A stretch of 64,000 bases of DNA from Maricaulis sp. (GTDB lineage Bacteria; Pseudomonadota; Alphaproteobacteria; Caulobacterales; Maricaulaceae). Position 1 is the first letter of the stretch, and each line of letters starts with the position of its first letter. The stretch is from NCBI RefSeq assembly GCF_015665295.1, contig NZ_JADFAJ010000001.1:62001-126000 (forward strand), in the 5' to 3' direction. The notes beneath the pieces were generated by a model. That model was not told the DNA's origin, searched no databases, and saw only the letters and a program-made list of their open reading frames with translations. Both the position numbers and the translations under genes were made by a program. Shown piece after piece: positions 1-64,000 of this stretch.

Positions 1-52
1 GCGCCTTGTCGAACGCGCCTGATCCTTCCTGACCGGCCAGTGACGAATACTG

Positions 53-83
53 AAAAGCCCCGCAGCCAGGCTGCGGGGCTTTT
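53..83. terminator. Bidirectional intrinsic terminator
   Basis: Positions 53-67 and 69-83 are perfect reverse complements (arms AAAAGCCCCGCAGCC and GGCTGCGGGGCTTTT), with A and T tracts on the two sides, so it can terminate in both directions. It closes the minus-strand glutathione transferase gene and probably a plus-strand gene ending within the first ~30 bases. Stop codons are present in two frames there (20-22 and 30-32), and which is real cannot be told. Confidence 0.9.
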
Positions 84-106
84 TGTTGTGCGGTGACAAA
101 CGGCCG

Positions 107-727
107 TCAGGCGGCTTGCAGCAAGCCTTCTGCCTCAAGCGCCGCCTGCACGGCAGGACGCGCCGCGACCCGCGCCTGGTAGGCCGCCAGTCCGGGGTGA
201 TCCGCAAGGCCGATTTGCGTCGGACCGGTCCAGTTGGTCAGGGTGAAAAGATAGGCGTCCGCGATGGTGAACACCTCGCCGGTCAGCCAGGACCGCCCGT
301 CGGCGAGCGCCGCCTCGACCATGTCGAGCCGAGACTTCACCTTCTTGATGGCTGCCTGCCGGGCTTCATCACTCGACCCCGGCGTGAACAGCGGGCCGAA
401 GGATTTGTGCAGTTCCGACGACAGGAAGGTCAGCCATTCATTGACGCGGGCGCGCGCCGCCGTGCCGGCTGCCGGAGCCAGACCGGCCTCGGGATGACTG
501 TCCGCGATGTGCTGGACGATCGCCGCGCCTTCGGTCAGCGGCAGGGCTTCACCGATCTCGAGCGCCGGGACATAGCCCTTCGGATTGATATTGCGGAAAC
601 GGTCACCGCTGGCGACCAGCTTTCCGGACGCCAGATCGACCTGGATGAGTTCGACGGGCAGGCCCGCCTCACGCAGTACGATATGCGGAGACAGCGAGCA
701 GGCGCCAGGGGAGTAGTAGAGTTTCAT
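107..727 (-). CDS. Glutathione S-transferase, beta-class-like
   Basis: A 206-residue cytosolic glutathione transferase that conjugates or transfers glutathione to electrophiles. The N-terminal thioredoxin-like half starts MKLYYSPGACSLSPHI. Cys10 is where bacterial beta-class enzymes carry their catalytic cysteine, and the following NPKGYVPAL and TEGAAIVQHIAD segments are the usual glutathione-binding strand and helix. An all-helical C-terminal domain follows (about residues 85-206). It lies 33 bp downstream of the nitronate monooxygenase gene on the same strand, so the two are probably co-transcribed and act in detoxification of reactive nitro or electrophilic compounds. The physiological substrate cannot be read from sequence. 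Confidence 0.88.
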   Translation of the reverse strand: MKLYYSPGACSLSPHIVLREAGLPVELIQVDLASGKLVASGDRFRNINPKGYVPALEIGEALPLTEGAAIVQHIADSHPEAGLAPAAGTAARARVNEWLTFLSSELHKSFGPLFTPGSSDEARQAAIKKVKSRLDMVEAALADGRSWLTGEVFTIADAYLFTLTNWTGPTQIGLADHPGLAAYQARVAARPAVQAALEAEGLLQAA

Positions 728-760
728 CAGACTTGTCCTTTGCTGGTGATGAAGGGGCAG

Positions 761-1834
761 TCAGGCAGCGACATGGGTCGCTGCCGGGGCCGTGAGGTCG
801 GCCATCAGATCGCCGACGCGGCGATGCTGGAGCAATGGCGCGCCCTGGCCGGCATAGAGCGAGGCAAAATCCTCGTCGCCGGCGGCAAGGGCGGCACGTT
901 TGAGATGTCCCAGGAACCAGGCCTGGACCGGGAAGGGCGGCAGGCGATCGGCCCGCGCTTCCATTTCGGCAATGACCCGATTGGGAATCCCGCGCGCAAG
1001 GCGGCCGGTATAGGCGCGGGTGAGCACGGTCTGGCGGGCCCGGTCGCTGAACAGCACGTCCCGGTGGGCGTTGTTGGTGCCGGACTCAGCGCAGGCGAGA
1101 AAGGCGGTACCCAGCTGGGCCGCGCCGGCCCCCAGAGTCAGGGCTGCATCGATGCCGCCCCTGTCGGCAATACCGCCGGCCGCGATCAACGGGCGCTTGA
1201 TCCGGCTGGCGATCTGACGGGTCAGCGGCAGCGTGCCGACCAGATTGTTTTCCGGCGGCTCGAGGAAGGCCGGGCGATGCCCGCCGGCTTCAAACCCGGT
1301 CGCCAGGATCAGGTCAATGCCGGCCGCATCCAGCGCCTCGGCCTCGGCCAGCGTTGTCGCGGCGCCGAGCGTCAGGATGTCGCGCACCCGGCAGGCTTCG
1401 AGAATGCTCCGGTCCGGAATGCCGAAGACAAAGGAGAAAACTCGCGGTCGGGCTTCCAGCACCGCGTCGACCTGGTCGACAAAGCGCGGATGGTAGCGCC
1501 GTTGCGGCTCTGGTCGTTCCAGACCGTACTCGGCAAAGAAGGGCTGGAAGACCGGCCAGACTGCGTCGTAGGCATCGGACGAAAGACTGTCGCCACCGGG
1601 ATCATGATCCGAAATCCACAGATTGAGCGCGACCGGTCCATCTGTTGCTGCGCGCAAATCCGCGGCGAGCGCATCGATCCCGTCCGGCTCAAGGATATGA
1701 GCCCCGAACGAGCCGAGCCCGCCGGCGTTGGCGACAGCGGCCGCGAGCTCAACCGTCGACAGACCTCCGCCGAACGGCCCCTGGATGATGGGGTGCGACA
1801 GACCGATGCGCTGTTGAACTTCGGTTATGGGCAT
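761..1834 (-). CDS. Nitronate monooxygenase (2-nitropropane dioxygenase family)
   Basis: A 357-residue FMN-dependent TIM-barrel enzyme that oxidises alkyl nitronates such as propionate 3-nitronate. The start reads LSHPIIQGPFGGG, as is usual for the family. GFEAGGHR (residues about 180-187), AAGGIADRGG (218-227) and GAGAAQLGTAF (235-245) form the flavin phosphate-binding loops. Length is normal. It is the first gene of a probable two-gene unit with the glutathione transferase, and it is divergent from an HxlR regulator across a 131-bp gap. Substrate preference within the family is not predictable here, and some members are enoyl reductase-like. Confidence 0.88.
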   Translation of the reverse strand: MPITEVQQRIGLSHPIIQGPFGGGLSTVELAAAVANAGGLGSFGAHILEPDGIDALAADLRAATDGPVALNLWISDHDPGGDSLSSDAYDAVWPVFQPFFAEYGLERPEPQRRYHPRFVDQVDAVLEARPRVFSFVFGIPDRSILEACRVRDILTLGAATTLAEAEALDAAGIDLILATGFEAGGHRPAFLEPPENNLVGTLPLTRQIASRIKRPLIAAGGIADRGGIDAALTLGAGAAQLGTAFLACAESGTNNAHRDVLFSDRARQTVLTRAYTGRLARGIPNRVIAEMEARADRLPPFPVQAWFLGHLKRAALAAGDEDFASLYAGQGAPLLQHRRVGDLMADLTAPAATHVAA

Positions 1835-1884
1835 GCCGTTTCCCTCCTGTGCATTGCCGTCGGGGGCACAGGTGGGGCGCGGAC

Positions 1885-1953
1885 TTACGAAATGTAACCA
1901 TGTCTCTTTCGGTTATCGGTATTTTGTACTATCCCCCTGGTAAGCCACTTACC
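1885..1953. promoter_or_regulatory. Divergent intergenic region with two short inverted repeats
   Basis: Between the nitronate monooxygenase start (1834) and the HxlR regulator start (1966) there are two inverted repeats. One is TTAC-N5-GTAA at 1885-1897, the other GGTAAG-CCA-CTTACC at 1939-1953. HxlR regulators usually bind dyads in the intergenic region they share with a divergent target, so these are candidate operators. No footprint or promoter is claimed. Confidence 0.4.
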
Positions 1954-1965
1954 GGATGACCCGTC

Positions 1966-2331
1966 ATGCTCAAACGCCGCCGCAACCAGGCCCCGCCGCT
2001 TGATGACGCGATGCACTGCCCTGTCAACGAGTGCATGAAACTGCTCGGTGGCAGCTGGACGCCCTATATCATCTGGCATCTCTCGGCCGGGCCTCGCCGT
2101 TTCTCGGAACTGGAGAGCGATATCCCGCCGATCTCTGCCAAGGTCTTGTCGACCCGGCTCAAGGCGCTTTGCAGCAAGGGCGTCGTGATCCGCACAGTCC
2201 AGCCGACCTCGCCACCCAGCGTGGACTACACACTCAGCGAACTCGGCCGCGAATTGCTGCCGGTCATCGAAGCCATCGTCGATGTCGGCACCCGGCTGAA
2301 ACGCGCGGCAGGTGCCTGTACGGACGCGTGA
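1966..2331 (+). CDS. HxlR-family transcriptional regulator
   Basis: A 121-residue winged helix-turn-helix repressor of the HxlR/MarR-like type. The family pattern is clear: CPVNECMKLLGGSWTPYIIWHL, then AGPRRFSELE, then SAKVLSTRLKAL (recognition helix region) and YTLSELGREL (wing). Cys18 and Cys23 lie just before the first helix, where family members such as QorR and YodB carry the redox or quinone-sensing cysteine. Divergent orientation to the nitronate monooxygenase and glutathione transferase genes suggests it controls them in response to electrophiles. The inducer is inference. Confidence 0.85.
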   Translation: MLKRRRNQAPPLDDAMHCPVNECMKLLGGSWTPYIIWHLSAGPRRFSELESDIPPISAKVLSTRLKALCSKGVVIRTVQPTSPPSVDYTLSELGRELLPVIEAIVDVGTRLKRAAGACTDA

Positions 2332-2342
2332 CCCTGCCGTGC

Positions 2343-4043
2343 CTAGCTGACGCGCTCGGCTGCGGCGACAGTACCGCTGGATGCCGGCCGGACACGCCAG
2401 GCGCTCTCGACGCTGGCGCGATAGTCGCGCGTGAGAATGTCACTGACCCTGACGAATTCCGCATCGGCCGCCGCAGGCGTCAGCGTGAGGCGGATATAGC
2501 CATGGTCTTCCATGTTGCAGTGGCCGACATCGGGATTGGCCTCAACCATCATCCGTCCGTAATCCACGCCCGGCGCCTTGAATCCCGAAAAGGGTGACGG
2601 GCTGGTCACCGAGGCCCCGACCAGCTCGGTGCCAATCCGGTTGCCGTCATTGTCGACAAGGTCATTGGCCCAGAAGGAATGCACATCGCCGGTGATGGTG
2701 ATGACATCGGCATCAACTGCGCGCAGGGCCGCGAACAGGCGTTCGCGCTCGGCCGGATAGCCGTCCCACATGTCGAGATTGAACGGGATGCCGAAACGGG
2801 TCCGCATGATGAATTGACGCGCAAACTCGCTGTTGCGGGTCGCCCACCAGCGCAGCCAGCCGGGCATTTCGGTGGCGAAATTCGGGAAGTTGACGCGCGC
2901 CATGATGACCTGGTTGGCCAGAATGCGCCACGGCTTGCCAGCGGCCTTGGAGGCACCACAGGCCGCCCCGATATCGGCGATCTGCTCGGCCCCCAGAAGG
3001 GTACGCTCCTCGGCCCCGACCACATCGCGTTTCCACGCCGCCACTGCCTCCAGATTGGCCGGATCGGTATCGTCCGCGTCGGACGCAATCGGGAAGGTGT
3101 CGAGACCGATTTCCTGGTCGCGGGCTGTCAGTCGGCTTTCCAGCAGGCAGAGCGTCGCCAAATCACCGATCTCGTAGGTGCCGCGATGCTGGCGCAGATC
3201 GGCGCCCGGCTCGCGGGCCGGCTGCCAGTCATACCAGGCACGCAAGGCGGCGTCGCGGCGATCTTCCCAACTCCCCTCGCCCTCATTGTGGTTCTGGGCG
3301 CCCTCGCGCCAGGCATTGTTGGCGGTCTCGTGATCGTCCCAGCTGATGATCCAGGGGGCGGCGGCATGCAGCGCCTGCAGGTCCGGATCGGACTTGTACT
3401 GGGCGTGGCGCTGCACATAGTCCTCGAAGGTGACCGTTTCGCGCGCCGGGGCGGGTACACGGTTCATCGCCTCGGAATTCTCGGTCGCATATTCGCCCGG
3501 CGCGTACTCATAGAAATAATCACCCAGGTGCACCACGAGATCGAGATCGCCGTTCTCGGCGGCTTCACGATAGACGTTGAAATGTCCGGCCGGGAAATTC
3601 GAGCAGGAAAAGACGCCGATCCGGTATTGATCGAGCGCCCCTTCCGGCAGTGTCCGCGTCACACCGACCGGCGAATACTGGTCGTTGAGCCGGAAACGAT
3701 AGAAATAACCGGCACCCGGTTCGAGACCGGTCGCGAGGATTTTCAACGTGCCGAGCGGCTGCATCATCACATAGGTGATCTCTTCGCCCTGCTCGAAAAC
3801 GATGTCGGTGAAGCCCTCATCCCGCGCGACCTCAACGCCGCGATAGCCGCCAGCATCATTGGTCAGGGCCGTCCACAACATCACACTGGTCTGGTCCGGA
3901 TCGCCCGACGCAACGCCGTGATTGAAATGACCATTCTCGACCGGCTGGAACACATCCGGCGATTTCGAGCAGGAAGAAACGGCGAGCCCCGCACCTGCCG
4001 CCCCGATCAGGGCGGTCCGGCGTGTCAGATTGGTCTTGGTCAT
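2343..4043 (-). CDS. phoD: PhoD-family alkaline phosphatase/phosphodiesterase, Tat lipoprotein
   Basis: A 566-residue secreted Ca/Fe-type phosphatase that releases phosphate from organic phosphate esters or diesters. The N-terminus carries a twin-arginine motif (LTRRTALIG, Arg8-Arg9) and a lipobox ending at Cys25 (AVSSC), so it is probably Tat-exported and lipid-anchored. The PhoD N-terminal beta domain follows, then the metallophosphoesterase core with GVFSCSNFPAGHFN, HLGDYFYEY, ISWDDHET and TGDVHSFW, which supply the metal ligands. It lies 111 bp downstream of a TonB-dependent receptor gene on the same strand. Candidate Pho boxes upstream of the receptor suggest both are induced by phosphate starvation. 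Confidence 0.9.
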   Translation of the reverse strand: MTKTNLTRRTALIGAAGAGLAVSSCSKSPDVFQPVENGHFNHGVASGDPDQTSVMLWTALTNDAGGYRGVEVARDEGFTDIVFEQGEEITYVMMQPLGTLKILATGLEPGAGYFYRFRLNDQYSPVGVTRTLPEGALDQYRIGVFSCSNFPAGHFNVYREAAENGDLDLVVHLGDYFYEYAPGEYATENSEAMNRVPAPARETVTFEDYVQRHAQYKSDPDLQALHAAAPWIISWDDHETANNAWREGAQNHNEGEGSWEDRRDAALRAWYDWQPAREPGADLRQHRGTYEIGDLATLCLLESRLTARDQEIGLDTFPIASDADDTDPANLEAVAAWKRDVVGAEERTLLGAEQIADIGAACGASKAAGKPWRILANQVIMARVNFPNFATEMPGWLRWWATRNSEFARQFIMRTRFGIPFNLDMWDGYPAERERLFAALRAVDADVITITGDVHSFWANDLVDNDGNRIGTELVGASVTSPSPFSGFKAPGVDYGRMMVEANPDVGHCNMEDHGYIRLTLTPAAADAEFVRVSDILTRDYRASVESAWRVRPASSGTVAAAERVS

Positions 4044-4154
4044 GATGTCCCCTCACCGCGCCGAGCTGTCATCGGCGTCACCTTGAATTCGACAGCCAGA
4101 ATGAACGCAGCACGGGCGATCTTGCAACCGCCCGCGCCGCAATCCTTGCGTCGG

Positions 4155-6515
4155 CTAGAAGTCGGCCCCGATACGCACGCCCCAGAGAAGCGGCGCGCCG
4201 GCGATGAAGGTCGGGATCCCGAACGACCCGCCGGTATTCCCGGCATCGATCAGGTAGTCTTCATCGGTCAGGTTCGAGCCGTAAAGCTCGGCATGATAGC
4301 GCTCGTCTGCGCTTTCATAGCGCAGGCGGGCATTGAGCAGACCGTAGGACGGCTGCTGCAGTACACCGCCAAAGCGGTCATTATCGTTGTCGAAAAAGAT
4401 CTTCGACTGCCAGGACCAGGTCGGGACCAGGCTCACCGAGCCCCAGCCACCGCTTGCGACTTCCCAGTTCAGGCCCAGCGCGAGGGCATGTTCCGGCGCG
4501 TAGCGGAAACGATTGCCAGCCAGTTCGAGCGCATTGCCCTGGCTGTCCGTGTCGTCAAAGCTGGCGTGGTTGTAGGCATAGCTGACGAAAAGATTGGCGC
4601 TTTCGGCCAGATCGAAATCGCCCTGCAGTTCCAGGCCATACTGGGTCGCATTGCCGGCATTGTCGGTAATGAAACTGACCGTGTTGGGATCAAAGCGCGT
4701 GGTCTGGAAATTCTCGTATTCGGAATGGAAGACCGAGCCGGACACCGTGCCACGATCAAAGGTGAGGAAGGCACCGACTTCCAGCGAGTCGACAATCTCG
4801 GCCGGGGCTTCGGAGAAGAAGCTTGGCACCGAGGTGTCGACCGAGATCACGTCGGGACGACGACCGCGCGCGAAGCTGGCCCAGGTATTGAGGCGATCCG
4901 TCACGGCATAGGAGGCCGCGAAGCGCCAGGTGAAATCATCGAACTCGCCATCCTGGCTGACAAAATCGCCATTCGGCGTGTAGGGCACAATCAGCGTGTC
5001 GCCGAAAGTGACGAAGTTCGGGCCCGACAGGGAGCGCCCGTAGCCGCGTGAGGTCTTGTCTTCCGCCGTATAGCGCAGGCCCGCGGTCAGGGTGAGCCGT
5101 TCGGTCACCGCGTATGACGCATCTGCGAACACATCCCAGGATGTGGTCTCGGCACCATTGGCGGCCTCTTCCAGATAGAAGTCGCGCAGCGGCACGAGCT
5201 GGTTCTGGGTCAGCAGTGCAGCGACCGAGTAGGGGAAGGGATTGAACGGATTGTCGAGATCGACACCCGGGAAACCGCCAAGGGCGAGAAGCCCTTCAAG
5301 CTGTTCGACGGTGGCGCCAAAACCGGCAGCGAGCGTCGGCGCCAGGAAAGCCTGGGCGACCCGCTCGTCCAGACCGATCGGGATGCGCTGTTCGCCTTGC
5401 TCTGTGAACCACAGCGCGCCGACGGAACCGGTCAGCCGGTCGCCATTGTCGTAGGACAGGCGGAATTCCTGGCTGAACTGCTCGCCGACCGCATCTTCGC
5501 CGATGGTCAGGAAGGGCAACGCCGTCCCGTCCGGATCAAAGATTTCAACCGAGGTGAAATCACGCCAGCCGGTGATCGAGGACAGGGTCCAGGCATCATT
5601 GAGCGCGTAATCAGCCAGCAGGGTGACGCCGCGCACTTCGCGGTCGAGGCCGAGCGGGGCGCCGCCCTCAAAGCCACCGAACGTATTCAGTGCAGCCGCT
5701 GTGTGCGGGTCGGTATCACCACCGGGCGCCGGAAATGTGCCCGACTTGAAGGAGGTGCCCGGAGGGGTGTCCTGCTGGAAATTGGCAATCAGGTCGAAGG
5801 AGAAGCGCTCGGTCGGGGCACCGGAGAACACCATGCGCACGGCCTGGGTGTCGCGGCCCTGCAGGCCCTCGCCGCCCAGCGCATTGTCGATATAACCATC
5901 GCGTTCGCGGCTGACCGCCGCAAAGCGCAGGCCATAGTCTTCGGAGAGCGCGAAATTGACATGGCCACGGGCTTCAAGCTGGCCTTCATTGCCGGCGCCA
6001 ACTTCCACCGAGGCCGAGAATTCGTCCTCTGCCTTGTTCTGGATGATGTTGATTCCACCGATCAGCGCGCCGCGACCGAACAGGGTCGGCTGCGGGCCCT
6101 TGGCCACTTCCACGCGCTCGACGTCGAACAGCTCGACATAAGAGCCGCGCGAGCGGGTGATCGACACACCGTCCTGGAACACGGCGACACGGGTCTCCGA
6201 CGTCGCTTCACCGCTGTCGGTGGTGATGCCGCGGATCGAGTAGCCGGTATTGTTCGGGCTCTGCTCCTGAACGACGAGGCCCGGCGTGAAGGCGGCGAGG
6301 TCTTCAAAGTCGGCAATGTCGAGGGCTTCCAGACGCTCGGCGTCGAAAGCGGTGACATTGATCGGCACATCGGCCAGCGACTGCTCGCGGAACTGGGTGG
6401 TGACCCGGATGACATCCATGGTCTCGTCGTCACCGTCCTGGGCAAAGGCGGCAGGCGCGGCTGCGGTGAGCAGGCCGAGAGCGGCTGCGGTCAGAAGGCG
6501 GGACTTGAATGTCAT
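4155..6515 (-). CDS. TonB-dependent receptor, probably phosphorus-related
   Basis: A 786-residue outer-membrane receptor. The start at 6515 is chosen because it is preceded by GAGGAG and opens a clean signal peptide (MTFKSRLLTAAALG to AAFA). A TonB-box-like segment (MDVIRVTTQ) is followed by a plug domain (INVTAFDAERLEAL, NNTGYSIRGI, VERVEVAKGPQPTLFGRGALIGGINII) and a 22-strand-type barrel ending in a C-terminal aromatic residue (VRIGADF). The downstream PhoD phosphatase suggests a role in uptake of a phosphate ester or a product of it. The ligand itself is not identifiable. The gene is divergent from rluD. Confidence 0.9.
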   Translation of the reverse strand: MTFKSRLLTAAALGLLTAAAPAAFAQDGDDETMDVIRVTTQFREQSLADVPINVTAFDAERLEALDIADFEDLAAFTPGLVVQEQSPNNTGYSIRGITTDSGEATSETRVAVFQDGVSITRSRGSYVELFDVERVEVAKGPQPTLFGRGALIGGINIIQNKAEDEFSASVEVGAGNEGQLEARGHVNFALSEDYGLRFAAVSRERDGYIDNALGGEGLQGRDTQAVRMVFSGAPTERFSFDLIANFQQDTPPGTSFKSGTFPAPGGDTDPHTAAALNTFGGFEGGAPLGLDREVRGVTLLADYALNDAWTLSSITGWRDFTSVEIFDPDGTALPFLTIGEDAVGEQFSQEFRLSYDNGDRLTGSVGALWFTEQGEQRIPIGLDERVAQAFLAPTLAAGFGATVEQLEGLLALGGFPGVDLDNPFNPFPYSVAALLTQNQLVPLRDFYLEEAANGAETTSWDVFADASYAVTERLTLTAGLRYTAEDKTSRGYGRSLSGPNFVTFGDTLIVPYTPNGDFVSQDGEFDDFTWRFAASYAVTDRLNTWASFARGRRPDVISVDTSVPSFFSEAPAEIVDSLEVGAFLTFDRGTVSGSVFHSEYENFQTTRFDPNTVSFITDNAGNATQYGLELQGDFDLAESANLFVSYAYNHASFDDTDSQGNALELAGNRFRYAPEHALALGLNWEVASGGWGSVSLVPTWSWQSKIFFDNDNDRFGGVLQQPSYGLLNARLRYESADERYHAELYGSNLTDEDYLIDAGNTGGSFGIPTFIAGAPLLWGVRIGADF

Positions 6516-6581
6516 GGGATACTCCTCGAACACGCGCAGCCCCCTCGACCGCGCTTGATCCGGCGTGCTTAGGCGCTGGTG

Positions 6582-6621
6582 ATGACGCTTTGCCCACAGA
6601 CCGGTGACAGCTAGATGACGC
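6582..6621 (-). promoter_or_regulatory. Candidate tandem Pho box upstream of the receptor-phoD unit
   Basis: On the minus strand GCGTCAT-CTAG-CTGTCAC (6604-6621) matches the PhoB heptamer repeat (CTGTCAT, N4, CTGTCAT/C) at most positions with exact spacing. Two more heptamers fall on the same 11-bp register: CTGTGGG at 6593-6599 (weak) and GCGTCAT at 6582-6588. The array lies about 65-105 bp upstream of the receptor start and fits the phosphatase annotation of the second gene. It also lies upstream of rluD on the other strand. Confidence 0.55.
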
Positions 6622-6678
6622 ACTGCAGCAATCAGCCGGCACGTTGCAATCCGGCATCAGCTGGGGGAGTGTCCTGAC

Positions 6679-7686
6679 ATGACCGATATCGCAGAAACAC
6701 GCACTTTCGAGGCGCCCGATGACGCCGCCGGCCAGCGGCTCGACCGCTGGCTCACCGCGACCGCGGAAACGCTGTCGCGTTCGCGCCTGAAAGCGCTGAT
6801 CGAAGAAGGCCAGGTGACGCTGGACGGCGTGCCGGTGACCGACGCCTCGGCCAAGGTCATCGCCGGCGGCCACTACAGCGTCGCGATCCCCGCACCACGC
6901 CCCGACGCGCCGACGCCTGAACCCATGGACCTCAACGTGCTGCACGAGGACAATGACCTGATCGTGCTGCTAAAGCCGGCCGGCCTCTCCGTGCACCCGG
7001 CGGCCGGACACTGGTCCGGCACACTGGTCCACGGCCTCCTGCACCATTGCGCGGGCTCGCTGTCCGGCATTGGCGGCGTTGAACGCCCCGGCATCGTGCA
7101 CCGTCTCGACAAGGAGACCTCGGGCGTGATGGTGGTGGCCAAGTCCGACATCGCCCACAAGGGGCTGAGCAAGCAGTTCGCGGCCCACACCGTCGAGCGC
7201 GCCTATATCGCCTTCACCCGCAATGCCCCGAACCCGAAATCGGGCCGCATCGAGACCCAGCTGGCACGCTCCTCGCGTGACCGCAAGAAGTTCGAAGTGC
7301 CGCACGATCCCAATTCGGAAGCCGGCAAGCACGCCATCACCAATTACACGACGCTGAAGCGTTTCGGCCAGGCCGAGGGCGCCGCCATCGGAACCGGCAT
7401 GGCCGCCAAGGTCGAGTGCCGGCTGGAAACCGGCCGGACCCATCAGATCCGTGTCCACATGGCGCATATAAATTGCCCGCTTCTGGGTGACCCCATGTAT
7501 GGCCAGAAACGCGGCCGCCTGCTCGACCATGACGACGAGTCAGGCACGCTGCGCGCCTTCCGCCGCCAGGCCCTGCACGCCGCCATACTCGGCTTTGACC
7601 ATCCGGTCACCGGCGAGGCCCTGCGCTTCGAGACCGATCTGCCCGACGACATGAAACGCGTGGAAGCGATCCTGGAGACGCTGTGA
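6679..7686 (+). CDS. rluD: 23S rRNA pseudouridine synthase, RluD/RluC family
   Basis: A 335-residue enzyme that isomerises uridine to pseudouridine in 23S rRNA. An N-terminal S4 RNA-binding domain (residues about 15-75, with LDRWL, SRSRLKALIEEGQV) is followed by the catalytic domain. That domain has the HRLDKETSG motif, with catalytic Asp144, and the GRTHQIRVHMA and LGDPMYG blocks. Length and domain order fit RluD rather than the S4-less RluA. The exact target uridine is inferred from family. It overlaps the next gene by one base (TGATG), so the two are likely translationally coupled. Confidence 0.9.
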   Translation: MTDIAETRTFEAPDDAAGQRLDRWLTATAETLSRSRLKALIEEGQVTLDGVPVTDASAKVIAGGHYSVAIPAPRPDAPTPEPMDLNVLHEDNDLIVLLKPAGLSVHPAAGHWSGTLVHGLLHHCAGSLSGIGGVERPGIVHRLDKETSGVMVVAKSDIAHKGLSKQFAAHTVERAYIAFTRNAPNPKSGRIETQLARSSRDRKKFEVPHDPNSEAGKHAITNYTTLKRFGQAEGAAIGTGMAAKVECRLETGRTHQIRVHMAHINCPLLGDPMYGQKRGRLLDHDDESGTLRAFRRQALHAAILGFDHPVTGEALRFETDLPDDMKRVEAILETL

Positions 7687-8894
7687 TGCCCGATGTCAAA
7701 ATGACCCGCGGTGTTGGCGGATCAACCGCGAAGGCCGAGCTCGCAAAGCTGAGCGACCGTCTCGGCCATTGCCAGCCCGTCCCTGTCGAACGCTTCAGCG
7801 AACGGCTGGACGGGCTGCGCGCCCGCATGAAAGCGGCCGGCATCGACGCCGTCTGGCTCAATGCCGGCACCAATCTCACCTATTATACCGGCCTGCGCTG
7901 GCGGGCCTCCGAACGCCTGGTCGGGGCGCTGGTCACCGCCGATGGCGGGCTGACCTATCTCGGCCCGGCTTTCGAGACCGGCACGCTGGAAGCCTTCATG
8001 ACCCTGACCGCCCCGCTGGCCGTGTGGGAGGAGCATGAAAGCCCGTACGACCTGCTCGCCGGGCTCGATGGCGCCGCCGGCCGTCTGGGGCTCGACCCGA
8101 CGACGCCGCTGGTCACCGCCCATGCCATCCTGGCCGCCCATCGCGGCGAAAGCGCGGATGCCAGCGACCTCATACTGGCGGCCCGCCGGACCAAGGACGC
8201 CGAGGAGATCGCCCTGATGCAGGCGACCAAGGACGCGACGCTGGAGGTCCATGCCGCAGCCGCCCGCATCCTGCGCGCCGGCATGACGACCGGCGAGGTC
8301 ACCGAGTTTATCCATGCCGCCCACAAGGCGGTCGGGGCGCCGGGCGGATCGACCTTCTGCATTGTCCTGTTCGGGCCGGACACCGCCTTCCCGCACGGCG
8401 TCGCCAATCCCAAGACGCTGGACGAGGGTGACATGGTGCTGATCGATACCGGCTGCGCCATCCATGGCTACCAGTCCGATATCACGCGCTCCTACGTGTT
8501 CGGTGAACCGACGGACCGCCAGCGCGAGGTCTGGGAGGCCGAGAAGGCCTGCCAGTTGGCGGCCTTCCAGGCGGCCCGACCCGGCATTGCCTGCAGCGCG
8601 GTCGACGCGGCCGCCCGTACCGAGGCCGAACGCCGCGGCTTCGGACCCGGCTATACCCTGCCCGGAATCCCGCACCGGACCGGTCACGGTATCGGCCTGG
8701 ATATCCATGAAGGCCCCTACCTGGTCGGCGGCGATGACACGCCGCTGGAAGCGGGAATGTGCTTTTCCAACGAGCCGATGATCTGCGTACCGGGCGAATT
8801 CGGCATCCGGCTGGAAGACCATTTCTACATGACCGGGACCGGCCCGCGCTGGTTCACCGAGCCGTCGAAATCAATCGATGATCCGTTCGGCTAG
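7686..8894 (+). CDS. M24-family metallopeptidase (Xaa-Pro dipeptidase/aminopeptidase-like)
   Basis: A 402-residue pita-bread-fold peptidase. The N-terminal creatinase-like domain (about residues 30-160, with FSERLDGLRARM and AGTNLTYYTGL) precedes the M24 catalytic domain. The catalytic domain shows the five expected metal ligands: Asp in LIDTG, Asp in SDITRSY, His in HRTGHGIGLDIHE, Glu in SNEP and Glu in IRLED. Such enzymes cleave N-terminal Xaa-Pro bonds in the cytoplasm. ATG at 7686 overlaps the rluD stop by one base. A GTG codon immediately before it is in frame but a less likely start. Confidence 0.87.
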   Translation: MPDVKMTRGVGGSTAKAELAKLSDRLGHCQPVPVERFSERLDGLRARMKAAGIDAVWLNAGTNLTYYTGLRWRASERLVGALVTADGGLTYLGPAFETGTLEAFMTLTAPLAVWEEHESPYDLLAGLDGAAGRLGLDPTTPLVTAHAILAAHRGESADASDLILAARRTKDAEEIALMQATKDATLEVHAAAARILRAGMTTGEVTEFIHAAHKAVGAPGGSTFCIVLFGPDTAFPHGVANPKTLDEGDMVLIDTGCAIHGYQSDITRSYVFGEPTDRQREVWEAEKACQLAAFQAARPGIACSAVDAAARTEAERRGFGPGYTLPGIPHRTGHGIGLDIHEGPYLVGGDDTPLEAGMCFSNEPMICVPGEFGIRLEDHFYMTGTGPRWFTEPSKSIDDPFG

Positions 8895-9229
8895 GTCTCG
8901 CCGCTGACGGCCTTGAGACCGATGATTCCGATAAGGATCAGCGCCAGGAAGAAAATCCGCAAATGCGTGGCCGGCTCGTGGAAGACCAGGATGCCGAGGG
9001 TCGCGACGCCCAGGGCTCCGATGCCGGTCCATACGGCATAGGCGGTACCGGCAGGCAGGGACTTCATCGCCATCCACAACAAGGCCATCGAGGCGGCCAG
9101 CGCGGCGAAGACGGCCGCATGCTGCCACCAGGGCGCATCACTGCGGACATATTTGAACCCCAGCGCCCAGCCCATCTCGCAGATGCCGCCCAGCACCAGA
9201 AGCGTCCAGGGATTGGTGAGAAACGCCAT
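8891..9229 (-). CDS. sugE: Small multidrug resistance exporter, SugE/Gdx type
   Basis: A 112-residue inner-membrane protein with four transmembrane helices. The start at 9229 puts the essential helix-1 glutamate (Glu18, in GGICEMGWALGFKY) in its usual place. The signature WTGIGALGVATLGILVF, preceded by LPAGTAYAV, matches the SugE/Gdx branch rather than EmrE, and Gdx members export guanidinium by proton antiport. No guanidine riboswitch was seen upstream. It directly follows a glutathione transferase gene on the minus strand (stop at 9234, so the genes are nearly contiguous) and converges by a few bases with the M24 peptidase. Confidence 0.85.
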   Translation of the reverse strand: MAFLTNPWTLLVLGGICEMGWALGFKYVRSDAPWWQHAAVFAALAASMALLWMAMKSLPAGTAYAVWTGIGALGVATLGILVFHEPATHLRIFFLALILIGIIGLKAVSGET

Positions 9230-9233
9230 GCGC

Positions 9234-9875
9234 TCAGCCCTGGCGCCGGAAATTGCGCGCCCAGACCTCTGCGACGAGCGGATCGGCCTCTGTCGCCTCG
9301 ACCGCGGGCAGCAGGGCGGGACTGGTCGCCTCGAAGGCCGCACGGCCCGGATCCCAGCGGCTCATCATCGCGACATAGACATCCAGCAGGCTGAGGCTGT
9401 CGCCCAGCAGGAAGGGCCCCGGCGCACCGTCAAAGGCGTCATTCATAAGGGTCCACATGTCGCTGCGGCGCTGATTGGCCATGGCCAGCAGGGTCTCATG
9501 GGTCGCCGGGTCGGGATGGAAGCGTTCCGGCCCGTCCGACAGGGTGAAGGTGGAATAGACGCTCGAGGCCAGAAACAGCATCCAGCGCAGGTATTCGGCC
9601 CGTTCCGGTGCATCGGTGGCGGGCGCCAGGCCGGCATCGGGATAGCGGTCGCCCAGCCAGATCAGGATGGCGGCGCTCTCGGTCATGACGCTGTCATCGG
9701 GCAGGATCAGCGCCGGAACCTGGCCGGCCGGATTGATCGCCCGCACCCGGCGCTGCTCGGCCTCGTCACCGAGCGGATTGGCCTCGACGAAATCATAATC
9801 GGCACCGACCAGTTCCAGGGCCGCTTCCACACAGACCGAGCCAAAGCCGGCCTTGCCGTAGAGCGTATAGGTCAT
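9234..9875 (-). CDS. Glutathione S-transferase family protein
   Basis: A 213-residue protein with an N-terminal thioredoxin-like domain (LYGKAGFGSVCVEAALELVG, then INPAGQVPALILPDD and MTESAAILIWLGDRYP) and an all-helical C-terminal domain ending near WARNFRRQG. The cis-proline (VPAL) and the glutamate-serine pair for the glutathione gamma-glutamyl group are present. It sits between folP (stop at 9876) and sugE in one minus-strand unit with almost no spacing. Substrate unknown. It is clearly diverged from the other glutathione transferase in this window, which has a beta-class N-terminus. Confidence 0.85.
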   Translation of the reverse strand: MTYTLYGKAGFGSVCVEAALELVGADYDFVEANPLGDEAEQRRVRAINPAGQVPALILPDDSVMTESAAILIWLGDRYPDAGLAPATDAPERAEYLRWMLFLASSVYSTFTLSDGPERFHPDPATHETLLAMANQRRSDMWTLMNDAFDGAPGPFLLGDSLSLLDVYVAMMSRWDPGRAAFEATSPALLPAVEATEADPLVAEVWARNFRRQG

Positions 9876-10706
9876 TCAGGCACGTCCCTTGCGGATGGCG
9901 GCCTGGACCTTGAGGGCCTGCACCGTCATGCGAACGTCATGGACCCGCACCATCGCCGCCCCGGCCGTGGCGGCCCGCAGCGCCGCAGCCAGCGACCCGC
10001 CCAAGCGCTCCATCTCGGCTGCGCCTTCATCAATGGCAGCGATGAAGCGTTTGCGCGAAGCACCGAACAGGACCGGATAGCCCAGCCCGATGACCTGATC
10101 GAGATCGTGCATGAGCGCGAGATTATGGTCGAGCGACTTGCCGAATCCGATGCCGGGATCGAGCCAGATACTGTCGGCGCTGACGCCCTTTGCCATCGCG
10201 ATATCGGCGCGCTCGGTCAGGAAATCGCAAACCTCGGACACAACATCCTCGTATTGCGGGTCTTTCTGCATGGTCTGCGGCGTGCCCGACATGTGCATGA
10301 GGATGATCGGCACGCCGAGCTCGGCCGCCGTCTCGACCGCGCCGTCAGCCCGCAGCGCCATGACATCATTCCAGATATCGGCCCCCGCCTTGACAGCAGC
10401 CCGCGCGACGGTCGGTTTGAAAGTATCGATCGAAATGCGGGCTCCGCTTCGCTCGCGCAGAGTCTTGATGACCGGAATGACGCGGCGCAATTCCTCGGCC
10501 TCGGCGACCGGGGCAGCACCTGGCCGGGTCGACTCGCCGCCGACATCGATCACGTCGGCGCCGTTCTTGAGCATTTCCATGCCGCGTGCGACCGCAGCCT
10601 CGAGATCCACAAAATCACCGCCATCGGAGAAACTGTCCGGCGTGACATTGAGGACGCCCATCACGAAGGGCAGGTCGGACTGGCGGCGGGAACGGAATTT
10701 GGCCAT
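9876..10706 (-). CDS. folP: Dihydropteroate synthase
   Basis: A 276-residue TIM-barrel enzyme of folate biosynthesis that joins 6-hydroxymethyl-dihydropterin pyrophosphate and p-aminobenzoate. The two family signatures are clear: VMGVLNVTPDSFSDGG near the N-terminus and DVIDVGGESTRPGA after it. WLDPGIGFGKS and GASRKRFI form later substrate-binding loops. The start at 10706 (MAKFRSRR) gives the normal family length, whereas a longer frame to 10775 would add an unsupported extension over the upstream terminator region. It is the first gene of the folP-GST-sugE run. Confidence 0.93.
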   Translation of the reverse strand: MAKFRSRRQSDLPFVMGVLNVTPDSFSDGGDFVDLEAAVARGMEMLKNGADVIDVGGESTRPGAAPVAEAEELRRVIPVIKTLRERSGARISIDTFKPTVARAAVKAGADIWNDVMALRADGAVETAAELGVPIILMHMSGTPQTMQKDPQYEDVVSEVCDFLTERADIAMAKGVSADSIWLDPGIGFGKSLDHNLALMHDLDQVIGLGYPVLFGASRKRFIAAIDEGAAEMERLGGSLAAALRAATAGAAMVRVHDVRMTVQALKVQAAIRKGRA

Positions 10707-10783
10707 GACGATCCGATTGCTGGGAACGGGGAATTCGATTGCCTGCCCCTGATATACGCTGCAGCGGCGCGGCACGACAATTG

Positions 10784-10816
10784 AAAAGCCCCGAACCTGT
10801 CAGGTCCGGGGCTTTT
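10784..10816. terminator. Bidirectional intrinsic terminator after ftsH
   Basis: AAAAGCCCCG at 10784-10793 pairs with CGGGGCTTTT at 10807-10816. An inner ACCTG/CAGGT stem (10795-10799 and 10801-10805) is separated by one mismatch. It lies 24 bases past the ftsH stop on the minus strand and insulates folP from it. Confidence 0.88.
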
Positions 10817-10839
10817 GCATCTGAACGCTCGAAGGCAGA

Positions 10840-12756
10840 TCAGGCACCTTGTGGCTCAGCTCCCGGCTCGGGGCCTTCATCCGTGGTCGGCACGGCACTC
10901 ACCGGAGCGTCGCTCGGCGGCTTTGGCGTATCGTCCGGACGGACCGGCGGCTTGCCCTTGAGCAAATCGTCGATCTCGGCGCCTGACAGGGTTTCATACT
11001 CCAGCAGGCCCTCGGCCAGCGTTTCCCAGTCCTTGCGCTTTTCTGTCAGGATGCGGCGGGCGGTTTCATTGGCCTCGTCGATCAGACGGCGCACTTCTTC
11101 CTCAATGATATGGGCCGTCTCGCCAGAGATGGATTTGGACCGTGTGAGCTCCTGCCCAAGGAAGACGTTCTGCCCGTTATCGTCCGAATAATCGATCGTG
11201 CCGAGCTTGTCGGAGAAACCCCAGCGCGTGATCATGGCGCGAGCCATGCGGGTCGCTTGCTGGATGTCCGACGAGGCACCGGATGTGATCTTGTCCTTGC
11301 CGAACTTCAGCTCCTCGGCGACGCGGCCCCCCATGGCGATAGCCAGGAAGGACGTCATCTGGGTGTAGTTTTCGGACAGCTTGTCGGCTTCCGGCAAGCG
11401 CATCACCATGCCGAGCGCGCGACCCCGCGGGATAATGGTTGCCTTGTGAACCGGATCGGCCTCAGGAACATTCAGCGAAACGAGGGCGTGACCGGCTTCG
11501 TGATAGGCGGTCAATTCCTTTTCCTGTTCGGACATGACCATGGAGCGGCGTTCCGGCCCCATCATCACCTTGTCCTTGGCATCCTCGAATTCCTGCATCG
11601 ACACCCGGCGCTTGTTGCGGCGCGCGGCCAGCAGGGCGGCTTCATTGACGAGGTTGGCGAGGTCGGCGCCCGAGAAACCCGGCGTGCCACGCGCGATCAC
11701 CTTCGGGTCGACATCATCGCCCAGCGGCACATCGCGCATGTGAACCTTCACGATCTTCTCGCGGCCAGTGATATCCGGATTGGGTACCACCACCTGACGG
11801 TCAAAACGGCCCGGACGCATCAGCGCCGGATCGAGCACATCAGGGCGGTTGGTCGCAGCGATCAGGATGATGCCTTCATTCGACTCAAAACCGTCCATCT
11901 CGACGAGGAGCTGGTTCAGCGTCTGCTCGCGCTCATCATTGCCGCCGCCAAGACCGGCGCCACGCGACCGGCCGACTGCGTCGATCTCGTCGATGAAGAT
12001 GATGCAGGGCGCATTCTTCTTGGCCTGCTCGAACATGTCGCGGACACGCGAGGCGCCAACGCCGACGAACATCTCGACAAAATCCGAACCGGAAATCGTG
12101 AAGAAGGGAACATTGGCCTCACCGGCCACGGCGCGGGCCAGCAGCGTCTTGCCGGTACCCGGAGGCCCGATCAGCAGTGCCCCCTTCGGGATCTTGCCGC
12201 CCAGACGCTGGAATTTCGACGGATCCTTCAGAAATTCGACGACTTCCTGCAACTCTTCCTTGGCTTCATCGACACCGGCAACATCGTCAAACGTCTTGCG
12301 ACCATGATGCTCGGTCAGCAGGCGCGCCTTGGACTTGCCAAAACCCATCGCGCCGCCACGGCCACCGCCCTGCATCTGACGCATGAAGAAGATCCACACA
12401 CCGATCAGCAACAGAAGGGGGAACCAGTTGAACAGCATGGAGAGGAAGATATTCCCCTCTTCAGACACGGGCTCGACGCGCACATTGACATCGGCTTCGC
12501 GCAGCAGTGACACGGTCTGGGTATCGGACGGCGGCAATGTCACTTCGAAGCTCTCGCCCGAATTGGTGACGGCATGCAGCGTGTCGCCCTGGATCGTGGC
12601 GCTGGAAATCTCGCTGCGTTCAACACGGTCGAGGAAGTCCGAATAGGACGGTCCGCGCTGTTGCGATGCCGGGTCAGAGGACTGCCCCATCATCTGCATC
12701 AGGACCATCAGCAGGACCAGCACTACGGCCAGGATCGCAAAATTTCTCATGGGCAT
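10840..12756 (-). CDS. ftsH: ATP-dependent zinc metalloprotease FtsH
   Basis: A 638-residue inner-membrane AAA+ protease that degrades unstable membrane and regulatory proteins as a hexamer. Transmembrane helices lie at about residues 5-23 and 104-125, flanking a small periplasmic domain. The ATPase domain has Walker A GPPGTGKT (197-204), Walker B IIFIDEID (252-259) and the second region of homology around MRPGRFDRQ. The peptidase zinc motif HEAGH is at 419-423. A proline-rich C-terminal tail ends the protein. The start has GGATA six bases upstream, and an in-frame ATG two codons later is also possible. It follows tilS, the order common in alphaproteobacteria. Confidence 0.97.
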
Positions 12757-12857
12757 GCGTTTATCCGTTCATTCATTCAGTCATTCTCGACCAGATATGG
12801 GCATTCCGGTTGCGCGGCGCCAGTCGGCCACGCAGCCCGCATGCAATACCGACCCTT

Positions 12858-14213
12858 TCAGACCGCATCGGGCTCATCAAACCATCTGGCCGCACCTTGC
12901 GGAAGCAGACGCCTGCAAAATCTGTGCGCGATCAGCGAGCGCGCAGCCAGTGGCCCCTCCAGCGAGGCGAGGCCGGCAATCTCGACCACCTCGCCCGCCC
13001 GGCAACCGACCAGCAGTCCAGCCCGGGCCCGCCCCGGCACCCGGTCCAGTATAGCCCGATCAGGCACGTGTTGATACGCCTTGCCCAGCACACGCCATTC
13101 AAGTTCACCTTGGGATCTTGCGATTTCGAAACGGCCGTCAAAGACCCGGCTCGGTCCCGCCTCGCCGGAGACGGGCGCGTCATCGCTCCAGGGGTCCGGT
13201 TCCGGCCGGTCAACGCGGCCGCTGAGCGGTCCGCCATCACGGATCATCCAGCTCCCGCCTTTGCGGTCGTTCAGGAGGCGCACACCGCAGCCGGTAAACG
13301 GAGCTGCGGCGAGCAGCGCATCATCAAGGGGCGCGAGACGCGATCGGTTGGGCGTCTGGCCTTCACCTGAAATGGCCATGACGAGGGCGTCCAGAATGCT
13401 CAGGCGGATTGCCGGCGCCTGACCGGACCAGGTGGAGGCGCAGATATGGGCACCGCCCCAGGCTTCCAGCTCGACACAGGACTGCGCGGCCTGCCAGGCC
13501 GCAGCCCGTTCAGACCGCAGCAGGCCCTGAAATTCGGACGCCAGCGATGCCAGGCGCGCGGTATCGAGACCGCCTTGCTCAAGCGCCCCGATCCACCGCC
13601 GGGTCCTGATCCGCGCATATTGCAGATCGTCATTGGACGGGTCCTCGATCCAGGGTTCACCGGCGTCGCGAAGGATCTGGCGCAAGCTTTCCCGGTCAAC
13701 ACCCAGGCAGGGGCGGAGCAATGTCAGATCGCGCCCGTCGGGCCAGGCCGGCGACGGGGCCACTTCGGCCATCGCCGCGGCGCTGCGCCAGCTGCCGCCC
13801 GCGGCAAGCCTCAGGCAGACGGTCTCGACCTGGTCATCACGCGTGTGAGCGAGCATGAGCTGGCTGATCTGACGTGCCCGGCAGGCGCGTGCCAGCAAAC
13901 GATGCCGCGCCTCGCGAGCGCGCGCCTGGAGGCCGGCGCCGCGTCTGGCCGCATTCCAGACAAGCACCTCACAGGGCCAGCCCAGCCGTCTGGCGGTTCT
14001 TGCCACCCGCAGAACCTCGTGATCAGCTTCCGCGCGCAGGCCGTGATTGACCGTGAAGACATGCACGGCGCGCCCTTTTTGCCGAGCCCAGCGAGACGCG
14101 ATCAGGAGCAGGGCAAGACTGTCGCCGCCGCCGGAACAGGCGAGCCCGACCACGCCATCACCGGCCAGCCGGTCCAGCGCCGAAACGATTGTGTCGGCTG
14201 TTGCCGGAGCCAC
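12858..14213 (-). CDS. tilS: tRNA(Ile)-lysidine synthase
   Basis: A 451-residue N-type ATP pyrophosphatase that converts C34 of the AUA-reading isoleucine tRNA to lysidine. The PP-loop SGGGDSLALL lies about 27 residues from the start, and VNHGLR, LAHTRDDQVET and LLRPCLG complete the catalytic domain. The C-terminal part (about residues 200-451) is the less conserved tRNA-binding portion. The GTG at 14213 is chosen because it sits two bases after the cpoB stop and gives the usual distance to the PP-loop. A longer frame would run into cpoB. It has no strong ribosome-binding site, so coupling to cpoB is likely. Confidence 0.92.
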   Translation of the reverse strand: MAPATADTIVSALDRLAGDGVVGLACSGGGDSLALLLIASRWARQKGRAVHVFTVNHGLRAEADHEVLRVARTARRLGWPCEVLVWNAARRGAGLQARAREARHRLLARACRARQISQLMLAHTRDDQVETVCLRLAAGGSWRSAAAMAEVAPSPAWPDGRDLTLLRPCLGVDRESLRQILRDAGEPWIEDPSNDDLQYARIRTRRWIGALEQGGLDTARLASLASEFQGLLRSERAAAWQAAQSCVELEAWGGAHICASTWSGQAPAIRLSILDALVMAISGEGQTPNRSRLAPLDDALLAAAPFTGCGVRLLNDRKGGSWMIRDGGPLSGRVDRPEPDPWSDDAPVSGEAGPSRVFDGRFEIARSQGELEWRVLGKAYQHVPDRAILDRVPGRARAGLLVGCRAGEVVEIAGLASLEGPLAARSLIAHRFCRRLLPQGAARWFDEPDAV

Positions 14214-14215
14214 GC

Positions 14216-15100
14216 CTATCGGCAGTTGGCGCGAACCGATTCCCGCGCGGCACGAGCCTGCGATGCCGGAGCAGCATTGGGGAATTGGCGCCCAAAGCGG
14301 GACAGGGTCGCACACGCGTCCTCGGTGCGCCCCATGCCGTGCAGGGAAGCAGCCAGTCGGACCAGGGAATCCGGCGCCCGAACACCCTCCGGTGCCTGAC
14401 GAAGCGATGCAATGTAGGCGTCCGCCGCCTGTGTGTAATCATTGCGCACGTAAAAGGTTTCGCCGAGCCAGTATTGAGCCTGGGCGGTCAGCGGATGATC
14501 GGGATTGTCCCGGACAAAAGCCTCGAACCCGCTCTGGGCGCCGCCAAAGTCACCCTCGTCAAGCCGCGCGCGGGCCGCGTCGAACGCGATCGCCGGGTCA
14601 GTCGGGGCCGCCTCTGCAGCCGCATCGAGGCTTGCCGCCGGAGCACCACCCAGGACACCGGTCGCCGCCGCGCGCGCCTCGGCGTGGGGATCATCGGGAT
14701 CAACAATGGCGATCTGTGACCCGTCGACGCCGGCATCTGCGCCATCCAGGCCTTCACGCATCCAGGCCACGGCGGGATCATCCATCGACGGCCCGCTCGG
14801 CGCGGCACTGGCTTCAAGCTCGGCGTCCAGCTGGTCAAGTTGCTGGCGCAACTGCCGGTTCTCAAAGCTGAGGCGCTCGGTCTCCCCGGTCAGGGCCTGG
14901 ACCTGGTATTCCAGCTCATCCATGCGCCTGATAAGCGCTTCGGCCACCGGGTCACCGGCCATAAACTCACGTTCCAGCTCGCCGATTCGAACTTCGGTAG
15001 CGTCGATGCGTTCAGACAGTTCCCGGCGGGACTGGGCCTGGGCGGGCGCGGCGGCGATCAACGCGGTCGCGAGGGCGGAGAGGCAAAGAAATCTGATCAT
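14216..15100 (-). CDS. cpoB: Tol-Pal system periplasmic coordinator CpoB (YbgF)
   Basis: A 294-residue periplasmic protein. The start at 15100 opens a Sec signal peptide (MIRFLCLSALATALIAAAPAQA). An N-terminal coiled coil follows (about residues 25-95, with SERIDATEVRIGELE and ETERLSFENRQLRQQLDQLDAELEA), then a disordered linker and TPR-like repeats near the C-terminus (AFDAARARLDEGDFGGAQSGF, AQYWLGETFYVRNDY). In E. coli CpoB links peptidoglycan synthesis to Tol-driven outer-membrane constriction. It is separated from pal by a hairpin and is followed immediately by tilS. Confidence 0.92.
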   Translation of the reverse strand: MIRFLCLSALATALIAAAPAQAQSRRELSERIDATEVRIGELEREFMAGDPVAEALIRRMDELEYQVQALTGETERLSFENRQLRQQLDQLDAELEASAAPSGPSMDDPAVAWMREGLDGADAGVDGSQIAIVDPDDPHAEARAAATGVLGGAPAASLDAAAEAAPTDPAIAFDAARARLDEGDFGGAQSGFEAFVRDNPDHPLTAQAQYWLGETFYVRNDYTQAADAYIASLRQAPEGVRAPDSLVRLAASLHGMGRTEDACATLSRFGRQFPNAAPASQARAARESVRANCR

Positions 15101-15158
15101 GTGTACGCACCTAACGGACGAGGACGGCAAAAATACGGCTTTCCCGCAGAAGAATGGA

Positions 15159-15190
15159 AAACGCCCGCGACGGGCTTGTCACGGGCGTTT
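15159..15190 (-). terminator. Hairpin between pal and cpoB (probable attenuating terminator)
   Basis: AAACGCCCG at 15159-15167 pairs with CGGGCGTTT at 15182-15190 around a 14-base loop that has its own CGGGC/GCCCG complementarity. On the minus strand it is followed by TTTTCC. It lies in the 111-bp pal-cpoB gap and probably lowers read-through from the highly expressed pal gene. Confidence 0.65.
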
Positions 15191-15211
15191 CCTGTTTCAG
15201 GCCTGGCCGGA

Positions 15212-15736
15212 CTAGTTGGTGTAGCCGCCAACCAGTGTCGTGGCCGCATTGCGGTTGATCGCCCAGCAAGCTTCCGTCGACTGCGTACAGCTCGGCCGTT
15301 CCTTGCCGTAGGACGTCGTGGAGATCCGCGACGGATCCACGCCCTGGCTGATCAGGTAGGTACGCGCTGCATTGGCGCGACGGGCGCCAAGCGCCAGATT
15401 GTACTCGCGCGTTCCGCGCTCGTCGCAATTGCCGGCGACCAGGATGCGGGCACCCGGGTAGGAGGCGAGCCAGGCCGCCTGACGGCGCAGGGTAGCACGC
15501 GCTTCGTCTGACAGGTCATGACGGTCGAGGCCGAAGAAGACACGGTCACCGGCCGCTTCCACGAAATGGGCTGTCGAGCCAAGCTCATAGCCCGGCCCTG
15601 TATCGACAGGACCCGTATCCGGTTCGACGATCGGATCGGGATTACGCACGGGCGGCGTGTCATCGACCGGAGGGGTCGAGGCACATGCGGTCGCGAATGC
15701 CCCAAGCGCCGCAATTGCAAACAGTTTCATTTTCAT
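15212..15736 (-). CDS. pal: Peptidoglycan-associated lipoprotein Pal
   Basis: A 174-residue outer-membrane lipoprotein. The signal peptide ends in the lipobox ATAC (Cys18). A proline/aspartate-rich tether follows (about residues 20-50), then an OmpA-like peptidoglycan-binding domain with FFGLDRHDLSDEA, GNCDERGTREYNLALGARRANAARTYL and SYGKERP. The Asp and Arg of this domain contact meso-diaminopimelate. Pal binds TolB and the cell wall during outer-membrane constriction. An extra cysteine pair (SCTQSTEACW) sits near the C-terminus and could form a disulfide. Confidence 0.95.
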   Translation of the reverse strand: MKMKLFAIAALGAFATACASTPPVDDTPPVRNPDPIVEPDTGPVDTGPGYELGSTAHFVEAAGDRVFFGLDRHDLSDEARATLRRQAAWLASYPGARILVAGNCDERGTREYNLALGARRANAARTYLISQGVDPSRISTTSYGKERPSCTQSTEACWAINRNAATTLVGGYTN

Positions 15737-15869
15737 AATGTTACACCCTCATCCAGCCCAAACGTACACCGCTTGAGGCTTACTCCCAATCACGCGTCAC
15801 GTGATGCTAAACAGACGACGGCCCCCCCAATGGTGCCGCTTACCGGACAAGACGTTACGCAGAAACACC

Positions 15870-17231
15870 TCACTCAATCAAGGGCGACCACGCGGGATCG
15901 GACGCCATTCCGCCGGTCGCCAGCCGCCGCAAGTTGAAGCCCGCCAGATCGACACTCCAGATTTCATACCGCGTGCCATTGGTCCGCTGTTCCCCGCGCG
16001 TGAACAAAAGGACGCGTCCATTCGGGGACCAGGCCGGCGTGTCAACAAAGTAACCCTCGTACAATATGCGCTCGATGCCGGATCCGTCAGCGCGGACCAC
16101 ACCGAGCATGAACTGGCCGCCGACCTGTTTGGTGAAGGCGATCAAATCACCGCGCGGCGACCATACCGGCGTCGTATAGCGACCCGATCCGAAGGTAACG
16201 CGCTGAACCTCGGTCCCGTCACGATTCATCACGTAGAGCTGGGAACCGCCGCCACGAGCCGAGGAAAAGACGATCCGTTCGCCATCCGGCGAAAAGGACG
16301 GCTCAACATCATCGGCCGGGTGCTGGGTCAGCCGCTGCAGGCTGCGGGTCCGCAAGTCGAACAGGTGGATATCATGGCCGGACCGGGTTTCGATCGAGAC
16401 GGCCAGCTCGGACCCGTCTGGCGAGAAACGCGCTGACAGGCTCTGGCCATCCGGGTCGACCTGGCTCGCCGCGCCGGCACCGCCGGAGGCAAACAGGGCT
16501 TCCTGGCGGCCGGTCTCGAGATTGTAGAGATAGGTCGTTGCCTGTCCGTCGAGGAAGGAGACATAGGTGATCTCCTGGGCGCTCGGCGAATAGTTCGGCA
16601 ACAGGGCCATGTAGGAGCGGTCCGTCAGGAAGGACGGATTGGCGCCATCCTGGTCCATCAGGGCAAGCTGACGGATTGGCTCGCCTTCAATCCCTCGACC
16701 TTCCGAGACATAGACAATGCGCGTGTTGAAATAACCGGTCTCGCCGGTCAGGCGCTCATAGACGGCATCAGCAAGACGGTGGGCCACCCGGCGCCAGTTT
16801 TCCGGCGCAGTCCGGTATTGCAGGCCCAGGAGCTGTTCTTCCAGGCGGGTATCCCAGAGCCGGAAACCGACCACGAGGCGGCCGTCCTCCTGGATCGTCA
16901 CACTGCCAACCAGCAGGGCATCAGCATTGATGACCCGCCAATCGGAAAAGCGCGGACGCAGGTCGATATTGGCGATGTCCTCAATGAAGGCGTCCTGGTC
17001 GACCGGGGCAAACAGGCCGGAGCTCGCCAGGTCATTCGCGACAACCCGTGTGATATCCGCGCCGCGGCGCATGGCTTCATCGGAAACACCGACAAAGTCC
17101 GGCACGGCGATCGGCATGGGATCAAGATTGCCCTGGGTCACATCGACCCGTAGCGGTTCCTGGGCGGTGGCAGCACTGGTCCAGCCGATCAGGGCCAATA
17201 ACGCGGCAATCAGGACAAATGGGCGGGTCAT
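15870..17231 (-). CDS. tolB: Tol-Pal system translocation protein TolB
   Basis: A 453-residue periplasmic protein. The cleavable signal peptide (MTRPFVLIAALLALIGWTSAATA) is followed by the N-terminal alpha/beta domain (about residues 25-160) and a six-bladed beta propeller with repeated family motifs such as ARFSPDGSELAVS, PSFSPDGERIVFSSARGG and PVWSPRGDLIAFT. The mature N-terminus is the region that signals to TolA in the family. It lies 27 bp after tolA. A 133-bp gap before pal leaves room for a separate pal promoter. Confidence 0.96.
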   Translation of the reverse strand: MTRPFVLIAALLALIGWTSAATAQEPLRVDVTQGNLDPMPIAVPDFVGVSDEAMRRGADITRVVANDLASSGLFAPVDQDAFIEDIANIDLRPRFSDWRVINADALLVGSVTIQEDGRLVVGFRLWDTRLEEQLLGLQYRTAPENWRRVAHRLADAVYERLTGETGYFNTRIVYVSEGRGIEGEPIRQLALMDQDGANPSFLTDRSYMALLPNYSPSAQEITYVSFLDGQATTYLYNLETGRQEALFASGGAGAASQVDPDGQSLSARFSPDGSELAVSIETRSGHDIHLFDLRTRSLQRLTQHPADDVEPSFSPDGERIVFSSARGGGSQLYVMNRDGTEVQRVTFGSGRYTTPVWSPRGDLIAFTKQVGGQFMLGVVRADGSGIERILYEGYFVDTPAWSPNGRVLLFTRGEQRTNGTRYEIWSVDLAGFNLRRLATGGMASDPAWSPLIE

Positions 17232-17258
17232 GGGACAGGGTCTCCGGAACGGGTGTGT

Positions 17259-18092
17259 CTAGCCACCGTATAAGGACGGCGAAAAATTGACCTCAATTTG
17301 ACGCCATTGAGAATAGGCTTCCGGCGGCAGCGGATAGGGCTGGCACTGGACAGCCGCGCGCAGGGCCCGTTCGCCGGCGACCCGCAAGTACGGATTTGGT
17401 GAATTGAGCACGCGTGACTGGTCGATGATGCGTGGCGGGCCGGTCAGTTCACCATTGCGATCCAGGTCCAACACCAATTGCACCGCCAGCTCGTCGGGTT
17501 CAGGCGCGTCCAGCGAGGCGCGCCAGCAGCGCGACAGATGGGAGCGCAGCATGACCTGCAGCGTCGCCGTCATCTCCTCGCCATTGCCGACCGCATTGCG
17601 GGTGGCACCTTCATCAGCCGCCTGGTTGTCGCGGGTTTCTGCGACGCTGCGGGACAAATCACCCAGCATGTCGTTGAGCGATGGCTCTCTCGGCTCGGGA
17701 CGAGGGTCGGGGCGCCGTTCAGGCTGCGGCTGGGGACGCTCCGGCTCCGCTTCGGGCTCCGGTTCCGGCGCCTGCTCCTCAGGCTCGGGTTCCGGATCAT
17801 TGACCGGCGCCGGAATGATTTCCGGCTCGGGCGCGACCGGTTCGGGCTCCGCAACGGGAGCCTGCTCGGGCTCGGCGATGTCATCCTCAATCGTGGTTTC
17901 CGGAATTTCCGCCTCGACCACCGGTTCGGGATCGGGCCGGGCCGCGCGGATATTGGTCGTTTCGCCCAGTGTGACCAGCTCGATCGGTACGACAGGCGAA
18001 CTCTCCGGCATGGACGACATGCGGGGCAGATAGATCAGCCCCGCAGCAATGATGCCGGCGTGCACAAAAAGGGAGAGAACAAGACCACGCAC
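17259..18092 (-). CDS. tolA: TolA-like energy-transducing protein with a Pro/Glu-rich linker
   Basis: A 277-residue protein with one N-terminal transmembrane helix (LVLSLFVHAGIIAAGLIYL), which should pair with TolQ/TolR in the inner membrane. Residues about 50-140 are a proline- and glutamate-rich spacer (runs such as EPEPEPEEQAPEPEPEAEPE) instead of the long alanine-rich helix of E. coli TolA. The C-terminal domain (about 160-277) is the TonB/TolA type that contacts outer partners and contains two cysteines (SRCWRAS, VQCQPYPLP). It has a GTG start. Position between tolR and tolB supports the assignment. Confidence 0.9.
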   Translation of the reverse strand: MRGLVLSLFVHAGIIAAGLIYLPRMSSMPESSPVVPIELVTLGETTNIRAARPDPEPVVEAEIPETTIEDDIAEPEQAPVAEPEPVAPEPEIIPAPVNDPEPEPEEQAPEPEPEAEPERPQPQPERRPDPRPEPREPSLNDMLGDLSRSVAETRDNQAADEGATRNAVGNGEEMTATLQVMLRSHLSRCWRASLDAPEPDELAVQLVLDLDRNGELTGPPRIIDQSRVLNSPNPYLRVAGERALRAAVQCQPYPLPPEAYSQWRQIEVNFSPSLYGG

Positions 18093-18105
18093 TGGATGAC
18101 CGCCG

Positions 18106-18540
18106 CTATCGTTCGATCGGGTCCGTCACCAGGCCCAGGTTGGAGAAGCCGGCGGCGTTGATATTCGCCATCACCCGGGCGACATCGCCATAGGCGGCGC
18201 CGTCGTCGGCGCGGATGTAGATCCGGGCGTCAAAGCCGGTGCCGGCAATGGCCCGCAAACGCGGGACCAGCTCGGCGATCTCGACCTCTGTCTCCTGCAG
18301 ATAGATCACACCATCGGCGTTGACGGTAACGGTCAGCGGCTCTTCACCCGCTGGCAGGCTGCGCGCTTCCGTTTCCGGGAGGTTGACCGGTACGCCGACC
18401 GTGAGCAGCGGCGCGGTGATCATGAAGACGATCAACAGCACCAGCATCACGTCAACAAAGGGCGTGACATTGATTTCCGCCTTGGGTTTCCAGCGGGCAC
18501 GACCGCGGCCGGAACCTCCGCTATCAAGGGACACAGCCAT
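18106..18540 (-). CDS. tolR: Tol-Pal system protein TolR (ExbD family)
   Basis: A 144-residue ExbD/TolR protein. A single transmembrane helix begins INVTPFVDVMLVLLIVFMI, where the Asp is the proton-responsive residue of the TolQR motor. A periplasmic domain follows and ends YGDVARVMANINAAGFSNLGLVTDP. The start at 18540 is four bases after the tolQ stop and gives the standard family length. Confidence 0.96.
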   Translation of the reverse strand: MAVSLDSGGSGRGRARWKPKAEINVTPFVDVMLVLLIVFMITAPLLTVGVPVNLPETEARSLPAGEEPLTVTVNADGVIYLQETEVEIAELVPRLRAIAGTGFDARIYIRADDGAAYGDVARVMANINAAGFSNLGLVTDPIER

Positions 18541-18544
18541 CCGA

Positions 18545-19213
18545 CTAAAGCCCGTCGCGGTCGGCAAGGGCCGACAGCTCGTCCACGAAGCCGTCGAGGC
18601 GCGAACCGTACTTGGCGAGATTGGCCGAAAGGGCATTGAAGAAGATTACCGCCGGAATGGCGGCCAACAGACCCAATGCTGTCGCGAACAGCGCCTCGGC
18701 GATACCGGGCGCAACAACGGCGAGATTGGTGTCCTGGGAGGCGGCGATGGAGCGGAAGGCATTCATGATTCCCCATACCGTACCGAACAGGCCGACGAAG
18801 GGAGCCGCGGATGCGATGGTCGCGAGGATGCCGAGACCACCTTCGGAACTGGTCATCTGGCGGCCAGCTTCGGCGCCGGCAGCCTTGGCAACCCGGCCAC
18901 CCGCATTGTCACCCTTCCATTCACGCAGCCCGGCCGCGAAGACGCGCGAGAAAGGCTCGCGGGCATTTTTGGCAAACTGGTCGGCCAGCGCGTCCAGCGA
19001 CCGCCCGGACCAGAATTCACGCTCGAAATGCTTGGCCTTGGCATGCAGGCCGCGCAGCTGCAGTGCCTTGTCGATCGCAATCGCCCAGGACCAGACCGAC
19101 ATGAAGGCCAGAATGCCCATCACGCCCTTCACGACCCAGTCAGCGCGCATGAACAACGCGTAGAAGGAAAATCCTTCCACGACCTGCGCCACTTCAACGA
19201 CAGAAGACTCCAT
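18545..19213 (-). CDS. tolQ: Tol-Pal system protein TolQ (ExbB family)
   Basis: A 222-residue inner-membrane subunit of the proton-driven TolQR motor. Three transmembrane helices are visible: about residues 20-45 (VKGVMGILAFMSVWSWAI), 130-155 (GILATIASAAPFVGLFGTVWGIM) and 170-195 (ALFATALGLLAAIPAVIFFN). The conserved GLFGTVWGI and LFATALGLLAAIPA blocks are intact. The start at 19213 is preceded by AAGGGTGAG. Unlike the usual alphaproteobacterial order, the gene just upstream is not ybgC but a SnoaL-like gene. Confidence 0.96.
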   Translation of the reverse strand: MESSVVEVAQVVEGFSFYALFMRADWVVKGVMGILAFMSVWSWAIAIDKALQLRGLHAKAKHFEREFWSGRSLDALADQFAKNAREPFSRVFAAGLREWKGDNAGGRVAKAAGAEAGRQMTSSEGGLGILATIASAAPFVGLFGTVWGIMNAFRSIAASQDTNLAVVAPGIAEALFATALGLLAAIPAVIFFNALSANLAKYGSRLDGFVDELSALADRDGL

Positions 19214-19391
19214 TACGCTCACCCTTGCGCTCCGGGTCCGCGCTCGCCTGCGCCGTCCCGATACCGTGTTCCACAATCCGTCTGACGCCATGCAGGCTTC
19301 ATGCCTGCACCAGCGCGCTCCGCCCGGAACGGATCCTTGCCTACCGAATACGGCAAATTTCAGGAGGTGATAACCCGCAAATACTGCGTGG

Positions 19392-20066
19392 TTACGCCTC
19401 GTCGTTGTGCGCAACCGAGTGCGCTGCAACCTCTTCGATCACATCCCAGTGCTCGACAACGCGCCCGTCTTCCAGGCGCAACAGGTCGCAGGCGCGATAG
19501 GTGGCACCGTCCATGTCGAAACAGGAAAACACGGCGACATAGGGCCCCTCGCCCACCATCTCATCGACACCATGATAGACAAGCCCGGGGCGCGGACGGC
19601 GACGGGCAACAAAGGCGCCATAGCCTTCCGGGCGGCAACAGGCGCCAGGTGAGTGGCTGACGAAACGCCCGCGATCTATGAAGGCATCGAGATGCTCGGT
19701 CTCGCCATCGAGCACAACCATGCGGATGAACGCTTGCACCTGCGCCTTGTTCAGGGCGCCTTCATTCTCAAGGTTGGGATCCGGATCGACCGCCGACGAG
19801 ACAGCGCAATAGCCATCGCCCGCAGGATATCGCGCCGAGACCTGACGCTTCACCGCCATGGGACCGGACCGGTCGCGGCGGACCATGCTCATGGTCACCC
19901 AGACATCCCGATCCGCCTCCACCTCGTGAACCGAATGGATGAACATGTCCGGCCCGTCCTGCAGGACGCGGGCGACATTGAGCCCGAAATTGGGAGGCGG
20001 CGTCGACGGGCGTGTCGACGCGGGCTTCAAGCGTCCGGGCGATTTCAGAAATTCAGCCAAATCCAT
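19392..20066 (-). CDS. SnoaL-like/NTF2-fold domain protein
   Basis: A protein of about 224 residues starting MDLAEFLKS. The C-terminal half reads like a SnoaL/NTF2-type alpha-beta barrel (VYHGVDEMVGEGPYVAVFSCFDMDGATYRACDLLRLEDGRVVEHWDVIEEV). The N-terminal half (DMFIHSVHEVEADRDVWVTMSMVRRDR) resembles a second copy of such a fold. Proteins with this ending are often annotated as SnoaL-like polyketide cyclases or aldol-type enzymes, but the reaction is unknown here. The gene is interposed between ybgC and tolQ on the same strand. The exact start is uncertain because an ATG at 20099 is also in frame. Confidence 0.7.
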   Translation of the reverse strand: MDLAEFLKSPGRLKPASTRPSTPPPNFGLNVARVLQDGPDMFIHSVHEVEADRDVWVTMSMVRRDRSGPMAVKRQVSARYPAGDGYCAVSSAVDPDPNLENEGALNKAQVQAFIRMVVLDGETEHLDAFIDRGRFVSHSPGACCRPEGYGAFVARRRPRPGLVYHGVDEMVGEGPYVAVFSCFDMDGATYRACDLLRLEDGRVVEHWDVIEEVAAHSVAHNDEA

Positions 20067-20157
20067 TCCCCTGCTGTCTACAGGGGTAACGACCGCCATC
20101 ATTACAATCAAGTTATCTTCGCGCGTTTGAACAGGCCATTACTGCAACTGCGAATTA

Positions 20158-20619
20158 TTATTGCGACGAATCCGAAACATAGAAAGCCCATTTTTCGCAC
20201 ATCCATTGCGGCGGACGCTTGGCTCGGCCCGCCGCATCAATACAGACAGCCTGGACGGTCGCGCTCGCCACCAATTCCTCTTCACGAAGCAGGCTTTGCT
20301 CCATCACAAGACGCGCGCCCTGTTGCGGACGGAAAACGGTCTCGACGATGAGGACATCATCAACCCGCGCCGCACGGACGAACTCAAGACCCATTCGGCG
20401 TACCGCAAAGGCCAGGGCAGGCTCCATCGCCGCGAGTTCGGAATGGTGGATGCCACAGGCGCGCAGGCTCTCTGTGCGACCGCGCTCAAGGAAATGAAGA
20501 TAGCGCGCATGATAGACGACGCCGGAAAAATCCGTGTCCTCGTAATAGACGCGGACCGGCAAGCGGTGGACATGGTCCGGGCCAAAGGCGCCGGTCGCTG
20601 GCATCAGGGGACTGGTCAT
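20158..20619 (-). CDS. ybgC: Tol-Pal-associated acyl-CoA thioesterase YbgC
   Basis: A 153-residue hotdog-fold thioesterase. The 4-hydroxybenzoyl-CoA thioesterase signature [18 protein letters not shown] carries the catalytic Asp, followed by [14 protein letters not shown]. YbgC hydrolyses acyl-CoA or acyl-ACP thioesters in the cytoplasm and is a standard member of the tol cluster. It overlaps the ruvB stop by four bases (ATGA), indicating coupled translation. Confidence 0.93.
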
Positions 20620-21668
20620 TTTCCGAACAAGCCCCCCGGTGCCGGACCCGATTGCGGCGGAGCCAGACCGAGATGCTCCCAGGCCCGCCCGGTTGCTGTC
20701 CGGCCTCGCGGTGTGCGTTGAATGAAGCCCTGCTGGATCAGGAAGGGTTCGACCACATCTTCCAGCGCATCACGGGCTTCTGCCAGCGCGGCCGCCAGTG
20801 TTTCGACACCGACCGGCCCGCCGCCGAAACTTTCGGTCAGGGCTTTCAGATAGCGCCGGTCAAGACTGTCGAGACCGATGGCGTCGACCTCCAGGCGCTT
20901 GAGTGCGCGATCCGCAACCAGATCCGTGATCGAGCTGGCATCCTCGGCTTCGGCGAAATCCCTCACGCGACGCAAAAGCCGACCGGCGACACGCGGGGTT
21001 CCTCGGGCACGCCGGGCGATCTCCCGGGCTCCGTCCGGCGTCGCCTCGATCCCGAGCTTCGACGCCGCGCGCGTTACGATGAATCCGAGTTCGGCCTCGT
21101 CATAGAATTCCAGCCTCACCGGCACGCCGAAACGGTCACGCAGCGGCGTGGCCAGCAATCCGGCCCGCGTGGTCGCGCCGACCAGGGTGAAGGGCGGCAG
21201 TTCGATACGGACGGTCCGTGCCGATGGCCCCTCCCCGATCACCAGGTCGAGGCAGAAGTCCTCCATCGCAGGATAGAGGATTTCCTCGACCGCGGGCGCC
21301 AGGCGATGGATCTCATCGATGAACAACACGTCCCGGGGCTCGAGATTCGTCAGGATTGCGGCCAGGTCGCCCGCCTTGGCGATGACCGGTCCTGATGTCG
21401 CCCGAAAGCCAACCCCCATCTCGCGAGCCACGATCTGCGCCAGGGTTGTCTTGCCGAGCCCTGGCGGGCCGGACAGCAGAACATGGTCGAGCGCCTCCTG
21501 CCTGCGCCGGGCCGCCTCGACGAAAACTTTCAGATTCGCGATCGACGCCTTCTGGCCAACGAAGTCACTGAAGGATAGCGGGCGCAGCGCACGGTCCCGC
21601 CCGTCGCCGGGCTGCAGGTCCTGGGCGATGAGGCGATCATCGCCGGTCTCGTCGGTGGCGTCACTCAT
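20616..21668 (-). CDS. ruvB: Holliday junction branch migration ATPase RuvB
   Basis: A 350-residue AAA+ motor. Walker [12 protein letters not shown], Walker [10 protein letters not shown], the sensor [18 protein letters not shown] and the C-terminal winged helix ([31 protein letters not shown]) are all present. RuvB hexamers pump DNA through RuvA-bound junctions. It lies 93 bp after ruvA with no clear terminator between, and it overlaps ybgC. Confidence 0.97.
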
Positions 21669-21761
21669 GATGGTCCGGATGTATCGTGATCCGCTGGCCG
21701 GCGTCCACGATCACATCCTCTGCAGGCCCGAGCATGATCCGCTGCGCGCCACCGCCCCGCC

Positions 21762-22403
21762 TCATTGCGCCAGTTCCCGCAGCGACATCCGGATGACATC
21801 GCCCAGTGGCGTTTCATTGCCGTGGTCCCTCAGGATTCTGGCGACGGCCTGGCGCGCGGCGCTTTCATTGTAGCCAAGATTGAGCAAGGCGGAGACAGCA
21901 TCATCGCGGGCCTCGCTGTCGGCGTTGTCGGCTCGTACCGGAGCCGATGGCGCTGTCCCGTCGTCTGGATGCACGGGCAGACCGATCGAGAAGCTGCGGC
22001 CGGACGGCGGGGCCTTGTCCCTCAACTCGGTCGCAATGCGGGTTGCCAGCTTGGGACCGACGCCCTTGGCCCGGGCGAAGGTTGACTTGTCGCCCAGTGC
22101 GGCGGCATTCGCGATTTCGCCGACCGGAACGGTATCGAGAATGGCAAACGCGGCCTTGGCTCCGACGCCCTGGATGTTTTGCAGGTGCACGAACCAGGCG
22201 CGGTCGATATCAGCCATGAAACCGTAAAGCTTGAACGCGTCCTCGCGGACATGGGTCTCGATGTGCAACACGACATCCTGTCCCGGCTCGAGGCGCGACA
22301 GGGTCCGGGCTCCCGCCCCGACCAGATATCCGACGCCGTTCACGTCAAGAACCAGTTCCTCGGCTCCGAGCGCTTCAATCCGGCCCTTGAGCATTCCGAT
22401 CAT
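21762..22403 (-). CDS. ruvA: Holliday junction branch migration protein RuvA
   Basis: A 213-residue protein that binds four-way junctions. The OB-fold domain starts MIGMLKGRIEA, followed by helix-hairpin-helix segments (LQNIQGVGAKAAFAIL, FARAKGVGPKLATRIATEL). A C-terminal domain III (SALLNLGYNESAARQAVARIL) contacts RuvB. The start overlaps the ruvC stop by four bases. Confidence 0.96.
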   Translation of the reverse strand: MIGMLKGRIEALGAEELVLDVNGVGYLVGAGARTLSRLEPGQDVVLHIETHVREDAFKLYGFMADIDRAWFVHLQNIQGVGAKAAFAILDTVPVGEIANAAALGDKSTFARAKGVGPKLATRIATELRDKAPPSGRSFSIGLPVHPDDGTAPSAPVRADNADSEARDDAVSALLNLGYNESAARQAVARILRDHGNETPLGDVIRMSLRELAQ

Positions 22404-22900
22404 GCGGCACTCCCGATTCTCGATACCCTGCGATGATGCGCATGGCAGATTGCGATGGCGAGTGCGTCGGCGGCATCGGCGGTGGCCTTGGTGCCGGGCA
22501 GCAATACACCGACCATGGCGGCCACCTGAGCCTTGTCCGCAGCGCCCGTCCCGACGACGGATTTCTTGACGAGACGTGCGGCGTATTCGGCAACCGGCAG
22601 CCCCGCCTGGGCCGGCGCCAGCAAAGCCGCCGCTCGTGCATGGCCGAGCTTGAGGGCCGAAGACGCATTCGTCGCCATGAAAGCCTCCTCGATCGCCGCT
22701 TCATCGGGCCGGTGCTCGCGCACGAGTGCTCCCACCGCATTGAACAGATGGATGAGGCGCTCGGACAAGGGCGCATCGGTCGGCGGTGTCACGACGCCAT
22801 GCGCGATTGCGCTCAACCGGCTTCCCTCGACATCGATCATGCCCCATCCCATTCGACGCAAGCCGGGATCAATCCCCAGAATTCGCACGGATAACGCCAT
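22400..22900 (-). CDS. ruvC: Crossover junction endonuclease RuvC
   Basis: A 166-residue RNase H-fold resolvase that cuts Holliday junctions symmetrically. The catalytic acidic residues are visible: Asp in ILGIDPGLRRMGWG, Glu in AIEEAF and the Asp pair in ADAADALAIAICHAH. It is the first gene of the ruvCAB run. In many alphaproteobacteria yebC precedes ruvC directly, but here yebC lies about 9.3 kb away, beyond an accessory block. Confidence 0.96.
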   Translation of the reverse strand: MALSVRILGIDPGLRRMGWGMIDVEGSRLSAIAHGVVTPPTDAPLSERLIHLFNAVGALVREHRPDEAAIEEAFMATNASSALKLGHARAAALLAPAQAGLPVAEYAARLVKKSVVGTGAADKAQVAAMVGVLLPGTKATADAADALAIAICHAHHRRVSRIGSAA

Positions 22901-22998
22901 TCGTCCCTCCCGGTTTCACCTACCTAACACCAGCCGGCACGCCGGAACAAGACGAGAACGACAGGGAGGGCTTCGCTTCGGTACCGCCAAAACAACTC

Positions 22999-23015
22999 AT
23001 GCGAATTATTCGCAT
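22999..23015. promoter_or_regulatory. Fur-family-like operator, box A
   Basis: ATGCGAAT-T-ATTCGCAT is a perfect 8-1-8 inverted repeat. Its core TGCGAAT-T-ATTCGCA has the 7-1-7 layout and central AAT-N-ATT typical of Fur-family boxes. It is the first of three similar repeats upstream of the TDSD-repeat genes. Assignment to Fur rather than another family member (Zur, Mur, Irr) is inference. Confidence 0.55.
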
Positions 23016-23031
23016 TAACAACCAGATAGGC

Positions 23032-23048
23032 ATGAGAACCACTCTCAT
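23032..23048. promoter_or_regulatory. Fur-family-like operator, box B
   Basis: ATGAGAAC-C-ACTCTCAT has six-base perfect outer arms (ATGAGA/TCTCAT) in the same 17-bp frame as box A. TGAGAA and TCTCA half-sites are common in Fur boxes. Its centre is 33 bp from that of box A. Confidence 0.5.
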
Positions 23049-23059
23049 ATTCAATATTA

Positions 23060-23076
23060 GTGCGATGCATTCGCAT
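23060..23076. promoter_or_regulatory. Fur-family-like operator, box C
   Basis: GTGCGATG-C-ATTCGCAT keeps the TGCGA...TCGCA half-sites of box A in the same 17-bp frame, although the inner bases are less symmetric. Its centre is 28 bp from that of box B and about 150 bp before the first repeat-protein gene. Confidence 0.45.
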
Positions 23077-23219
23077 GAATAGGGCTATGCGTTTGAATTC
23101 AAGCTACATTTTTTATTGCACTTTCATTTGCACCAAGAAATCCCGACGCTTAGACTCAGAAGATATTTTGATCGGGGCCACACGGGTCGCCTGACAAACT
23201 TGTATGGGGAATTTGTTAC

Positions 23220-23555
23220 ATGGCCAAAAAAGGCAAACTCAGCCGCCGCTCCTTCCTGACCCGCGTCGCGGGCGGGACAATCGCAACCGGCGCCATTGCC
23301 ACGGTTGCGGGCGCAGCCGTTGTCCAACGCTATGCGGATGCTGACCCGGTTGACGGCGTCGCTCGCACCGGGATCACCGACTCCGATCCGAACGATTACG
23401 CGAACCATGGCACCAGCCGCACGGGTCGCACGGACAGTGACAGCGGCGCCTGCGCTGACCAGGCCGGCTATGGCCGCGGCAATACCGGCTACACCGACTC
23501 CGACAGCTCGGGCTGCTCCGACCCGGGTGGTCGCGGTCGCGGTTCCAGCCTCTAG
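23220..23555 (+). CDS. Tat-exported TDSD-repeat protein 1 (short paralogue)
   Basis: A 111-residue protein of a family I do not recognise as characterised. The N-terminus MAKKGKLSRRSFLTRVAGG is a classic twin-arginine signal followed by a small-residue hydrophobic stretch, so export of a folded or cofactor-loaded protein is expected. From residue 53 it has three degenerate units of the TDSD...G.GRG repeat. The first is poorly conserved (TDSDPNDYANHG). Cys78 and Cys99 occupy repeat positions that hold Y/S in the paralogues. It is the first of three tandem paralogues and lies behind the Fur-like boxes. Alternatives are a calcium-binding repeat protein or a precursor for modification. Function is unknown. 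Confidence 0.75.
   Translation: MAKKGKLSRRSFLTRVAGGTIATGAIATVAGAAVVQRYADADPVDGVARTGITDSDPNDYANHGTSRTGRTDSDSGACADQAGYGRGNTGYTDSDSSGCSDPGGRGRGSSL
23376..23552 (+). repeat. Three degenerate TDSD repeat units in protein 1
   Basis: Units begin TDSDPNDYANHG, TDSDSGACADQAGYGRG and TDSDSSGCSDPGGRGRG. The unit length is about 18-21 residues. Only the TDSD start and the G.GRG end are well kept. Confidence 0.75.
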
Positions 23556-23561
23556 GATTTC

Positions 23562-23587
23562 ACGACGGCGCCCGCGGGCGCCGTCGT
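23562..23587. terminator. Perfect 26-bp palindrome between repeat genes 1 and 2
   Basis: Positions 23562-23574 and 23575-23587 are exact reverse complements (left arm ACGACGGCGCCCG). The palindrome is very GC-rich and lies seven bases after the stop of protein 1. No run of T follows, so it may be a weak terminator or an mRNA-stabilising hairpin that sets the ratio of protein 1 to proteins 2 and 3. Confidence 0.5.
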
Positions 23588-23656
23588 CATATCTCTATCG
23601 TGAGGGACTTCAGGCAATTCGTGGGGGATTGCCGGGCACGAGAATGAGGTAGTTAC

Positions 23657-24217
23657 ATGGCCAACAAGGGCAAGCTCAGCCGCCGCTCGTTTCTAACGCG
23701 CGTTGCCGGCACTGCCATCGCCACCGGTGCAGCGGGCGCTGTGACTGGCGGCGCAATCGCACAGAATTACACCGGACGGACCGATAGCGATTCAGGCAGC
23801 TATGCCGACCGCGCCGGTTATGGACGCACAGGCGCCACCGACAGTGATGGCGGCAGCAATTCTGACCGTGCCGGATACGGCCGCGGCAGCACGGGCAACA
23901 CTGACAGCGACACGGGCGCCTATGCCGACCCGGCCGGAAACGGTCGCGGGCGTTCAGGGGTTACGGATAGTGATTCCGGTTCCTACGCTGACCCGGCCGG
24001 AAACGGCCGCGGGCGCCGCAGCTCCGGTGTTACCGACAGCGATACCGGTTCCTATTCAGACCCTGTCGGCAATGGCCGCGGGCGTTCGGGAGTTACCGAC
24101 AGTGATACCGGCAGCTACGCCGATCCGGCTGGCAATGGCCGTGGACGCCGTTCCTGTACAGACAGCGATACCGGCAGCTATGCCGATCCTGTGGGCCGCG
24201 GCGATCGCTGCCGCTGA
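23657..24217 (+). CDS. Tat-exported TDSD-repeat protein 2
   Basis: A 186-residue paralogue. MANKGKLSRRSFLTRVAG is the Tat motif, and AIA-Q around residues 33-36 is a plausible signal peptidase site. From residue 42 to the end it consists of seven units of about 19-23 residues with the pattern TDSD[TS]GSYADPxGNGRGR plus a short linker (SGV, RRSSGV). The units are rich in Asp, Gly, Arg and Ser and nearly lack hydrophobics. Cys167 and Cys185 flank the last unit. GAGGT six bases before the ATG is the ribosome-binding site. The D-x-D-x-G pattern is reminiscent of calcium-binding loops. No enzymatic domain is present. Confidence 0.82.
   Translation: MANKGKLSRRSFLTRVAGTAIATGAAGAVTGGAIAQNYTGRTDSDSGSYADRAGYGRTGATDSDGGSNSDRAGYGRGSTGNTDSDTGAYADPAGNGRGRSGVTDSDSGSYADPAGNGRGRRSSGVTDSDTGSYSDPVGNGRGRSGVTDSDTGSYADPAGNGRGRRSCTDSDTGSYADPVGRGDRCR
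23780..24214 (+). repeat. Seven-unit TDSDTGSYADPAGNGRG array in protein 2
   Basis: Seven successive units start with TDSD. The first two are variant (TDSDSGSYADRAGYGR, TDSDGGSNSDRAGYGR) and the later five are close to TDSDTGSYADPAGNGRGR. The last ends in GDRCR. Synonymous differences between units suggest an old duplication kept by protein-level selection. Confidence 0.88.
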
Positions 24218-24271
24218 TTTGCGCCGGGCCGGGCGACCTGGTTGAAGCCGGCCGCACACATGGAGGCTTGA

Positions 24272-24826
24272 ATGGCCAAACGCGGAATACTCTCCCGCCG
24301 ATCTTTCCTGACGCGCGTCGCCGGTGCGGCGGTCGTGACAGGCGCTGCCGGAACCGTCGCTGGCTGCGCAACCACCGGCTACACAGACAGTGACACGGGT
24401 CGCTATGCCGATCCGGCGGGCGGCGGCCGCGGCGGCTATGGCAGCTCCGGCGTTACCGACAGCGATACCGGTCGCTATGCCGACCCGGTCGGCAATGGGC
24501 GCGGCGGCGGCGTCACCGACGCTGACAGCGGTCGCTATGCCGACCCGGTCGGCGGCGGCCGTGGTGGTGGCGTCACGGATGCCGACAGCGGTTCCTATGC
24601 CGACCCGGCCGGTCGCGGTCGCGGCAGCTCCGGCGTGACCGACAATGACAGTGGCAGCTATGCCGATCCGGTCGGACGTGGCCGCGGCAGCGGCTATCGC
24701 GGGGCAACCGACAGTGACAGCGGCCGCTATGCCGACCCGGTGGGTGGCGGACGCGGCGGACGCTCGTGCACCGACAGCGACACCGGCAATTATGCCGACC
24801 CGGTCGGCGGGGGCCGGCGCTGCTGA
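24272..24826 (+). CDS. Tat-exported TDSD-repeat lipoprotein 3
   Basis: A 184-residue paralogue. MAKRGILSRRSFLTRVAG is the Tat motif, and here the signal ends in a lipobox VAGC (Cys32), so this member should be lipid-anchored while protein 2 is not. From residue 38 seven units follow with the pattern TD[SAN]D[TS]GxYADP[AV]GxGRG. Glycine-rich linkers (RGGG, RGSGYRG) are longer than in protein 2. Cys166 and Cys184 flank the final unit at exactly the same 18-residue spacing as in protein 2. GGAGG stands eight bases before the start. It ends the tandem family and is followed by a strong terminator. Confidence 0.82.
   Translation: MAKRGILSRRSFLTRVAGAAVVTGAAGTVAGCATTGYTDSDTGRYADPAGGGRGGYGSSGVTDSDTGRYADPVGNGRGGGVTDADSGRYADPVGGGRGGGVTDADSGSYADPAGRGRGSSGVTDNDSGSYADPVGRGRGSGYRGATDSDSGRYADPVGGGRGGRSCTDSDTGNYADPVGGGRRC
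24383..24823 (+). repeat. Seven-unit TDSDTGRYADPVGGGRG array in protein 3
   Basis: Seven units with strictly kept YADP and G.GR motifs are present. Position 3 of the unit varies (S, A or N), and the residue before YADP is R, S or N. The unit periodicity is about 20-24 residues. The pattern is shared with protein 2, but the linkers differ, so the two arrays diverged independently. Confidence 0.88.
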
Positions 24827-24845
24827 ACCATTCTGTCTGACTGTG

Positions 24846-24874
24846 AAACCCCCGTGCCTTGCGCGGGGGTTTTT
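24846..24874 (+). terminator. Intrinsic terminator closing the repeat-protein cluster
   Basis: AAACCCCCG at 24846-24854 pairs with CGGGGGTTT at 24864-24872, followed by further T residues. It lies 20 bases after the stop of protein 3 and separates the repeat genes from the oxygenase gene, which therefore probably has its own promoter or depends on read-through. Confidence 0.88.
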
Positions 24875-24966
24875 CGTGCGCCCGCTGTCATCGGCAGCGG
24901 CGCACAGGCGACAAGGCCCGAGCGCCCCGCTAACCTTCTCATTCACTCTCGGGGGAGATATTCCAC

Positions 24967-26151
24967 ATGACTGCACCGCTTTGGCTGACCGATCCCTTCC
25001 GCGCGATGATCGACCCGATCGATCGCGACACATTCTTCCGCGATTACCATGAGGCCAAGCCGCTCATTGTTCACCGCGAAGACCCGGGCCGGTATTCCGG
25101 CCTGCTGTCCATGACGCGAATTGACGAAATCATCTCGAGCATTGACCTGCGGGAAGGCTCTCTGGACATGGCCAGGTCCGAGCCGCCCGTGAGCCGCGAG
25201 GACTACATGTTCGACACAGGCTATGTCGATCGTGGAGGGGTCGCAAACCAGTTCCGCCAGGGCGCAACGATCATTCTGCCACAATTGCACATGTCAGATG
25301 CCGTGCTCGGCGAATTCTGCCGTGCGGTCGAGTCGATCCTGAGCTGCCATGTCCAGACCAATATCTACCTAACGCCGCCGGACAATCAGGGCTTCAACAC
25401 CCACTATGACGATCATGACGTCTTCGTGCTGCAGATTGAGGGCGAGAAGCTATGGCGCTTCTACGAGACCCCGGTCGAGAATCCCTATCGCGGCGAAGGC
25501 TTCCGTCCGGATGCCCACAAGGCCGGCGAGCCGGTTGCGGAGTTTGTCCTGAAGGCGGGGGAATGCATCTATGTACCGCGTGGCCTGATGCACGATGCCC
25601 AGACCCACGGCGAAACGGCGTCCCTGCACGTGACACTCGGCCTGATCGTGAAAACCTGGGCCGACCTGATGCTGGAGGCTGTCTCCGAGGTCGCCCTGCG
25701 CACGCCCGCCATGCGTCGCTCGCTGCCCGTCGGATTCGCCGATCCGGACTTCGATCGCACTGACGCCGCCACCCAGTTCAGGGCCATGACCGAAACCCTG
25801 GCCAGTGAGATGAGCGTCGATGGCGCCATGGACTTCTTCGTCGACAGTTTCATCCGGTCACGCGTGCCCAATACGCGCGGCACGATCAGCGGCTATCTGG
25901 CACCGGCCAAACCCGGACAGGCGTTCCGTCTTCGCCCCTTCGTTCCGTGGCGCTTTGCTGGCGATGGCGATGAAAACGTCATCATCACCGCAGGCGGTGA
26001 AGTCCGGTTCGCCGCCGAAGCGGAAGCGGGCCTGCATGCCTTGCTGGACGGTGGCACCGTCACCACGGCAAGCTTTGAGGGCCAGGACGAAGCTGCCGCA
26101 ATCGAATCACTGTCGAAATTGCACGCTTTCGGGCTCATCGTTCCGGTCTGA
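24967..26151 (+). CDS. JmjC/cupin-4 family Fe(II)/2-oxoglutarate oxygenase
   Basis: A 394-residue protein resembling the ribosomal-oxygenase branch (YcfD, MINA53, NO66) of JmjC hydroxylases. The iron triad is visible: His146 and Asp148 in NTHYDDHDVFVLQ and His209 in VPRGLMHDA. Lys162 (EGEKLWRFY) is a candidate 2-oxoglutarate ligand. The first 100 residues lead into the double-stranded beta helix, and a helical dimerisation and winged-helix-like C-terminal region follows (about 230-394). GGGGGAGAT precedes the start. Family members hydroxylate protein side chains (Arg, His). The adjacent Asp/Arg-rich repeat proteins are possible substrates by location only. A housekeeping ribosomal target remains equally possible. 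Confidence 0.82.
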   Translation: MTAPLWLTDPFRAMIDPIDRDTFFRDYHEAKPLIVHREDPGRYSGLLSMTRIDEIISSIDLREGSLDMARSEPPVSREDYMFDTGYVDRGGVANQFRQGATIILPQLHMSDAVLGEFCRAVESILSCHVQTNIYLTPPDNQGFNTHYDDHDVFVLQIEGEKLWRFYETPVENPYRGEGFRPDAHKAGEPVAEFVLKAGECIYVPRGLMHDAQTHGETASLHVTLGLIVKTWADLMLEAVSEVALRTPAMRRSLPVGFADPDFDRTDAATQFRAMTETLASEMSVDGAMDFFVDSFIRSRVPNTRGTISGYLAPAKPGQAFRLRPFVPWRFAGDGDENVIITAGGEVRFAAEAEAGLHALLDGGTVTTASFEGQDEAAAIESLSKLHAFGLIVPV

Positions 26152-26240
26152 CGAACCGCAATCCGTCATCCGGTTATAATTCACAACCGGTCGATGACTT
26201 GCGGACGGTACGGTTAAAATTCTACATGCGCCTCCCTGAA

Positions 26241-26263
26241 GCGGCCCGGCATGTCCGGGCCGC
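26241..26263 (+). terminator. GC-rich hairpin between the oxygenase and propeller genes
   Basis: GCGGCCCGG (26241-26249) and CCGGGCCGC (26255-26263) form a perfect 9-bp stem with a five-base loop, followed by a short TTG-TTT stretch. It may terminate the oxygenase transcript or attenuate the following gene, whose start is only 20 bases away. Confidence 0.45.
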
Positions 26264-26283
26264 CAGCTTGTTTGCAGGTAGGT

Positions 26284-27432
26284 ATGCGACTCCGCTCCGG
26301 CGCCATAGTCATTGGTCTGACCCTCATATTCGCCATTCTCTGGCTGATGTGGCCGTCACCGATCAACCCGGTCTATTGGGATGAACCGGAAGCCCCCGCC
26401 ATGACGGGTGTGCTGGCGCCCAATGACGCGCTGCGGGACGCACGCTTCATTCCGGTCGGCCTGGTTGGCGCGGCCCGCTGCGTCCTGTTGGGAGAAGACG
26501 GCACTGTCTATTATGGAAACGCATCAGGGGCAGTGCTCCGACACGATCCGGACGGCGGCGGCGCGCCCGACCAGGTACTCGCCGAGCTCGGTGAGCTTCC
26601 CGTCATCGGGCTTGAATGGATCAACCCGACAAAGCTGGGCGTGGCGACACCGGACGGCCTGTTTGCTATCAACCTGTCGGATGGATCGGCCCGCCGCATC
26701 AGCGCTGGCGTTCCGGGCTACCCGTTCGGACATGCCAAGGACCTGGCCGTCACCGCCGACGGTGATATTTATTTTACCGACTCATCCGTCCTGCTCGGTC
26801 GGCGCGGAAACCACCGTACCGATACGCTCGACATGTTGGAAAACCGCCCCCACGGCGCGCTTTATGTCTGGGACCCTCGCACGCACCAGACCCGGCTTGC
26901 TGCCGACCGGCTGTATTTCCCCAACGGGATTGCGGTCTCGTCTGACGGGCAATCCGTCTTCATTTCGGAATCCTTCCGCTATCGGATCCTGAGGCATTGG
27001 GTCAATGGCCCGAACGCTGGCGAGATCGAAGTCTTCGCTGACAACCTGCCCGGCTTGCCGGAGGGGCTGGCCACGGATGGCGCCGGCCACTTGTTTGTGG
27101 CGATCCCGGCTCAACGGACCGCTGTGCTGCGCACGATACGACGGCATCCATGGCTGGCGCAGATCGTCTCCCGCCTGCCCGTCTGGCTGCAGCCGAGCGG
27201 TGGTGCCGGCCGTCCCCTGATCGCCGTGCTGGACGAAAATAGCGGCACGATAGTCTCGACGCTTCACGACCCGGACGGCGGCCTGTGCCAGCTGTCTGAC
27301 ATCACGCTGTCATCCGAGCGCGACCTGTGGTTCGGATCGTCCGATTGCAGCTATATCGCTCGCCTGCCGCAAGCCACCGTCTATGCCGGACTCGAACGGC
27401 CAGGCTTGGCTACGACCGGAGACGGGCGCTGA
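26284..27432 (+). CDS. SMP-30/strictosidine synthase-like six-bladed propeller, membrane-anchored
   Basis: A 382-residue protein. The start at 26284 has AGGTAGGT just before it. An N-terminal hydrophobic segment (GAIVIGLTLIFAILWLMW) should anchor it in the inner membrane with the propeller in the periplasm. The blades carry family motifs: AKDLAVTADGDIYFTDSS, then RPHGALYVWDP, YFPNGIAVSSDGQSVFISES and GLPEGLATDGAGHLFVAI. These match strictosidine synthase-like proteins of the SMP-30/gluconolactonase superfamily, most of which are lactonases or have no known activity. It ends one base before the convergent tkt stop with no terminator in between. Confidence 0.8.
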   Translation: MRLRSGAIVIGLTLIFAILWLMWPSPINPVYWDEPEAPAMTGVLAPNDALRDARFIPVGLVGAARCVLLGEDGTVYYGNASGAVLRHDPDGGGAPDQVLAELGELPVIGLEWINPTKLGVATPDGLFAINLSDGSARRISAGVPGYPFGHAKDLAVTADGDIYFTDSSVLLGRRGNHRTDTLDMLENRPHGALYVWDPRTHQTRLAADRLYFPNGIAVSSDGQSVFISESFRYRILRHWVNGPNAGEIEVFADNLPGLPEGLATDGAGHLFVAIPAQRTAVLRTIRRHPWLAQIVSRLPVWLQPSGGAGRPLIAVLDENSGTIVSTLHDPDGGLCQLSDITLSSERDLWFGSSDCSYIARLPQATVYAGLERPGLATTGDGR

Positions 27433-27433
27433 G

Positions 27434-29419
27434 CTAGCCGGCAAGCAGAGCTTCCGCTGCGCTGATAATGCCATCGGACGTGATTCCGAAATGCGCATAC
27501 AGGTCTTCGGCCGGTGCACTGGCGCCAAAACCGGCCATGCCGACAAAGGCGCCCTTGCGACCGATGATCTGGTCCCAGCCAAAGCGCAGCGCCGCCTCAC
27601 AGGCAACCACCGGGATTCCCGCCGGGAACAAATCATCAAGATAGTCGTCGCCCTGCTCGAGCAGGAGGTCGAGGCAAGGCGCCGAGATGACGCGAACGCT
27701 GCGGCCCTTTCCGCGCAGCGCGGTCGCAGCCTCGACAGCCAGAGACACTTCAGAGCCCGTGCCGACCAGCACGACATCCGGAGCCCCTTCACTTTCGGCA
27801 AGCACGTAAGCGCCGCGTGCGGAACGGTTCACGCTGCCATCATCCTCGCGCAGGAAGGGCAGCTTCTGGCGCGACAGGGCCAGGACGGACGGTCCGTCGA
27901 TCCGGCGCAGCGCGAGGTCCCAGGCTTCCGCGGTTTCGAGCGCATCGGCCGGGCGGAAGACATACATGTTCGGAATGGCGCGCAACGAGGCGAGGGTCTC
28001 GACCGGCTGGTGCGTCGGACCATCCTCACCCAGACCGATGGAGTCGTGTGTCATCACATAGACAACGGGCTGATGCATGAGCGAAGACAGGCGCATGGCC
28101 GGCCGGCAATAGTCGGCAAAGACCAGGAAGGTCGCGACATGCGGCCGGAAACCACCATGCAGGGACATGCCATTGGCACAGGCCGCCATGCCGTGCTCGC
28201 GCACGCCGAAATGGATGTACTGACCGGCATAGTCGCCAGCCTTCACGACCCCGACGCCGGGTGTCTTGGTCAGATTGGATCCGGCAAGGTCCGCAGAGCC
28301 GCCCGCCAGGCTTGGCCACTCGCCGATGATCGCGGCCAGCGTCTGCCCGGAGGCCGCACGGGAGGCCAGAGCCGGCTTGTCCTCGGCGACCTTGCAGCGC
28401 CAGGCGTCAAGCGCTGCGAGTTCGGCCTCACCGGGCTCGCCTGATATCTGCGACACGAAGTCATCGGCCTTTTCGGAACCGGCAAGACGTTCCTGCCATG
28501 CCTGATGCGAATCGGCGGAACCGGTCGCACGCCAGGCATCGATGATATCGGCTGGCACCTCGAAGGGTGCTGACGTCCAGCCCAGCGCCTTGCGCGTACC
28601 GGCAATCTCGTCATCGCCGAGGGGTGCGCCATGGCTGCCGGCGGTACCGGCCTTGGTCGGCGCCCCGTAGCCAATCGTCGTGCGACAGGCGATCAGGACC
28701 GGCTTGTCCGACGATCGGGCCGCCTGGAGGGCGGCGTCAATGGCGGCGTGGTCGTGTCCGTCGATGCGTGAAACAGCCCAGCCCGCTGCGTCGAAACGCT
28801 TGAGCACATCGGTGCTCTCCGACAGGTCGGTCGGGCCGTCGATCGAAATCTCGTTATCATCCCACAGGACACACAGGCGGTTGAGGCCGAGATGGCCGGC
28901 CAGGGAGATCGCCTCGTGGGAGATGCCTTCCTGGAGGTCGCCATCAGAGGCAATGACCCAGGTACGGTGATCGACCAGCTCGTCGCCATAACGCGCATTC
29001 ATCATGCGCTCGGCCAGAGCCATGCCGACCGACATGGAGATGCCCTGCCCCAGCGGCCCCGTGGTCGCTTCAACCCCCGGCGTATGTCCGTATTCCGGAT
29101 GGCCGGCAGTCAGGCTGTCGAGCTGCCGGAAATTCTTGAGCTCATCGATCGTGATGTCTTCAAATCCGGTCAGGTGGAGCAGGGCATAAAGCAGCATCGA
29201 GCCGTGGCCTGCCGACAGAACGAAGCGATCGCGATCCGCCCAGCCCGGCGCCGCCGGATCAAACTTCATGTGCTTGGCCCAAAGGACCGTCGCCACATCC
29301 GCCATGCCCATCGGCATGCCCGGGTGGCCGGAATTGGCTCGCTGCACGGCATCCATCGACAGGGCCCGAATGGCATTGGCCATATCGTTCATCGAAACCG
29401 AGGCGGAAAGTGTGGTCAT
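27434..29419 (-). CDS. tkt: Transketolase
   Basis: A 661-residue thiamine-diphosphate enzyme of the pentose phosphate pathway. The family landmarks are intact: SGHPGMPMGMADVA, VLSAGHGSMLLYALLHL, PLGQGISMSVGMA, the cofactor motif ASDGDLQEGISHEA, then YIHFGVREHGMAA and the C-terminal VISAPCLDLL. Length is standard. It is 29 bp downstream of pgi on the same strand, forming a two-gene sugar-phosphate unit, and it converges with the propeller gene. Confidence 0.96.
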   Translation of the reverse strand: MTTLSASVSMNDMANAIRALSMDAVQRANSGHPGMPMGMADVATVLWAKHMKFDPAAPGWADRDRFVLSAGHGSMLLYALLHLTGFEDITIDELKNFRQLDSLTAGHPEYGHTPGVEATTGPLGQGISMSVGMALAERMMNARYGDELVDHRTWVIASDGDLQEGISHEAISLAGHLGLNRLCVLWDDNEISIDGPTDLSESTDVLKRFDAAGWAVSRIDGHDHAAIDAALQAARSSDKPVLIACRTTIGYGAPTKAGTAGSHGAPLGDDEIAGTRKALGWTSAPFEVPADIIDAWRATGSADSHQAWQERLAGSEKADDFVSQISGEPGEAELAALDAWRCKVAEDKPALASRAASGQTLAAIIGEWPSLAGGSADLAGSNLTKTPGVGVVKAGDYAGQYIHFGVREHGMAACANGMSLHGGFRPHVATFLVFADYCRPAMRLSSLMHQPVVYVMTHDSIGLGEDGPTHQPVETLASLRAIPNMYVFRPADALETAEAWDLALRRIDGPSVLALSRQKLPFLREDDGSVNRSARGAYVLAESEGAPDVVLVGTGSEVSLAVEAATALRGKGRSVRVISAPCLDLLLEQGDDYLDDLFPAGIPVVACEAALRFGWDQIIGRKGAFVGMAGFGASAPAEDLYAHFGITSDGIISAAEALLAG

Positions 29420-29448
29420 GCGAGCGTCTCCATGCTCCGGTCCGGCGG

Positions 29449-31002
29449 CTAGCCGGATATCAGGCCAGTCCTTGCAAGCAAGGCCTTCGTCGAGGCGTCA
29501 TAGCTGGATATATCGCCGTCCAAAATCCCCTTGGTCAGCACTTTTCCCAGCTCGACACCCCATTGGTCGAACGGATTGATGTCATAAAGCACGCTTTCGA
29601 CAAAAACCTTGTGTTCATGCAAGGCGATAAGCGCCCCGAACGTTGCCGGTGCCAGGTCTTCCAGCAACAGGGTCGATGACGGACGACCACCCGGCATCGA
29701 CTTATGGCTGGCGAGCTCAGGCTCCACCGCCGGATCAACCCTGCGTCCGTCGAGCAAGGCTGCGCCCTGTGCCGCCATGTTCGCGGCCAGTGCCCGCTCG
29801 CGCGGATCTGTGCTGGCAAAATGCCGCGCGATACCGATGAAGTCGACCGGCACCACGTCACCGCCCTGGTGCAGCCACTGGAAAAAGGAATGCTGGATCT
29901 CGGTTCCGTTGCCGCCCCAGACCAGCGCCCCGCCCGGCGTCTTGCCCGGCTTGCCATCCACGGTCACCGACTTGCCGAGCGATTCCATTTCCAGCTGCTG
30001 GAAATAATCCGCCAGCTTGCCCATCCGGGCCGAATAGGCGGCGACACAGCGCGCCGGATAGCCAAGGCCAATCCGGTTCCAGACATCAATCAGTCCCTTG
30101 AGCACCGGCATGTTGCGCTCGAGCGGTGCGGTCGCAAAATGCGTGTCCATCGCCTTGGCGCCGTCGCGGAAGGCCTGAAACACATCCGGGCCCAGACCGA
30201 TTTCCAGCGACAGGCCGACAGCGCTCCACACGGAATAGCGCCCACCGACCCAATCCGGGAAATCGAAGACAAGTGTCGGATCAATCCCGAAGGCCTTGGC
30301 CTTTTCCGGTGCAGCAGAGGCCGCAGCGAAATGAGCCCCGGCACGGTCGGCACCGACATGGCCGGCGAGCCAGTCACGGGCCGCCTCACCGGACATCAGG
30401 GTCTCCTGCGTCGAGAAGGATTTCGACGCAACAATGAACAGGATGGCGGCCGGATCGGCGCCCGCGACCGCATGCTTCAGATCGCTCGGATCGAGACTGG
30501 CGACGAAGCGCAGCTCCGGGCCGCCTTCCGCGTGATCGGCGAGCGCGTCGGCGACGAGGCGCGGACCAAGATCCGAACCGCCGATCCCGATATTGACAAC
30601 GCGTGTGATCGGCACGCCGGACGGCGCATAGGCACCCGAGCGGACGCGCTCGGCAAATTCACGGGTCTCCGCCTGGGTCCGCGTTACCAGGGCGGCCGCA
30701 TCGCTACCGGCCAGATTGCCGCCTTCGCGATAGGCCATGTGCAGGGCCGGACGCCCTTCGGTAGCGTTCACAATCGCGCCAGAAAGAAGTGCATCCCGCT
30801 TGCTTTCAAGTCCGCTCGCGCGGGCCGAGGCAAACAGGGCGGCCAGGGCGGCGGCATCCAGACGCTGCTTGGTCGCGTCGAATTCAAGCCCGACAGCCTT
30901 CACGATGAGGGCATGGGTACGATCATCGCCAGCCTCGGCCAGCGCACGGAGAGAAGCGCCGGACAGGCGTTCGGCATGAGCGTTCAAATCGGTATCGGAC
31001 AC
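29449..31002 (-). CDS. pgi: Glucose-6-phosphate isomerase
   Basis: A 517-residue enzyme interconverting glucose 6-phosphate and fructose 6-phosphate. The two family signatures are visible (GALVWGGNGTEIQHSFFQWL and the C-terminal LHEHKVFVESVLYDINPFDQWGVE segment, which holds the catalytic region), together with VNIGIGGSDLGP. The GTG start at 31002 is chosen because AGGAAG lies five bases before it. An upstream in-frame TTG lacks such a site. It probably heads a pgi-tkt transcript. Confidence 0.95.
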   Translation of the reverse strand: MSDTDLNAHAERLSGASLRALAEAGDDRTHALIVKAVGLEFDATKQRLDAAALAALFASARASGLESKRDALLSGAIVNATEGRPALHMAYREGGNLAGSDAAALVTRTQAETREFAERVRSGAYAPSGVPITRVVNIGIGGSDLGPRLVADALADHAEGGPELRFVASLDPSDLKHAVAGADPAAILFIVASKSFSTQETLMSGEAARDWLAGHVGADRAGAHFAAASAAPEKAKAFGIDPTLVFDFPDWVGGRYSVWSAVGLSLEIGLGPDVFQAFRDGAKAMDTHFATAPLERNMPVLKGLIDVWNRIGLGYPARCVAAYSARMGKLADYFQQLEMESLGKSVTVDGKPGKTPGGALVWGGNGTEIQHSFFQWLHQGGDVVPVDFIGIARHFASTDPRERALAANMAAQGAALLDGRRVDPAVEPELASHKSMPGGRPSSTLLLEDLAPATFGALIALHEHKVFVESVLYDINPFDQWGVELGKVLTKGILDGDISSYDASTKALLARTGLISG

Positions 31003-31056
31003 GGGACTTCCTGCACTCAGAATGGGAAGTGACAACCTATTGGCAGCCCGGTCGCT

Positions 31057-32217
31057 TCACAAGGCGTCGGAGACGCTTTCCCTGCCCCTTCCGGCAGCGC
31101 GATGGGCATCTACAACGGCGCCCAGCAAATGATACAGCGTGCTGGCCGGCATGCGGTCGGCGACACGCTGTCCGGCGGCATCGATCTGATCGATCCAGCC
31201 GCCGGGCAAGGCCGGATCAAGATGGTGCCTGAACAGAAGCTCGCAGACGGTTTCAAGCTCTTTTCCGGCATCTGGATGGCCGGCGCGCTGACGCGCTGCC
31301 GCGGCCCGCAACCATTCGGTCTGCATCCAGGTCCTGGATCCGGCATCAAGCGGCGCACCGTCGGGTCGGACGGTCGCGACCAGGCAACCGGTCGTCCGAT
31401 TGCGTCCAATCCCTGTCCCGTGCGCGTGCAGGAAGTCGAGGATCGTCTCATCGACCACGGCACCGCAATCGCGATAGGCATGCAGCAACCAGATCCATTC
31501 GACCTCATGCCCGGGCTCGACCACCGCTCCGGCGGGGTCGGCGCTGACCTGCCAGTCGGCATCAAAGAACTCGTAAAGCACACCTGCTTCGCGATCGAGA
31601 AATCGCGTTGAGAACAACTGGTAGATGGCCTCGATCCGGCTCAAAAAAGCCTGGTCGCCGGTGGCGTCATACCAGGCGAGCAGGGCTTCGAAGAGGTGCA
31701 TGTGCGGGTTCTGGCGGCGCGGCAGCTGGGCCGCCCCGATCGCCTCGGCATAGCCGCCCTGCGGCCGGGTCAGATGCGTGTCGAGATAAATGAGAATCTC
31801 ATCGGCCAGCTGACGGTAGTGACTGTCATGGGTCACCCGGTGCAGCCAGGCCAGGGCCAGCAGGATGAAGGCGTGGTCGTAGAGATCACGGACCGGGCTC
31901 TCGACCGAACCGCTGGCCGTCAGGGTATGCACCCATCCAGGCGTGCCATCCGGTGCATGGGCACGGCGCTCGAGCAGTTCAAAACCTTCGACGGCCAGAT
32001 CGAGCCCGTCAGCCCAGCCGGCATGATGGGCGCGCGAGAAGACGTAGATCTGACGCGCCTGCGTCCGGACACGTCGGGTGTCACCGGTGACCGGCTGCCC
32101 GTCGAGACTGAGCGATTCCAGAAACCCGCCAAAGCGCTTGTCCCAAGCGCGCTCGGCCCAGAAAGGCAAAGCGGTCCGGACGCCCCATTCCCGCAGTTTC
32201 GACGCCCAGTCCGTCAT
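31057..32217 (-). CDS. AGE-family epimerase/isomerase
   Basis: A 386-residue (alpha/alpha)6-barrel protein of the N-acylglucosamine 2-epimerase family, which also contains mannose isomerases and cellobiose epimerases. Recognisable segments are FWAERAWDKRFGGFLESL, TRRVRTQARQIYVFSRA, VRDLYDHAFILLALAWL, NPHMHLFEALLAWYD and EPGHEVEWIWLLHAY, the last two carrying the conserved His and Glu residues of the active site. Location next to pgi and close to a mannose-1-phosphate guanylyltransferase suggests a role in mannose metabolism (inference). Confidence 0.85.
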   Translation of the reverse strand: MTDWASKLREWGVRTALPFWAERAWDKRFGGFLESLSLDGQPVTGDTRRVRTQARQIYVFSRAHHAGWADGLDLAVEGFELLERRAHAPDGTPGWVHTLTASGSVESPVRDLYDHAFILLALAWLHRVTHDSHYRQLADEILIYLDTHLTRPQGGYAEAIGAAQLPRRQNPHMHLFEALLAWYDATGDQAFLSRIEAIYQLFSTRFLDREAGVLYEFFDADWQVSADPAGAVVEPGHEVEWIWLLHAYRDCGAVVDETILDFLHAHGTGIGRNRTTGCLVATVRPDGAPLDAGSRTWMQTEWLRAAAARQRAGHPDAGKELETVCELLFRHHLDPALPGGWIDQIDAAGQRVADRMPASTLYHLLGAVVDAHRAAGRGRESVSDAL

Positions 32218-32240
32218 TTTTCCCCGCTGGCCAAAGGCCG

Positions 32241-33002
32241 TCAGCCCAATGCCGCCATATCCTCGTCAGAAATATCAAAATTGGCGTAAACGTTCTGCAC
32301 GTCGTCGCAATCTTCCAGCGTTTCCATCATCTTCATCAGCGAGCCCACCTTGTCACCGGTGACTTCTATGAGGTTTTGCGGCCGCCAGATCAATTTGGCG
32401 GAGGACGGATCGTCGAAACGCTCCGACAGGTTTCCAACCACTTCCATGAGGTCCTCACGGGCCGTGTAGATCACGTGCTCGCCCTCATTATCCTCATCGC
32501 CGGGCTCGGATGCCACATCTTCGGCGCCAGCCTCGATAGCCGCTTCCATCATCGCATCCTCGTCCGCCTTGGACAGGGGATACCGAATCTCGCCGACATT
32601 ATCGAACATGAAGGCGACCGAGCCGGTCTCGCCGAGATTGCCGCCATTCTTGGCGAAAGCGGTACGAACCTCGGCCGCTGCCCGATTGCGATTGTCCGTG
32701 GAGACCTCGACGATTACGCCGATACCGGCCGGACCGAAGCCTTCATAGCGGATATCCTCATAGGCTTCTCCATCGCCACCGGACGCCTTGTCGATTGCCC
32801 GCTGGATATTGTCCTTGGGCATGGACTGGCCCTTGGCATTGGCGACAGCCAGACGCAGGCGCGGATTGGCGTCAGGATCAGGGCCGCCCATCTTGGCAGC
32901 GATCGAAATTTCCTTGGACAGGCGCGAGAACAGCTTGGAACGCAGCTTGTCCTGGCGCCCCTTGCGGTGCTGGATATTGGCCCATTTGGAGTGTCCGGCC
33001 AT
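32241..33002 (-). CDS. yebC: YebC/PmpR family regulatory protein
   Basis: A 253-residue protein of the YebC/TACO1 family. It starts [18 protein letters not shown], contains [19 protein letters not shown] and [16 protein letters not shown], and ends in the acidic-rich third domain. Family members act in translation of difficult motifs or as DNA-binding regulators. The gene commonly stands right before ruvC in proteobacteria. Here it is separated from ruvC by the 22.9-32.2 kb block. Confidence 0.95.
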
Positions 33003-33093
33003 GGTCGGGATCCCTCTTCCTGCGGATTCGAGGCGCCCTCCTTACCCAGAATGCCGGGCAAACGCCACTCCCCGCGCCACATTGGCAAGCTGA

Positions 33094-34176
33094 TCAGAGC
33101 AGATCGGTCCGGCCTTCGGACTTCAGCGTCTCGACAACGGTCTTGATCGCCTGGCTGTCATTGCGATCAGCCACCAGGATGGCGTCGGAGGTCTGGACAA
33201 CAACAAGATCGCGGACGCCGCACAGCACGACCCGCGCATCCGTGGCGAATCCGAAACAGCGGCGACTATCGAGAAAGTCGACATCACCGGTCCCGGCATT
33301 GCCCGCTGCATCCTTGTCGCGGATCTGCCAGAGCGCATCGAAAGACCCCACATCCGACCAACCGATATCTGCCGGTACAACGGCTGCGCGGTCGGTCCCC
33401 TCCATGACCGCATAGTCGAAGGAGATGGACGGACAACGGGCAAAGGCCTGCGCATCGAGATCGAGCCGGTCTCCGGTCTCGACTCCGTCGGCAATGGCCG
33501 CGCGGACGGCTGTCAGCACATCGGGACACTGACGCTCCATCTCGGCACGAACAGCCTCGGGCGCAAACAGGAATATGCCGGCATTCCAGTAATAGCCCCC
33601 CGCCCGCAACAAGCCGGCAGCCGTCCTGGCATCCGGCTTCTCGGTGAAGGCGCGGACATCAAAGCCGGGCCCGGAAGCAGCGCCACGCCGGATATAGCCG
33701 TAACCGGTATGGGGCTGATCGGGCTCGATACCGAAGGTGACCAGCCGCCCTTGCCGGGCGAGCTCGCTGCCCTGCGCGATCGAAGAGCGGAACGCCTCAA
33801 CATCCCGGATGAAGTGATCGGCGGGCAGAAGCAGGACCTGGTCCGCCCCGTCGGTTGCAGCCGCGAGTTCGGCGGCAGCCGCTGCGACGGCGGCGGTGTT
33901 GCGACCAACCGGCTCGACGACCAGGCGGGCGTCGCCCAGTCCGGCATCAGCGAGCTGGCGCCGGGCGGTATCAGCCTGTTTTGCGTTGAGAATCACCAGC
34001 GGCGGCAGGAAGCTGACCGCTTCCACATGTCCCGACACGCGGCGCGCCGTCTCGACCAGCATGCTGGCATCCGAGGTCAGCGGTTGCAATTGTTTGGGCA
34101 TGTCTTCGCGGGAAAGCGGCCACAGGCGCGTGCCCGAGCCCCCGGACATGATCACCGGAAGGATACGCGTCGCCAT
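33094..34176 (-). CDS. manC: Mannose-1-phosphate guanylyltransferase
   Basis: A 360-residue nucleotidyltransferase that forms GDP-mannose from mannose 1-phosphate and GTP. The motif VIMSGGSGTRLWPLSREDMPKQ is diagnostic, and VEPVGRNTAAVA, LLPADHFI, YGYIRRG and FTEKPD follow in order. The C-terminal cupin isomerase domain found in bifunctional ManC is absent, so this is the short monofunctional form. GDP-mannose would feed the surface-polysaccharide genes elsewhere in the window. GGGGAGAT precedes the start. Confidence 0.93.
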   Translation of the reverse strand: MATRILPVIMSGGSGTRLWPLSREDMPKQLQPLTSDASMLVETARRVSGHVEAVSFLPPLVILNAKQADTARRQLADAGLGDARLVVEPVGRNTAAVAAAAAELAAATDGADQVLLLPADHFIRDVEAFRSSIAQGSELARQGRLVTFGIEPDQPHTGYGYIRRGAASGPGFDVRAFTEKPDARTAAGLLRAGGYYWNAGIFLFAPEAVRAEMERQCPDVLTAVRAAIADGVETGDRLDLDAQAFARCPSISFDYAVMEGTDRAAVVPADIGWSDVGSFDALWQIRDKDAAGNAGTGDVDFLDSRRCFGFATDARVVLCGVRDLVVVQTSDAILVADRNDSQAIKTVVETLKSEGRTDLL

Positions 34177-34213
34177 GAAATATCTCCCCGCAGCCGCCCG
34201 GCTGCCGGGACGG

Positions 34214-34483
34214 TCAGTTGCTCAGGGCGCCCCGAAGCGGTTCGGCACGCGTTGCGGGAGGGAAGTTACGCACAGACAGATAGTTCAACAAGCGCCCCAG
34301 CATGTGCGCGCTGTCGGTCTGGACGACGCGGATATGAGCGTGGTCGTCCTGGAGTCGCGTCGTGAACAGACAGGCATCGTCTTCGTCCTGACCGGTCTTG
34401 CAGGCTCGGAGAAACTCAACCATGTGACGGTCGAACACCAAGGCATCCTGCGCCCGTTCAAAGCGGATCGTCTGCTTGAACAT
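34214..34483 (-). CDS. Small conserved-looking hypothetical protein
   Basis: An 89-residue protein starting MFKQTIRFERAQDALVFDRH. The start is unusually well marked by AAGGAGGAGG seven bases upstream. It has alternating short strands and helices (DACLFTTRLQDDHAHIRVVQTDS, MLGRLLNYLSVRNF) and no signal peptide or membrane segment. It stands alone between manC and ymdB on the same strand. I do not recognise the family. Confidence 0.65.
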   Translation of the reverse strand: MFKQTIRFERAQDALVFDRHMVEFLRACKTGQDEDDACLFTTRLQDDHAHIRVVQTDSAHMLGRLLNYLSVRNFPPATRAEPLRGALSN

Positions 34484-34685
34484 TCCAAACCCTCCTCCTT
34501 CGCGGCGGCCAAGCGTCCCGAGCTTCCCCCCAGCAATGCGGCGATCATGCCACAACCGGATTCGGGCGCGCTGTGAACACGGTCACACCGACGCGAGCAA
34601 TTACGCTAGCCGCCGGAGAAACACGATCAACCGGTTGCAGCCGCGAACCGGGCGGTTTGTGCTGCGACGCAGCAAAATTATCACA

Positions 34686-35501
34686 TCAAAACGGAAGCGT
34701 TTCGGCGAGCTGTCCACCTAGCCGGATCGGCTCGCAACGGAGGGCCAGTCCCGTCCGGTCATCGGTCTCCACGAACACTCCGCACAGCGTCGCCTCACCG
34801 GTGGCTGGCTCGAAGCGGCCGGACCGCATCCGGGTGGTGAAGCGCCGCAAGGGCTCTTCCTTGTCCATGCCGATGACACTGTCATAATCCCCGCACATGC
34901 CGGCATCGGTCTGATAGCCGGTGCCCCCGGGCAGAACACGCGCATCCGCCGTTGGAACATGCGTGTGGGTGCCGACGACGAGGCTGGCGCGACCATCGCA
35001 GAATGCGCCCATCGCCATCTTCTCGCTCGTCGCCTCGCCATGGAAATCGATGATCGCGGCATCGGCGACGACGCCCAGCGGGGCTGCCGACAATTCGCGT
35101 TCGACCACCGTGAACGGATCATCGAGCGATTCCATGAAAAGATTGCCCATGACATTCATCACAAAGACCCGACGCCCGTCCGGCAGGTCGTAGAGATTGG
35201 CGCCGGCACCGGGGGTTGATCCGACCGGATAGTTGGCCGGACGCAGAAGGCGGGGTTCACGATCAATGAAGCTGAGCGTTTCGCGTTGATCCCAAGCATG
35301 ATTGCCCAGGGTGAGCACGTCGATGCCCAGATCGAAGAGCTGGTGACAGATCTTTTCCGTGACGCCGAAACCCGCCGCAGCATTCTCGGCATTGACGATG
35401 ATGAAGTCCGGCTTCAGCGCATCGCGCACACGCGGCAAATGATCCTCGATAGCGCGGCGACCGGTCTTGCCGACAATGTCTCCGAAAAAGGCCAGGCGCA
35501 T
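34686..35501 (-). CDS. ymdB: YmdB-family metallophosphoesterase
   Basis: A 271-residue cytosolic calcineurin-like phosphoesterase. The dinuclear metal motifs are present: FFGDIVGKTG, VNAENAAAGFG, TLGNHAWD, DFHGEATSEK and VGTHTHVPTAD. YmdB of Bacillus hydrolyses 2',3'-cyclic nucleotides and affects RNA-related regulation and biofilms. The gene is the last of the minus-strand methionine cluster, 83 bp after metH. In other alphaproteobacteria it often sits near the 5-formyltetrahydrofolate cyclo-ligase gene, which here is about 9 kb away. Confidence 0.9.
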   Translation of the reverse strand: MRLAFFGDIVGKTGRRAIEDHLPRVRDALKPDFIIVNAENAAAGFGVTEKICHQLFDLGIDVLTLGNHAWDQRETLSFIDREPRLLRPANYPVGSTPGAGANLYDLPDGRRVFVMNVMGNLFMESLDDPFTVVERELSAAPLGVVADAAIIDFHGEATSEKMAMGAFCDGRASLVVGTHTHVPTADARVLPGGTGYQTDAGMCGDYDSVIGMDKEEPLRRFTTRMRSGRFEPATGEATLCGVFVETDDRTGLALRCEPIRLGGQLAETLPF

Positions 35502-35584
35502 GAATATGGGCTCCGTCTGCGGTCAGGCCGACGGATATGGCGCATCATGCGCCGAATGTCCAAGTCATCACTGATACATCCGCG

Positions 35585-38248
35585 TCAGGCGGCGTCGGCC
35601 GCACCGGGCACATAGTCCAGGATCGGTGCCAGGCAGCGCTCGGCCTCGGCCAGCGTCCAGCCCTTGCGGCGGGCATAGTCCTCGACCTGGTCGCGCAAAA
35701 TCCGCCCCACAGCGAAGTAGTGGCTGTCCGGATGCGACAGGTAGAGGCCGGAAACCGACGATGCCGGCGTCATGGCAAAGGAATTGGTCAGGCCGATACC
35801 GGCCTTGTCCGACGCATCGAGAAGCCGGAACAGGGTCCGCTTTTCCGAATGGTCCGGCTGGGACGGATAGCCCGGCGCCGGACGGATGCCGTCATAGGCC
35901 TCCGCGATCAGCTCGCGACTGGAGAAGGTCTCGTCCGGCGCATAGCCCCAATCCTCCCGGCGGACCTTTTCGTGCAGCCATTCCGCGGCCGCCTCGGCGA
36001 GCCGGTCCGACAGCGCCTTGAAGAGAATGGCGTTGTAGTCATCCTTGTCGGCCTCGAATCGGGCCAGCAGCTTCGGATTGTCACCCGCGGTAACGGCGAA
36101 TCCGCCGATCCAGTCCGCATGACCCGCCGGGGCCAGGAAGTCATACTGGCTGAGATGGGGGCGATCATTGTCCTTGGCCGCCTGTTGCCGCAGCCCGAAT
36201 AAGCGGGCGAGTTCGGTGTCGCGGCTGTCGTCTGTGTAGAGGACCGCATCATCACCATCGCGATTGGCGGGCCAGAAGCCGACAACGGCGCGCGGTTCGA
36301 GCAGTCTTTCCTCGACGATGCGGGTGAGCATCGCCTGAGCGTCGGCAAACAATGACTTCGCCGCCTCGCCCCGCCTGGGATCCTCGAAGATGGCTGGATA
36401 GCTGCCCTTGAGTTCCCAGGTGAAAAAGAACGGGGTCCAGTCGATATAGTCGACGAGTTCGGCCAGACCCGGCTCAATCGTCGAGACACCGGGGTGCTTC
36501 GGCGTAGGCGGCACATGGGCCGACCAGTCGCAATCCCACCCCTTCTCCCGCGCCCGCTCGAGCGGCAGGCGCGCCTTGGCCGACCGTGCAGCCAGCCGCC
36601 GCTCGCGGATCTTCGCCAGGTCGGCCTTGACCTCGGCCGCATAGCTGTCGCGCTGGTCCGAGAGAAGTCGGGACACCACGCCGACGGCCCGGCTGGCATC
36701 AAGCACATGGATCACAGGCGCGATACTGATCGACGGGTCGATCTTGACCGCCGTATGCGCCGGGCTGGTCGTCGCACCGCCAACGAGCAGGGGAATCTCG
36801 ACCTTCTGACGCTCCATTTCCGAGGCGACGAACACCATCTCGTCGAGTGACGGGGTGATCAGGCCAGACAGGCCGATAATGTCGGCCCCTTCCCGGCGTG
36901 CCGTTTCGAGGATTTTCTCGCACGGCACCATCACGCCCAGATCGATAACGTCATAGCCGTTGCATTGCAGGACCACGCCGACAATATTCTTGCCGATATC
37001 GTGCACATCGCCCTTCACCGTCGCCATGACGATCTTGCCGTTCGACTTGCCCTGGTCCCCGGTGAGCGCCTTCTCGGCCTCCATGTACGGAATGAGGTGG
37101 GCTACCGCCTGTTTCATGACCCGGGCCGATTTGACGACCTGGGGCAGGAACATCCTGCCGTCGCCGAACAGGTCGCCGACGACATTCATGCCGTCCATCA
37201 GCGGTCCCTCGATGACATGCAGCGGCCGGTCGAATGCCTGGCGCGCCTCCTCCGTGTCATCGACGATGAATTCATTGATCCCGTGAACGAGGGCGTGGCG
37301 GATGCGGTCGGCGACCGGCGCCTCGCGCCATTTCAGGTCGCGTTCCCGGGCCGGACCGCCGGCCTGACCGCGATATTGCCCGGCCGCTTCCAGCAGTCGG
37401 TCGGTCGCATCATCGCGCCGGTTGAGGACGACATCCTCGACCAGTTCGCGCAGCGTCGGTTCGATATCGTCATAGATATCGAGCTGCCCGGCATTGACGA
37501 TCCCCATGTCCATGCCCGCCTTGATGGCGTGGTAGAGGAAGACCGAGTGCATGGCCCGGCGAACGATCTCGTTCCCGCGGAAGGAAAAGGAGATGTTCGA
37601 GAGACCGCCGGACACATGACAGCCCGGCAGGTTTTCCCGGATGCGACGCGTCGCCTCGATGAAGTCGACGGCATAATTGTTATGCTCCTCGATCCCCGTT
37701 GCGACGGCAAAGATATTGGGATCAAAGATGATATCCTCGGGCGGAAACCCGATTTCCTCGACGAGTATCCGGTAGGCGCGCTCGCAGATCTCGTACTTGC
37801 GAGCCGCGGTGTCGGCCTGACCGGTCTCGTCAAAGGCCATCACCACGACGGCCGCACCATAGGCCAGGCATTTGCCGGCCTGCTCGCGGAACTGATCCTC
37901 GCCTTCCTTCAGGCTGATCGAATTGACGATCGCCTTGCCCTGCGTATTCTGCAGCCCGGCCTCGATCACCTCCCATTTCGAGCTGTCGACCATGACCGGC
38001 ACGCGGGCCACATCCGGCTCGCCAGCGATCAGACGCATGAAGCGGGTCATGGCCTCGACGCTGTCGAGCAGGCCCTCATCCATGTTCACATCGATGATCT
38101 GGGCGCCGTTCTCGACCTGCTGGCGCGCGACCGTCACCGCTTCGGCATAGTCACCGTCGGTGATGAGTTTCCGGAAGCGGGCAGAACCGGTGACATTGGT
38201 CCGCTCACCGACATTGACGAAACTGGGGCGTGGCTTGGAAGACGACAT
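35585..38248 (-). CDS. metH: Methionine synthase MetH, pterin/cobalamin/activation part
   Basis: About 887 residues carrying three of the four MetH modules. The methyltetrahydrofolate-binding barrel comes first ([13 protein letters not shown], about residues 10-290). The cap and cobalamin domains follow, with [12 protein letters not shown] placing the cobalt-ligating His near 416. The C-terminal SAM-binding reactivation domain contains [12 protein letters not shown]. The homocysteine domain is encoded separately at 39051-40109. ATG at 38248 is the first ATG. An in-frame TTG at 38263 would overlap the upstream stop. A methyltransferase gene lies between the two halves. Confidence 0.93.
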
Positions 38249-38259
38249 GAGAACAGCAC

Positions 38260-38973
38260 TCAAACGGAGAAACGGGAATCGTTGAAGACGCGACCGTCGA
38301 AGGTGGCGAGGACCGCATCATCGAGAAGGAGGTCGGGGGAGCGTGTCATTAGCCACCAGGTCTGGCGGGGATGAAACCAGGGCAGTTCCTGGGCGTGTCC
38401 GCCCATGGCGGTGCACAATTCATGAATATGGTCACGCGGGAACCAGACACAGCCGGGATACGCCCAGCCCGGCTCATCCAGTCCTGGCGGCATACGCTCG
38501 TCCGTCGCCTCATGAATCACCGTGAACAGGAAGCGGCTGCGCTCATGCATGACACTGACTGCAGACAGGACCAACCTCGCCAGCCGGTCCCGCCCGGTGT
38601 GGGAAATGATCGACTGGGCGACAAGATAGTCAAACGTCGTTCCGAATCCGGAGAAATCGAAATCATCGCCATGATAGAATTGCGGCGCGCGTTTCTCGAT
38701 GAATTCGGCACCCAACTCGCTGTCGACTGCTTTCTGAATCAACCAGTCATTCGGCTCGACACCGTAATAATTCCCCGGCTCGAGATAGGTCATCAAGAGA
38801 CGACCTGCACGCAGCGACCCACAACCAATATCCAGTAAGGTTTGTTCCTCACGTAGGCCCAGCCTTGTGAGCAGGCGGAACTGAGTCGCACCCATGAAGT
38901 CGTATTGGTCAGGCGGACCGACATAGGCCCGGTAGTGGTGATCACCGGGCTTCATCGTTTCTTTTACTGCCAT
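38260..38973 (-). CDS. Class I SAM-dependent methyltransferase-like protein
   Basis: A 237-residue protein with a Rossmann-type methyltransferase motif I ([16 protein letters not shown]), an acidic residue after the second strand (YYGVEPNDW), and [13 protein letters not shown] at the motif IV position. It starts [21 protein letters not shown], and GGAAGGAC plus AAGGGA lie upstream of the ATG. It is embedded between the two metH halves in an operon-like run, so a role tied to SAM or methionine is possible, but no substrate can be named. Similar proteins are also found among polysaccharide genes. Confidence 0.75.
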
Positions 38974-39050
38974 TCCCTTGTCCTTCCCATCGCGCCCGGA
39001 GTTCTCTCGCGAACGCCCCGGTGATCGACGCGGTACCGGAGAAAACCGTT

Positions 39051-40109
39051 TCAGACTGCCAGTTCGAACGGTTCAAGTCCTGAAAGTCGAGTCACACGCG
39101 CCGGCGCACCCGGCTGGCGTGGCGCAAGACCGTCCACCGCGGCCGCAATGGCGCGGATATGGGCAGGCGTGGTGCCGCAGCAGCCGCCGACAATATTGAC
39201 CAGACCGGACCTCGCCCACTCGCCAAGATGACCGGCGGTCTCGACCGGCGCCTCGTCATACTCACCCATGTCATTGGGCAAGCCTGCATTGGGATAGGCA
39301 ATGACCCGCGTATCGGCGACACGGGATATCTCGCCGATATAGGGCCGCATCTCGTCAGCCCCCAGGGCACAGTTGAGTCCGATCGCCCATGGACGGGCAT
39401 GGCGGACCGAGTACCAGAAGGCCTCGGCAGTCTGCCCGGACAGTGTTCGCCCTGATCGGTCCGTGATTGTGCCGGAAATCATGATCGGGATTGTCTCGCC
39501 GGAACTGATACGCAGATCCAGAAGTGCTTTGATCGCGGCCTTTGCGTTGAGCGTATCGAACACGGTCTCAATAAGGAACCAATCGACATAAGGTGCCATC
39601 GCCTCGGCCTGTTCGAAATAGGTCGCCCGAACCGTCTCGAAATCGACATCCCGATGGCCCGGATCATTCACGTCCGGCGAGATCGAAAGCGTCTTGTTGG
39701 TTGGCCCTATGGCACCGGCAACACCGCACACACGGCCCGCTTCCGCAGAATGCGCGTCCGCCGCCTCACGCGCCAGCCGTGCACCCTCACGGGCGATTTC
39801 GGGCGCCAGGGCCTGCATTTCATAATCGGCCTGTGCAATCGAGGTCGACGAGAATGTGTTGGTCTCGACAATATCCGAACCGGCCTCGAAGTAGGCACGG
39901 TGGATTGCCCTGACGGCGTCAGGCGCAGACAGATTGAGGACGTCATTATTGCCCTTGATCGAGACGCCCCATTCCGCGAAGCGCTCGCCGCGATAGCCGG
40001 CCTCGTCCAGTTTCAAATCCTGGATTTGAGTGCCCATGGCGCCGTCGAGAACGAGAATGCGCTCACGCGCCGTCTGTTCCAGCGCTTCGATACGATCTGA
40101 CCGGTTCAT
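39051..40109 (-). CDS. metH: Methionine synthase MetH, homocysteine-binding part
   Basis: A 352-residue homocysteine S-methyltransferase module equivalent to the N-terminal domain of one-piece MetH. Typical motifs are [12 protein letters not shown] and ETNTFSST. The zinc ligands are Cys in [11 protein letters not shown] and the Cys pair in [12 protein letters not shown]. The ATG overlaps the metF stop by four bases. A split metH of this type is common in Caulobacterales and related groups, so the arrangement is not a pseudogene. Confidence 0.93.
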
Positions 40110-41014
40110 GATGCGACAGCCTCACGCTCTCGTTCGCCGGCCTTGACGCCCAGCAACTGGCAGGTCGAAAGCGCGAGCTCGGCCCGGTTCAGCGTGTAGA
40201 AATGGAAGCCGTCAACGCCGCCATTGCGAAGCGTTCCGCACAACTTTGCGGCCACATGCGCAGTTACCAGTTGACGCGTTCCGGCATCATCGTCGAGACC
40301 TTCATAGGCTTCGTGCAGCCATTTCGGCAGGCTGGCGCCACACAGTCCGGCGATCCGTTTCAGACCCTTGAAGTTTGGCTGCAGCATGATGCCGGGAATG
40401 ATCGGTATCGAGATGCCGGCCCGGGCCGCACGATCACGGAACCTGAAATAGATATCCGGATCAAAGAAGAACTGCGTGATCGCGCGCGTCGCACCGGCAT
40501 CAATCTTGGCCTTCAGGAGATCGATGTCGAAATCGGCGTTCGGGCTTTCCGGATGTGTCTCGGGATAACAGCCGACCGAAATCTCGAAATCGCCGACAGT
40601 GCGAATGCCGCGCGCCAGCTCGGCCGCATTGGCATATCCGCCGGCCGGCGGCTCATAGGCCCCGCCGATCGCGTCGGGCGGATCACCGCGCAGCGCCACG
40701 ATGTGCCGTACGCCCGACTTCCAGTAATCACGGATGACATTGTCGACTTCGTCCCGGCTCGCACTGACACAGGTCAGGTGGGCGGCGGGACGGATCGAGG
40801 TTTCCTCGACGATGCGGTGAACCGTGCGATGGGTCCGGTCGCGGGTCGACCCGCCGGCCCCGTAGGTGACCGAGACAAAGTCCGGCCGCAGCGGCTCGAG
40901 CCGCGATATCGACTCCCACAGCGTGGCCTCCATCGCGTCGGTCTTCGGCGGGAAGAATTCGAACGAGACGGCAAGGCTGCTCGTATTCCGCGCTATCCGT
41001 CCGTCCGCACTCAT
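40106..41014 (-). CDS. metF: 5,10-methylenetetrahydrofolate reductase
   Basis: A 302-residue FAD-dependent TIM-barrel enzyme making 5-methyltetrahydrofolate for MetH. Motifs [44 protein letters not shown] and [14 protein letters not shown] are intact. The start at 41014 is chosen because GAAAGGTG precedes it. It heads the minus-strand run metF, metH N-part, methyltransferase, metH C-part and ymdB, and it is divergent from metK across a region with a perfect palindrome. Confidence 0.95.
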
Positions 41015-41096
41015 GGGGCACCTTTCGCCGATTGCATCGCTGTCCGGGGCTTGCCGTCTCACGGCCGCCCCGCACCGGAACAATATCAACATCACG

Positions 41097-41116
41097 ACAT
41101 AAAGATATCTTTATGT
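41097..41116. promoter_or_regulatory. Perfect 20-bp palindrome, candidate methionine-cycle operator
   Basis: ACATAAAGATATCTTTATGT is its own reverse complement over all 20 bases. It lies 82 bp upstream of metF and 150 bp upstream of metK, between the divergent genes. Its AT-rich ATAAAGAT half-site suits an ArsR-type SAM/SAH-responsive repressor such as those known for methionine genes in proteobacteria. The regulator is not in this window. Confidence 0.65.
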
Positions 41117-41234
41117 GATGTGGTTGGCTAGAGGCGAAGTGGTGGTTTAGTCAGCACGCCCTAAATGCATTGGTGATTTTTTCCGCAAAGCGTTCGAGGC
41201 TTGCATCCGCAGGTCACATCTGGTCTACCCGATG

Positions 41235-41254
41235 ATATAAAGAACTCCTTATAT
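41235..41254. promoter_or_regulatory. Second, imperfect copy of the methionine operator before metK
   Basis: ATATAAAGAACTCCTTATAT keeps 16 of 20 symmetric positions. It shares ATAAAGA and the TTAT end with the palindrome at 41097-41116. It ends 12 bases before the metK start codon, next to the ribosome-binding site TGAGG, so a bound repressor would block transcription or initiation directly. Confidence 0.5.
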
Positions 41255-41266
41255 GAGGTTTCCACA

Positions 41267-42433
41267 GTGAGCCGTTCTTCCTACATCTTCACGTCCGAAA
41301 GCGTTTCCGAAGGCCATCCGGACAAGGTGTGCGACCGCATCTCCGACACGATTGTCGACCTCTTCATCGGCAAGGACCCGGAGGCCCGCGTCGCCTGCGA
41401 GACACTGACCACCACCAATCAGATCGTTCTGGCGGGCGAGGTCCGGTGCGCGGCCGAGATTGACAATGACGAGATCGAGGCCGCGGCCCGCGAGGCGGTG
41501 CGCGATATCGGCTATGAGCAAGACGGTTTTCACTGGAAAACGGCCAATCTGCAAAACTTCCTGCACGAGCAGTCCGCCCATATTGCCCAAGGTGTGGATG
41601 CAAGTGGCGACAAGGATGAAGGCGCTGGCGACCAGGGCATCATGTTCGGCTATGCTTCCGACGAGACGCCGCAGCTGATGCCGGCACCGATCACCTACTC
41701 ACATCAGATCCTCAAGCGCATGGCGGAGCTGCGCAAATCCGGCGAGCGTCCGGAATTCGAACCCGATGCAAAGTCGCAAGTCACGATGCGTTATGAAAAT
41801 GGCGTGCCGGCGGGCGTGACATCAGTGGTCGTTTCGACCCAGCACAAGGACGGGCTCAGCCAGGCTGACATTCGCGAGCTGGTTCGCCCTGTGGTGGCCG
41901 AGGTGCTGCCCGAGGGCTGGTTCCCGCCGGAAGACGAGTTCTACGTCAACCCGACCGGCACCTTCGTGATCGGCGGCCCGGACGGCGATGCCGGACTGAC
42001 AGGACGCAAGATCATTGTCGACACCTATGGCGGCGCGGCACCGCACGGCGGCGGCGCCTTCTCGGGCAAGGACCCGACCAAGGTCGATCGTTCGGCTGCC
42101 TATGCCTGCCGCTGGCTGGCCAAGAACGTCGTCGCGGCGGAACTGGCCAAGCGCTGCACCATCCAGGTCTCCTACGCGATTGGCGTGTCCAAGCCGCTGT
42201 CGCTCTATGTCGACCTGCACGGCACGGGCCGCGTTGATGAATCCAGGCTGGAGGACGTGCTGCGACAGCTCGCAGACCTGTCGCCGCGCGGCATCCGCAC
42301 CCGTCTGCAACTGAACAAGCCGATCTATGCCCGCACGGCGGCCTATGGCCATTTCGGCCGGACGCCGGGCGCAGACGGTGCCTTCTCCTGGGAACGCACC
42401 GATCTGGCCGACGAGCTTCGCTCTCTCCTCTGA
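41267..42433 (+). CDS. metK: S-adenosylmethionine synthetase
   Basis: A 388-residue enzyme that makes SAM from methionine and ATP. Motifs [50 protein letters not shown] and [16 protein letters not shown] are intact. The GTG at 41267 is taken as start because TGAGG lies eight bases upstream and homologues begin at this point. A longer frame from 41201 would include the operator-like repeat. Confidence 0.95.
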
Positions 42434-42443
42434 TCCTGTTATG

Positions 42444-42469
42444 AGCAGGGCCAATTCAACGGCCCTGCT
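42444..42469 (+). terminator. Hairpin between metK and ahcY
   Basis: AGCAGGGCC (42444-42452) and GGCCCTGCT (42461-42469) form a perfect 9-bp stem with an eight-base loop, followed by only GCTTT. It is probably an attenuating rather than full terminator, allowing metK and ahcY to be partly co-transcribed. Confidence 0.5.
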
Positions 42470-42500
42470 GCTTTGAGAACACTGATTAAAGAAGGACCTG

Positions 42501-43916
42501 ATGGTCATGACGCAATTTGCTGCGGACAATCCCTATGTCGTGAAGGACATGTCGCTGGCCAAATGGGGCCGGATCGAATTCGACATGGCCGAAATTGAGA
42601 TGCCGGGCCTGATGGCGCTGCGCGAAGAGTACAAGGACGCGCAACCGCTCAAGGGCGCCCGCATTGCCGGCTCGCTGCACATGACGGTGCAGACCGCGAT
42701 CCTGATCGAGACGCTGACCGCACTCGGCGCAGAAGTCCGCTGGGCGTCCTGCAACATCTTCTCGACCCAGGACCACGCCGCCGCCGCGATCGCCGAAACC
42801 GGCGTGCCGGTCTTCGCCACAAAAGGCGAAACGCTGGAAGAATACTGGGACTATGCCGACGCCATCTTCCATTGGCCGAACGGCGAGACGGCCAACATGA
42901 TCCTGGACGATGGCGGCGATGCCACCATGTATCTGATCCTCGGCGAAAAGGCGGAAGCCGACCCGTCCCTGCTCGACCATCCCAAGTCCGAAGAAGAGAC
43001 CTATCTCTTCGCCCAGATCCGCAAGCGTTTCGAAGCCAGCCCGGGCTGGTTCGCCAAGGCCAAGGCCGCCATCAAGGGCGTTTCCGAGGAGACCACCACC
43101 GGCGTGATGCGTCTCTATCAGATGCAGAAACGCGGCGAACTGCCCTTCCCCGCCATCAACGTGAATGACAGCGTCACCAAGTCGAAATTCGACAACCGCT
43201 ACGGCTGTCGCGAAAGCCTTGTTGATGCGGTCCGTCGTGGCACCGATGTGATGATGGCCGGCAAGAAAGCCGTCGTCTGCGGCTATGGCGATGTCGGCAA
43301 GGGCTCGGCCGAGTCACTCGCCGGCGCCGGCGCCCGCGTCTACGTCACCGAGATCGACCCGATTTGCGCCCTGCAGGCCTGCATGGACGGGTTCGAGGTT
43401 GTCCGCCTCGAGGACGTCGTCGCCGACATGGATATCTTCGTAACCGCAACCGGCAACAAGGACATCCTGACCGTCGATCATATGCGCGGCATGAAGGACA
43501 TGGCGATCGTCTGCAATATCGGTCACTTCGACAATGAGATTCAGGTCGAGAGCCTGAAGAACTTCAAGTGGACGAATGTGAAACCGCAGGTCGACCTGGT
43601 GAACTTCCCGGAAGGCCACCGCATCATCCTCCTGTCGGAAGGCCGCCTAGTCAATCTCGGCAATGCCACCGGCCATCCGAGCTTCGTGATGTCGTCCAGC
43701 TTCACCAACCAGACGCTGGCCCAGATCGAGCTCTGGACCAAGGGCGAGAACTACGGCAACGAGGTCTATATCCTGCCCAAGCATCTCGACGAGAAGGTCG
43801 CGGCCCTGCACCTCGACAAGCTGGGCGCGAAACTGACCGTACTGTCGAGCGAACAGGCCGACTATATCGGCGTTCCGCAGGCCGGCCCGTTCAAGGCCGA
43901 GCATTACCGCTACTAG
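42501..43916 (+). CDS. ahcY: S-adenosylhomocysteinase
   Basis: A 471-residue NAD-dependent enzyme that splits SAH into adenosine and homocysteine, closing the cycle to MetH. Diagnostic motifs are [44 protein letters not shown], the NAD-binding [14 protein letters not shown] and the C-terminal FKAEHYRY. The length, with the roughly 40-residue insertion, is typical of bacterial forms. A second ATG two codons later is a possible start. It ends before a strong terminator. Confidence 0.97.
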
Positions 43917-43936
43917 GCCAGCGTTGCCGGCACAAC

Positions 43937-43970
43937 AAAGCGCCCCGGTCCCAGGGACCGGGGCGCTTTT
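43937..43970. terminator. Bidirectional intrinsic terminator after ahcY
   Basis: Positions 43937-43952 and 43954-43969 are perfect reverse complements (left arm AAAGCGCCCCGGTCCC), with a T run on the plus side and an A run on the other. It separates ahcY from the convergent gene ending at 43978. Confidence 0.92.
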
Positions 43971-43977
43971 GTCTGTA

Positions 43978-44388
43978 CTACTCGGTAATCGGCAGGCAAT
44001 CGCAGGCGGCGGCGGCTTTCCAGTCAAGCCGGATCCAGCACAATGCCTTGTCCCGGTCGTGAAACTGGCCGACCCGGCTCCCAAGCGAATGGGCAACAGT
44101 CGCCACGATCATCGACACGGTTTCCTGATCCTCGGCGCGGCCGACAAAGCCGAGCTTGGTGCCCGGAAGCAGGTCGTCGACAAGTTCCTGAACGTTCTCG
44201 ATGATGTCGACAGGATCGGCCTCGATGGAGGCGTCCATGATGTCAATGATGGCACCGCGCACCGAATGGGCATTCGCCACGTCTTTCAACTCGATGCGGG
44301 ACGCCTTGATTTCCGCGGCGTCAACGCCGCCGACATGGGTCAGACAGGCGGCATGATTGGCAGGATCATGGGTAACGGTAAAAGTCAT
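43978..44388 (-). CDS. Hypothetical protein, possible STAS/SpoIIAA-like fold
   Basis: A 136-residue cytosolic protein. The alternating strand-helix pattern and segments such as VRGAIIDIMDAS, LGFVGRAEDQETVSMIVATVAHSLGSRVGQFHDRDKALCWI resemble SpoIIAA-like (STAS) domains, but the match is only by eye. It overlaps the fau stop by four bases (ATGA), so it is translationally coupled to the folate gene. No catalytic motif is seen. Function unknown. Confidence 0.65.
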   Translation of the reverse strand: MTFTVTHDPANHAACLTHVGGVDAAEIKASRIELKDVANAHSVRGAIIDIMDASIEADPVDIIENVQELVDDLLPGTKLGFVGRAEDQETVSMIVATVAHSLGSRVGQFHDRDKALCWIRLDWKAAAACDCLPITE

Positions 44389-44996
44389 CGTGGCACGAAT
44401 TGTCCCCCGGATCGCGTCGGCTCGTCCCGAAAGTCGAACACGGTTGTGTCGGAGACGAGTCCATCAAGTGGCTCATCATGACTGTAGGCGGGGAGCTCCG
44501 CAACCATCTGGCAGTCAAACGCCAGTCCGATCGCGAGGGTGGGACCGGATGCGCGCAGGGTGGCAAGCGTGCAGTCATAATAGCCCTTGCCGAAACCCAG
44601 CCGGTTGCCGGCATGGTCACTGGCAAGCAGCGGCACAAGAAGGAGGTTCGGCCGGCATTCCGCTTGACTGGCCAGCGGCTCGGACACGCCCATGCCGCGC
44701 CGCTCCAGCGGATCGCCATCCCGATAGCTGCGGAAGCTCAGCGCACGACCAGCCCCCATTACGACGGGAAGGCACAACCGGACGCCTTTGGCGGCAAGCC
44801 TGTTCATCAATGGGCGGGGATCGATTTCACCGGTAAGCGGCCAATAGCCGGCCACGACCGCTCCAGCGGGCGGTATCCACTGGTCCGGAAAACCGGCGGC
44901 CAGCAATTGCCCCGCCTCAGGCCGGGCCTGCGCGGCCCTGCGCCGCAGCTCAAGCATGCGGGTCCGCAAGGCGGGCTTGTCCGTGGATGAGATCAT
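44385..44996 (-). CDS. fau: 5-formyltetrahydrofolate cyclo-ligase
   Basis: A 203-residue enzyme that recycles 5-formyltetrahydrofolate to 5,10-methenyltetrahydrofolate with ATP. The signature LGFGKGYYD and the N-terminal basic segment (ALRTRMLELRRRAAQ) are clear, with VAGYWPLTGEIDPRPL in between. It stands directly after the probable 6S RNA and zapA, the same zapA-ssrS-ygfA order as in E. coli. Confidence 0.92.
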   Translation of the reverse strand: MISSTDKPALRTRMLELRRRAAQARPEAGQLLAAGFPDQWIPPAGAVVAGYWPLTGEIDPRPLMNRLAAKGVRLCLPVVMGAGRALSFRSYRDGDPLERRGMGVSEPLASQAECRPNLLLVPLLASDHAGNRLGFGKGYYDCTLATLRASGPTLAIGLAFDCQMVAELPAYSHDEPLDGLVSDTTVFDFRDEPTRSGGQFVPR

Positions 44997-44999
44997 GTG

Positions 45000-45170
45000 G
45001 CGGCTCCACTCGCGCCGTCAGAGCGTGTATATCCCCACAAACCCGACAGTTCAGGTGGGCACCACTTGAACGGGACCAGGGTCCCAGACAGAGGCAGTTC
45101 CCTCGTGGAGGTGTACGGTCCGCAGGATAAACGCTCCACTCGTACGCAGCAGATAACCGCCGCCCCCTAT
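45000..45170 (-). ncRNA. ssrS: Probable 6S RNA (SsrS)
   Basis: The 196-bp gap between zapA and fau is the conserved location of 6S RNA. On the minus strand GAGCGTTTATCC (about 45125-45136) can pair with GGATATACACGCTC (about 45021-45034) to form a closing stem. Inside are further hairpins, such as GTTCAAGTGG with CCACCTGAAC, and GGGACC with GGTCCC. No reading frame with support covers the region. Ends are approximate. 6S RNA binds and inhibits the housekeeping RNA polymerase holoenzyme. Confidence 0.6.
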
Positions 45171-45192
45171 GTGGAGCCGAATGCGACCAAGC

Positions 45193-45618
45193 TCAAGCGC
45201 CAGCTTCCGCAAGCGCGTCATTCTGCGCAGATATTGTATGATCGCCCGTCGGATCGGCATCACCCGCCTCCATCGCGTCGGCGAAACTTTCCATGCGCTG
45301 GGCGAGCCGGTCGAGCTGGTCAGCCAAGCGCCCCCGGGCTTCGGCATGCAGGCTGGTCGCGCCGTGGTTTTCATGCCGCAGGCGCTGTATCTGACCTTCC
45401 AGCGCCTCGACCCGACTGTCGGCCTCCTTCAGATCATCCACCAGGATGAGCGATGCCATCAAGAGCAGCCGCAAATCCCCGATCTGTCCCACCTGCCCTG
45501 AAATCTCGCCGACACGCTTGTCGAGACTGGCGGCGAGCTCACGCAGATAGGCCTCCTGTCCCTCCTCGCAACCGATCGTGAAATCGCGTCCATTGAGAGT
45601 GACGGTCACGCGCGACAT
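45193..45618 (-). CDS. zapA: Cell division protein ZapA
   Basis: A 141-residue FtsZ-associated protein. The N-terminal ZapA domain (VTVTLNGRDFTIGCEEGQEAYLRELAASLDKRVGEI, then LRLLLMASLILVDDL) is followed by a coiled coil (about residues 60-115). GGGAGGGAT precedes the start. It lies three bases after the coiled-coil gene described as ZauP in Caulobacter. The C-terminal tail after the coiled coil is unstructured. Confidence 0.92.
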   Translation of the reverse strand: MSRVTVTLNGRDFTIGCEEGQEAYLRELAASLDKRVGEISGQVGQIGDLRLLLMASLILVDDLKEADSRVEALEGQIQRLRHENHGATSLHAEARGRLADQLDRLAQRMESFADAMEAGDADPTGDHTISAQNDALAEAGA

Positions 45619-45621
45619 CGC

Positions 45622-45918
45622 CTATCCCTCCCCAGCCATCAACAAGCCGCGCAGATCGGTGATGGCACCGTCGAGCGCATCCGACGCCGCTTGAGCGGCC
45701 TCCTGCAAGGCAGCCTCGCGTCCGCGGGCCTCGTCCAGCGCCTCGGCCAGGTTGGCCCGATCGACATCGGCATCGCGCGCCTCAACCGCAGCAGCTTCCG
45801 CCTTCCGCACGCGGGCCCGCATCGTTCGCGCGACGCTTTCGACACGGCCCATCGCCCTGTCGAGACGGGCTACCACCACCTCAAGCGCATCTTCAGGCAT
45901 ATCGGAACGCACGTTCAT
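45622..45918 (-). CDS. zauP: ZapA-associated coiled-coil protein, ZauP-like
   Basis: A 98-residue protein that is almost entirely a charged alpha-helical coiled coil (EVVVARLDRAMGRVESVARTM through REAALQEAAQAASDALDGAI). In Caulobacter the gene just upstream of zapA encodes ZauP, which forms a complex with ZapA to focus the Z-ring. Position, size and composition match here. Sequence-level homology could not be tested, so the name rests on synteny and coiled-coil character. Confidence 0.75.
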   Translation of the reverse strand: MNVRSDMPEDALEVVVARLDRAMGRVESVARTMRARVRKAEAAAVEARDADVDRANLAEALDEARGREAALQEAAQAASDALDGAITDLRGLLMAGEG

Positions 45919-46165
45919 ACGCCTAGAATCTGCTGTGTCGCTTCAAAGTTCAAGTTCTTCTTCAACTTCATCCCCTGCGACTTTGACTCCAGACTGATTC
46001 ATGCCGATGAAAAGCGGCAGAAAGGCGGATGCTCTTCCGGCGGCTGTCATTCCAATGGCGCGAAATGCTGACAGCGGCGCCACGCCCGCCTGATTGACGC
46101 CGCCTGTCGCGCGGTCCAAACAGAGAGTCTACACCGACCTTCCACGCATACAGGCGCGTATCGGC

Positions 46166-46747
46166 ATGCTTTCCCTTCCAGACTGGGCCTTCTACCCGCT
46201 CGCCACAGCTGCCGCTGCCGGCATGATCGCGCTCGCCGTCAGCTTCGGCGAGAGCGATCATCGCGCGCCGGAGGAAATCCTCGCCGAAGGTCTGGTTTAT
46301 GACGGGCCGGGGCTGGCCGCACTGCAGACGGGCAACGGGCTGACCGCCGAATTCCTGACCGAGAATGGCGAGGCGTTCGTGCGCATTTCCGCTGCGCGGG
46401 GCCCGTTTGACGGTATTCAGTCTGCCGGCGCCTTTTTCACACTGACGCCGGAGGAACGAGAAGCCCTTCAGGGACATCGCGTCCGCATCCGGTTCAATCT
46501 CCGGCAGGCTGATGTTCAACCGGCCGAGGCGACCCGCCTTGCCTTCCTGATCCCTGGTCTCGGCCAGGATTCCTGGCAGCGCATGCCTGTGGGTGAAGAC
46601 TTTGCACCGATCGAGCTCGACATCGAACCGCCCAGCTGCGTCTGGACGGTCGGCTTCATCGGCTTGTGGCCCGACTGGACGACGGATCGCAACACGATCG
46701 ATCTGGAAAGCGTCGAGCTTATGGCTCTTGAGCCGGTGACGTGCTGA
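46166..46747 (+). CDS. Membrane-anchored hypothetical protein
   Basis: A 193-residue protein starting MLSLPDWAF. One N-terminal hydrophobic helix (FYPLATAAAAGMIALAVSFG) is followed by a beta-rich periplasmic part (VRIRFNLRQADVQPAE, RLAFLIPGLGQDSWQRMPV, CVWTVGFIGLWPDW) that could be a jelly-roll-like domain. It is not recognised. Its 3' end overlaps the convergent glycosyltransferase gene by 29 bases. The start is uncertain, as a TTG at 46094 is in frame. Confidence 0.6.
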   Translation: MLSLPDWAFYPLATAAAAGMIALAVSFGESDHRAPEEILAEGLVYDGPGLAALQTGNGLTAEFLTENGEAFVRISAARGPFDGIQSAGAFFTLTPEEREALQGHRVRIRFNLRQADVQPAEATRLAFLIPGLGQDSWQRMPVGEDFAPIELDIEPPSCVWTVGFIGLWPDWTTDRNTIDLESVELMALEPVTC

Positions 46748-47747
46748 CGATCCGGCCGTCATAGGGCCGCACATCGGGCGCGCGGGTCAATAGCCCTTTC
46801 GAGCTCCAGAACATCATGCGGGCAAAGGCCAGCGCCGAAACGGTACGCGCTCGCTGGCTCTCTCGCCGTGCCTGCATGACCGATGGCCAGGCCTTGAGGC
46901 AGTCGAAGATTGCTTTCCAGTACAGCTTGAACTGGCCCGACTTCCACGCTCCCCACGACAACAGGAGTGTCGCGGCAAAGTGGAAGGGCATCGTCACCCA
47001 GAGCAGCCAGGACGGCATATTCTTCAAGTACACCCACAACCGGTTGCGCACGCCGTAATAGGTCGCGACCTCGGAGCGGCGCCCGGACGACGCATAGCCG
47101 ATATGATCAACAGCCGCGTAGCGAAGCTGGATCGCGCGGTGGCCAGTCAGTCGTGCCCGCACGGCGAGATCGACGTCCTCATTGTAGCAGAACAGCCGCT
47201 CGTCGAACCCGCCCAGCCCGTCGAACACGTCCTTGCGTACAAGCGCAGCAGCGCCGCAAGGCCCGAAGACCTCGCCTTCTTCCGGCAAAAGGCTGACGGG
47301 CCGCAAGTAACCGGCACGATATGCCAGGCCGGTTACGTGATAGACATCGCCGGCACCGTCCAGCAGTCCCGGCTGGCCCGCGCAATACTGCGTCGAGCCG
47401 AACAGGGCGATGTCGGGATAGCGCAGCACCGCGAGCTCCAATTGCTCCACCCAGTCGGCATGCGGGTAGGCGTCGGGGTTCAGCATTGCGATCCAGCGTG
47501 ACCCGCAAAGCCCAACCAGCTTGTTCATGCCGCCGGCAAAGCCGAGATTTTCGTCGCTTTCGACAAGTCGCACACCGTCCGGCATGTCGTCGGCACTCAC
47601 GCGCTGCCCTTCAGGCGAACCGTTTTCCAGAACAATGATCTCGCGCGGAGCGCGCGTCTGGGCCTGCAGCGCGGCGAGGCAACCGGCCAGCGTGCCGGTA
47701 CTCTTGAAAGCGACAATGAGAACGGAGATGTCGGCTGAATCTGACAC
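46719..47747 (-). CDS. Family 2 glycosyltransferase
   Basis: A 342-residue GT-A glycosyltransferase of the rhamnosyl/GT2 type. DISVLIVAFKSTGTLAGCLAAL and EIIVLENGSPEG form the nucleotide-binding start. ENLGFAGGMNKLV and AMLNPDAYP supply the substrate loop and DxD-like acidic site. GGFDERLFCYNEDVDLAVRARLTG is the acceptor-site motif. A C-terminal hydrophobic segment (WLLWVTMPFHFAATLLLSW) probably attaches it to the membrane. It has a GTG start with GGGAAAG upstream. It likely acts in surface polysaccharide assembly. Confidence 0.88.
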   Translation of the reverse strand: MSDSADISVLIVAFKSTGTLAGCLAALQAQTRAPREIIVLENGSPEGQRVSADDMPDGVRLVESDENLGFAGGMNKLVGLCGSRWIAMLNPDAYPHADWVEQLELAVLRYPDIALFGSTQYCAGQPGLLDGAGDVYHVTGLAYRAGYLRPVSLLPEEGEVFGPCGAAALVRKDVFDGLGGFDERLFCYNEDVDLAVRARLTGHRAIQLRYAAVDHIGYASSGRRSEVATYYGVRNRLWVYLKNMPSWLLWVTMPFHFAATLLLSWGAWKSGQFKLYWKAIFDCLKAWPSVMQARRESQRARTVSALAFARMMFWSSKGLLTRAPDVRPYDGRIVSTSPAQEP

Positions 47748-47961
47748 GCGCTTTCCCGGGTTGTGTATTATTTTGCTGCGATGCAGCGACTTTCAATTCG
47801 CCACAGAGCCGTTAGCATGCTTTCCGGCTGTCGCGAACTCCTCCCGCACGTCCCGCGCACGCGCAACTGCCCTTGGCCGTGTCCAAAAGGACCGTTCAGT
47901 GGCAGGTGTGAAGCAGGCAGGCGGGTTGTTGCGGCAAGGCGATGGCTAGGGGGCAATACGC

Positions 47962-49689
47962 GTGAGCGCAATCCTGATCGACACTGTCCTGGTGGTCATG
48001 CTGGGAGCGATTTTGCTGTCCGGCCGCCTGTCGACGGCACGGGCTTTCGCCCTGTTCACCGCGGCCGTGATCCTGACCGGACGCATATCGTTCGACGAGG
48101 CGCTTGCCAGGTTGACGACGCCGGCAATTCTCGCTGTGACGAGCCTGGTCATCATCGCCTCGGCACTTGCCAAACTGCCCGGCCTCAGCCGCGCCGTTTT
48201 CGGCTCTCCGGGGCGAGCACCGCGCCTGACTCTCTTGCGATTCCTCGGATCAGCGGCCCTGGCCTCGTCCGTGACACCGAACACGGCCGTGGTCGCAGCC
48301 CTGCTGGGACCAGCCGTCCGGCGCCCTGACATCTCGCCCCACCTGCTCCTTCTGCCCCTGTCCTATATGGCCCTGGCAGGCGGCATGCTGACCCCGTTCG
48401 GAACCTCTGCCAGCCTGATGGTCACCGGCGAGGCCGCGCGCCTGGGAATCGAGCTATCCGTATTCGACTTTGCTTTCCCCGGGGCGGTCGTCGCACTGTC
48501 TGTCTTCGCTGCCCTGGTACTGGCAGCTCCGGTTATCCTGAAGGAAAGAAAGGCGCCGGAGACGGATACCAGCGGCATCTTCCACATCGAAGCCCGGATC
48601 GAAGACACATCCGCACTCGCCGGGCGCAGTGTTGCAACGGCGCAATTGCGCAAGCTGCACAGCTTCTATCTGGCGGAAATCGTCCGCGGCAACCGGGTGA
48701 TCCGGCCCGTTCACCCGGCCTTCGTGCTGAACGCTGGTGACCGGCTGATTTTCGTCGGCGACGTCTCTCATTTCGACGAGTTGCACAGCATTTCCGGGCT
48801 CACACTTGACGCGGCCCCCAAGCGGCAGACGGCAGACGAATTCTTTCACGCCGTGATCAGCGGCCAGAGCCTGCTCGACGGCAAGACATTGCGGGAAGCC
48901 GATTTCCGGGCCCGCTTCAATGCATCTGTCATGGCCGTGCGGCGCGGTGATGAGCGACTTTCCGGCAAGCTCGGCGATATTCGCCTGCGCACGGGGGATG
49001 TGCTGATCCTGTCAGCCGGCCCCGATTTCGGCAGTCGCGACAATGTCCGCCCAAACCTGCTTATCCTGGATGTCGACACGCCAGGCCAGACCCCGATGGC
49101 ACCGCGCACCGCGTGGGCACTGGGTCTGAGCTTTGCGGCCTTTCTCGTCATTGCCCTGACCCAGGCCATCCCCTTCCACCATGCCGCGCTCGCGCTTGCC
49201 GCGCTGGTGGTGGGATTGAACTGGGCTTCGGCGCGCGAGGTCCGGCGAAGCTTCCCCTTCGATCTCGTTATCATCCTCTGGGGGGCGGTTCTGTTGAGCC
49301 TGCTGATCACCCAATCAGGGGCCGCGGCGACCGCCGCCAATTTCATCGCAGCGGTGACCGGGGAGCTGCCGCCCTATGCGGCCCTGGCGATCATCTTCTT
49401 TTTCGCATGGGCAATGACCGAACTGTTCTCCAATGCCAGTGCCGCCCTGACGGCCCTGCCGGTCGCCCTGGCCACTGCGAACCAGCTCGGCCTGCCACCG
49501 GAAGCCTTTGCCCTGGCTACCGCCTTTGGTGCCAGCGCCAGTTTTTTCATGCCCTTTGGCTACCAGACCCATTTGATGGTGATCACGCCCGGGCGCTATC
49601 GCCTCAGCGACTTCCTGGCACTGGGCAGCGTCGTCTTCGTCGCCTATGCCACCGGAGCACTGACAATTCTCACCCTTTTCTATCTGTGA
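47962..49689 (+). CDS. SLC13/DASS-family anion transporter with RCK_C domains, probably sulfate
   Basis: A 575-residue inner-membrane transporter. Two blocks of transmembrane helices (about residues 5-190 and 390-575) flank a cytoplasmic insert with two TrkA-C/RCK_C-like domains (AEIVRGNRVIRPVHPAFVLNAGDRLIFVGD and MAVRRGDERLSGKLGDIRLRTGDVLIL). The family motifs SSVTPNTAVVAALLGP and TELFSNASAALTALP hold the substrate-binding loops. This insert architecture occurs in sulfate/thiosulfate transporters. Adjacency to cysQ and closeness to cysD/cysNC support sulfate as substrate. GTG start. Confidence 0.85.
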   Translation: MSAILIDTVLVVMLGAILLSGRLSTARAFALFTAAVILTGRISFDEALARLTTPAILAVTSLVIIASALAKLPGLSRAVFGSPGRAPRLTLLRFLGSAALASSVTPNTAVVAALLGPAVRRPDISPHLLLLPLSYMALAGGMLTPFGTSASLMVTGEAARLGIELSVFDFAFPGAVVALSVFAALVLAAPVILKERKAPETDTSGIFHIEARIEDTSALAGRSVATAQLRKLHSFYLAEIVRGNRVIRPVHPAFVLNAGDRLIFVGDVSHFDELHSISGLTLDAAPKRQTADEFFHAVISGQSLLDGKTLREADFRARFNASVMAVRRGDERLSGKLGDIRLRTGDVLILSAGPDFGSRDNVRPNLLILDVDTPGQTPMAPRTAWALGLSFAAFLVIALTQAIPFHHAALALAALVVGLNWASAREVRRSFPFDLVIILWGAVLLSLLITQSGAAATAANFIAAVTGELPPYAALAIIFFFAWAMTELFSNASAALTALPVALATANQLGLPPEAFALATAFGASASFFMPFGYQTHLMVITPGRYRLSDFLALGSVVFVAYATGALTILTLFYL

Positions 49690-49703
49690 TCTGGACCTGA
49701 CGC

Positions 49704-50513
49704 ATGACCAATCTCGACGACAAGAATGCCATCGCCTTTGAATTTGCCCGCATCTGCTCGATCGCCGCCGTCACGATCATGGAGATTTATGAGAGTGATT
49801 TCGAAGCGCGCGGCAAGGACGACAAATCCCCGGTGACGGATGCCGACGAACTGGCCGAGGCGATCATCCTCGCCGAGCTGGAAACCGCCATGCCGGGCAT
49901 TCCGGTGCTCGCAGAAGAAAGTTTTGCCGCCGGTTTCCGTCCCAAGACGGACGGCGCGTTCATCCTTGTCGATCCGGTCGATGGCACCAAGGAGTTCATC
50001 AACAAGAATGGTGAGTTCACCGTCAATATTGCCCTGATCGAAAACCGCGCGCCGACAGCAGGCTGCGTCTTTGCTCCGGCCCGCGAACGGATCTTTGTGG
50101 GCGGCACAGAGGCCTGGGCCGGATCCCTCAAAGCCGGCGAAAGCGTCAGCCCGGACCGGCTCGAGACGATCACTACGCGCGCGCGCCCGGCAGGCGGAAT
50201 GACAGCGGTGATGAGCCGCTCACATGCCGACGCTAACACGCTCGCCTTTGCCGACGCCCAAGGCGTGACCGAAAAAGTATCGGCCGGATCGTCACTGAAA
50301 TTCTGCCTGGTGGCCGAAGGCACGGCAGACGTCTATCCGCGCTTCGGGCCGACCAAGGAATGGGATACCGGCGCCGGCCACGCCGTGCTCAATGCCGCCG
50401 GCGGCGCCGTTCTGACGCCGGACGGTGAGCCCTTCATCTACGCCAAGGAAGAGGTCGAATACCTCAATGGGGCGTTTGTGGCATGGGGGCAGAGCGCCTG
50501 GCCAAAGGCTTAG
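49704..50513 (+). CDS. cysQ: 3'(2'),5'-bisphosphate nucleotidase CysQ
   Basis: A 269-residue magnesium-dependent phosphatase that removes the 3' phosphate of PAP, the by-product of PAPS-using enzymes. The inositol-monophosphatase fold motifs are clear: SPVTDADELAEAIIL, LAEESFAA, VDPVDGTKEFINKNGEFTVNIAL and the C-terminal EWDTGAGHAVLNAAGG. It lies 14 bp after the transporter gene and probably shares its transcript. Confidence 0.93.
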   Translation: MTNLDDKNAIAFEFARICSIAAVTIMEIYESDFEARGKDDKSPVTDADELAEAIILAELETAMPGIPVLAEESFAAGFRPKTDGAFILVDPVDGTKEFINKNGEFTVNIALIENRAPTAGCVFAPARERIFVGGTEAWAGSLKAGESVSPDRLETITTRARPAGGMTAVMSRSHADANTLAFADAQGVTEKVSAGSSLKFCLVAEGTADVYPRFGPTKEWDTGAGHAVLNAAGGAVLTPDGEPFIYAKEEVEYLNGAFVAWGQSAWPKA

Positions 50514-50550
50514 GCGGCGGGCTCACCGCCGGGCGATGCCATCCCCAAAA

Positions 50551-52446
50551 CTATCCGAGACGTCCCCTGCGCTTGAGCTCGGCAATCACCTGGTCGGCGG
50601 CATCTTCAGCACTGAGATCGGCTGTACGAATGTGCAACTCAGGCGTTTCCGGTGTTTCGTAGGGACTGTCGAAACCGGTGAAGTTCTTGATCTCGCCAGC
50701 CTTTGCTTTCTTGTAAAGCCCCTTCGGATCACGCTCGATGCAGACCTCGAGCGGCGCATCGATAAAGACTTCGATGAACTCGCCATCATCGACCAGTTCC
50801 CGAACCATTTGCCGTTCCGAGCGGAAGGGCGAAATGAAGGAACAGGTCACGATCAGACCGGAATCGACGAAAAGTCTTCCGACCTCGCCGATACGACGGA
50901 CGTTCTCGACGCGGTCCTCGTCGGTGAAACCAAGATCGCGGTTCAACCCGTGGCGGACATTGTCGCCATCCAGCGAATAGGTGTGGTGACCCGCTTGCGA
51001 CAGCTTGCGCTCGACGAGGTTGGCAACCGTTGACTTGCCGGCGCCGGAGAGGCCCGTGAACCAGAGGATGGCCGGCTTTTGGCCCTTGATCTGGGCCCGG
51101 GCCTCCTTCGTCACATCCATCGCGTGATGGTGGATGTTGGACGCGCGGCGCAGGCCGAACTCGATCATGCCGGCACCGACCGTCTGGTTGGTGAAGCGGT
51201 CGATCAGTATGAATGCGCCCATGTCGCGGATCTGGTGATAGGGATCAAAGGCAATCGCGCGAGCCGTCGACATATTGCAGAAGCCGATCCCGTTCATTTC
51301 GAGCTTGCGGCTGGGCTTCTTCTCATAGGTATTGACGTCGACGCGGTGCTTCAGCGCCGACACGGTCGCCGGCGTCGTCGCCGTACCGATCTTGAGCAGG
51401 TAGGAACGCCCCGGAAGCAGGTCTTCCTCGGACATCCACAGCAATTCGGCAGCGAACTGGTCCGTCACCTCGGGGCGCGCATCGGCCGCCGCGATGATGT
51501 CGCCACGGGAGATATCGATCTCGTGGTTGAGGACCAGCGTTACCGCTTCGCCGGCAACGGCCTCGGCCAGATCACCGTCGGCCGTCACGATTCGTTCCAC
51601 ATTGGCCGCCTGGCCGGACTGCGCCACTATGATCGCATCGCCCAGCTTCACGGTGCCGGCGACGATCGTCCCGGAATAACCGCGGAAATTCAGATTGGGA
51701 CGGTTCACCCACTGGACCGGCATGCGGAAGGGTTCGTTCTGGATCTCGCTATTGATGTCGAGACCTTCCAGGTGCTCGATTAGCGTCGGTCCGGTGTGCC
51801 AGCTCATCTCCTCGCTGCGCTTGGTGACATTGTCGCCATAGCGGGCCGACATCGGGATCGGCGTGATTGTCTCGAAGCCAAGCGCCTCGGCGCTCTTGAG
51901 GTAGCTGGCGACAATCTCATGGAAACGCCCCCGCGAGTGCTCGACGAGATCCATCTTGTTGACCGCCAACACGATGTGGCGGATGCCCATCATGCGCGCA
52001 ATATACGTGTGACGCAGGGACTGGACGAGCACGCCCTTGCGCGCATCAATCATCATGACAGCGACATCGGCGGTCGAGGCACCTGTCGCCATATTACGGG
52101 TATATTGTTCGTGGCCGGGTGTGTCGGCGACGACGAATTTGCGCTTCTCCGTCGAGAAAAAACGGTAGGCGACATCGATCGTGATGCCCTGTTCGCGCTC
52201 GGCCTCCAGGCCATCAAGCAGCAGCGCGAAATCGATCTCGTCACCGGCGGTGCCGTGCTTGCGACTGTCGCGCTCAAGCACATTGAGCTGGTCTTCGAAC
52301 AAAAGCTTGCTGTCATAGAGAAGACGACCGATCAGCGTCGACTTTCCGTCATCCACCGAGCCGCAGGTCAGGAAACGCAGAACGCCCTGGCCACCGGACT
52401 GGGTGAGCCGCTCCATCACGTCAGCGCGCGTGCTTTCAACAGTCAT
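50551..52446 (-). CDS. cysNC: Bifunctional sulfate adenylyltransferase subunit 1/adenylylsulfate kinase CysNC
   Basis: A 631-residue fusion. The N-terminal CysN part is an EF-Tu-like GTPase ([16 protein letters not shown] near residues 28-43, [26 protein letters not shown]) that drives APS formation with CysD. From about residue 460 an APS kinase domain follows ([34 protein letters not shown]), which makes PAPS. The fusion is common in proteobacteria. Its start shares one base with the cysD stop. PAPS would serve both assimilation and the sulfotransferases nearby. Confidence 0.96.
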
Positions 52447-53414
52447 CAGAAGTAACCCTCGCGCTTCTTCTTCTCCATCGACCCGGCTTCATCATGGTCG
52501 ATCAGGCGTCCGGACCGCTCAGAGGTCCGGGCCGTCAGCATTTCCATCACAATCTCTTCGAGAGTCTGGGCGCTCGACTCGATGGCACCGGTGAGCGGAT
52601 AGCAGCCCAGGGTCCGGAACCGCACAAGTTTGAGATCCGGCTTCTCGCCCTCCTTGAGCGGCAGGCGCTCATCGTCGACCATAATAAGCTGGCCATCGCG
52701 CTCCACGACCGGCCGGTGGGCTGCGAAATAGAGCGGCACGATCGGGATGTCGTCCTCGAGGATGTACTGCCAGATATCCAGCTCGGTCCAGTTTGACAGC
52801 GGGAAGACGCGGATCGACTCACCCTTCTTGATCTTCGTATTGAAATTGCGCCACAGCTCGGGCCGCTGGTTCTTCGGGTCCCAGCCATGATTGGTGTCGC
52901 GGAACGAGAAGATCCGCTCCTTGGCGCGCGACTTTTCCTCATCCCGGCGAGCACCACCGAAGGCGGCGTCATACTGGTGCCGATTCATGGCAGAGCGCAG
53001 CGCCTCGGTCTTCAGCACCTGAGTGTGAAGCTGCGACCCGCTGTCCCACGGGTTCACCCCGCGGTCGATCGCTTCCTGATTGATTTCCACACGGATATCC
53101 AGTCCCAGCGCCTCGGCCAACGCGTTGCGATAGGTGATCATGTCGCGGAATTTGAAGGTCGTATCGACGTGCTGAAGCGGGAAAGGCAGTCGCGAGGGAA
53201 AGAAGGCCTTCAGGGCCAAGTGCAGCATGACTGCACTGTCCTTGCCGATCGAGTAGAGCATGACCGGGTTTTCAAACTCGGACGCCACTTCACGCATGAT
53301 GTGCATGCTTTCGGACTCGAGTGCCTTCAAATGAGACGACAGCGGACGCGCCCGTTTCTTGGCCGACTTGAAGCGCTCGGCATAGGCCCGCACTGTTTCC
53401 TGGATCCCGCTCAT
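52446..53414 (-). CDS. cysD: Sulfate adenylyltransferase subunit 2
   Basis: A 322-residue PAPS-reductase-fold subunit of ATP sulfurylase. Motifs [20 protein letters not shown] (PP-loop), [40 protein letters not shown] and [12 protein letters not shown] are intact. The first 20 residues are longer than in E. coli. The start is supported by GAGGGTAAA directly upstream. It heads the cysD-cysNC operon. Confidence 0.96.
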
Positions 53415-53590
53415 TTTACCCTCATTCAGTCTTGTCGATGCACTGCCGAGCAGACGCCCTGCATCCTGTCGCGACTTAGGACAGGCAGCGGGCGATTACC
53501 ACCCTCCGCCGATCCGGTGTGTCAGCCAGCCCGGGCTTTCGCGCAAGGGCGCTATCAACACCCACACCCGGGCCACGGGGGCTACCGGCA

Positions 53591-54427
53591 TCAATCGGCG
53601 CCGACGTCGGCACTCTCGTCATCAAAATCATCTCCGGCATCCGCCGTGTCCTCGGTCGGCGCAGCGAAGTATTCAGCACCTTCGGAATAGCCGAACTCGA
53701 ACATCACCTCGCCGCAAACCTCGCGGAATGTCGCGATCTCTTCAGCGGTCCATTCAACCTCATCAATCGACTTTGGTGTTGCGTTGAGATCGCCGCTCGA
53801 TTGCGGCCGGTCATTCTGGAAAAAGCCGAGCATCTGTGCACGCTGCTCATCATCGAGGCGCAGGACCACACCGAGATCGCGGACGACCTTTTCGGGGTTC
53901 TGCGCGATCTCGAACTGGTCGATCTCGACAAAGTCACACTGCAGCCGGGCCCGGCTGACACGCCAGGCGGCCATGCACTTTGCCCAGGACTGGCAATGCC
54001 CTTCGAAGTCAACATGCGGAAATTTCTTCACCGCTGACCGTACAACCTCGATGCCGCGACGCTTGGCAAACACCACCTTCATGCCCGGGAAACCGCGCTG
54101 CATCAGCGGGATGGCCGTGATGCCATCAAGCCCCGGTGTCTTGTCGACGAATGCCGTCGAGCCATAGAACTCCTGGTACATGTCGCGGACCGGCTCCATC
54201 ATCGCCTTTCGGAACTTGGCGGCATCGACGTGATGGAGCATGTGGTTCGGATTTTCGGCCTGGCGCTTCCGGCGCGCGAAATACTCGTTCACAGCGCGAT
54301 TGAGCATCAGCACCACAGGATAGAAATGGCCTTCGCCATGCCCTGGAAGCCCGGTCGTCTTGCGGATCGTGTTCAGGAGGATACTGGTACCCGACCGGCC
54401 CGATCCGACAACAAAAATAGGCTCCAT
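53591..54427 (-). CDS. PAPS-dependent sulfotransferase
   Basis: A 278-residue sulfotransferase-family protein. The 5'-phosphosulfate loop is at the N-terminus (IFVVGSGRSGTSILL), and a 3'-phosphate-binding region is suggested by KVVFAKRRGIEVVRSAV. VDKTPGLDG lies between them. The C-terminus is acidic (ADAGDDFDDESADVGAD). The start at 54427 puts the loop a few residues in and has AGGA upstream. A position 176 bp after cysD, near PAPS-making genes, suits a role in sulfating a surface glycan. The acceptor is unknown. Confidence 0.82.
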   Translation of the reverse strand: MEPIFVVGSGRSGTSILLNTIRKTTGLPGHGEGHFYPVVLMLNRAVNEYFARRKRQAENPNHMLHHVDAAKFRKAMMEPVRDMYQEFYGSTAFVDKTPGLDGITAIPLMQRGFPGMKVVFAKRRGIEVVRSAVKKFPHVDFEGHCQSWAKCMAAWRVSRARLQCDFVEIDQFEIAQNPEKVVRDLGVVLRLDDEQRAQMLGFFQNDRPQSSGDLNATPKSIDEVEWTAEEIATFREVCGEVMFEFGYSEGAEYFAAPTEDTADAGDDFDDESADVGAD

Positions 54428-54642
54428 GCGATTTATCCTGTCCGTCGTTCTATCAGTTTGGCTGTTCATGCCCCGGAAGGACTCCGGTGCGGTTCATGGC
54501 GCTGGAAAATGCCGCCCGGCTCTGCCGGGACAGGTTTCTTTTGTCGTATCCGGCCGGAGAGTGCAAGCGCATGCACTGGCGGTAATGCGAGGTTTTTCGC
54601 AACTGCACACAGATGGACACAGCTGCCCGCGCATTGTCCCGA

Positions 54643-55203
54643 TCACACGTAATGAAATGGCGACCGGAACTCGGCCCAGGACGTTGCCGCTGCATCCTTG
54701 TCAGAAAGCGTCACGTCGCCCGTGGCGACGGGCCAGTCAATGCCCAGGGCCGGGTCGTCAAAACGGACCGCACCGTCACATTCGCGATCATAATATGCGT
54801 TGACCTTATAGAGGACGTGGGTGTCCGGTTCCAGCGTGACAAACCCATGCAGGAAACCCTCCGGCACAAAAATCTGGACGCCATTATCGGCACTGAGTTC
54901 GGCCGAAACATGCTCGCCATAGGTCGGCGATCCGACGCGGACATCCACCGCTACATCCAGGATCCGGCCCTTCACAACGCGCAGCAGCTTGGCCTGCGCC
55001 ATCGGCGGCGACTGGTAGTGCAGCCCCCTGACCGTACCGGCCTTCGCGGAACTGGAATGATTGTCCTGGATGAAGACCCGATCGATCCCTGCATCTGCAA
55101 AGGCGCGCGCATTGTAGCTCTCGCTGAAATAGCCACGTTCGTCGCCGAACCGGCGAGGTGTCACGAGTTTTACCTCTGGAATCGCCAATGATGTAACTGT
55201 CAT
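54643..55203 (-). CDS. rfbC: dTDP-4-dehydrorhamnose 3,5-epimerase
   Basis: A 186-residue cupin epimerase of the dTDP-L-rhamnose pathway. The catalytic His is in GTVRGLHYQ, and FIQDNHSSS and [28 protein letters not shown] are the other family blocks. It is divergent from rfbA. Genes for the two remaining rhamnose steps (RfbB, RfbD) are not in this window. Confidence 0.94.
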
Positions 55204-55403
55204 CGAGACTTCCGCTCCTCTGTGCGCCGCTCTCTTGCGTCATAGAACAAGCGGCTACTTCATGCCAGTCTGTACGGCTTTCAAAATACAAGATAAACGC
55301 GTGCCCTAATATGGTATCTGCAGCCTCGGGATCAGGCTCGGGATCATCTGTTAAAGCGGACCGGAACGGCACCGCAATCGTGGCGACAACAGTGAGGTTT
55401 GTG

Positions 55404-56279
55404 ATGAAAGGGATTGTTCTGGCCGGGGGAAGCGGGACGCGACTGCATCCAATTACGCTGGCGACTTCCAAGCAACTCCTGCCGATCTACGACAAGCCGA
55501 TGATCTACTATCCGCTGTCCGTCCTGATGCAGGCCGGGATCCAGGATATTCTGATCATCACCACGCCGGAAGACCGGGCTGGCTTCGTGCGCCTGCTTGG
55601 CGACGGCTCGCAGTGGGGCGTCAACCTCAACTATATCGTGCAGCCAAGTCCGGACGGGCTGGCGCAGGCCTTCATCCTTGGTCGTGAATTTGTCGGCAAT
55701 GACCCGGTCTGCCTGATTCTGGGCGACAATATCTTCTACGGTCACGGGCTGACCAACATGCTGCGCGACGCGGCCGCCCGGAAAACCGGCGCGACCGTTT
55801 TCGGCTACCACGTCAATGATCCGGACCGCTATGGCGTCGTCGAGTTCGATGCCGCCGGGCAGGTCCTGTCTCTGGAAGAGAAGCCGAAAAAGCCGAAGTC
55901 GAACTACGCGGTCACCGGCCTATATTTTTATGATAACGAGGTTCTCGACATCGCCGCCGACGTGAGACCGTCCGATCGCGGCGAGCTCGAGATCACCAGT
56001 GTCAATCAAGCCTATCTCGAACGCGATGCCCTGCATGTCGAACGCATGGGGCGGGGCTTTGCCTGGCTGGACACGGGAACAGTCGGGTCGCTGGTCGATG
56101 CCGCTGATTTCGTGCGGGCTCTGGAGCGCCGCCAGGGGCTGCAGATCGCGTGTCTGGAAGAAATCGCCTACAATAATGGCTGGGTCACCATCGACCATGT
56201 TGCCGAACGTGCCAACCTGTTGAGCAAGTCGAACTATGGTCAGGCGCTGAAGCGCATCGTCAAGCAGCACAAGCGCTGA
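55404..56279 (+). CDS. rfbA: Glucose-1-phosphate thymidylyltransferase
   Basis: A 291-residue enzyme forming dTDP-glucose. [18 protein letters not shown] is the nucleotide-binding signature, and [42 protein letters not shown] and [12 protein letters not shown] follow in order. The start at 55404 is preceded by GAGG. A 31-residue upstream extension in the same frame is low in complexity and unlike the family. It ends before a shared terminator. Confidence 0.95.
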
Positions 56280-56314
56280 TCGGTCAGGTCGGCCGCAACA
56301 GGTGACAGAAATGA

Positions 56315-56343
56315 AAACGGCCCGGTCATCGACCGGGCCGTTT
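56315..56343. terminator. Bidirectional intrinsic terminator between rfbA and the giant glycosyltransferase
   Basis: AAACGGCCCGGTC (56315-56327) and GACCGGGCCGTTT (56331-56343) form a perfect 13-bp stem with a three-base loop. It serves the two convergent genes. Confidence 0.92.
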
Positions 56344-56370
56344 GCGTGTTGGCTCCGCTGCAGCAAACCC

Positions 56371-59300
56371 TCAGGACGCTGCGCGCAGCGCCTTTTCGTT
56401 GAACAGCGCGTTGAGCTGACCGACAAAATGCGCGACCGGATGCTCCGGCAGGAACGCCAGCACGTCCTTGCGGGCAGCCTTGCCGATTTCCTGCCACGAC
56501 TCGCGTTGCGTCCAGGCCCGCTCAAGCGCTTCGGCAATCTCGGCTCTGTCAGGATTGGGCGCAATGTAGCCCGAGATATTGTCGCGCACGACTTCGGCAT
56601 GGCCACCGATATCGGTGACAATGGGAACACGCGCCGAAATCATGGCGCTGATCAGCATGATCGGCAGACCTTCCATGCGCGACGGCATGAGAAGCGCATG
56701 ATTGTCACGCCAGATCACGCCGATATCCGGCACCCGCCCGTGGAAGCGGAATGATGTGATGCCAGCCTTTTCGGCCAGGTCCTTCAGATTCTGCTCGTCC
56801 GGCCCGATTCCATAGAAATTGAACACGGCATTGCGCTTTTTCCAGGTCTCGCTGGCGGCTATGTCGACCAGTAGGTCCTGCCCCTTGTGAATGAACAGCA
56901 ATTTTGACGGGATCGCGATCTGGTAGCCGGCATCGGCCGCCGGCCAGCGCGGCACGATCTGGCGGTTGATATGGTAGGGATTGAAGTGGACGTCGGCGTT
57001 GGGAAGCTTCGTCGCAAGACGGTCTTCCATGACGCGACGATTGTTCTGACAGGTAAAGAAGGCACAACGCGCACCCTCATAACCGGCCTTCACCTGGTCG
57101 GTCTTATGAGCCCGGACCGGCCAGAAGCGCGCTTCTTTGGTCAGCTGGTTGATGATGACGTATTCCAGCCCCGCAGCCTTCAACTCGGGATAATACTCGA
57201 TGCCTTCGTCCTGGTCGCCGATCGAGACAAGGGTGAGATCCGGCTTGGCGGCCTTCAGCTGCCCGAAACCATCTTCTTCCTTGAACAGGAGCTTGATGCC
57301 GGCGCGTTCAAAATCATCAAAAAAGTCAGGGCGTGGCTGCCAGTTCTTGATCACGACCTGGACATCATGGCCCTGCGTTCGCAGCATCATCGCCGTTTCG
57401 CGCCACAGCATTTCGCTGCCGCCATAGTGGGAGCCGTTATTGGTTGTGATGATGCCGAAGCGCTTGCGATCAGCGATGCGCGATGCCGCGCCGCCCAGTA
57501 GATCGCTTACCTCGGGGCATTTGGAATTCTTCTCGACACCATCGGTCTTGTAGTCGCGATCAAGGAACCAGTCCAAACGCTCCAGCTGACGCGGCAGGAC
57601 GGGGAAGTTGTCGACGAAATACCCGCGAATCCGGGCCAGCTCGCGCAGATAATCCAGCGACCGCCCCTCCTTGCGGGTCACACTGCCCTGGTGACGCCGG
57701 AAGTGATTAAGGCTGCGCGACACGAAGGCGATCTTTCCCTGGCGCAACATGTGGGCATAGAGCATCCAGTCGCCGGTAAACCGCATGGTGACCAGCTGAT
57801 CCTCGATTCCGGCCACAGCCGACTTTCGCAGAAGCGCGGCACTCGCATTGGGAATTGTGTTGCGATAGACGAGCGCGTCCGCCACTTCACGCGTCCCCAG
57901 CTGGACATAATCCTGGTTCCAGCGCTCGGTCGAAATATCGTTGGTATGCGCGCGATTGTCTTGGGCAACCGTCTCGCCGTGCTCATCAATCTTGCGCGAT
58001 TGCGCATAGACGATGTTCACCCCGTCGCGGGCCAGCGGCAACAGGCTCGCCAGGAAATCCGGTTCGCAACGATCATCCGCCTCGGCAATCCAGACCCAAT
58101 CCGATTTCGCCATGTCGAACCCTGCCAACCACTGGCGATAGACGCCCTTGTTGGCCTTGTTGGCGATGATCCGGAACGGAATGTCCGACGCTTCGAGAAT
58201 GCGCCGGGCGACCTCGACACTGTTGTCGGTGGAATTGTCGTCGAGAAAAATGATCTCGGTCGGGCGCACGGTCTGGTTCAGGATCGAACCGAGGCGCTCA
58301 CCCATATAATGCTCGTAATTGTAGTTCGGCACGACGACGGTTACGGGCGGCAATCTGTCTGTCGCGGCGGATGCAGGCTCAGACACGCTCGCTGTCGCTG
58401 TCTCGATCACGGGGTTCGCGGCGGTGACAGCCTTGCCGTCCTTTGCTGGAGCCTTGCCGTCAAGCGCGTTGACCAGTACCTCATTTAGATCACGGGTCAG
58501 GGCCGTATGCGAGAAGCATTCGATCGCCCGCCGACGCCCGGCCTCACCGAGCTTGCGCAACAAGGCGGGGTCATCGAGCAGACGCCGCAGGATCGGCAGG
58601 GCCTCGAGCGGCTTGAGATAGTCGATCACATATCCGGTCACGCCATGATCGACGACCTCCGGCAATGCGCCATGGCGATAGACAATGCTCGGACGTCCCG
58701 CCGCAGCAGCTTCGGCGGCCGTTCTCCCGAAACTCTCGGCAAAATGCGAGAAATTGAGCATCACATGAAAGCCCTCGACGGCCTTGGCCGGATCGTCGGC
58801 ATAGCCAGGAAACTCGACCATGTCCTCGCCACCCCAGGACTTGAGCTCCTTCTCGAGCCGCCGGGTTTCATCCGTATGCGGCCCGATCAGGCTGAAGCGG
58901 ACATTCAGGCCATCATTCTTGCAGGCCCGCGCCAGAGTGACGACGTCCTCCACGCCCTTCTTCTTGATATTGCTGGACACCATGCCGGCGATCAGCGGGC
59001 CCCGGCCGACAACCGGTGGAGCCATCTTGAAGCGATCCGTATCAACAGCATTGTAAATCTGGAAGCTGCGATCACCGCCGAAGGTCTTGGCCGTCGCCCG
59101 CGAATTCACGACCAGATAATCCGATCGCGCCTTGACGTCCTCGATGATCTGCTTGGCATCGTGCCCGATGAAAGCCTGGAGGTCGGGGTCATCCGCAATG
59201 GCCTCGCGGACATGGCAGACAGCCGGCACATTTTCGGCGCGTGCAGCCAGCATTGGCTCCTTGAGGACGATCGTATTCACGTAAACAAGGTCGACGCCCT

Positions 59301-62300
59301 CGGCGCGGATCAGCTCGCGAAACCGGTCGATGACCTCGGGCCGGTCACCGAGCCCGTTGCGCCACCAGGCTTCACGCACGAAATGGATCTGATCGGCCAA
59401 CGGCGCGACGGCATCGACATAGTTGCGGTGCGGGTTGGGCAGCGCCACGATGACCCGGTACTTGCTGCGATCAACCGCCGCAAGAACGTCAAGGAAGCTG
59501 CGCTCGCTGCCAAACAGTTTGCGACCGGCGGTGTGCGCCACGAACAGGATGGTCTGACGGCCCGCATCGTGAGCCACTTCCGGCCGCTGGGTCGGCAGTT
59601 TTTCGGGGCGCCCGGTATCGAGAAAATGCGCCAGCGGGCTGAGCCGCTCGAATTCTCCGAGATGCGTCGCGGCATACCAGTCGGGTGAGAAACTCGGATG
59701 GGGACGACGCCCCTCCTTCTCTCCGGCCATGACGTAATGGGTGAGCGGACAGATCGAGGCGGCCTCGACGTCAGGATGCTCTTCGAGATACCAGGCCGAG
59801 TAGAACCAGGGATTTGGATTGCGGCCCTCACGCCATCCGTCGCGCACATAATGAACAAGCGAAACAACGCCCGCCTTGCGCACGTCCACATTCTGATGAG
59901 CGTAGTATTTTGCGTCAAACAGCGGGTGCGGTGATCGCCCCTCCTTGTCACCCATGGACAGAAAGTGGTGCAGCGGATTGAGGCCCGAGGCTCTCACATC
60001 CGGGTTTTTGGCGAGATACCATTCCACGTCGAACAATGGGTGCGGCTGCAATCCGGCGACGGAACCCACCCGGATGAAGTGATCGATAGCATCATGCGGA
60101 AGCTGCAAGCCGAGCCGGTCGATCTGGCGGCGATAGAAGGATTCATCGAACAGAGGACCGGCTATCCGGGCCCGCTCCGCTGGCGAGACCGGTTTGGCGC
60201 CATTGGACAGGAGCGCATTTTCAAGGGCCCGAATGATCGAGACCTTGGCTTCGTTGAGCCGGTTGCGGCCCTGCTCAAGCGAATCGGCCTGCCTCGCGAG
60301 TTGGGCTTCAACCGAATTGACGCGGAGCTGCAATGACCGTTCGCGGCCTTGCGCACTCTTAGCCTCGCATTCCCAGAACTCCCGCTCCTTGGCGACCATG
60401 GTCAGCAGCGCGGCCTGACCATGGGCCCCTTCCGCTACCAAGCCACTGGCCGCTGCCTTCTGCGATTGCTCGAACAGGCGACGGTGCAATTGCCGCTCGC
60501 GCTCATCGGCCCGGGCCAGTTCATCGCGCAGGGCCACAAGCTCGTCGCGAATGGTCGCCTGCTCCGCCTTGAGTCGCTTCGCGAGCGCCCGCGACGCCTC
60601 GGCCGCCGGAGCCGCATCATGGCTGGCCACCAGCTTTCGGTAATTCTCTTCCATCTCCGCGACGGACGCCCAGGCCATTTCCGCATCGGCCCTTGCCTGT
60701 TTCAATTGCGCGGTAACACCATCGAGATCTCGCCGCGCCTGGACCTGTTGGTGCGCGCGCTCGTCTTCCAGCCGCGCGAGTTCAGCACGCAACTCGGAAT
60801 CCGTTGAATCCCAGGTCTCTTTTCGGGCCTCCAGCAAGGCTTCGCGCTCTTCGCGAAGCTCGCTCAACTCGGCCTCCAGACTCTCGATCCGTGCTGCTGC
60901 TTCGGCGTCGCCTTCACGCAAGCGGGCTTCCGCGACAACCAGCTGCTCCTGCAAGTCAATGAGCGTGGAACGCAGCTCGCCCTCGGCGTCGCTGTGCGAT
61001 CGGGCTTCCTCGGACTCGATCACCAGCAAATCCTCGATCCGCTGTTGAAGGGCGTCCACTTCCGCGCGAGGCGCCGCATGGTCGTCCCTGGCGGTCTGTA
61101 GCTGGGCCTTGAGTTCCCCGACCTGTGCAACGAGCGCCGTTCGCTCAGCGCTGACCGCGGAGACCTTGCCCGCTTCGGCACGCGCTGCCTCGAGTTCGGT
61201 ACGCATCGAATTCAGGCGGTCCCCCATAACCCCGGACTGCGTCACGACTTGATGCAGCTGGCGCTTCAGGAGCGCGATGACTTCGGCCTCGTGTGCGCGC
61301 TCCTCGGTGCCGGTTTCTAACACCGCCTTGAGGGTGGAAATATCGCTCTTGAGCGCCTCAATCTCAGCACTCCGTTCTGCGACGGTTGCCTTCTGCTCAT
61401 TGGCCTCGGCCGTCGCGGCCTGTATTTTCTTGTTACTGGCATTCGCCATGTCGAGCGCATCGCGCTCGCGCCGCATCGTGTTGGCCACAAGCGGGCCGAA
61501 CATGGTGCAAGCCTGGTCAAAATCCGACCTGACCTTATCGAGTCGCACCAAGGTGGCAGGCTTGGCCTTGCCGCCTTCGCAAAGCTCGAGCAAGGCAGAA
61601 TAGGCCTGTTTGACCCAATCTGAAACCGCACCGCTGGCCAGGACCTCGTCTTCACCAGCCTTGGCGCGCCGCAAGCGTTCATCCAGAAAGTCATCGATCG
61701 TGCGGTCGATTTCGATGGACCGTTTTGGCCAAGCCACCCCAAGCTCATTCGAGAGCCTGTCAACGACGCCGCGCCAATCCTTCAAGAGCGACGCGTAGGT
61801 CATGAAGGAGCGGACCCGGCCGCGCGTCGCGAATTCCGCATCCAACACATGGCGGAGCCAGAGCATGAGCCCGCGCTGCACGCCGAGACGGTCCCGGGTC
61901 TCGAGCGAGCGGGCGACTTCCACCGGATTGCGCAGGATTATGACCGATCGCGTTGCGAACCCGTCATCCTCAAGCAGGTCGAGCCAGTAGTCGGCAAAGC
62001 GGCAGACGCGCGGGTCCTTGACCGCGATCAGTGGCGCATCCCCGAACTCATCGGCCATAACCTGATGCAGATCCTGCCTGTATTTGTCGGACGCAGCGGT
62101 ACGCCGCCAATCAGGATTGAAGGGCGTCCAGTCATCCCAATGCGACCCGGCATTCGCCAACAACGCCTCGTTCAACCGCATCAAACGACCGGATTCGGCA
62201 TAGCCTTTTGGATTGGGCTGCCCAGCCGCCAATGGCGTGGCCGGATCCTTGGCTCCAAGGCGGTGCAAGACGCCGGTACAGGCCGAAGTTCCGCTGCGGT

Positions 62301-62640
62301 GCATACCAAGCACGACAATCGCTTCGCGGGCTTTCGCAGGCGACAGTTTCGCGGTGGCCGGCTTCGTGGCCGGCTTCGATTTTGTCGCGCCAGATGATCG
62401 GTGCTTGGCGGTTGATGCACTGGCAGGGCGTGATGCAGCCGTCGACTTGCGGGGCCTCGGTGCAGATTTCCCGGCAGCACCCGCCGCACTCTTCGCCGGT
62501 GCAGCAGGCTTTGAAGCCGGCTTCGCAGCGCTGTCACTGGCAGGCTTGGCTCCACTGCCGGATGCGGCCGACTTGCTCGTGGCCGATGGGGTCGGCGTCT
62601 TGCCCGCCTCTTTGTCACCAGCTGATTTACCGCTCGCCAT
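56371..62640 (-). CDS. Giant multidomain sulfotransferase/coiled-coil/triple glycosyltransferase
   Basis: A 2,089-residue protein with at least six parts. Residues 1-105 are a Lys/Ala/Ser/Pro-rich low-complexity head. About 106-330 is a sulfotransferase-like domain (VVLGMHRSGTSACTGVLHRLGA as its phosphosulfate loop). About 385-810 is a long coiled coil. About 828-1016 holds five repeats of roughly 38 residues (PLFDxxWYLxxNPDV...PLxHYxxxGxxEGRxPH). About 1028-1395 is a GT4-type domain (FGSERSFLDVL, ESFGRTAAEAAAAGRPSIV). About 1432-1650 is a GT2 domain (VTVVVPNYNYEHYMGERL, AEADDRCEPDF). About 1728-2085 is a second GT4-type domain (GGSEMLWRETAMML, MPSRMEGLPIMLISAM). It probably elongates and modifies a surface polysaccharide. 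Confidence 0.88.
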   Translation of the reverse strand: MASGKSAGDKEAGKTPTPSATSKSAASGSGAKPASDSAAKPASKPAAPAKSAAGAAGKSAPRPRKSTAASRPASASTAKHRSSGATKSKPATKPATAKLSPAKAREAIVVLGMHRSGTSACTGVLHRLGAKDPATPLAAGQPNPKGYAESGRLMRLNEALLANAGSHWDDWTPFNPDWRRTAASDKYRQDLHQVMADEFGDAPLIAVKDPRVCRFADYWLDLLEDDGFATRSVIILRNPVEVARSLETRDRLGVQRGLMLWLRHVLDAEFATRGRVRSFMTYASLLKDWRGVVDRLSNELGVAWPKRSIEIDRTIDDFLDERLRRAKAGEDEVLASGAVSDWVKQAYSALLELCEGGKAKPATLVRLDKVRSDFDQACTMFGPLVANTMRRERDALDMANASNKKIQAATAEANEQKATVAERSAEIEALKSDISTLKAVLETGTEERAHEAEVIALLKRQLHQVVTQSGVMGDRLNSMRTELEAARAEAGKVSAVSAERTALVAQVGELKAQLQTARDDHAAPRAEVDALQQRIEDLLVIESEEARSHSDAEGELRSTLIDLQEQLVVAEARLREGDAEAAARIESLEAELSELREEREALLEARKETWDSTDSELRAELARLEDERAHQQVQARRDLDGVTAQLKQARADAEMAWASVAEMEENYRKLVASHDAAPAAEASRALAKRLKAEQATIRDELVALRDELARADERERQLHRRLFEQSQKAAASGLVAEGAHGQAALLTMVAKEREFWECEAKSAQGRERSLQLRVNSVEAQLARQADSLEQGRNRLNEAKVSIIRALENALLSNGAKPVSPAERARIAGPLFDESFYRRQIDRLGLQLPHDAIDHFIRVGSVAGLQPHPLFDVEWYLAKNPDVRASGLNPLHHFLSMGDKEGRSPHPLFDAKYYAHQNVDVRKAGVVSLVHYVRDGWREGRNPNPWFYSAWYLEEHPDVEAASICPLTHYVMAGEKEGRRPHPSFSPDWYAATHLGEFERLSPLAHFLDTGRPEKLPTQRPEVAHDAGRQTILFVAHTAGRKLFGSERSFLDVLAAVDRSKYRVIVALPNPHRNYVDAVAPLADQIHFVREAWWRNGLGDRPEVIDRFRELIRAEGVDLVYVNTIVLKEPMLAARAENVPAVCHVREAIADDPDLQAFIGHDAKQIIEDVKARSDYLVVNSRATAKTFGGDRSFQIYNAVDTDRFKMAPPVVGRGPLIAGMVSSNIKKKGVEDVVTLARACKNDGLNVRFSLIGPHTDETRRLEKELKSWGGEDMVEFPGYADDPAKAVEGFHVMLNFSHFAESFGRTAAEAAAAGRPSIVYRHGALPEVVDHGVTGYVIDYLKPLEALPILRRLLDDPALLRKLGEAGRRRAIECFSHTALTRDLNEVLVNALDGKAPAKDGKAVTAANPVIETATASVSEPASAATDRLPPVTVVVPNYNYEHYMGERLGSILNQTVRPTEIIFLDDNSTDNSVEVARRILEASDIPFRIIANKANKGVYRQWLAGFDMAKSDWVWIAEADDRCEPDFLASLLPLARDGVNIVYAQSRKIDEHGETVAQDNRAHTNDISTERWNQDYVQLGTREVADALVYRNTIPNASAALLRKSAVAGIEDQLVTMRFTGDWMLYAHMLRQGKIAFVSRSLNHFRRHQGSVTRKEGRSLDYLRELARIRGYFVDNFPVLPRQLERLDWFLDRDYKTDGVEKNSKCPEVSDLLGGAASRIADRKRFGIITTNNGSHYGGSEMLWRETAMMLRTQGHDVQVVIKNWQPRPDFFDDFERAGIKLLFKEEDGFGQLKAAKPDLTLVSIGDQDEGIEYYPELKAAGLEYVIINQLTKEARFWPVRAHKTDQVKAGYEGARCAFFTCQNNRRVMEDRLATKLPNADVHFNPYHINRQIVPRWPAADAGYQIAIPSKLLFIHKGQDLLVDIAASETWKKRNAVFNFYGIGPDEQNLKDLAEKAGITSFRFHGRVPDIGVIWRDNHALLMPSRMEGLPIMLISAMISARVPIVTDIGGHAEVVRDNISGYIAPNPDRAEIAEALERAWTQRESWQEIGKAARKDVLAFLPEHPVAHFVGQLNALFNEKALRAAS

Positions 62641-63394
62641 GCATGCCCCCAGACCCTACCGACCCCGGCCTGAACCGACCAGATACTCGGCTTCTTAGTG
62701 CTGGATCGACGCTCGCTCGTCAACAGCCGGCGGCGCGTCCCGGACCGGCCTCTGCCGCGCCGCGTCATAACCTTGAATTTTCGAATTCACACGAAAGGCC
62801 GGGCGCAAGAGAAAACAGGGACACACAAGATGTGTTCAAGTCCAAACCCGGACGACTGCCAGCCGGCGTCTTCCAGGGCCCGCAGGACGTCGAACATTCC
62901 ATCGCCCGGGCGGGCGGCAGTAGCGCGGAGCAATGGCTGCCGGCGGCAAGACTCCCGTCAAGACCGATGAATAACCGTCGCAGGCATGGCCGAAACCTTG
63001 CCCAGCCTCCCGGATGCGGCAGTCCCGCTCCTCGCGATCAAGAAATCACAGCGTGCGGATTTAACAGGCACGACCGCGTCAGAATCGACAGCTTCGACAC
63101 CTGCGTGCGCGAGGCTGGCCACGTCGAGACGGCGTGCGCGCTCGATCAGATTGAATGGACCTGGATCAACAAGACCGGCTCGCCAGCGATCGCTAGTGCA
63201 AGGGTATATCGACACCTGCACCGCCTCGCTGCAGCCAATGCCCGTAGCCTAGCGGTTGCGCTGGCCGATCCGGTGGTGCAAATGGTTCGAACAGGAAGAC
63301 CTGCGTCCTGCCAGGACGAAAACTAGACTATTCGGCCGGGAGCGGCACATCTCCGCTCCCCATCGCGCAAGAGACAGAACGGAGTCGCGTGTTC
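62641..63394. other. 754-bp region without a convincing gene
   Basis: Between the divergent giant glycosyltransferase gene and the membrane coiled-coil gene, no frame shows a family motif, a good ribosome-binding site or a plausible protein composition. Short open frames on both strands (for example 62958-63221 minus) look like chance frames in GC-rich DNA. The only structures seen are a GTCCTG-C-CAGGAC dyad at 63305-63317 and a GGGAGCGG/CCGCTCCC hairpin at 63338-63360. It may hold promoters or remnants of a degraded gene. Confidence 0.6.
63338..63360. other. 8-bp stem hairpin upstream of the last gene
   Basis: GGGAGCGG (63338-63345) pairs with CCGCTCCC (63353-63360) around CACATCT. It lies 34 bases before the next start codon. 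It could be a terminator remnant, a leader hairpin or an operator. There is no T run. Confidence 0.4.
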
Positions 63395-64000
63395 ATGACC
63401 GGACTGAGACAAAGGCTGGCTGGCTTTCGTGACCGGACGAGTCCGGCCGGCTCGCTGCTCGACTTCGCGGTCTGGAGCTTGCGCCATGGCCTGCCCTGGC
63501 GCGCCAAGACGCTGCCTATCATCATCGTCGGTACGGTTTTGAGCATCGCGGGTGCGATTTATTTCGTCGACTATCGGCTGCCCATCCTCATTGTGCTGGC
63601 GTGCGCGCTGGCGTTGCTGGTCTTCTCGGTCGCGCTCGCGTACGCGCGCACACTGATCGCAACGCGAACCGCCGAGCTTCGGTCGGAACGCGAGGCCCTT
63701 GAGAAGTCCATGCTGGAGGCCTTCACGATCCGCACCGAGCTGAAGGAAAACCTCCGGGCCATTGAGAGCAAGCTCGAGCTCGGACAGCGCCAGGAAGCAA
63801 GGGCTCGCGATGATTCTCTGACAGGCATGCGCACTGAAATCGACGCACGCCTGTCCTCTCTCAAGGGCGATGTGCTGGAGCATGCGAGCACAACCTCACA
63901 GCAGATGTCGGAGCTCGAAGCGCGCCTTAACGCACAGACCAAGTCACACGCAACAGAGCTGCGTCGCATGTTCGAGAATGAATTCGAACTCCTGCTGCGC
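63395..64000 (+). CDS. Membrane-anchored coiled-coil protein, cut by the window end
   Basis: An open frame of 202 codons continues to the last base with no stop. It starts MTGLRQRLAGFRDRTSPAGS. Two adjacent hydrophobic segments (LPIIIVGTVLSIAGAIYFV and LPILIVLACALALLVFSVAL, about residues 40-85) form a hairpin in the membrane. From about residue 90 a long charged coiled coil follows (TRTAELRSEREALEKSMLEAF, LKENLRAIESKLELGQRQEARA, EIDARLSSLKGDVLEHASTTSQQMSELEARL). GGAG lies ten bases before the ATG, and an in-frame GTG two codons earlier is also possible. A role in polysaccharide assembly is suggested only by position. Confidence 0.75.
   Translation, partial: MTGLRQRLAGFRDRTSPAGSLLDFAVWSLRHGLPWRAKTLPIIIVGTVLSIAGAIYFVDYRLPILIVLACALALLVFSVALAYARTLIATRTAELRSEREALEKSMLEAFTIRTELKENLRAIESKLELGQRQEARARDDSLTGMRTEIDARLSSLKGDVLEHASTTSQQMSELEARLNAQTKSHATELRRMFENEFELLLR

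Follow-up and report, generated by a model that had tools for sequence, protein, structure and literature searches.

The three tandem genes at positions 23220-24826 (+) of a 64,000-nucleotide stretch of Maricaulis sp. DNA (the window) encode proteins with TDSDTGxYADPxGxGRG-like units in 3, 7 and 7 copies, and the question raised by this locus is what such repeats are for and what acts on them. A first-pass annotation had described a three-gene repeat family with a shared Tat leader, these copy numbers and a lipoprotein member. That description is borne out, the lipobox-like motif of gene 3 being TVAGC. The extent given there holds for the repeat genes but not for its end at 24826, since the evolutionarily kept unit includes an oxygenase gene at 24967-26151, the probable modifying enzyme, which the annotation had passed over.

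Three tandem genes for Tat-type repeat proteins

Repeat protein 1 (23220..23555, +; 111 aa) combines a Tat signal with 3 TDxD units, repeat protein 2 (23657..24217, +; 186 aa) has a Tat signal and 7 units, the C-terminal one bracketed by Cys, and repeat protein 3 (24272..24826, +; 184 aa) carries a Tat signal with a lipobox (TVAGC) and 7 units, of which the last is again bracketed by Cys. SRRSFLTRVAG is common to all three ORF translations, and each protein has a twin-arginine S-R-R-x-F-L signal followed by a hydrophobic stretch, from which export is predicted. Two Cys follow the signal part in each of the window proteins (the lipobox Cys of protein 3 excluded). The same genome has a fourth repeat gene on contig C8, and one repeat protein from the sampled loci ends in a PG_binding_1 domain (E 1.1e-18), which favours a place in the envelope. 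The family had been called uncharacterised, and database searches agree: at E<=1, Pfam returned zero families for the three proteins, RTX, EF-hand, dockerin and TSP3 included; NCBIfam gave just weak, sub-cutoff matches of Tat type; and a PDB sequence search with protein 3 found no relative (best E 0.27).

The three repeat genes are real genes under purifying selection, with dN/dS values of ~0.03 for gene 1 (against locus L037), ~0.07 for gene 2 (against L035), and ~0.08 and ~0.05 for gene 3 (against L035 and L036, respectively). Between the units of gene 3, third codon positions differ at 40% and first and second positions at 14%; the corresponding figures for gene 2 are 51% and 16%, and this third-position divergence rules out fresh slippage in both genes. 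That the repeats are functionless low-complexity sequence kept by slippage, a reading with which the low-confidence structure model of protein 3 would agree, is therefore extremely improbable in view of the strong purifying selection, the codons that have diverged between units, the three Asp at fixed spacing and the presence of the repeats in many families.

The unit is defined by three near-invariant Asp in the arrangement D-x-D-x(2 or 5)-D. Because the unit regular expression itself fixed D, D/N and D, the Asp were recounted through another anchor, GxGR: three Asp at fixed spacing accompany 590 of 636 anchors in 105 repeat sequences, and of the remaining 46, 36 sit in linkers that follow a complete unit. 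The 107-sequence set used for unit counts had included L153_3287, which is unrelated, and the tail of a split gene (L045); the recount (n=105) dropped two rows low in Gly and Asp, the second of which, L153_2584, fell to the filter although it is a true repeat ORF that begins too early. With a pattern that left the position after GxG free, Arg was counted there in 95% of 540 long units and 86% of 115 short ones; in the Tat-type repeats this Arg of GxGRG varies little more than the Asp, a point that counts against Asp as the modified residue. Tyr is present in 61% of long units and is not universal. In their mature form, proteins 2 and 3 lack His altogether; protein 1 has a single one.

The adjoining JmjC oxygenase gene

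Downstream lies the gene for a JmjC_2 (PF08007) 2OG/Fe(II) oxygenase (24967..26151, +; 394 aa; Pfam E 9.8e-29), for which a ROX fold (NO66/MINA53/YcfD) is predicted. The model (pLDDT 93.1) presents a JmjC, a dimerisation and a winged-helix part, and Foldseek ranks NO66 best (E 1.9e-29, TM 0.75, 445 alignment columns), then MINA53, then YcfD; by sequence and predicted fold alike, the enzyme matches NO66 and MINA53 better than it does YcfD. The predicted Fe(II) ligands H146-x-D148 (25402..25410, +) and H209 (25591..25593, +; the third ligand), as well as K161, the predicted ligand of the 2OG C-5 carboxylate (25447..25449, +), are invariant in the alignment, the HxD...H triad being intact in all 35 alphaproteobacterial rows and, once Streptomyces clavuligerus is added, in all 36. 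One of these rows, L077, has an intact triad and no known repeats. K161 follows H146 at the spacing with which R148 follows H133 in R. marinus YcfD, as given in the available text of that report (PMC5862935). DSSP of the model places a winged-helix part at the C-terminus (25948..26148, +) in the order strand-strand-strand-helix-(short helix)-helix, which is RRE-like and a candidate for binding the precursor.

The repeat family and the oxygenase family belong together. In genome samples that overlap and contain many loci from near relatives, and in which some candidates per genome were scored so that absence holds at that sensitivity, both genes were found in 11 of 385 Alphaproteobacteria of the class sample, the oxygenase without repeats in 1 and repeats without the oxygenase in 0 (Fisher p 2e-20); in 26, 1 and 0, respectively, of 61 genomes of relatives; and, in a phylum sample of 398 genomes, repeat genes were found in all 8 genomes with the oxygenase (6 by search, 2 by ORF reading), 4 of which were already in the class sample. 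Each oxygenase-only genome has a contig end close by: that of the class sample (G260) stops just past the gene, and in that of the relatives (G020) the gene is at the contig edge. A repeat match in G244 was another frame of a purL-like gene and was removed from the class-sample count.

The association extends to gene order. The oxygenase gene is in the flanks of 25 of 32 repeat loci, and in the other 7 the genome has it elsewhere, always beside another repeat gene; the existence of repeat genes at a distance from the oxygenase gene (these 7 loci, and contig C8 here) counts against the two-component reading set out below. A repeat gene adjoins 12 of 13 high-scoring oxygenase loci and none of the 18 low-scoring JmjC_2 homologues fetched (of 28). 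Across 16 divergent loci, where the L132 repeat gene was recognized by reading and the other wide clusters were, by their coordinates, antisense frames of the repeat and oxygenase genes, these two are the sole families common throughout, and the two are adjacent in varying gene orders. The downstream Str_synth/SGL gene (26251-27432) occurs in 11 of the 32 repeat loci, as against 25 for the oxygenase, and was rejected as part of the system. In the tree, 33 repeat-linked oxygenases form one group against 18 unlinked homologues with support of 89/92, the first figure lying under the program's 95/80 mark.

The suggestion of the first-pass annotation of a precursor for side-chain modification gains support: because a 2OG oxygenase gene is the constant partner in the sampled genomes, the repeat proteins look like modification precursors, the candidate precursor gene standing beside the gene of its probable modifying enzyme as in RiPP-type systems. 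By genetic linkage, the putative substrate is the repeat proteins and not a ribosomal protein. The opposite reading, in which the repeats are unmodified calcium loops of RTX or thrombospondin-3 type and the JmjC enzyme acts on a ribosomal protein, linked to them by shared regulation, could draw on the ROX fold and on the likeness of D-x-D-x-G...D to Ca2+ loops noted in the first-pass annotation. We judge it improbable in the face of co-occurrence, the adjacency that persists as gene order changes while no other neighbour is constant, the 0 of 18 fetched lower-scoring homologues of the same class with repeats, and the lack of any Pfam calcium-repeat match.

Between gene 3 and the oxygenase gene lies a terminator-like hairpin (24849..24869, +) with a GC-rich 9-bp core, a 3-nt loop and then T5, so that their co-transcription is not assured; the fold of 24843-24878 has -23.8 kcal/mol (z -5.6), and the hairpin is absent from a consensus terminator scan. 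A perfect 7-1-7 palindrome, TGCGAATTATTCGCA (23000..23014), which we take to be Fur/Mur-box-like, precedes gene 1 by 205 bp. Within the same genome, the pattern TGCNAATNATTNGCA is matched exactly at 3 sites and with one mismatch at 4 more (control 0): the second exact site is upstream of a TonB receptor/DUF6607 pair, the third is by an amylase-like gene, and the four one-mismatch sites have no iron gene nearby (the last two statements by eye), which leaves an iron-type neighbour, the TonB receptor, at 1 of the 6 other sites. The exact palindrome is missing upstream of the closest relatives (L035-L037); exact 7-1-7 palindromes of other sequence occur upstream in L038, L040 and L041, and some further loci have near-palindromes there. 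A Fur-like palindrome near the repeat genes is no more than suggestive of iron control, which, given its absence from the closest relatives and the mostly non-iron neighbours, was set aside and kept as a hint.

Candidate target residues and order of events

We regard as probable a minimal two-component system in which the oxygenase hydroxylates the repeats in the cytoplasm and Tat export follows, yielding an array of metal loops in the envelope. The oxygenase would bind the repeat proteins in the cytoplasm, perhaps via its RRE-like C-terminal winged helix, and, with Fe(II), O2 and 2-oxoglutarate, would hydroxylate a residue of every ~20-residue unit, at least one of the three near-invariant Asp being the likeliest target. 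Since, in the sampled genomes, the repeat genes co-occur with one specific iron-dependent hydroxylase, their products are probably modified before they leave the cell. The array, by then modified and largely unstructured, would be exported by Tat and remain in the cell envelope, where the gene 3 product would be held as a lipoprotein and the loops would most likely bind metal (Ca2+ or Fe3+). Use of the Tat route had earlier been taken to imply prior folding, which finds no support in the AlphaFold2 model of protein 3 (mean pLDDT 36, a low score that is not proof of disorder); because of this low value, cytoplasmic modification explains the use of Tat better. The model is not usable as a structure, hence metal sites were not argued from it.

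The choice of Asp follows from two Arg-free peptides read by eye. In S. clavuligerus, a related oxygenase lies behind a 48-residue ORF that contains DNDPSDP and DPDPFDP and has neither Arg in its core nor a Tat signal, and the alphaproteobacterial candidate substrate at L132 likewise has no Arg in its core; both keep D-x-D-P-x-D-P. Arg was therefore ranked second. The same pairing may instead serve beta-hydroxylation of the Arg of GxGRG, as by YcfD on uL16, with hydroxy-Arg/Gly stretches that would bind nucleic acid, polysaccharide or lipid headgroups. This seems rather unlikely: Arg is frequent after GxG in long and short units alike, and YcfD, which shares the fold, hydroxylates Arg, but the two Arg-free peptides, the closer match of the enzyme to NO66 and MINA53, and a predicted 2OG-binding Lys where R. 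marinus YcfD has Arg all weigh against it. Characterized ROX enzymes are described as hydroxylating Arg or His, not Asp (PMC4295552; PMC6006756). His was rejected as the target in proteins 2 and 3, whose mature parts have none.

2OG oxygenases are versatile, and Asp, Thr, Ser and Tyr abound in the repeats. Oxidative cyclization, cross-linking or desaturation of the repeats, as by other oxidative RiPP enzymes, might thus be considered, the more so as JmjC/cupin enzymes act in RiPP pathways according to the portion available of PMC12257519; we hold this for unlikely, since the JmjC enzymes of this fold described in the accessible text of PMC4295552 and PMC6006756 are hydroxylases and Tyr is not universal in the unit.

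Plasmid oxygenase homologues are distant (identity at most 41%), a repeat-protein search of plasmids gave no match at E<=1e-4, and an oxygenase search of phages none at E<=1e-10; among small ORFs translated beside plasmid homologues in 8 of 35 records, D-x-D repeats were seen by eye in S. clavuligerus alone. A possible leader motif for recognition by an RRE, [TSRKP]Lx[DP]x[DEQ]I, stands ahead of the Tat motif in 17 of the 105 repeat sequences when searched as a pattern and, by reading, is present at the 10 deeper-branching tree loci and in the S. clavuligerus peptide; it is absent from the window proteins and the loci of the other 23 rows. As a control, a slightly different pattern matched 0 of 1632 ORFs in G624, just 6 of which are loosely Tat-like.

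More tentatively, the products may be ribosomally made, Tat-exported poly-(hydroxy-Asp) proteins, with Asp hydroxylated in all repeats by a ROX-fold JmjC enzyme that carries its own RRE-like domain, and acting as a multivalent ligand for metal, possibly iron, in the envelope. Tat instead of Sec would let modification be completed first, and the shorter, leader-type actinomycete relatives would share this origin and count as true RiPPs. We liken such a hydroxy-Asp array, as a presumed protein counterpart, to hydroxy-Asp siderophores.

Relation to known systems

The oxygenase shares with the ROX enzymes (NO66/RIOX1, MINA53/RIOX2 and YcfD/RoxA; PF08007) the predicted fold, the HxD...H triad, a basic 2OG residue and the C-terminal winged helix, but it is genetically tied to exported repeats rather than ribosomal proteins, its tree group stands apart from the 18 unlinked homologues of the class, and neither protein 2 nor protein 3 has a His in its mature form. 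To our knowledge, AspH is not a ROX-fold JmjC enzyme. The EGF-like fold has three disulphides, and the window proteins, with two Cys each after the signal part and no Pfam match, do not conform to it. AspH, as covered in the available text of PMC6817910 and PMC9293771, is nevertheless alike in being a 2OG oxygenase that hydroxylates Asp/Asn at C-3 in repeated extracellular units, and unlike in being an ER-membrane enzyme active in the ER lumen.

Biphenomycin-type RiPPs likewise have a JmjC-type enzyme (PbsQ, BpmG) beside a ribosomal precursor, and side-chain hydroxylation of ornithine by these JmjC/cupin hydroxylases has been demonstrated, according to the accessible sections of PMC12257519. 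There the enzyme acts late, in multi-enzyme clusters and on one residue of a short peptide (PMC12257519), whereas here one enzyme faces many repeats behind a Tat signal, with no other enzyme common across loci. In the bufferins and other MNIO-modified RiPPs, an export signal replaces the usual leader, an iron enzyme adjoins and precursors can be long, but the enzyme family is another and Sec, Cys motifs and copper chelation take the place of Tat and Asp/Gly/Arg repeats (PMC12452194, in the text available). A 2025 report (PMC12710340) defines the RRE and, in its accessible part, mentions fusions of RRE-like folds with PF08007 as well as bacterial homologues in settings that resemble RiPP clusters, so that part of the RRE/PF08007 idea is already in print. 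Among the matches listed from the open-licence literature (titles and the starts of abstracts), no description of the repeat-oxygenase pairing was found, nor was a co-mention of 'twin-arginine' with 'JmjC' in that literature.

Our best reading is that the two-gene pairing resembles RiPP-like precursors, with an export signal and a ROX-fold enzyme setting it apart. If this is true, bacterial ROX-type oxygenases would gain a non-ribosomal class of substrates encoded next door and hence readily tested, and a Tat-exported kind would join the modified ribosomal products, where even Sec signals are described as rare (PMC12452194); the use of Tat by an apparently unstructured repeat protein would also be explained.

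Repeat genes and the adjoining oxygenase

The first-pass annotation had described three tandem genes (23220-24826, forward strand) sharing the Tat leader SRRSFLTRVAG, and both their open reading frames and the selection acting on them confirm that reading: three TDxD units are encoded by repeat gene 1 (23220-23555), seven by repeat gene 2 (23657-24217), and seven by repeat gene 3 (24272-24826), whose lipobox marks its product, by signal, as the expected lipoprotein. Codon comparison revealed purifying selection on all three genes, and third codon positions have diverged between units within them. The proteins had also been deemed unassignable to a characterised family, and a Pfam search indeed returned no family at E ≤ 1 for any of the three; no relative of repeat protein 3 was found among PDB sequences. 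The same genome carries a further repeat gene on contig C8, and the nearest named records point to the genus Maricaulis, with 95% identity for repeat protein 3 in Maricaulis maris DSM 4734 (locus L037).

What the earlier reading of this locus missed is the gene directly after the repeats (24967-26151, forward strand), which encodes a 394-residue JmjC_2 (PF08007) 2OG/Fe(II) oxygenase (Pfam E 9.8e-29). Among solved structures, NO66 and MINA53 are closest to it in sequence, and Foldseek ranked NO66 best (E 1.9e-29, TM 0.75), ahead of MINA53 (9e-27) and YcfD (5e-18), for an AlphaFold2 model with a pLDDT of 93.1. H146, D148, K161, and H209 are invariant and have the same spacing as H133, D135, R148, and H196 of R. 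marinus YcfD (PMC5862935). The C-terminal part is predicted to run strand-strand-strand-helix-(short helix)-helix, an order that matches the one by which a 2025 study defines RiPP recognition elements (RREs); the same study states that some eukaryotic PF08007 proteins bear RRE-like folds and that the nearest bacterial homologues occupy RiPP-like contexts (PMC12710340). A terminator-like hairpin with a T-run (24849-24874), not reported by a consensus scan, separates the oxygenase gene from repeat gene 3; it may keep the substrate above the enzyme level or point to a separate promoter for the oxygenase gene.

Co-occurrence of repeat and enzyme

A ROX-fold 2OG oxygenase whose active-site residues are intact co-occurs with the repeat genes. 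Among 385 alphaproteobacterial genomes, oxygenase homologues fell into a high-scoring group of 13 loci (E ≤ 3.5e-55) and a low-scoring group of 28 (E 4.8e-38 to 9e-21). A repeat gene adjoined 12 of the 13 high-scoring loci, that of L076/L132 being a degenerate form recognised by reading, and the sole exception (L077, genome G260) stops at a contig edge; none of the 18 low-scoring homologues fetched out of 28 had repeats within 1.5 kb. Counted per genome, this sample held 11 with both, one with the enzyme only, none with the repeat only, and 373 with neither (Fisher 2e-20), and the 61 relatives 26, one, none, and 34, respectively (Fisher 2e-16), p-values that overstate the association because related genomes are not independent. 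The high-scoring enzyme occurs in 27 relatives, 26 of which also carry repeats; the one exception is G020, whose enzyme match begins at contig base 6. In a phylum sample of 398 genomes, the enzyme was found at E ≤ 1e-40 in eight, every one in the window's class; four of these eight belong to the class sample as well. A search detected repeats in six, and inspection of the ORFs in G718 and G722 showed them in the last two. One repeat match, in G244, lay in the wrong frame of a purL-like gene and was dropped.

The association also holds from repeat to enzyme. In all 26 of the 61 relatives that carry repeats, the enzyme gene is no more than 1.5 kb from the top-scoring repeat match, and the oxygenase lay inside the fetched flanks at 25 of 32 loci retrieved with repeat protein 3. 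The remaining seven genomes, at least three of which are also present in other sets, judging from contig and coordinates (G791 = G007, G793 = G009, G795 = G207), all encode it elsewhere (E ≤ 3.4e-72), with a repeat ORF at most 1.5 kb away in each (L166 incomplete).

Gene order and strand vary among loci (e.g., L064 and L125 versus the window), so mere ancestral synteny does not account for the pairing. Across 16 divergent loci, the only families common throughout were the oxygenase (16) and the repeat (15 by BLAST, L132 by reading); other clusters present in more than four were judged from coordinates to be antisense frames of these genes, and ruv genes are common to at most four loci (the window, L041, L059, and L065). 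A tree of 61 rows places all 33 repeat-linked enzymes together in a single group (support 89/92), with the 18 unlinked homologues behind a 100/97 branch.

One Maricaulis genome (G006:C62:10036-11712) has a second oxygenase (38% identity) adjoining a second repeat locus, whose match is interrupted by one stop; whole modules may therefore be duplicated or acquired. A repeat locus labelled as an Anaerolineae MAG (L063) closely resembles that of an alphaproteobacterial MAG (L062) and probably sits on a misbinned contig instead of belonging to Chloroflexota.

Conserved residues and candidate substrates

We counted 664 units in 107 sequences, a set that included one unrelated sequence: 540 were long (second and third Asp separated by five residues) and 115 short (by two). 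Three Asp at fixed spacing accompany 590 of 636 GxGR anchors in the 105 sequences kept (497 long, 93 short; 591 of 638 in a first count of all 107). Thirty-six of the other 46 lie in linkers, each following a complete unit, and the last 10 comprise units of another loop length, one unit with Asn in place of the second Asp, and non-units. Arg varies little more than Asp in these repeats and is the main rival as target residue. It is missing, however, from two candidate substrates, and Asp, being shared by every candidate, would be the target with moderate confidence; His is excluded in proteins 2 and 3 by their sequence.

The first Arg-free candidate, at L132, reads ...SDYDPNDPIGGGSDTDPVDPIGEGTDYD downstream of a Tat signal. 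The second, a 48-residue Streptomyces clavuligerus ORF with DNDPSDP and DPDPFDP but no Tat signal, directly precedes an oxygenase with 41% identity across 63% of the query; its likeness to the repeats was read by eye. In a plasmid collection it was matched only in 16 S. clavuligerus records, via its first 25 residues. This peptide shares an N-terminal TL(S/T)DxDI-like motif with many precursors, in which it stands ahead of the Tat motif (17 of 105 repeat sequences by pattern; by reading, 10/10 tree loci outside the 23-row group containing Maricaulis). The motif, absent from the window's repeat proteins, could be an enzyme-binding site.

Other JmjC_2 genes also neighbour short ORFs. On Rhizobium etli plasmid pRetIE4803b (L144, 2221-7523), a related gene lies with a 77-aa ORF and radical SAM/SPASM and GNAT proteins, in what looks like an uncharacterised RiPP cluster. 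On two Streptomyces plasmids (L148, 2810-4149; L149, 2562-3903), ORFs of 45 and 49 aa with an SDGND end, likely another small-precursor family for this enzyme class, directly precede JmjC_2 genes, which are followed by an aldo/keto reductase.

Proposed pathway and relation to known systems

The oxygenase would, we strongly infer, act on the repeats. The reaction would precede Tat export and take place in the cytoplasm, which supplies 2OG and Fe(II). Use of the Tat route had been taken to imply folding or metal/cofactor loading before export. Repeat protein 3 has no predicted fold (AlphaFold2 pLDDT 36), so modification beforehand accounts for Tat better than folding does. More tentatively, the array might bind metal in the envelope, as hinted by the lipoprotein signals, the Asp-rich loops, a fusion to a peptidoglycan-binding domain, and a Fur-like palindrome. 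The fusion, a repeat protein of genome G207 (L136, 5358-6041, reverse strand) with a C-terminal PG_binding_1 domain (E 1.1e-18), connects the repeats with the cell wall; the 7-1-7 palindrome (23000-23014) is not conserved in close relatives. Another such palindrome in the same genome (G000:C4:81550-81564) adjoins genes for a TonB receptor and a DUF6607 protein.

The system has one trait in common with each of three known groups and is identical to none. According to the respective reports, ROX enzymes target ribosomal Arg or His (PMC4295552, PMC6006756), the JmjC/cupin enzymes PbsQ and BpmG act as ornithine hydroxylases on biphenomycin-type RiPPs (PMC12257519), and bufferins have Sec-signal precursors and a copper function (PMC12452194). 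No description of a Tat-exported repeat with a ROX-fold enzyme was found among the matches listed in searches of open-licence literature. The principle of a modified precursor is already known; a Tat-exported tandem-repeat substrate paired with a lone ROX-fold enzyme appears to be undescribed.
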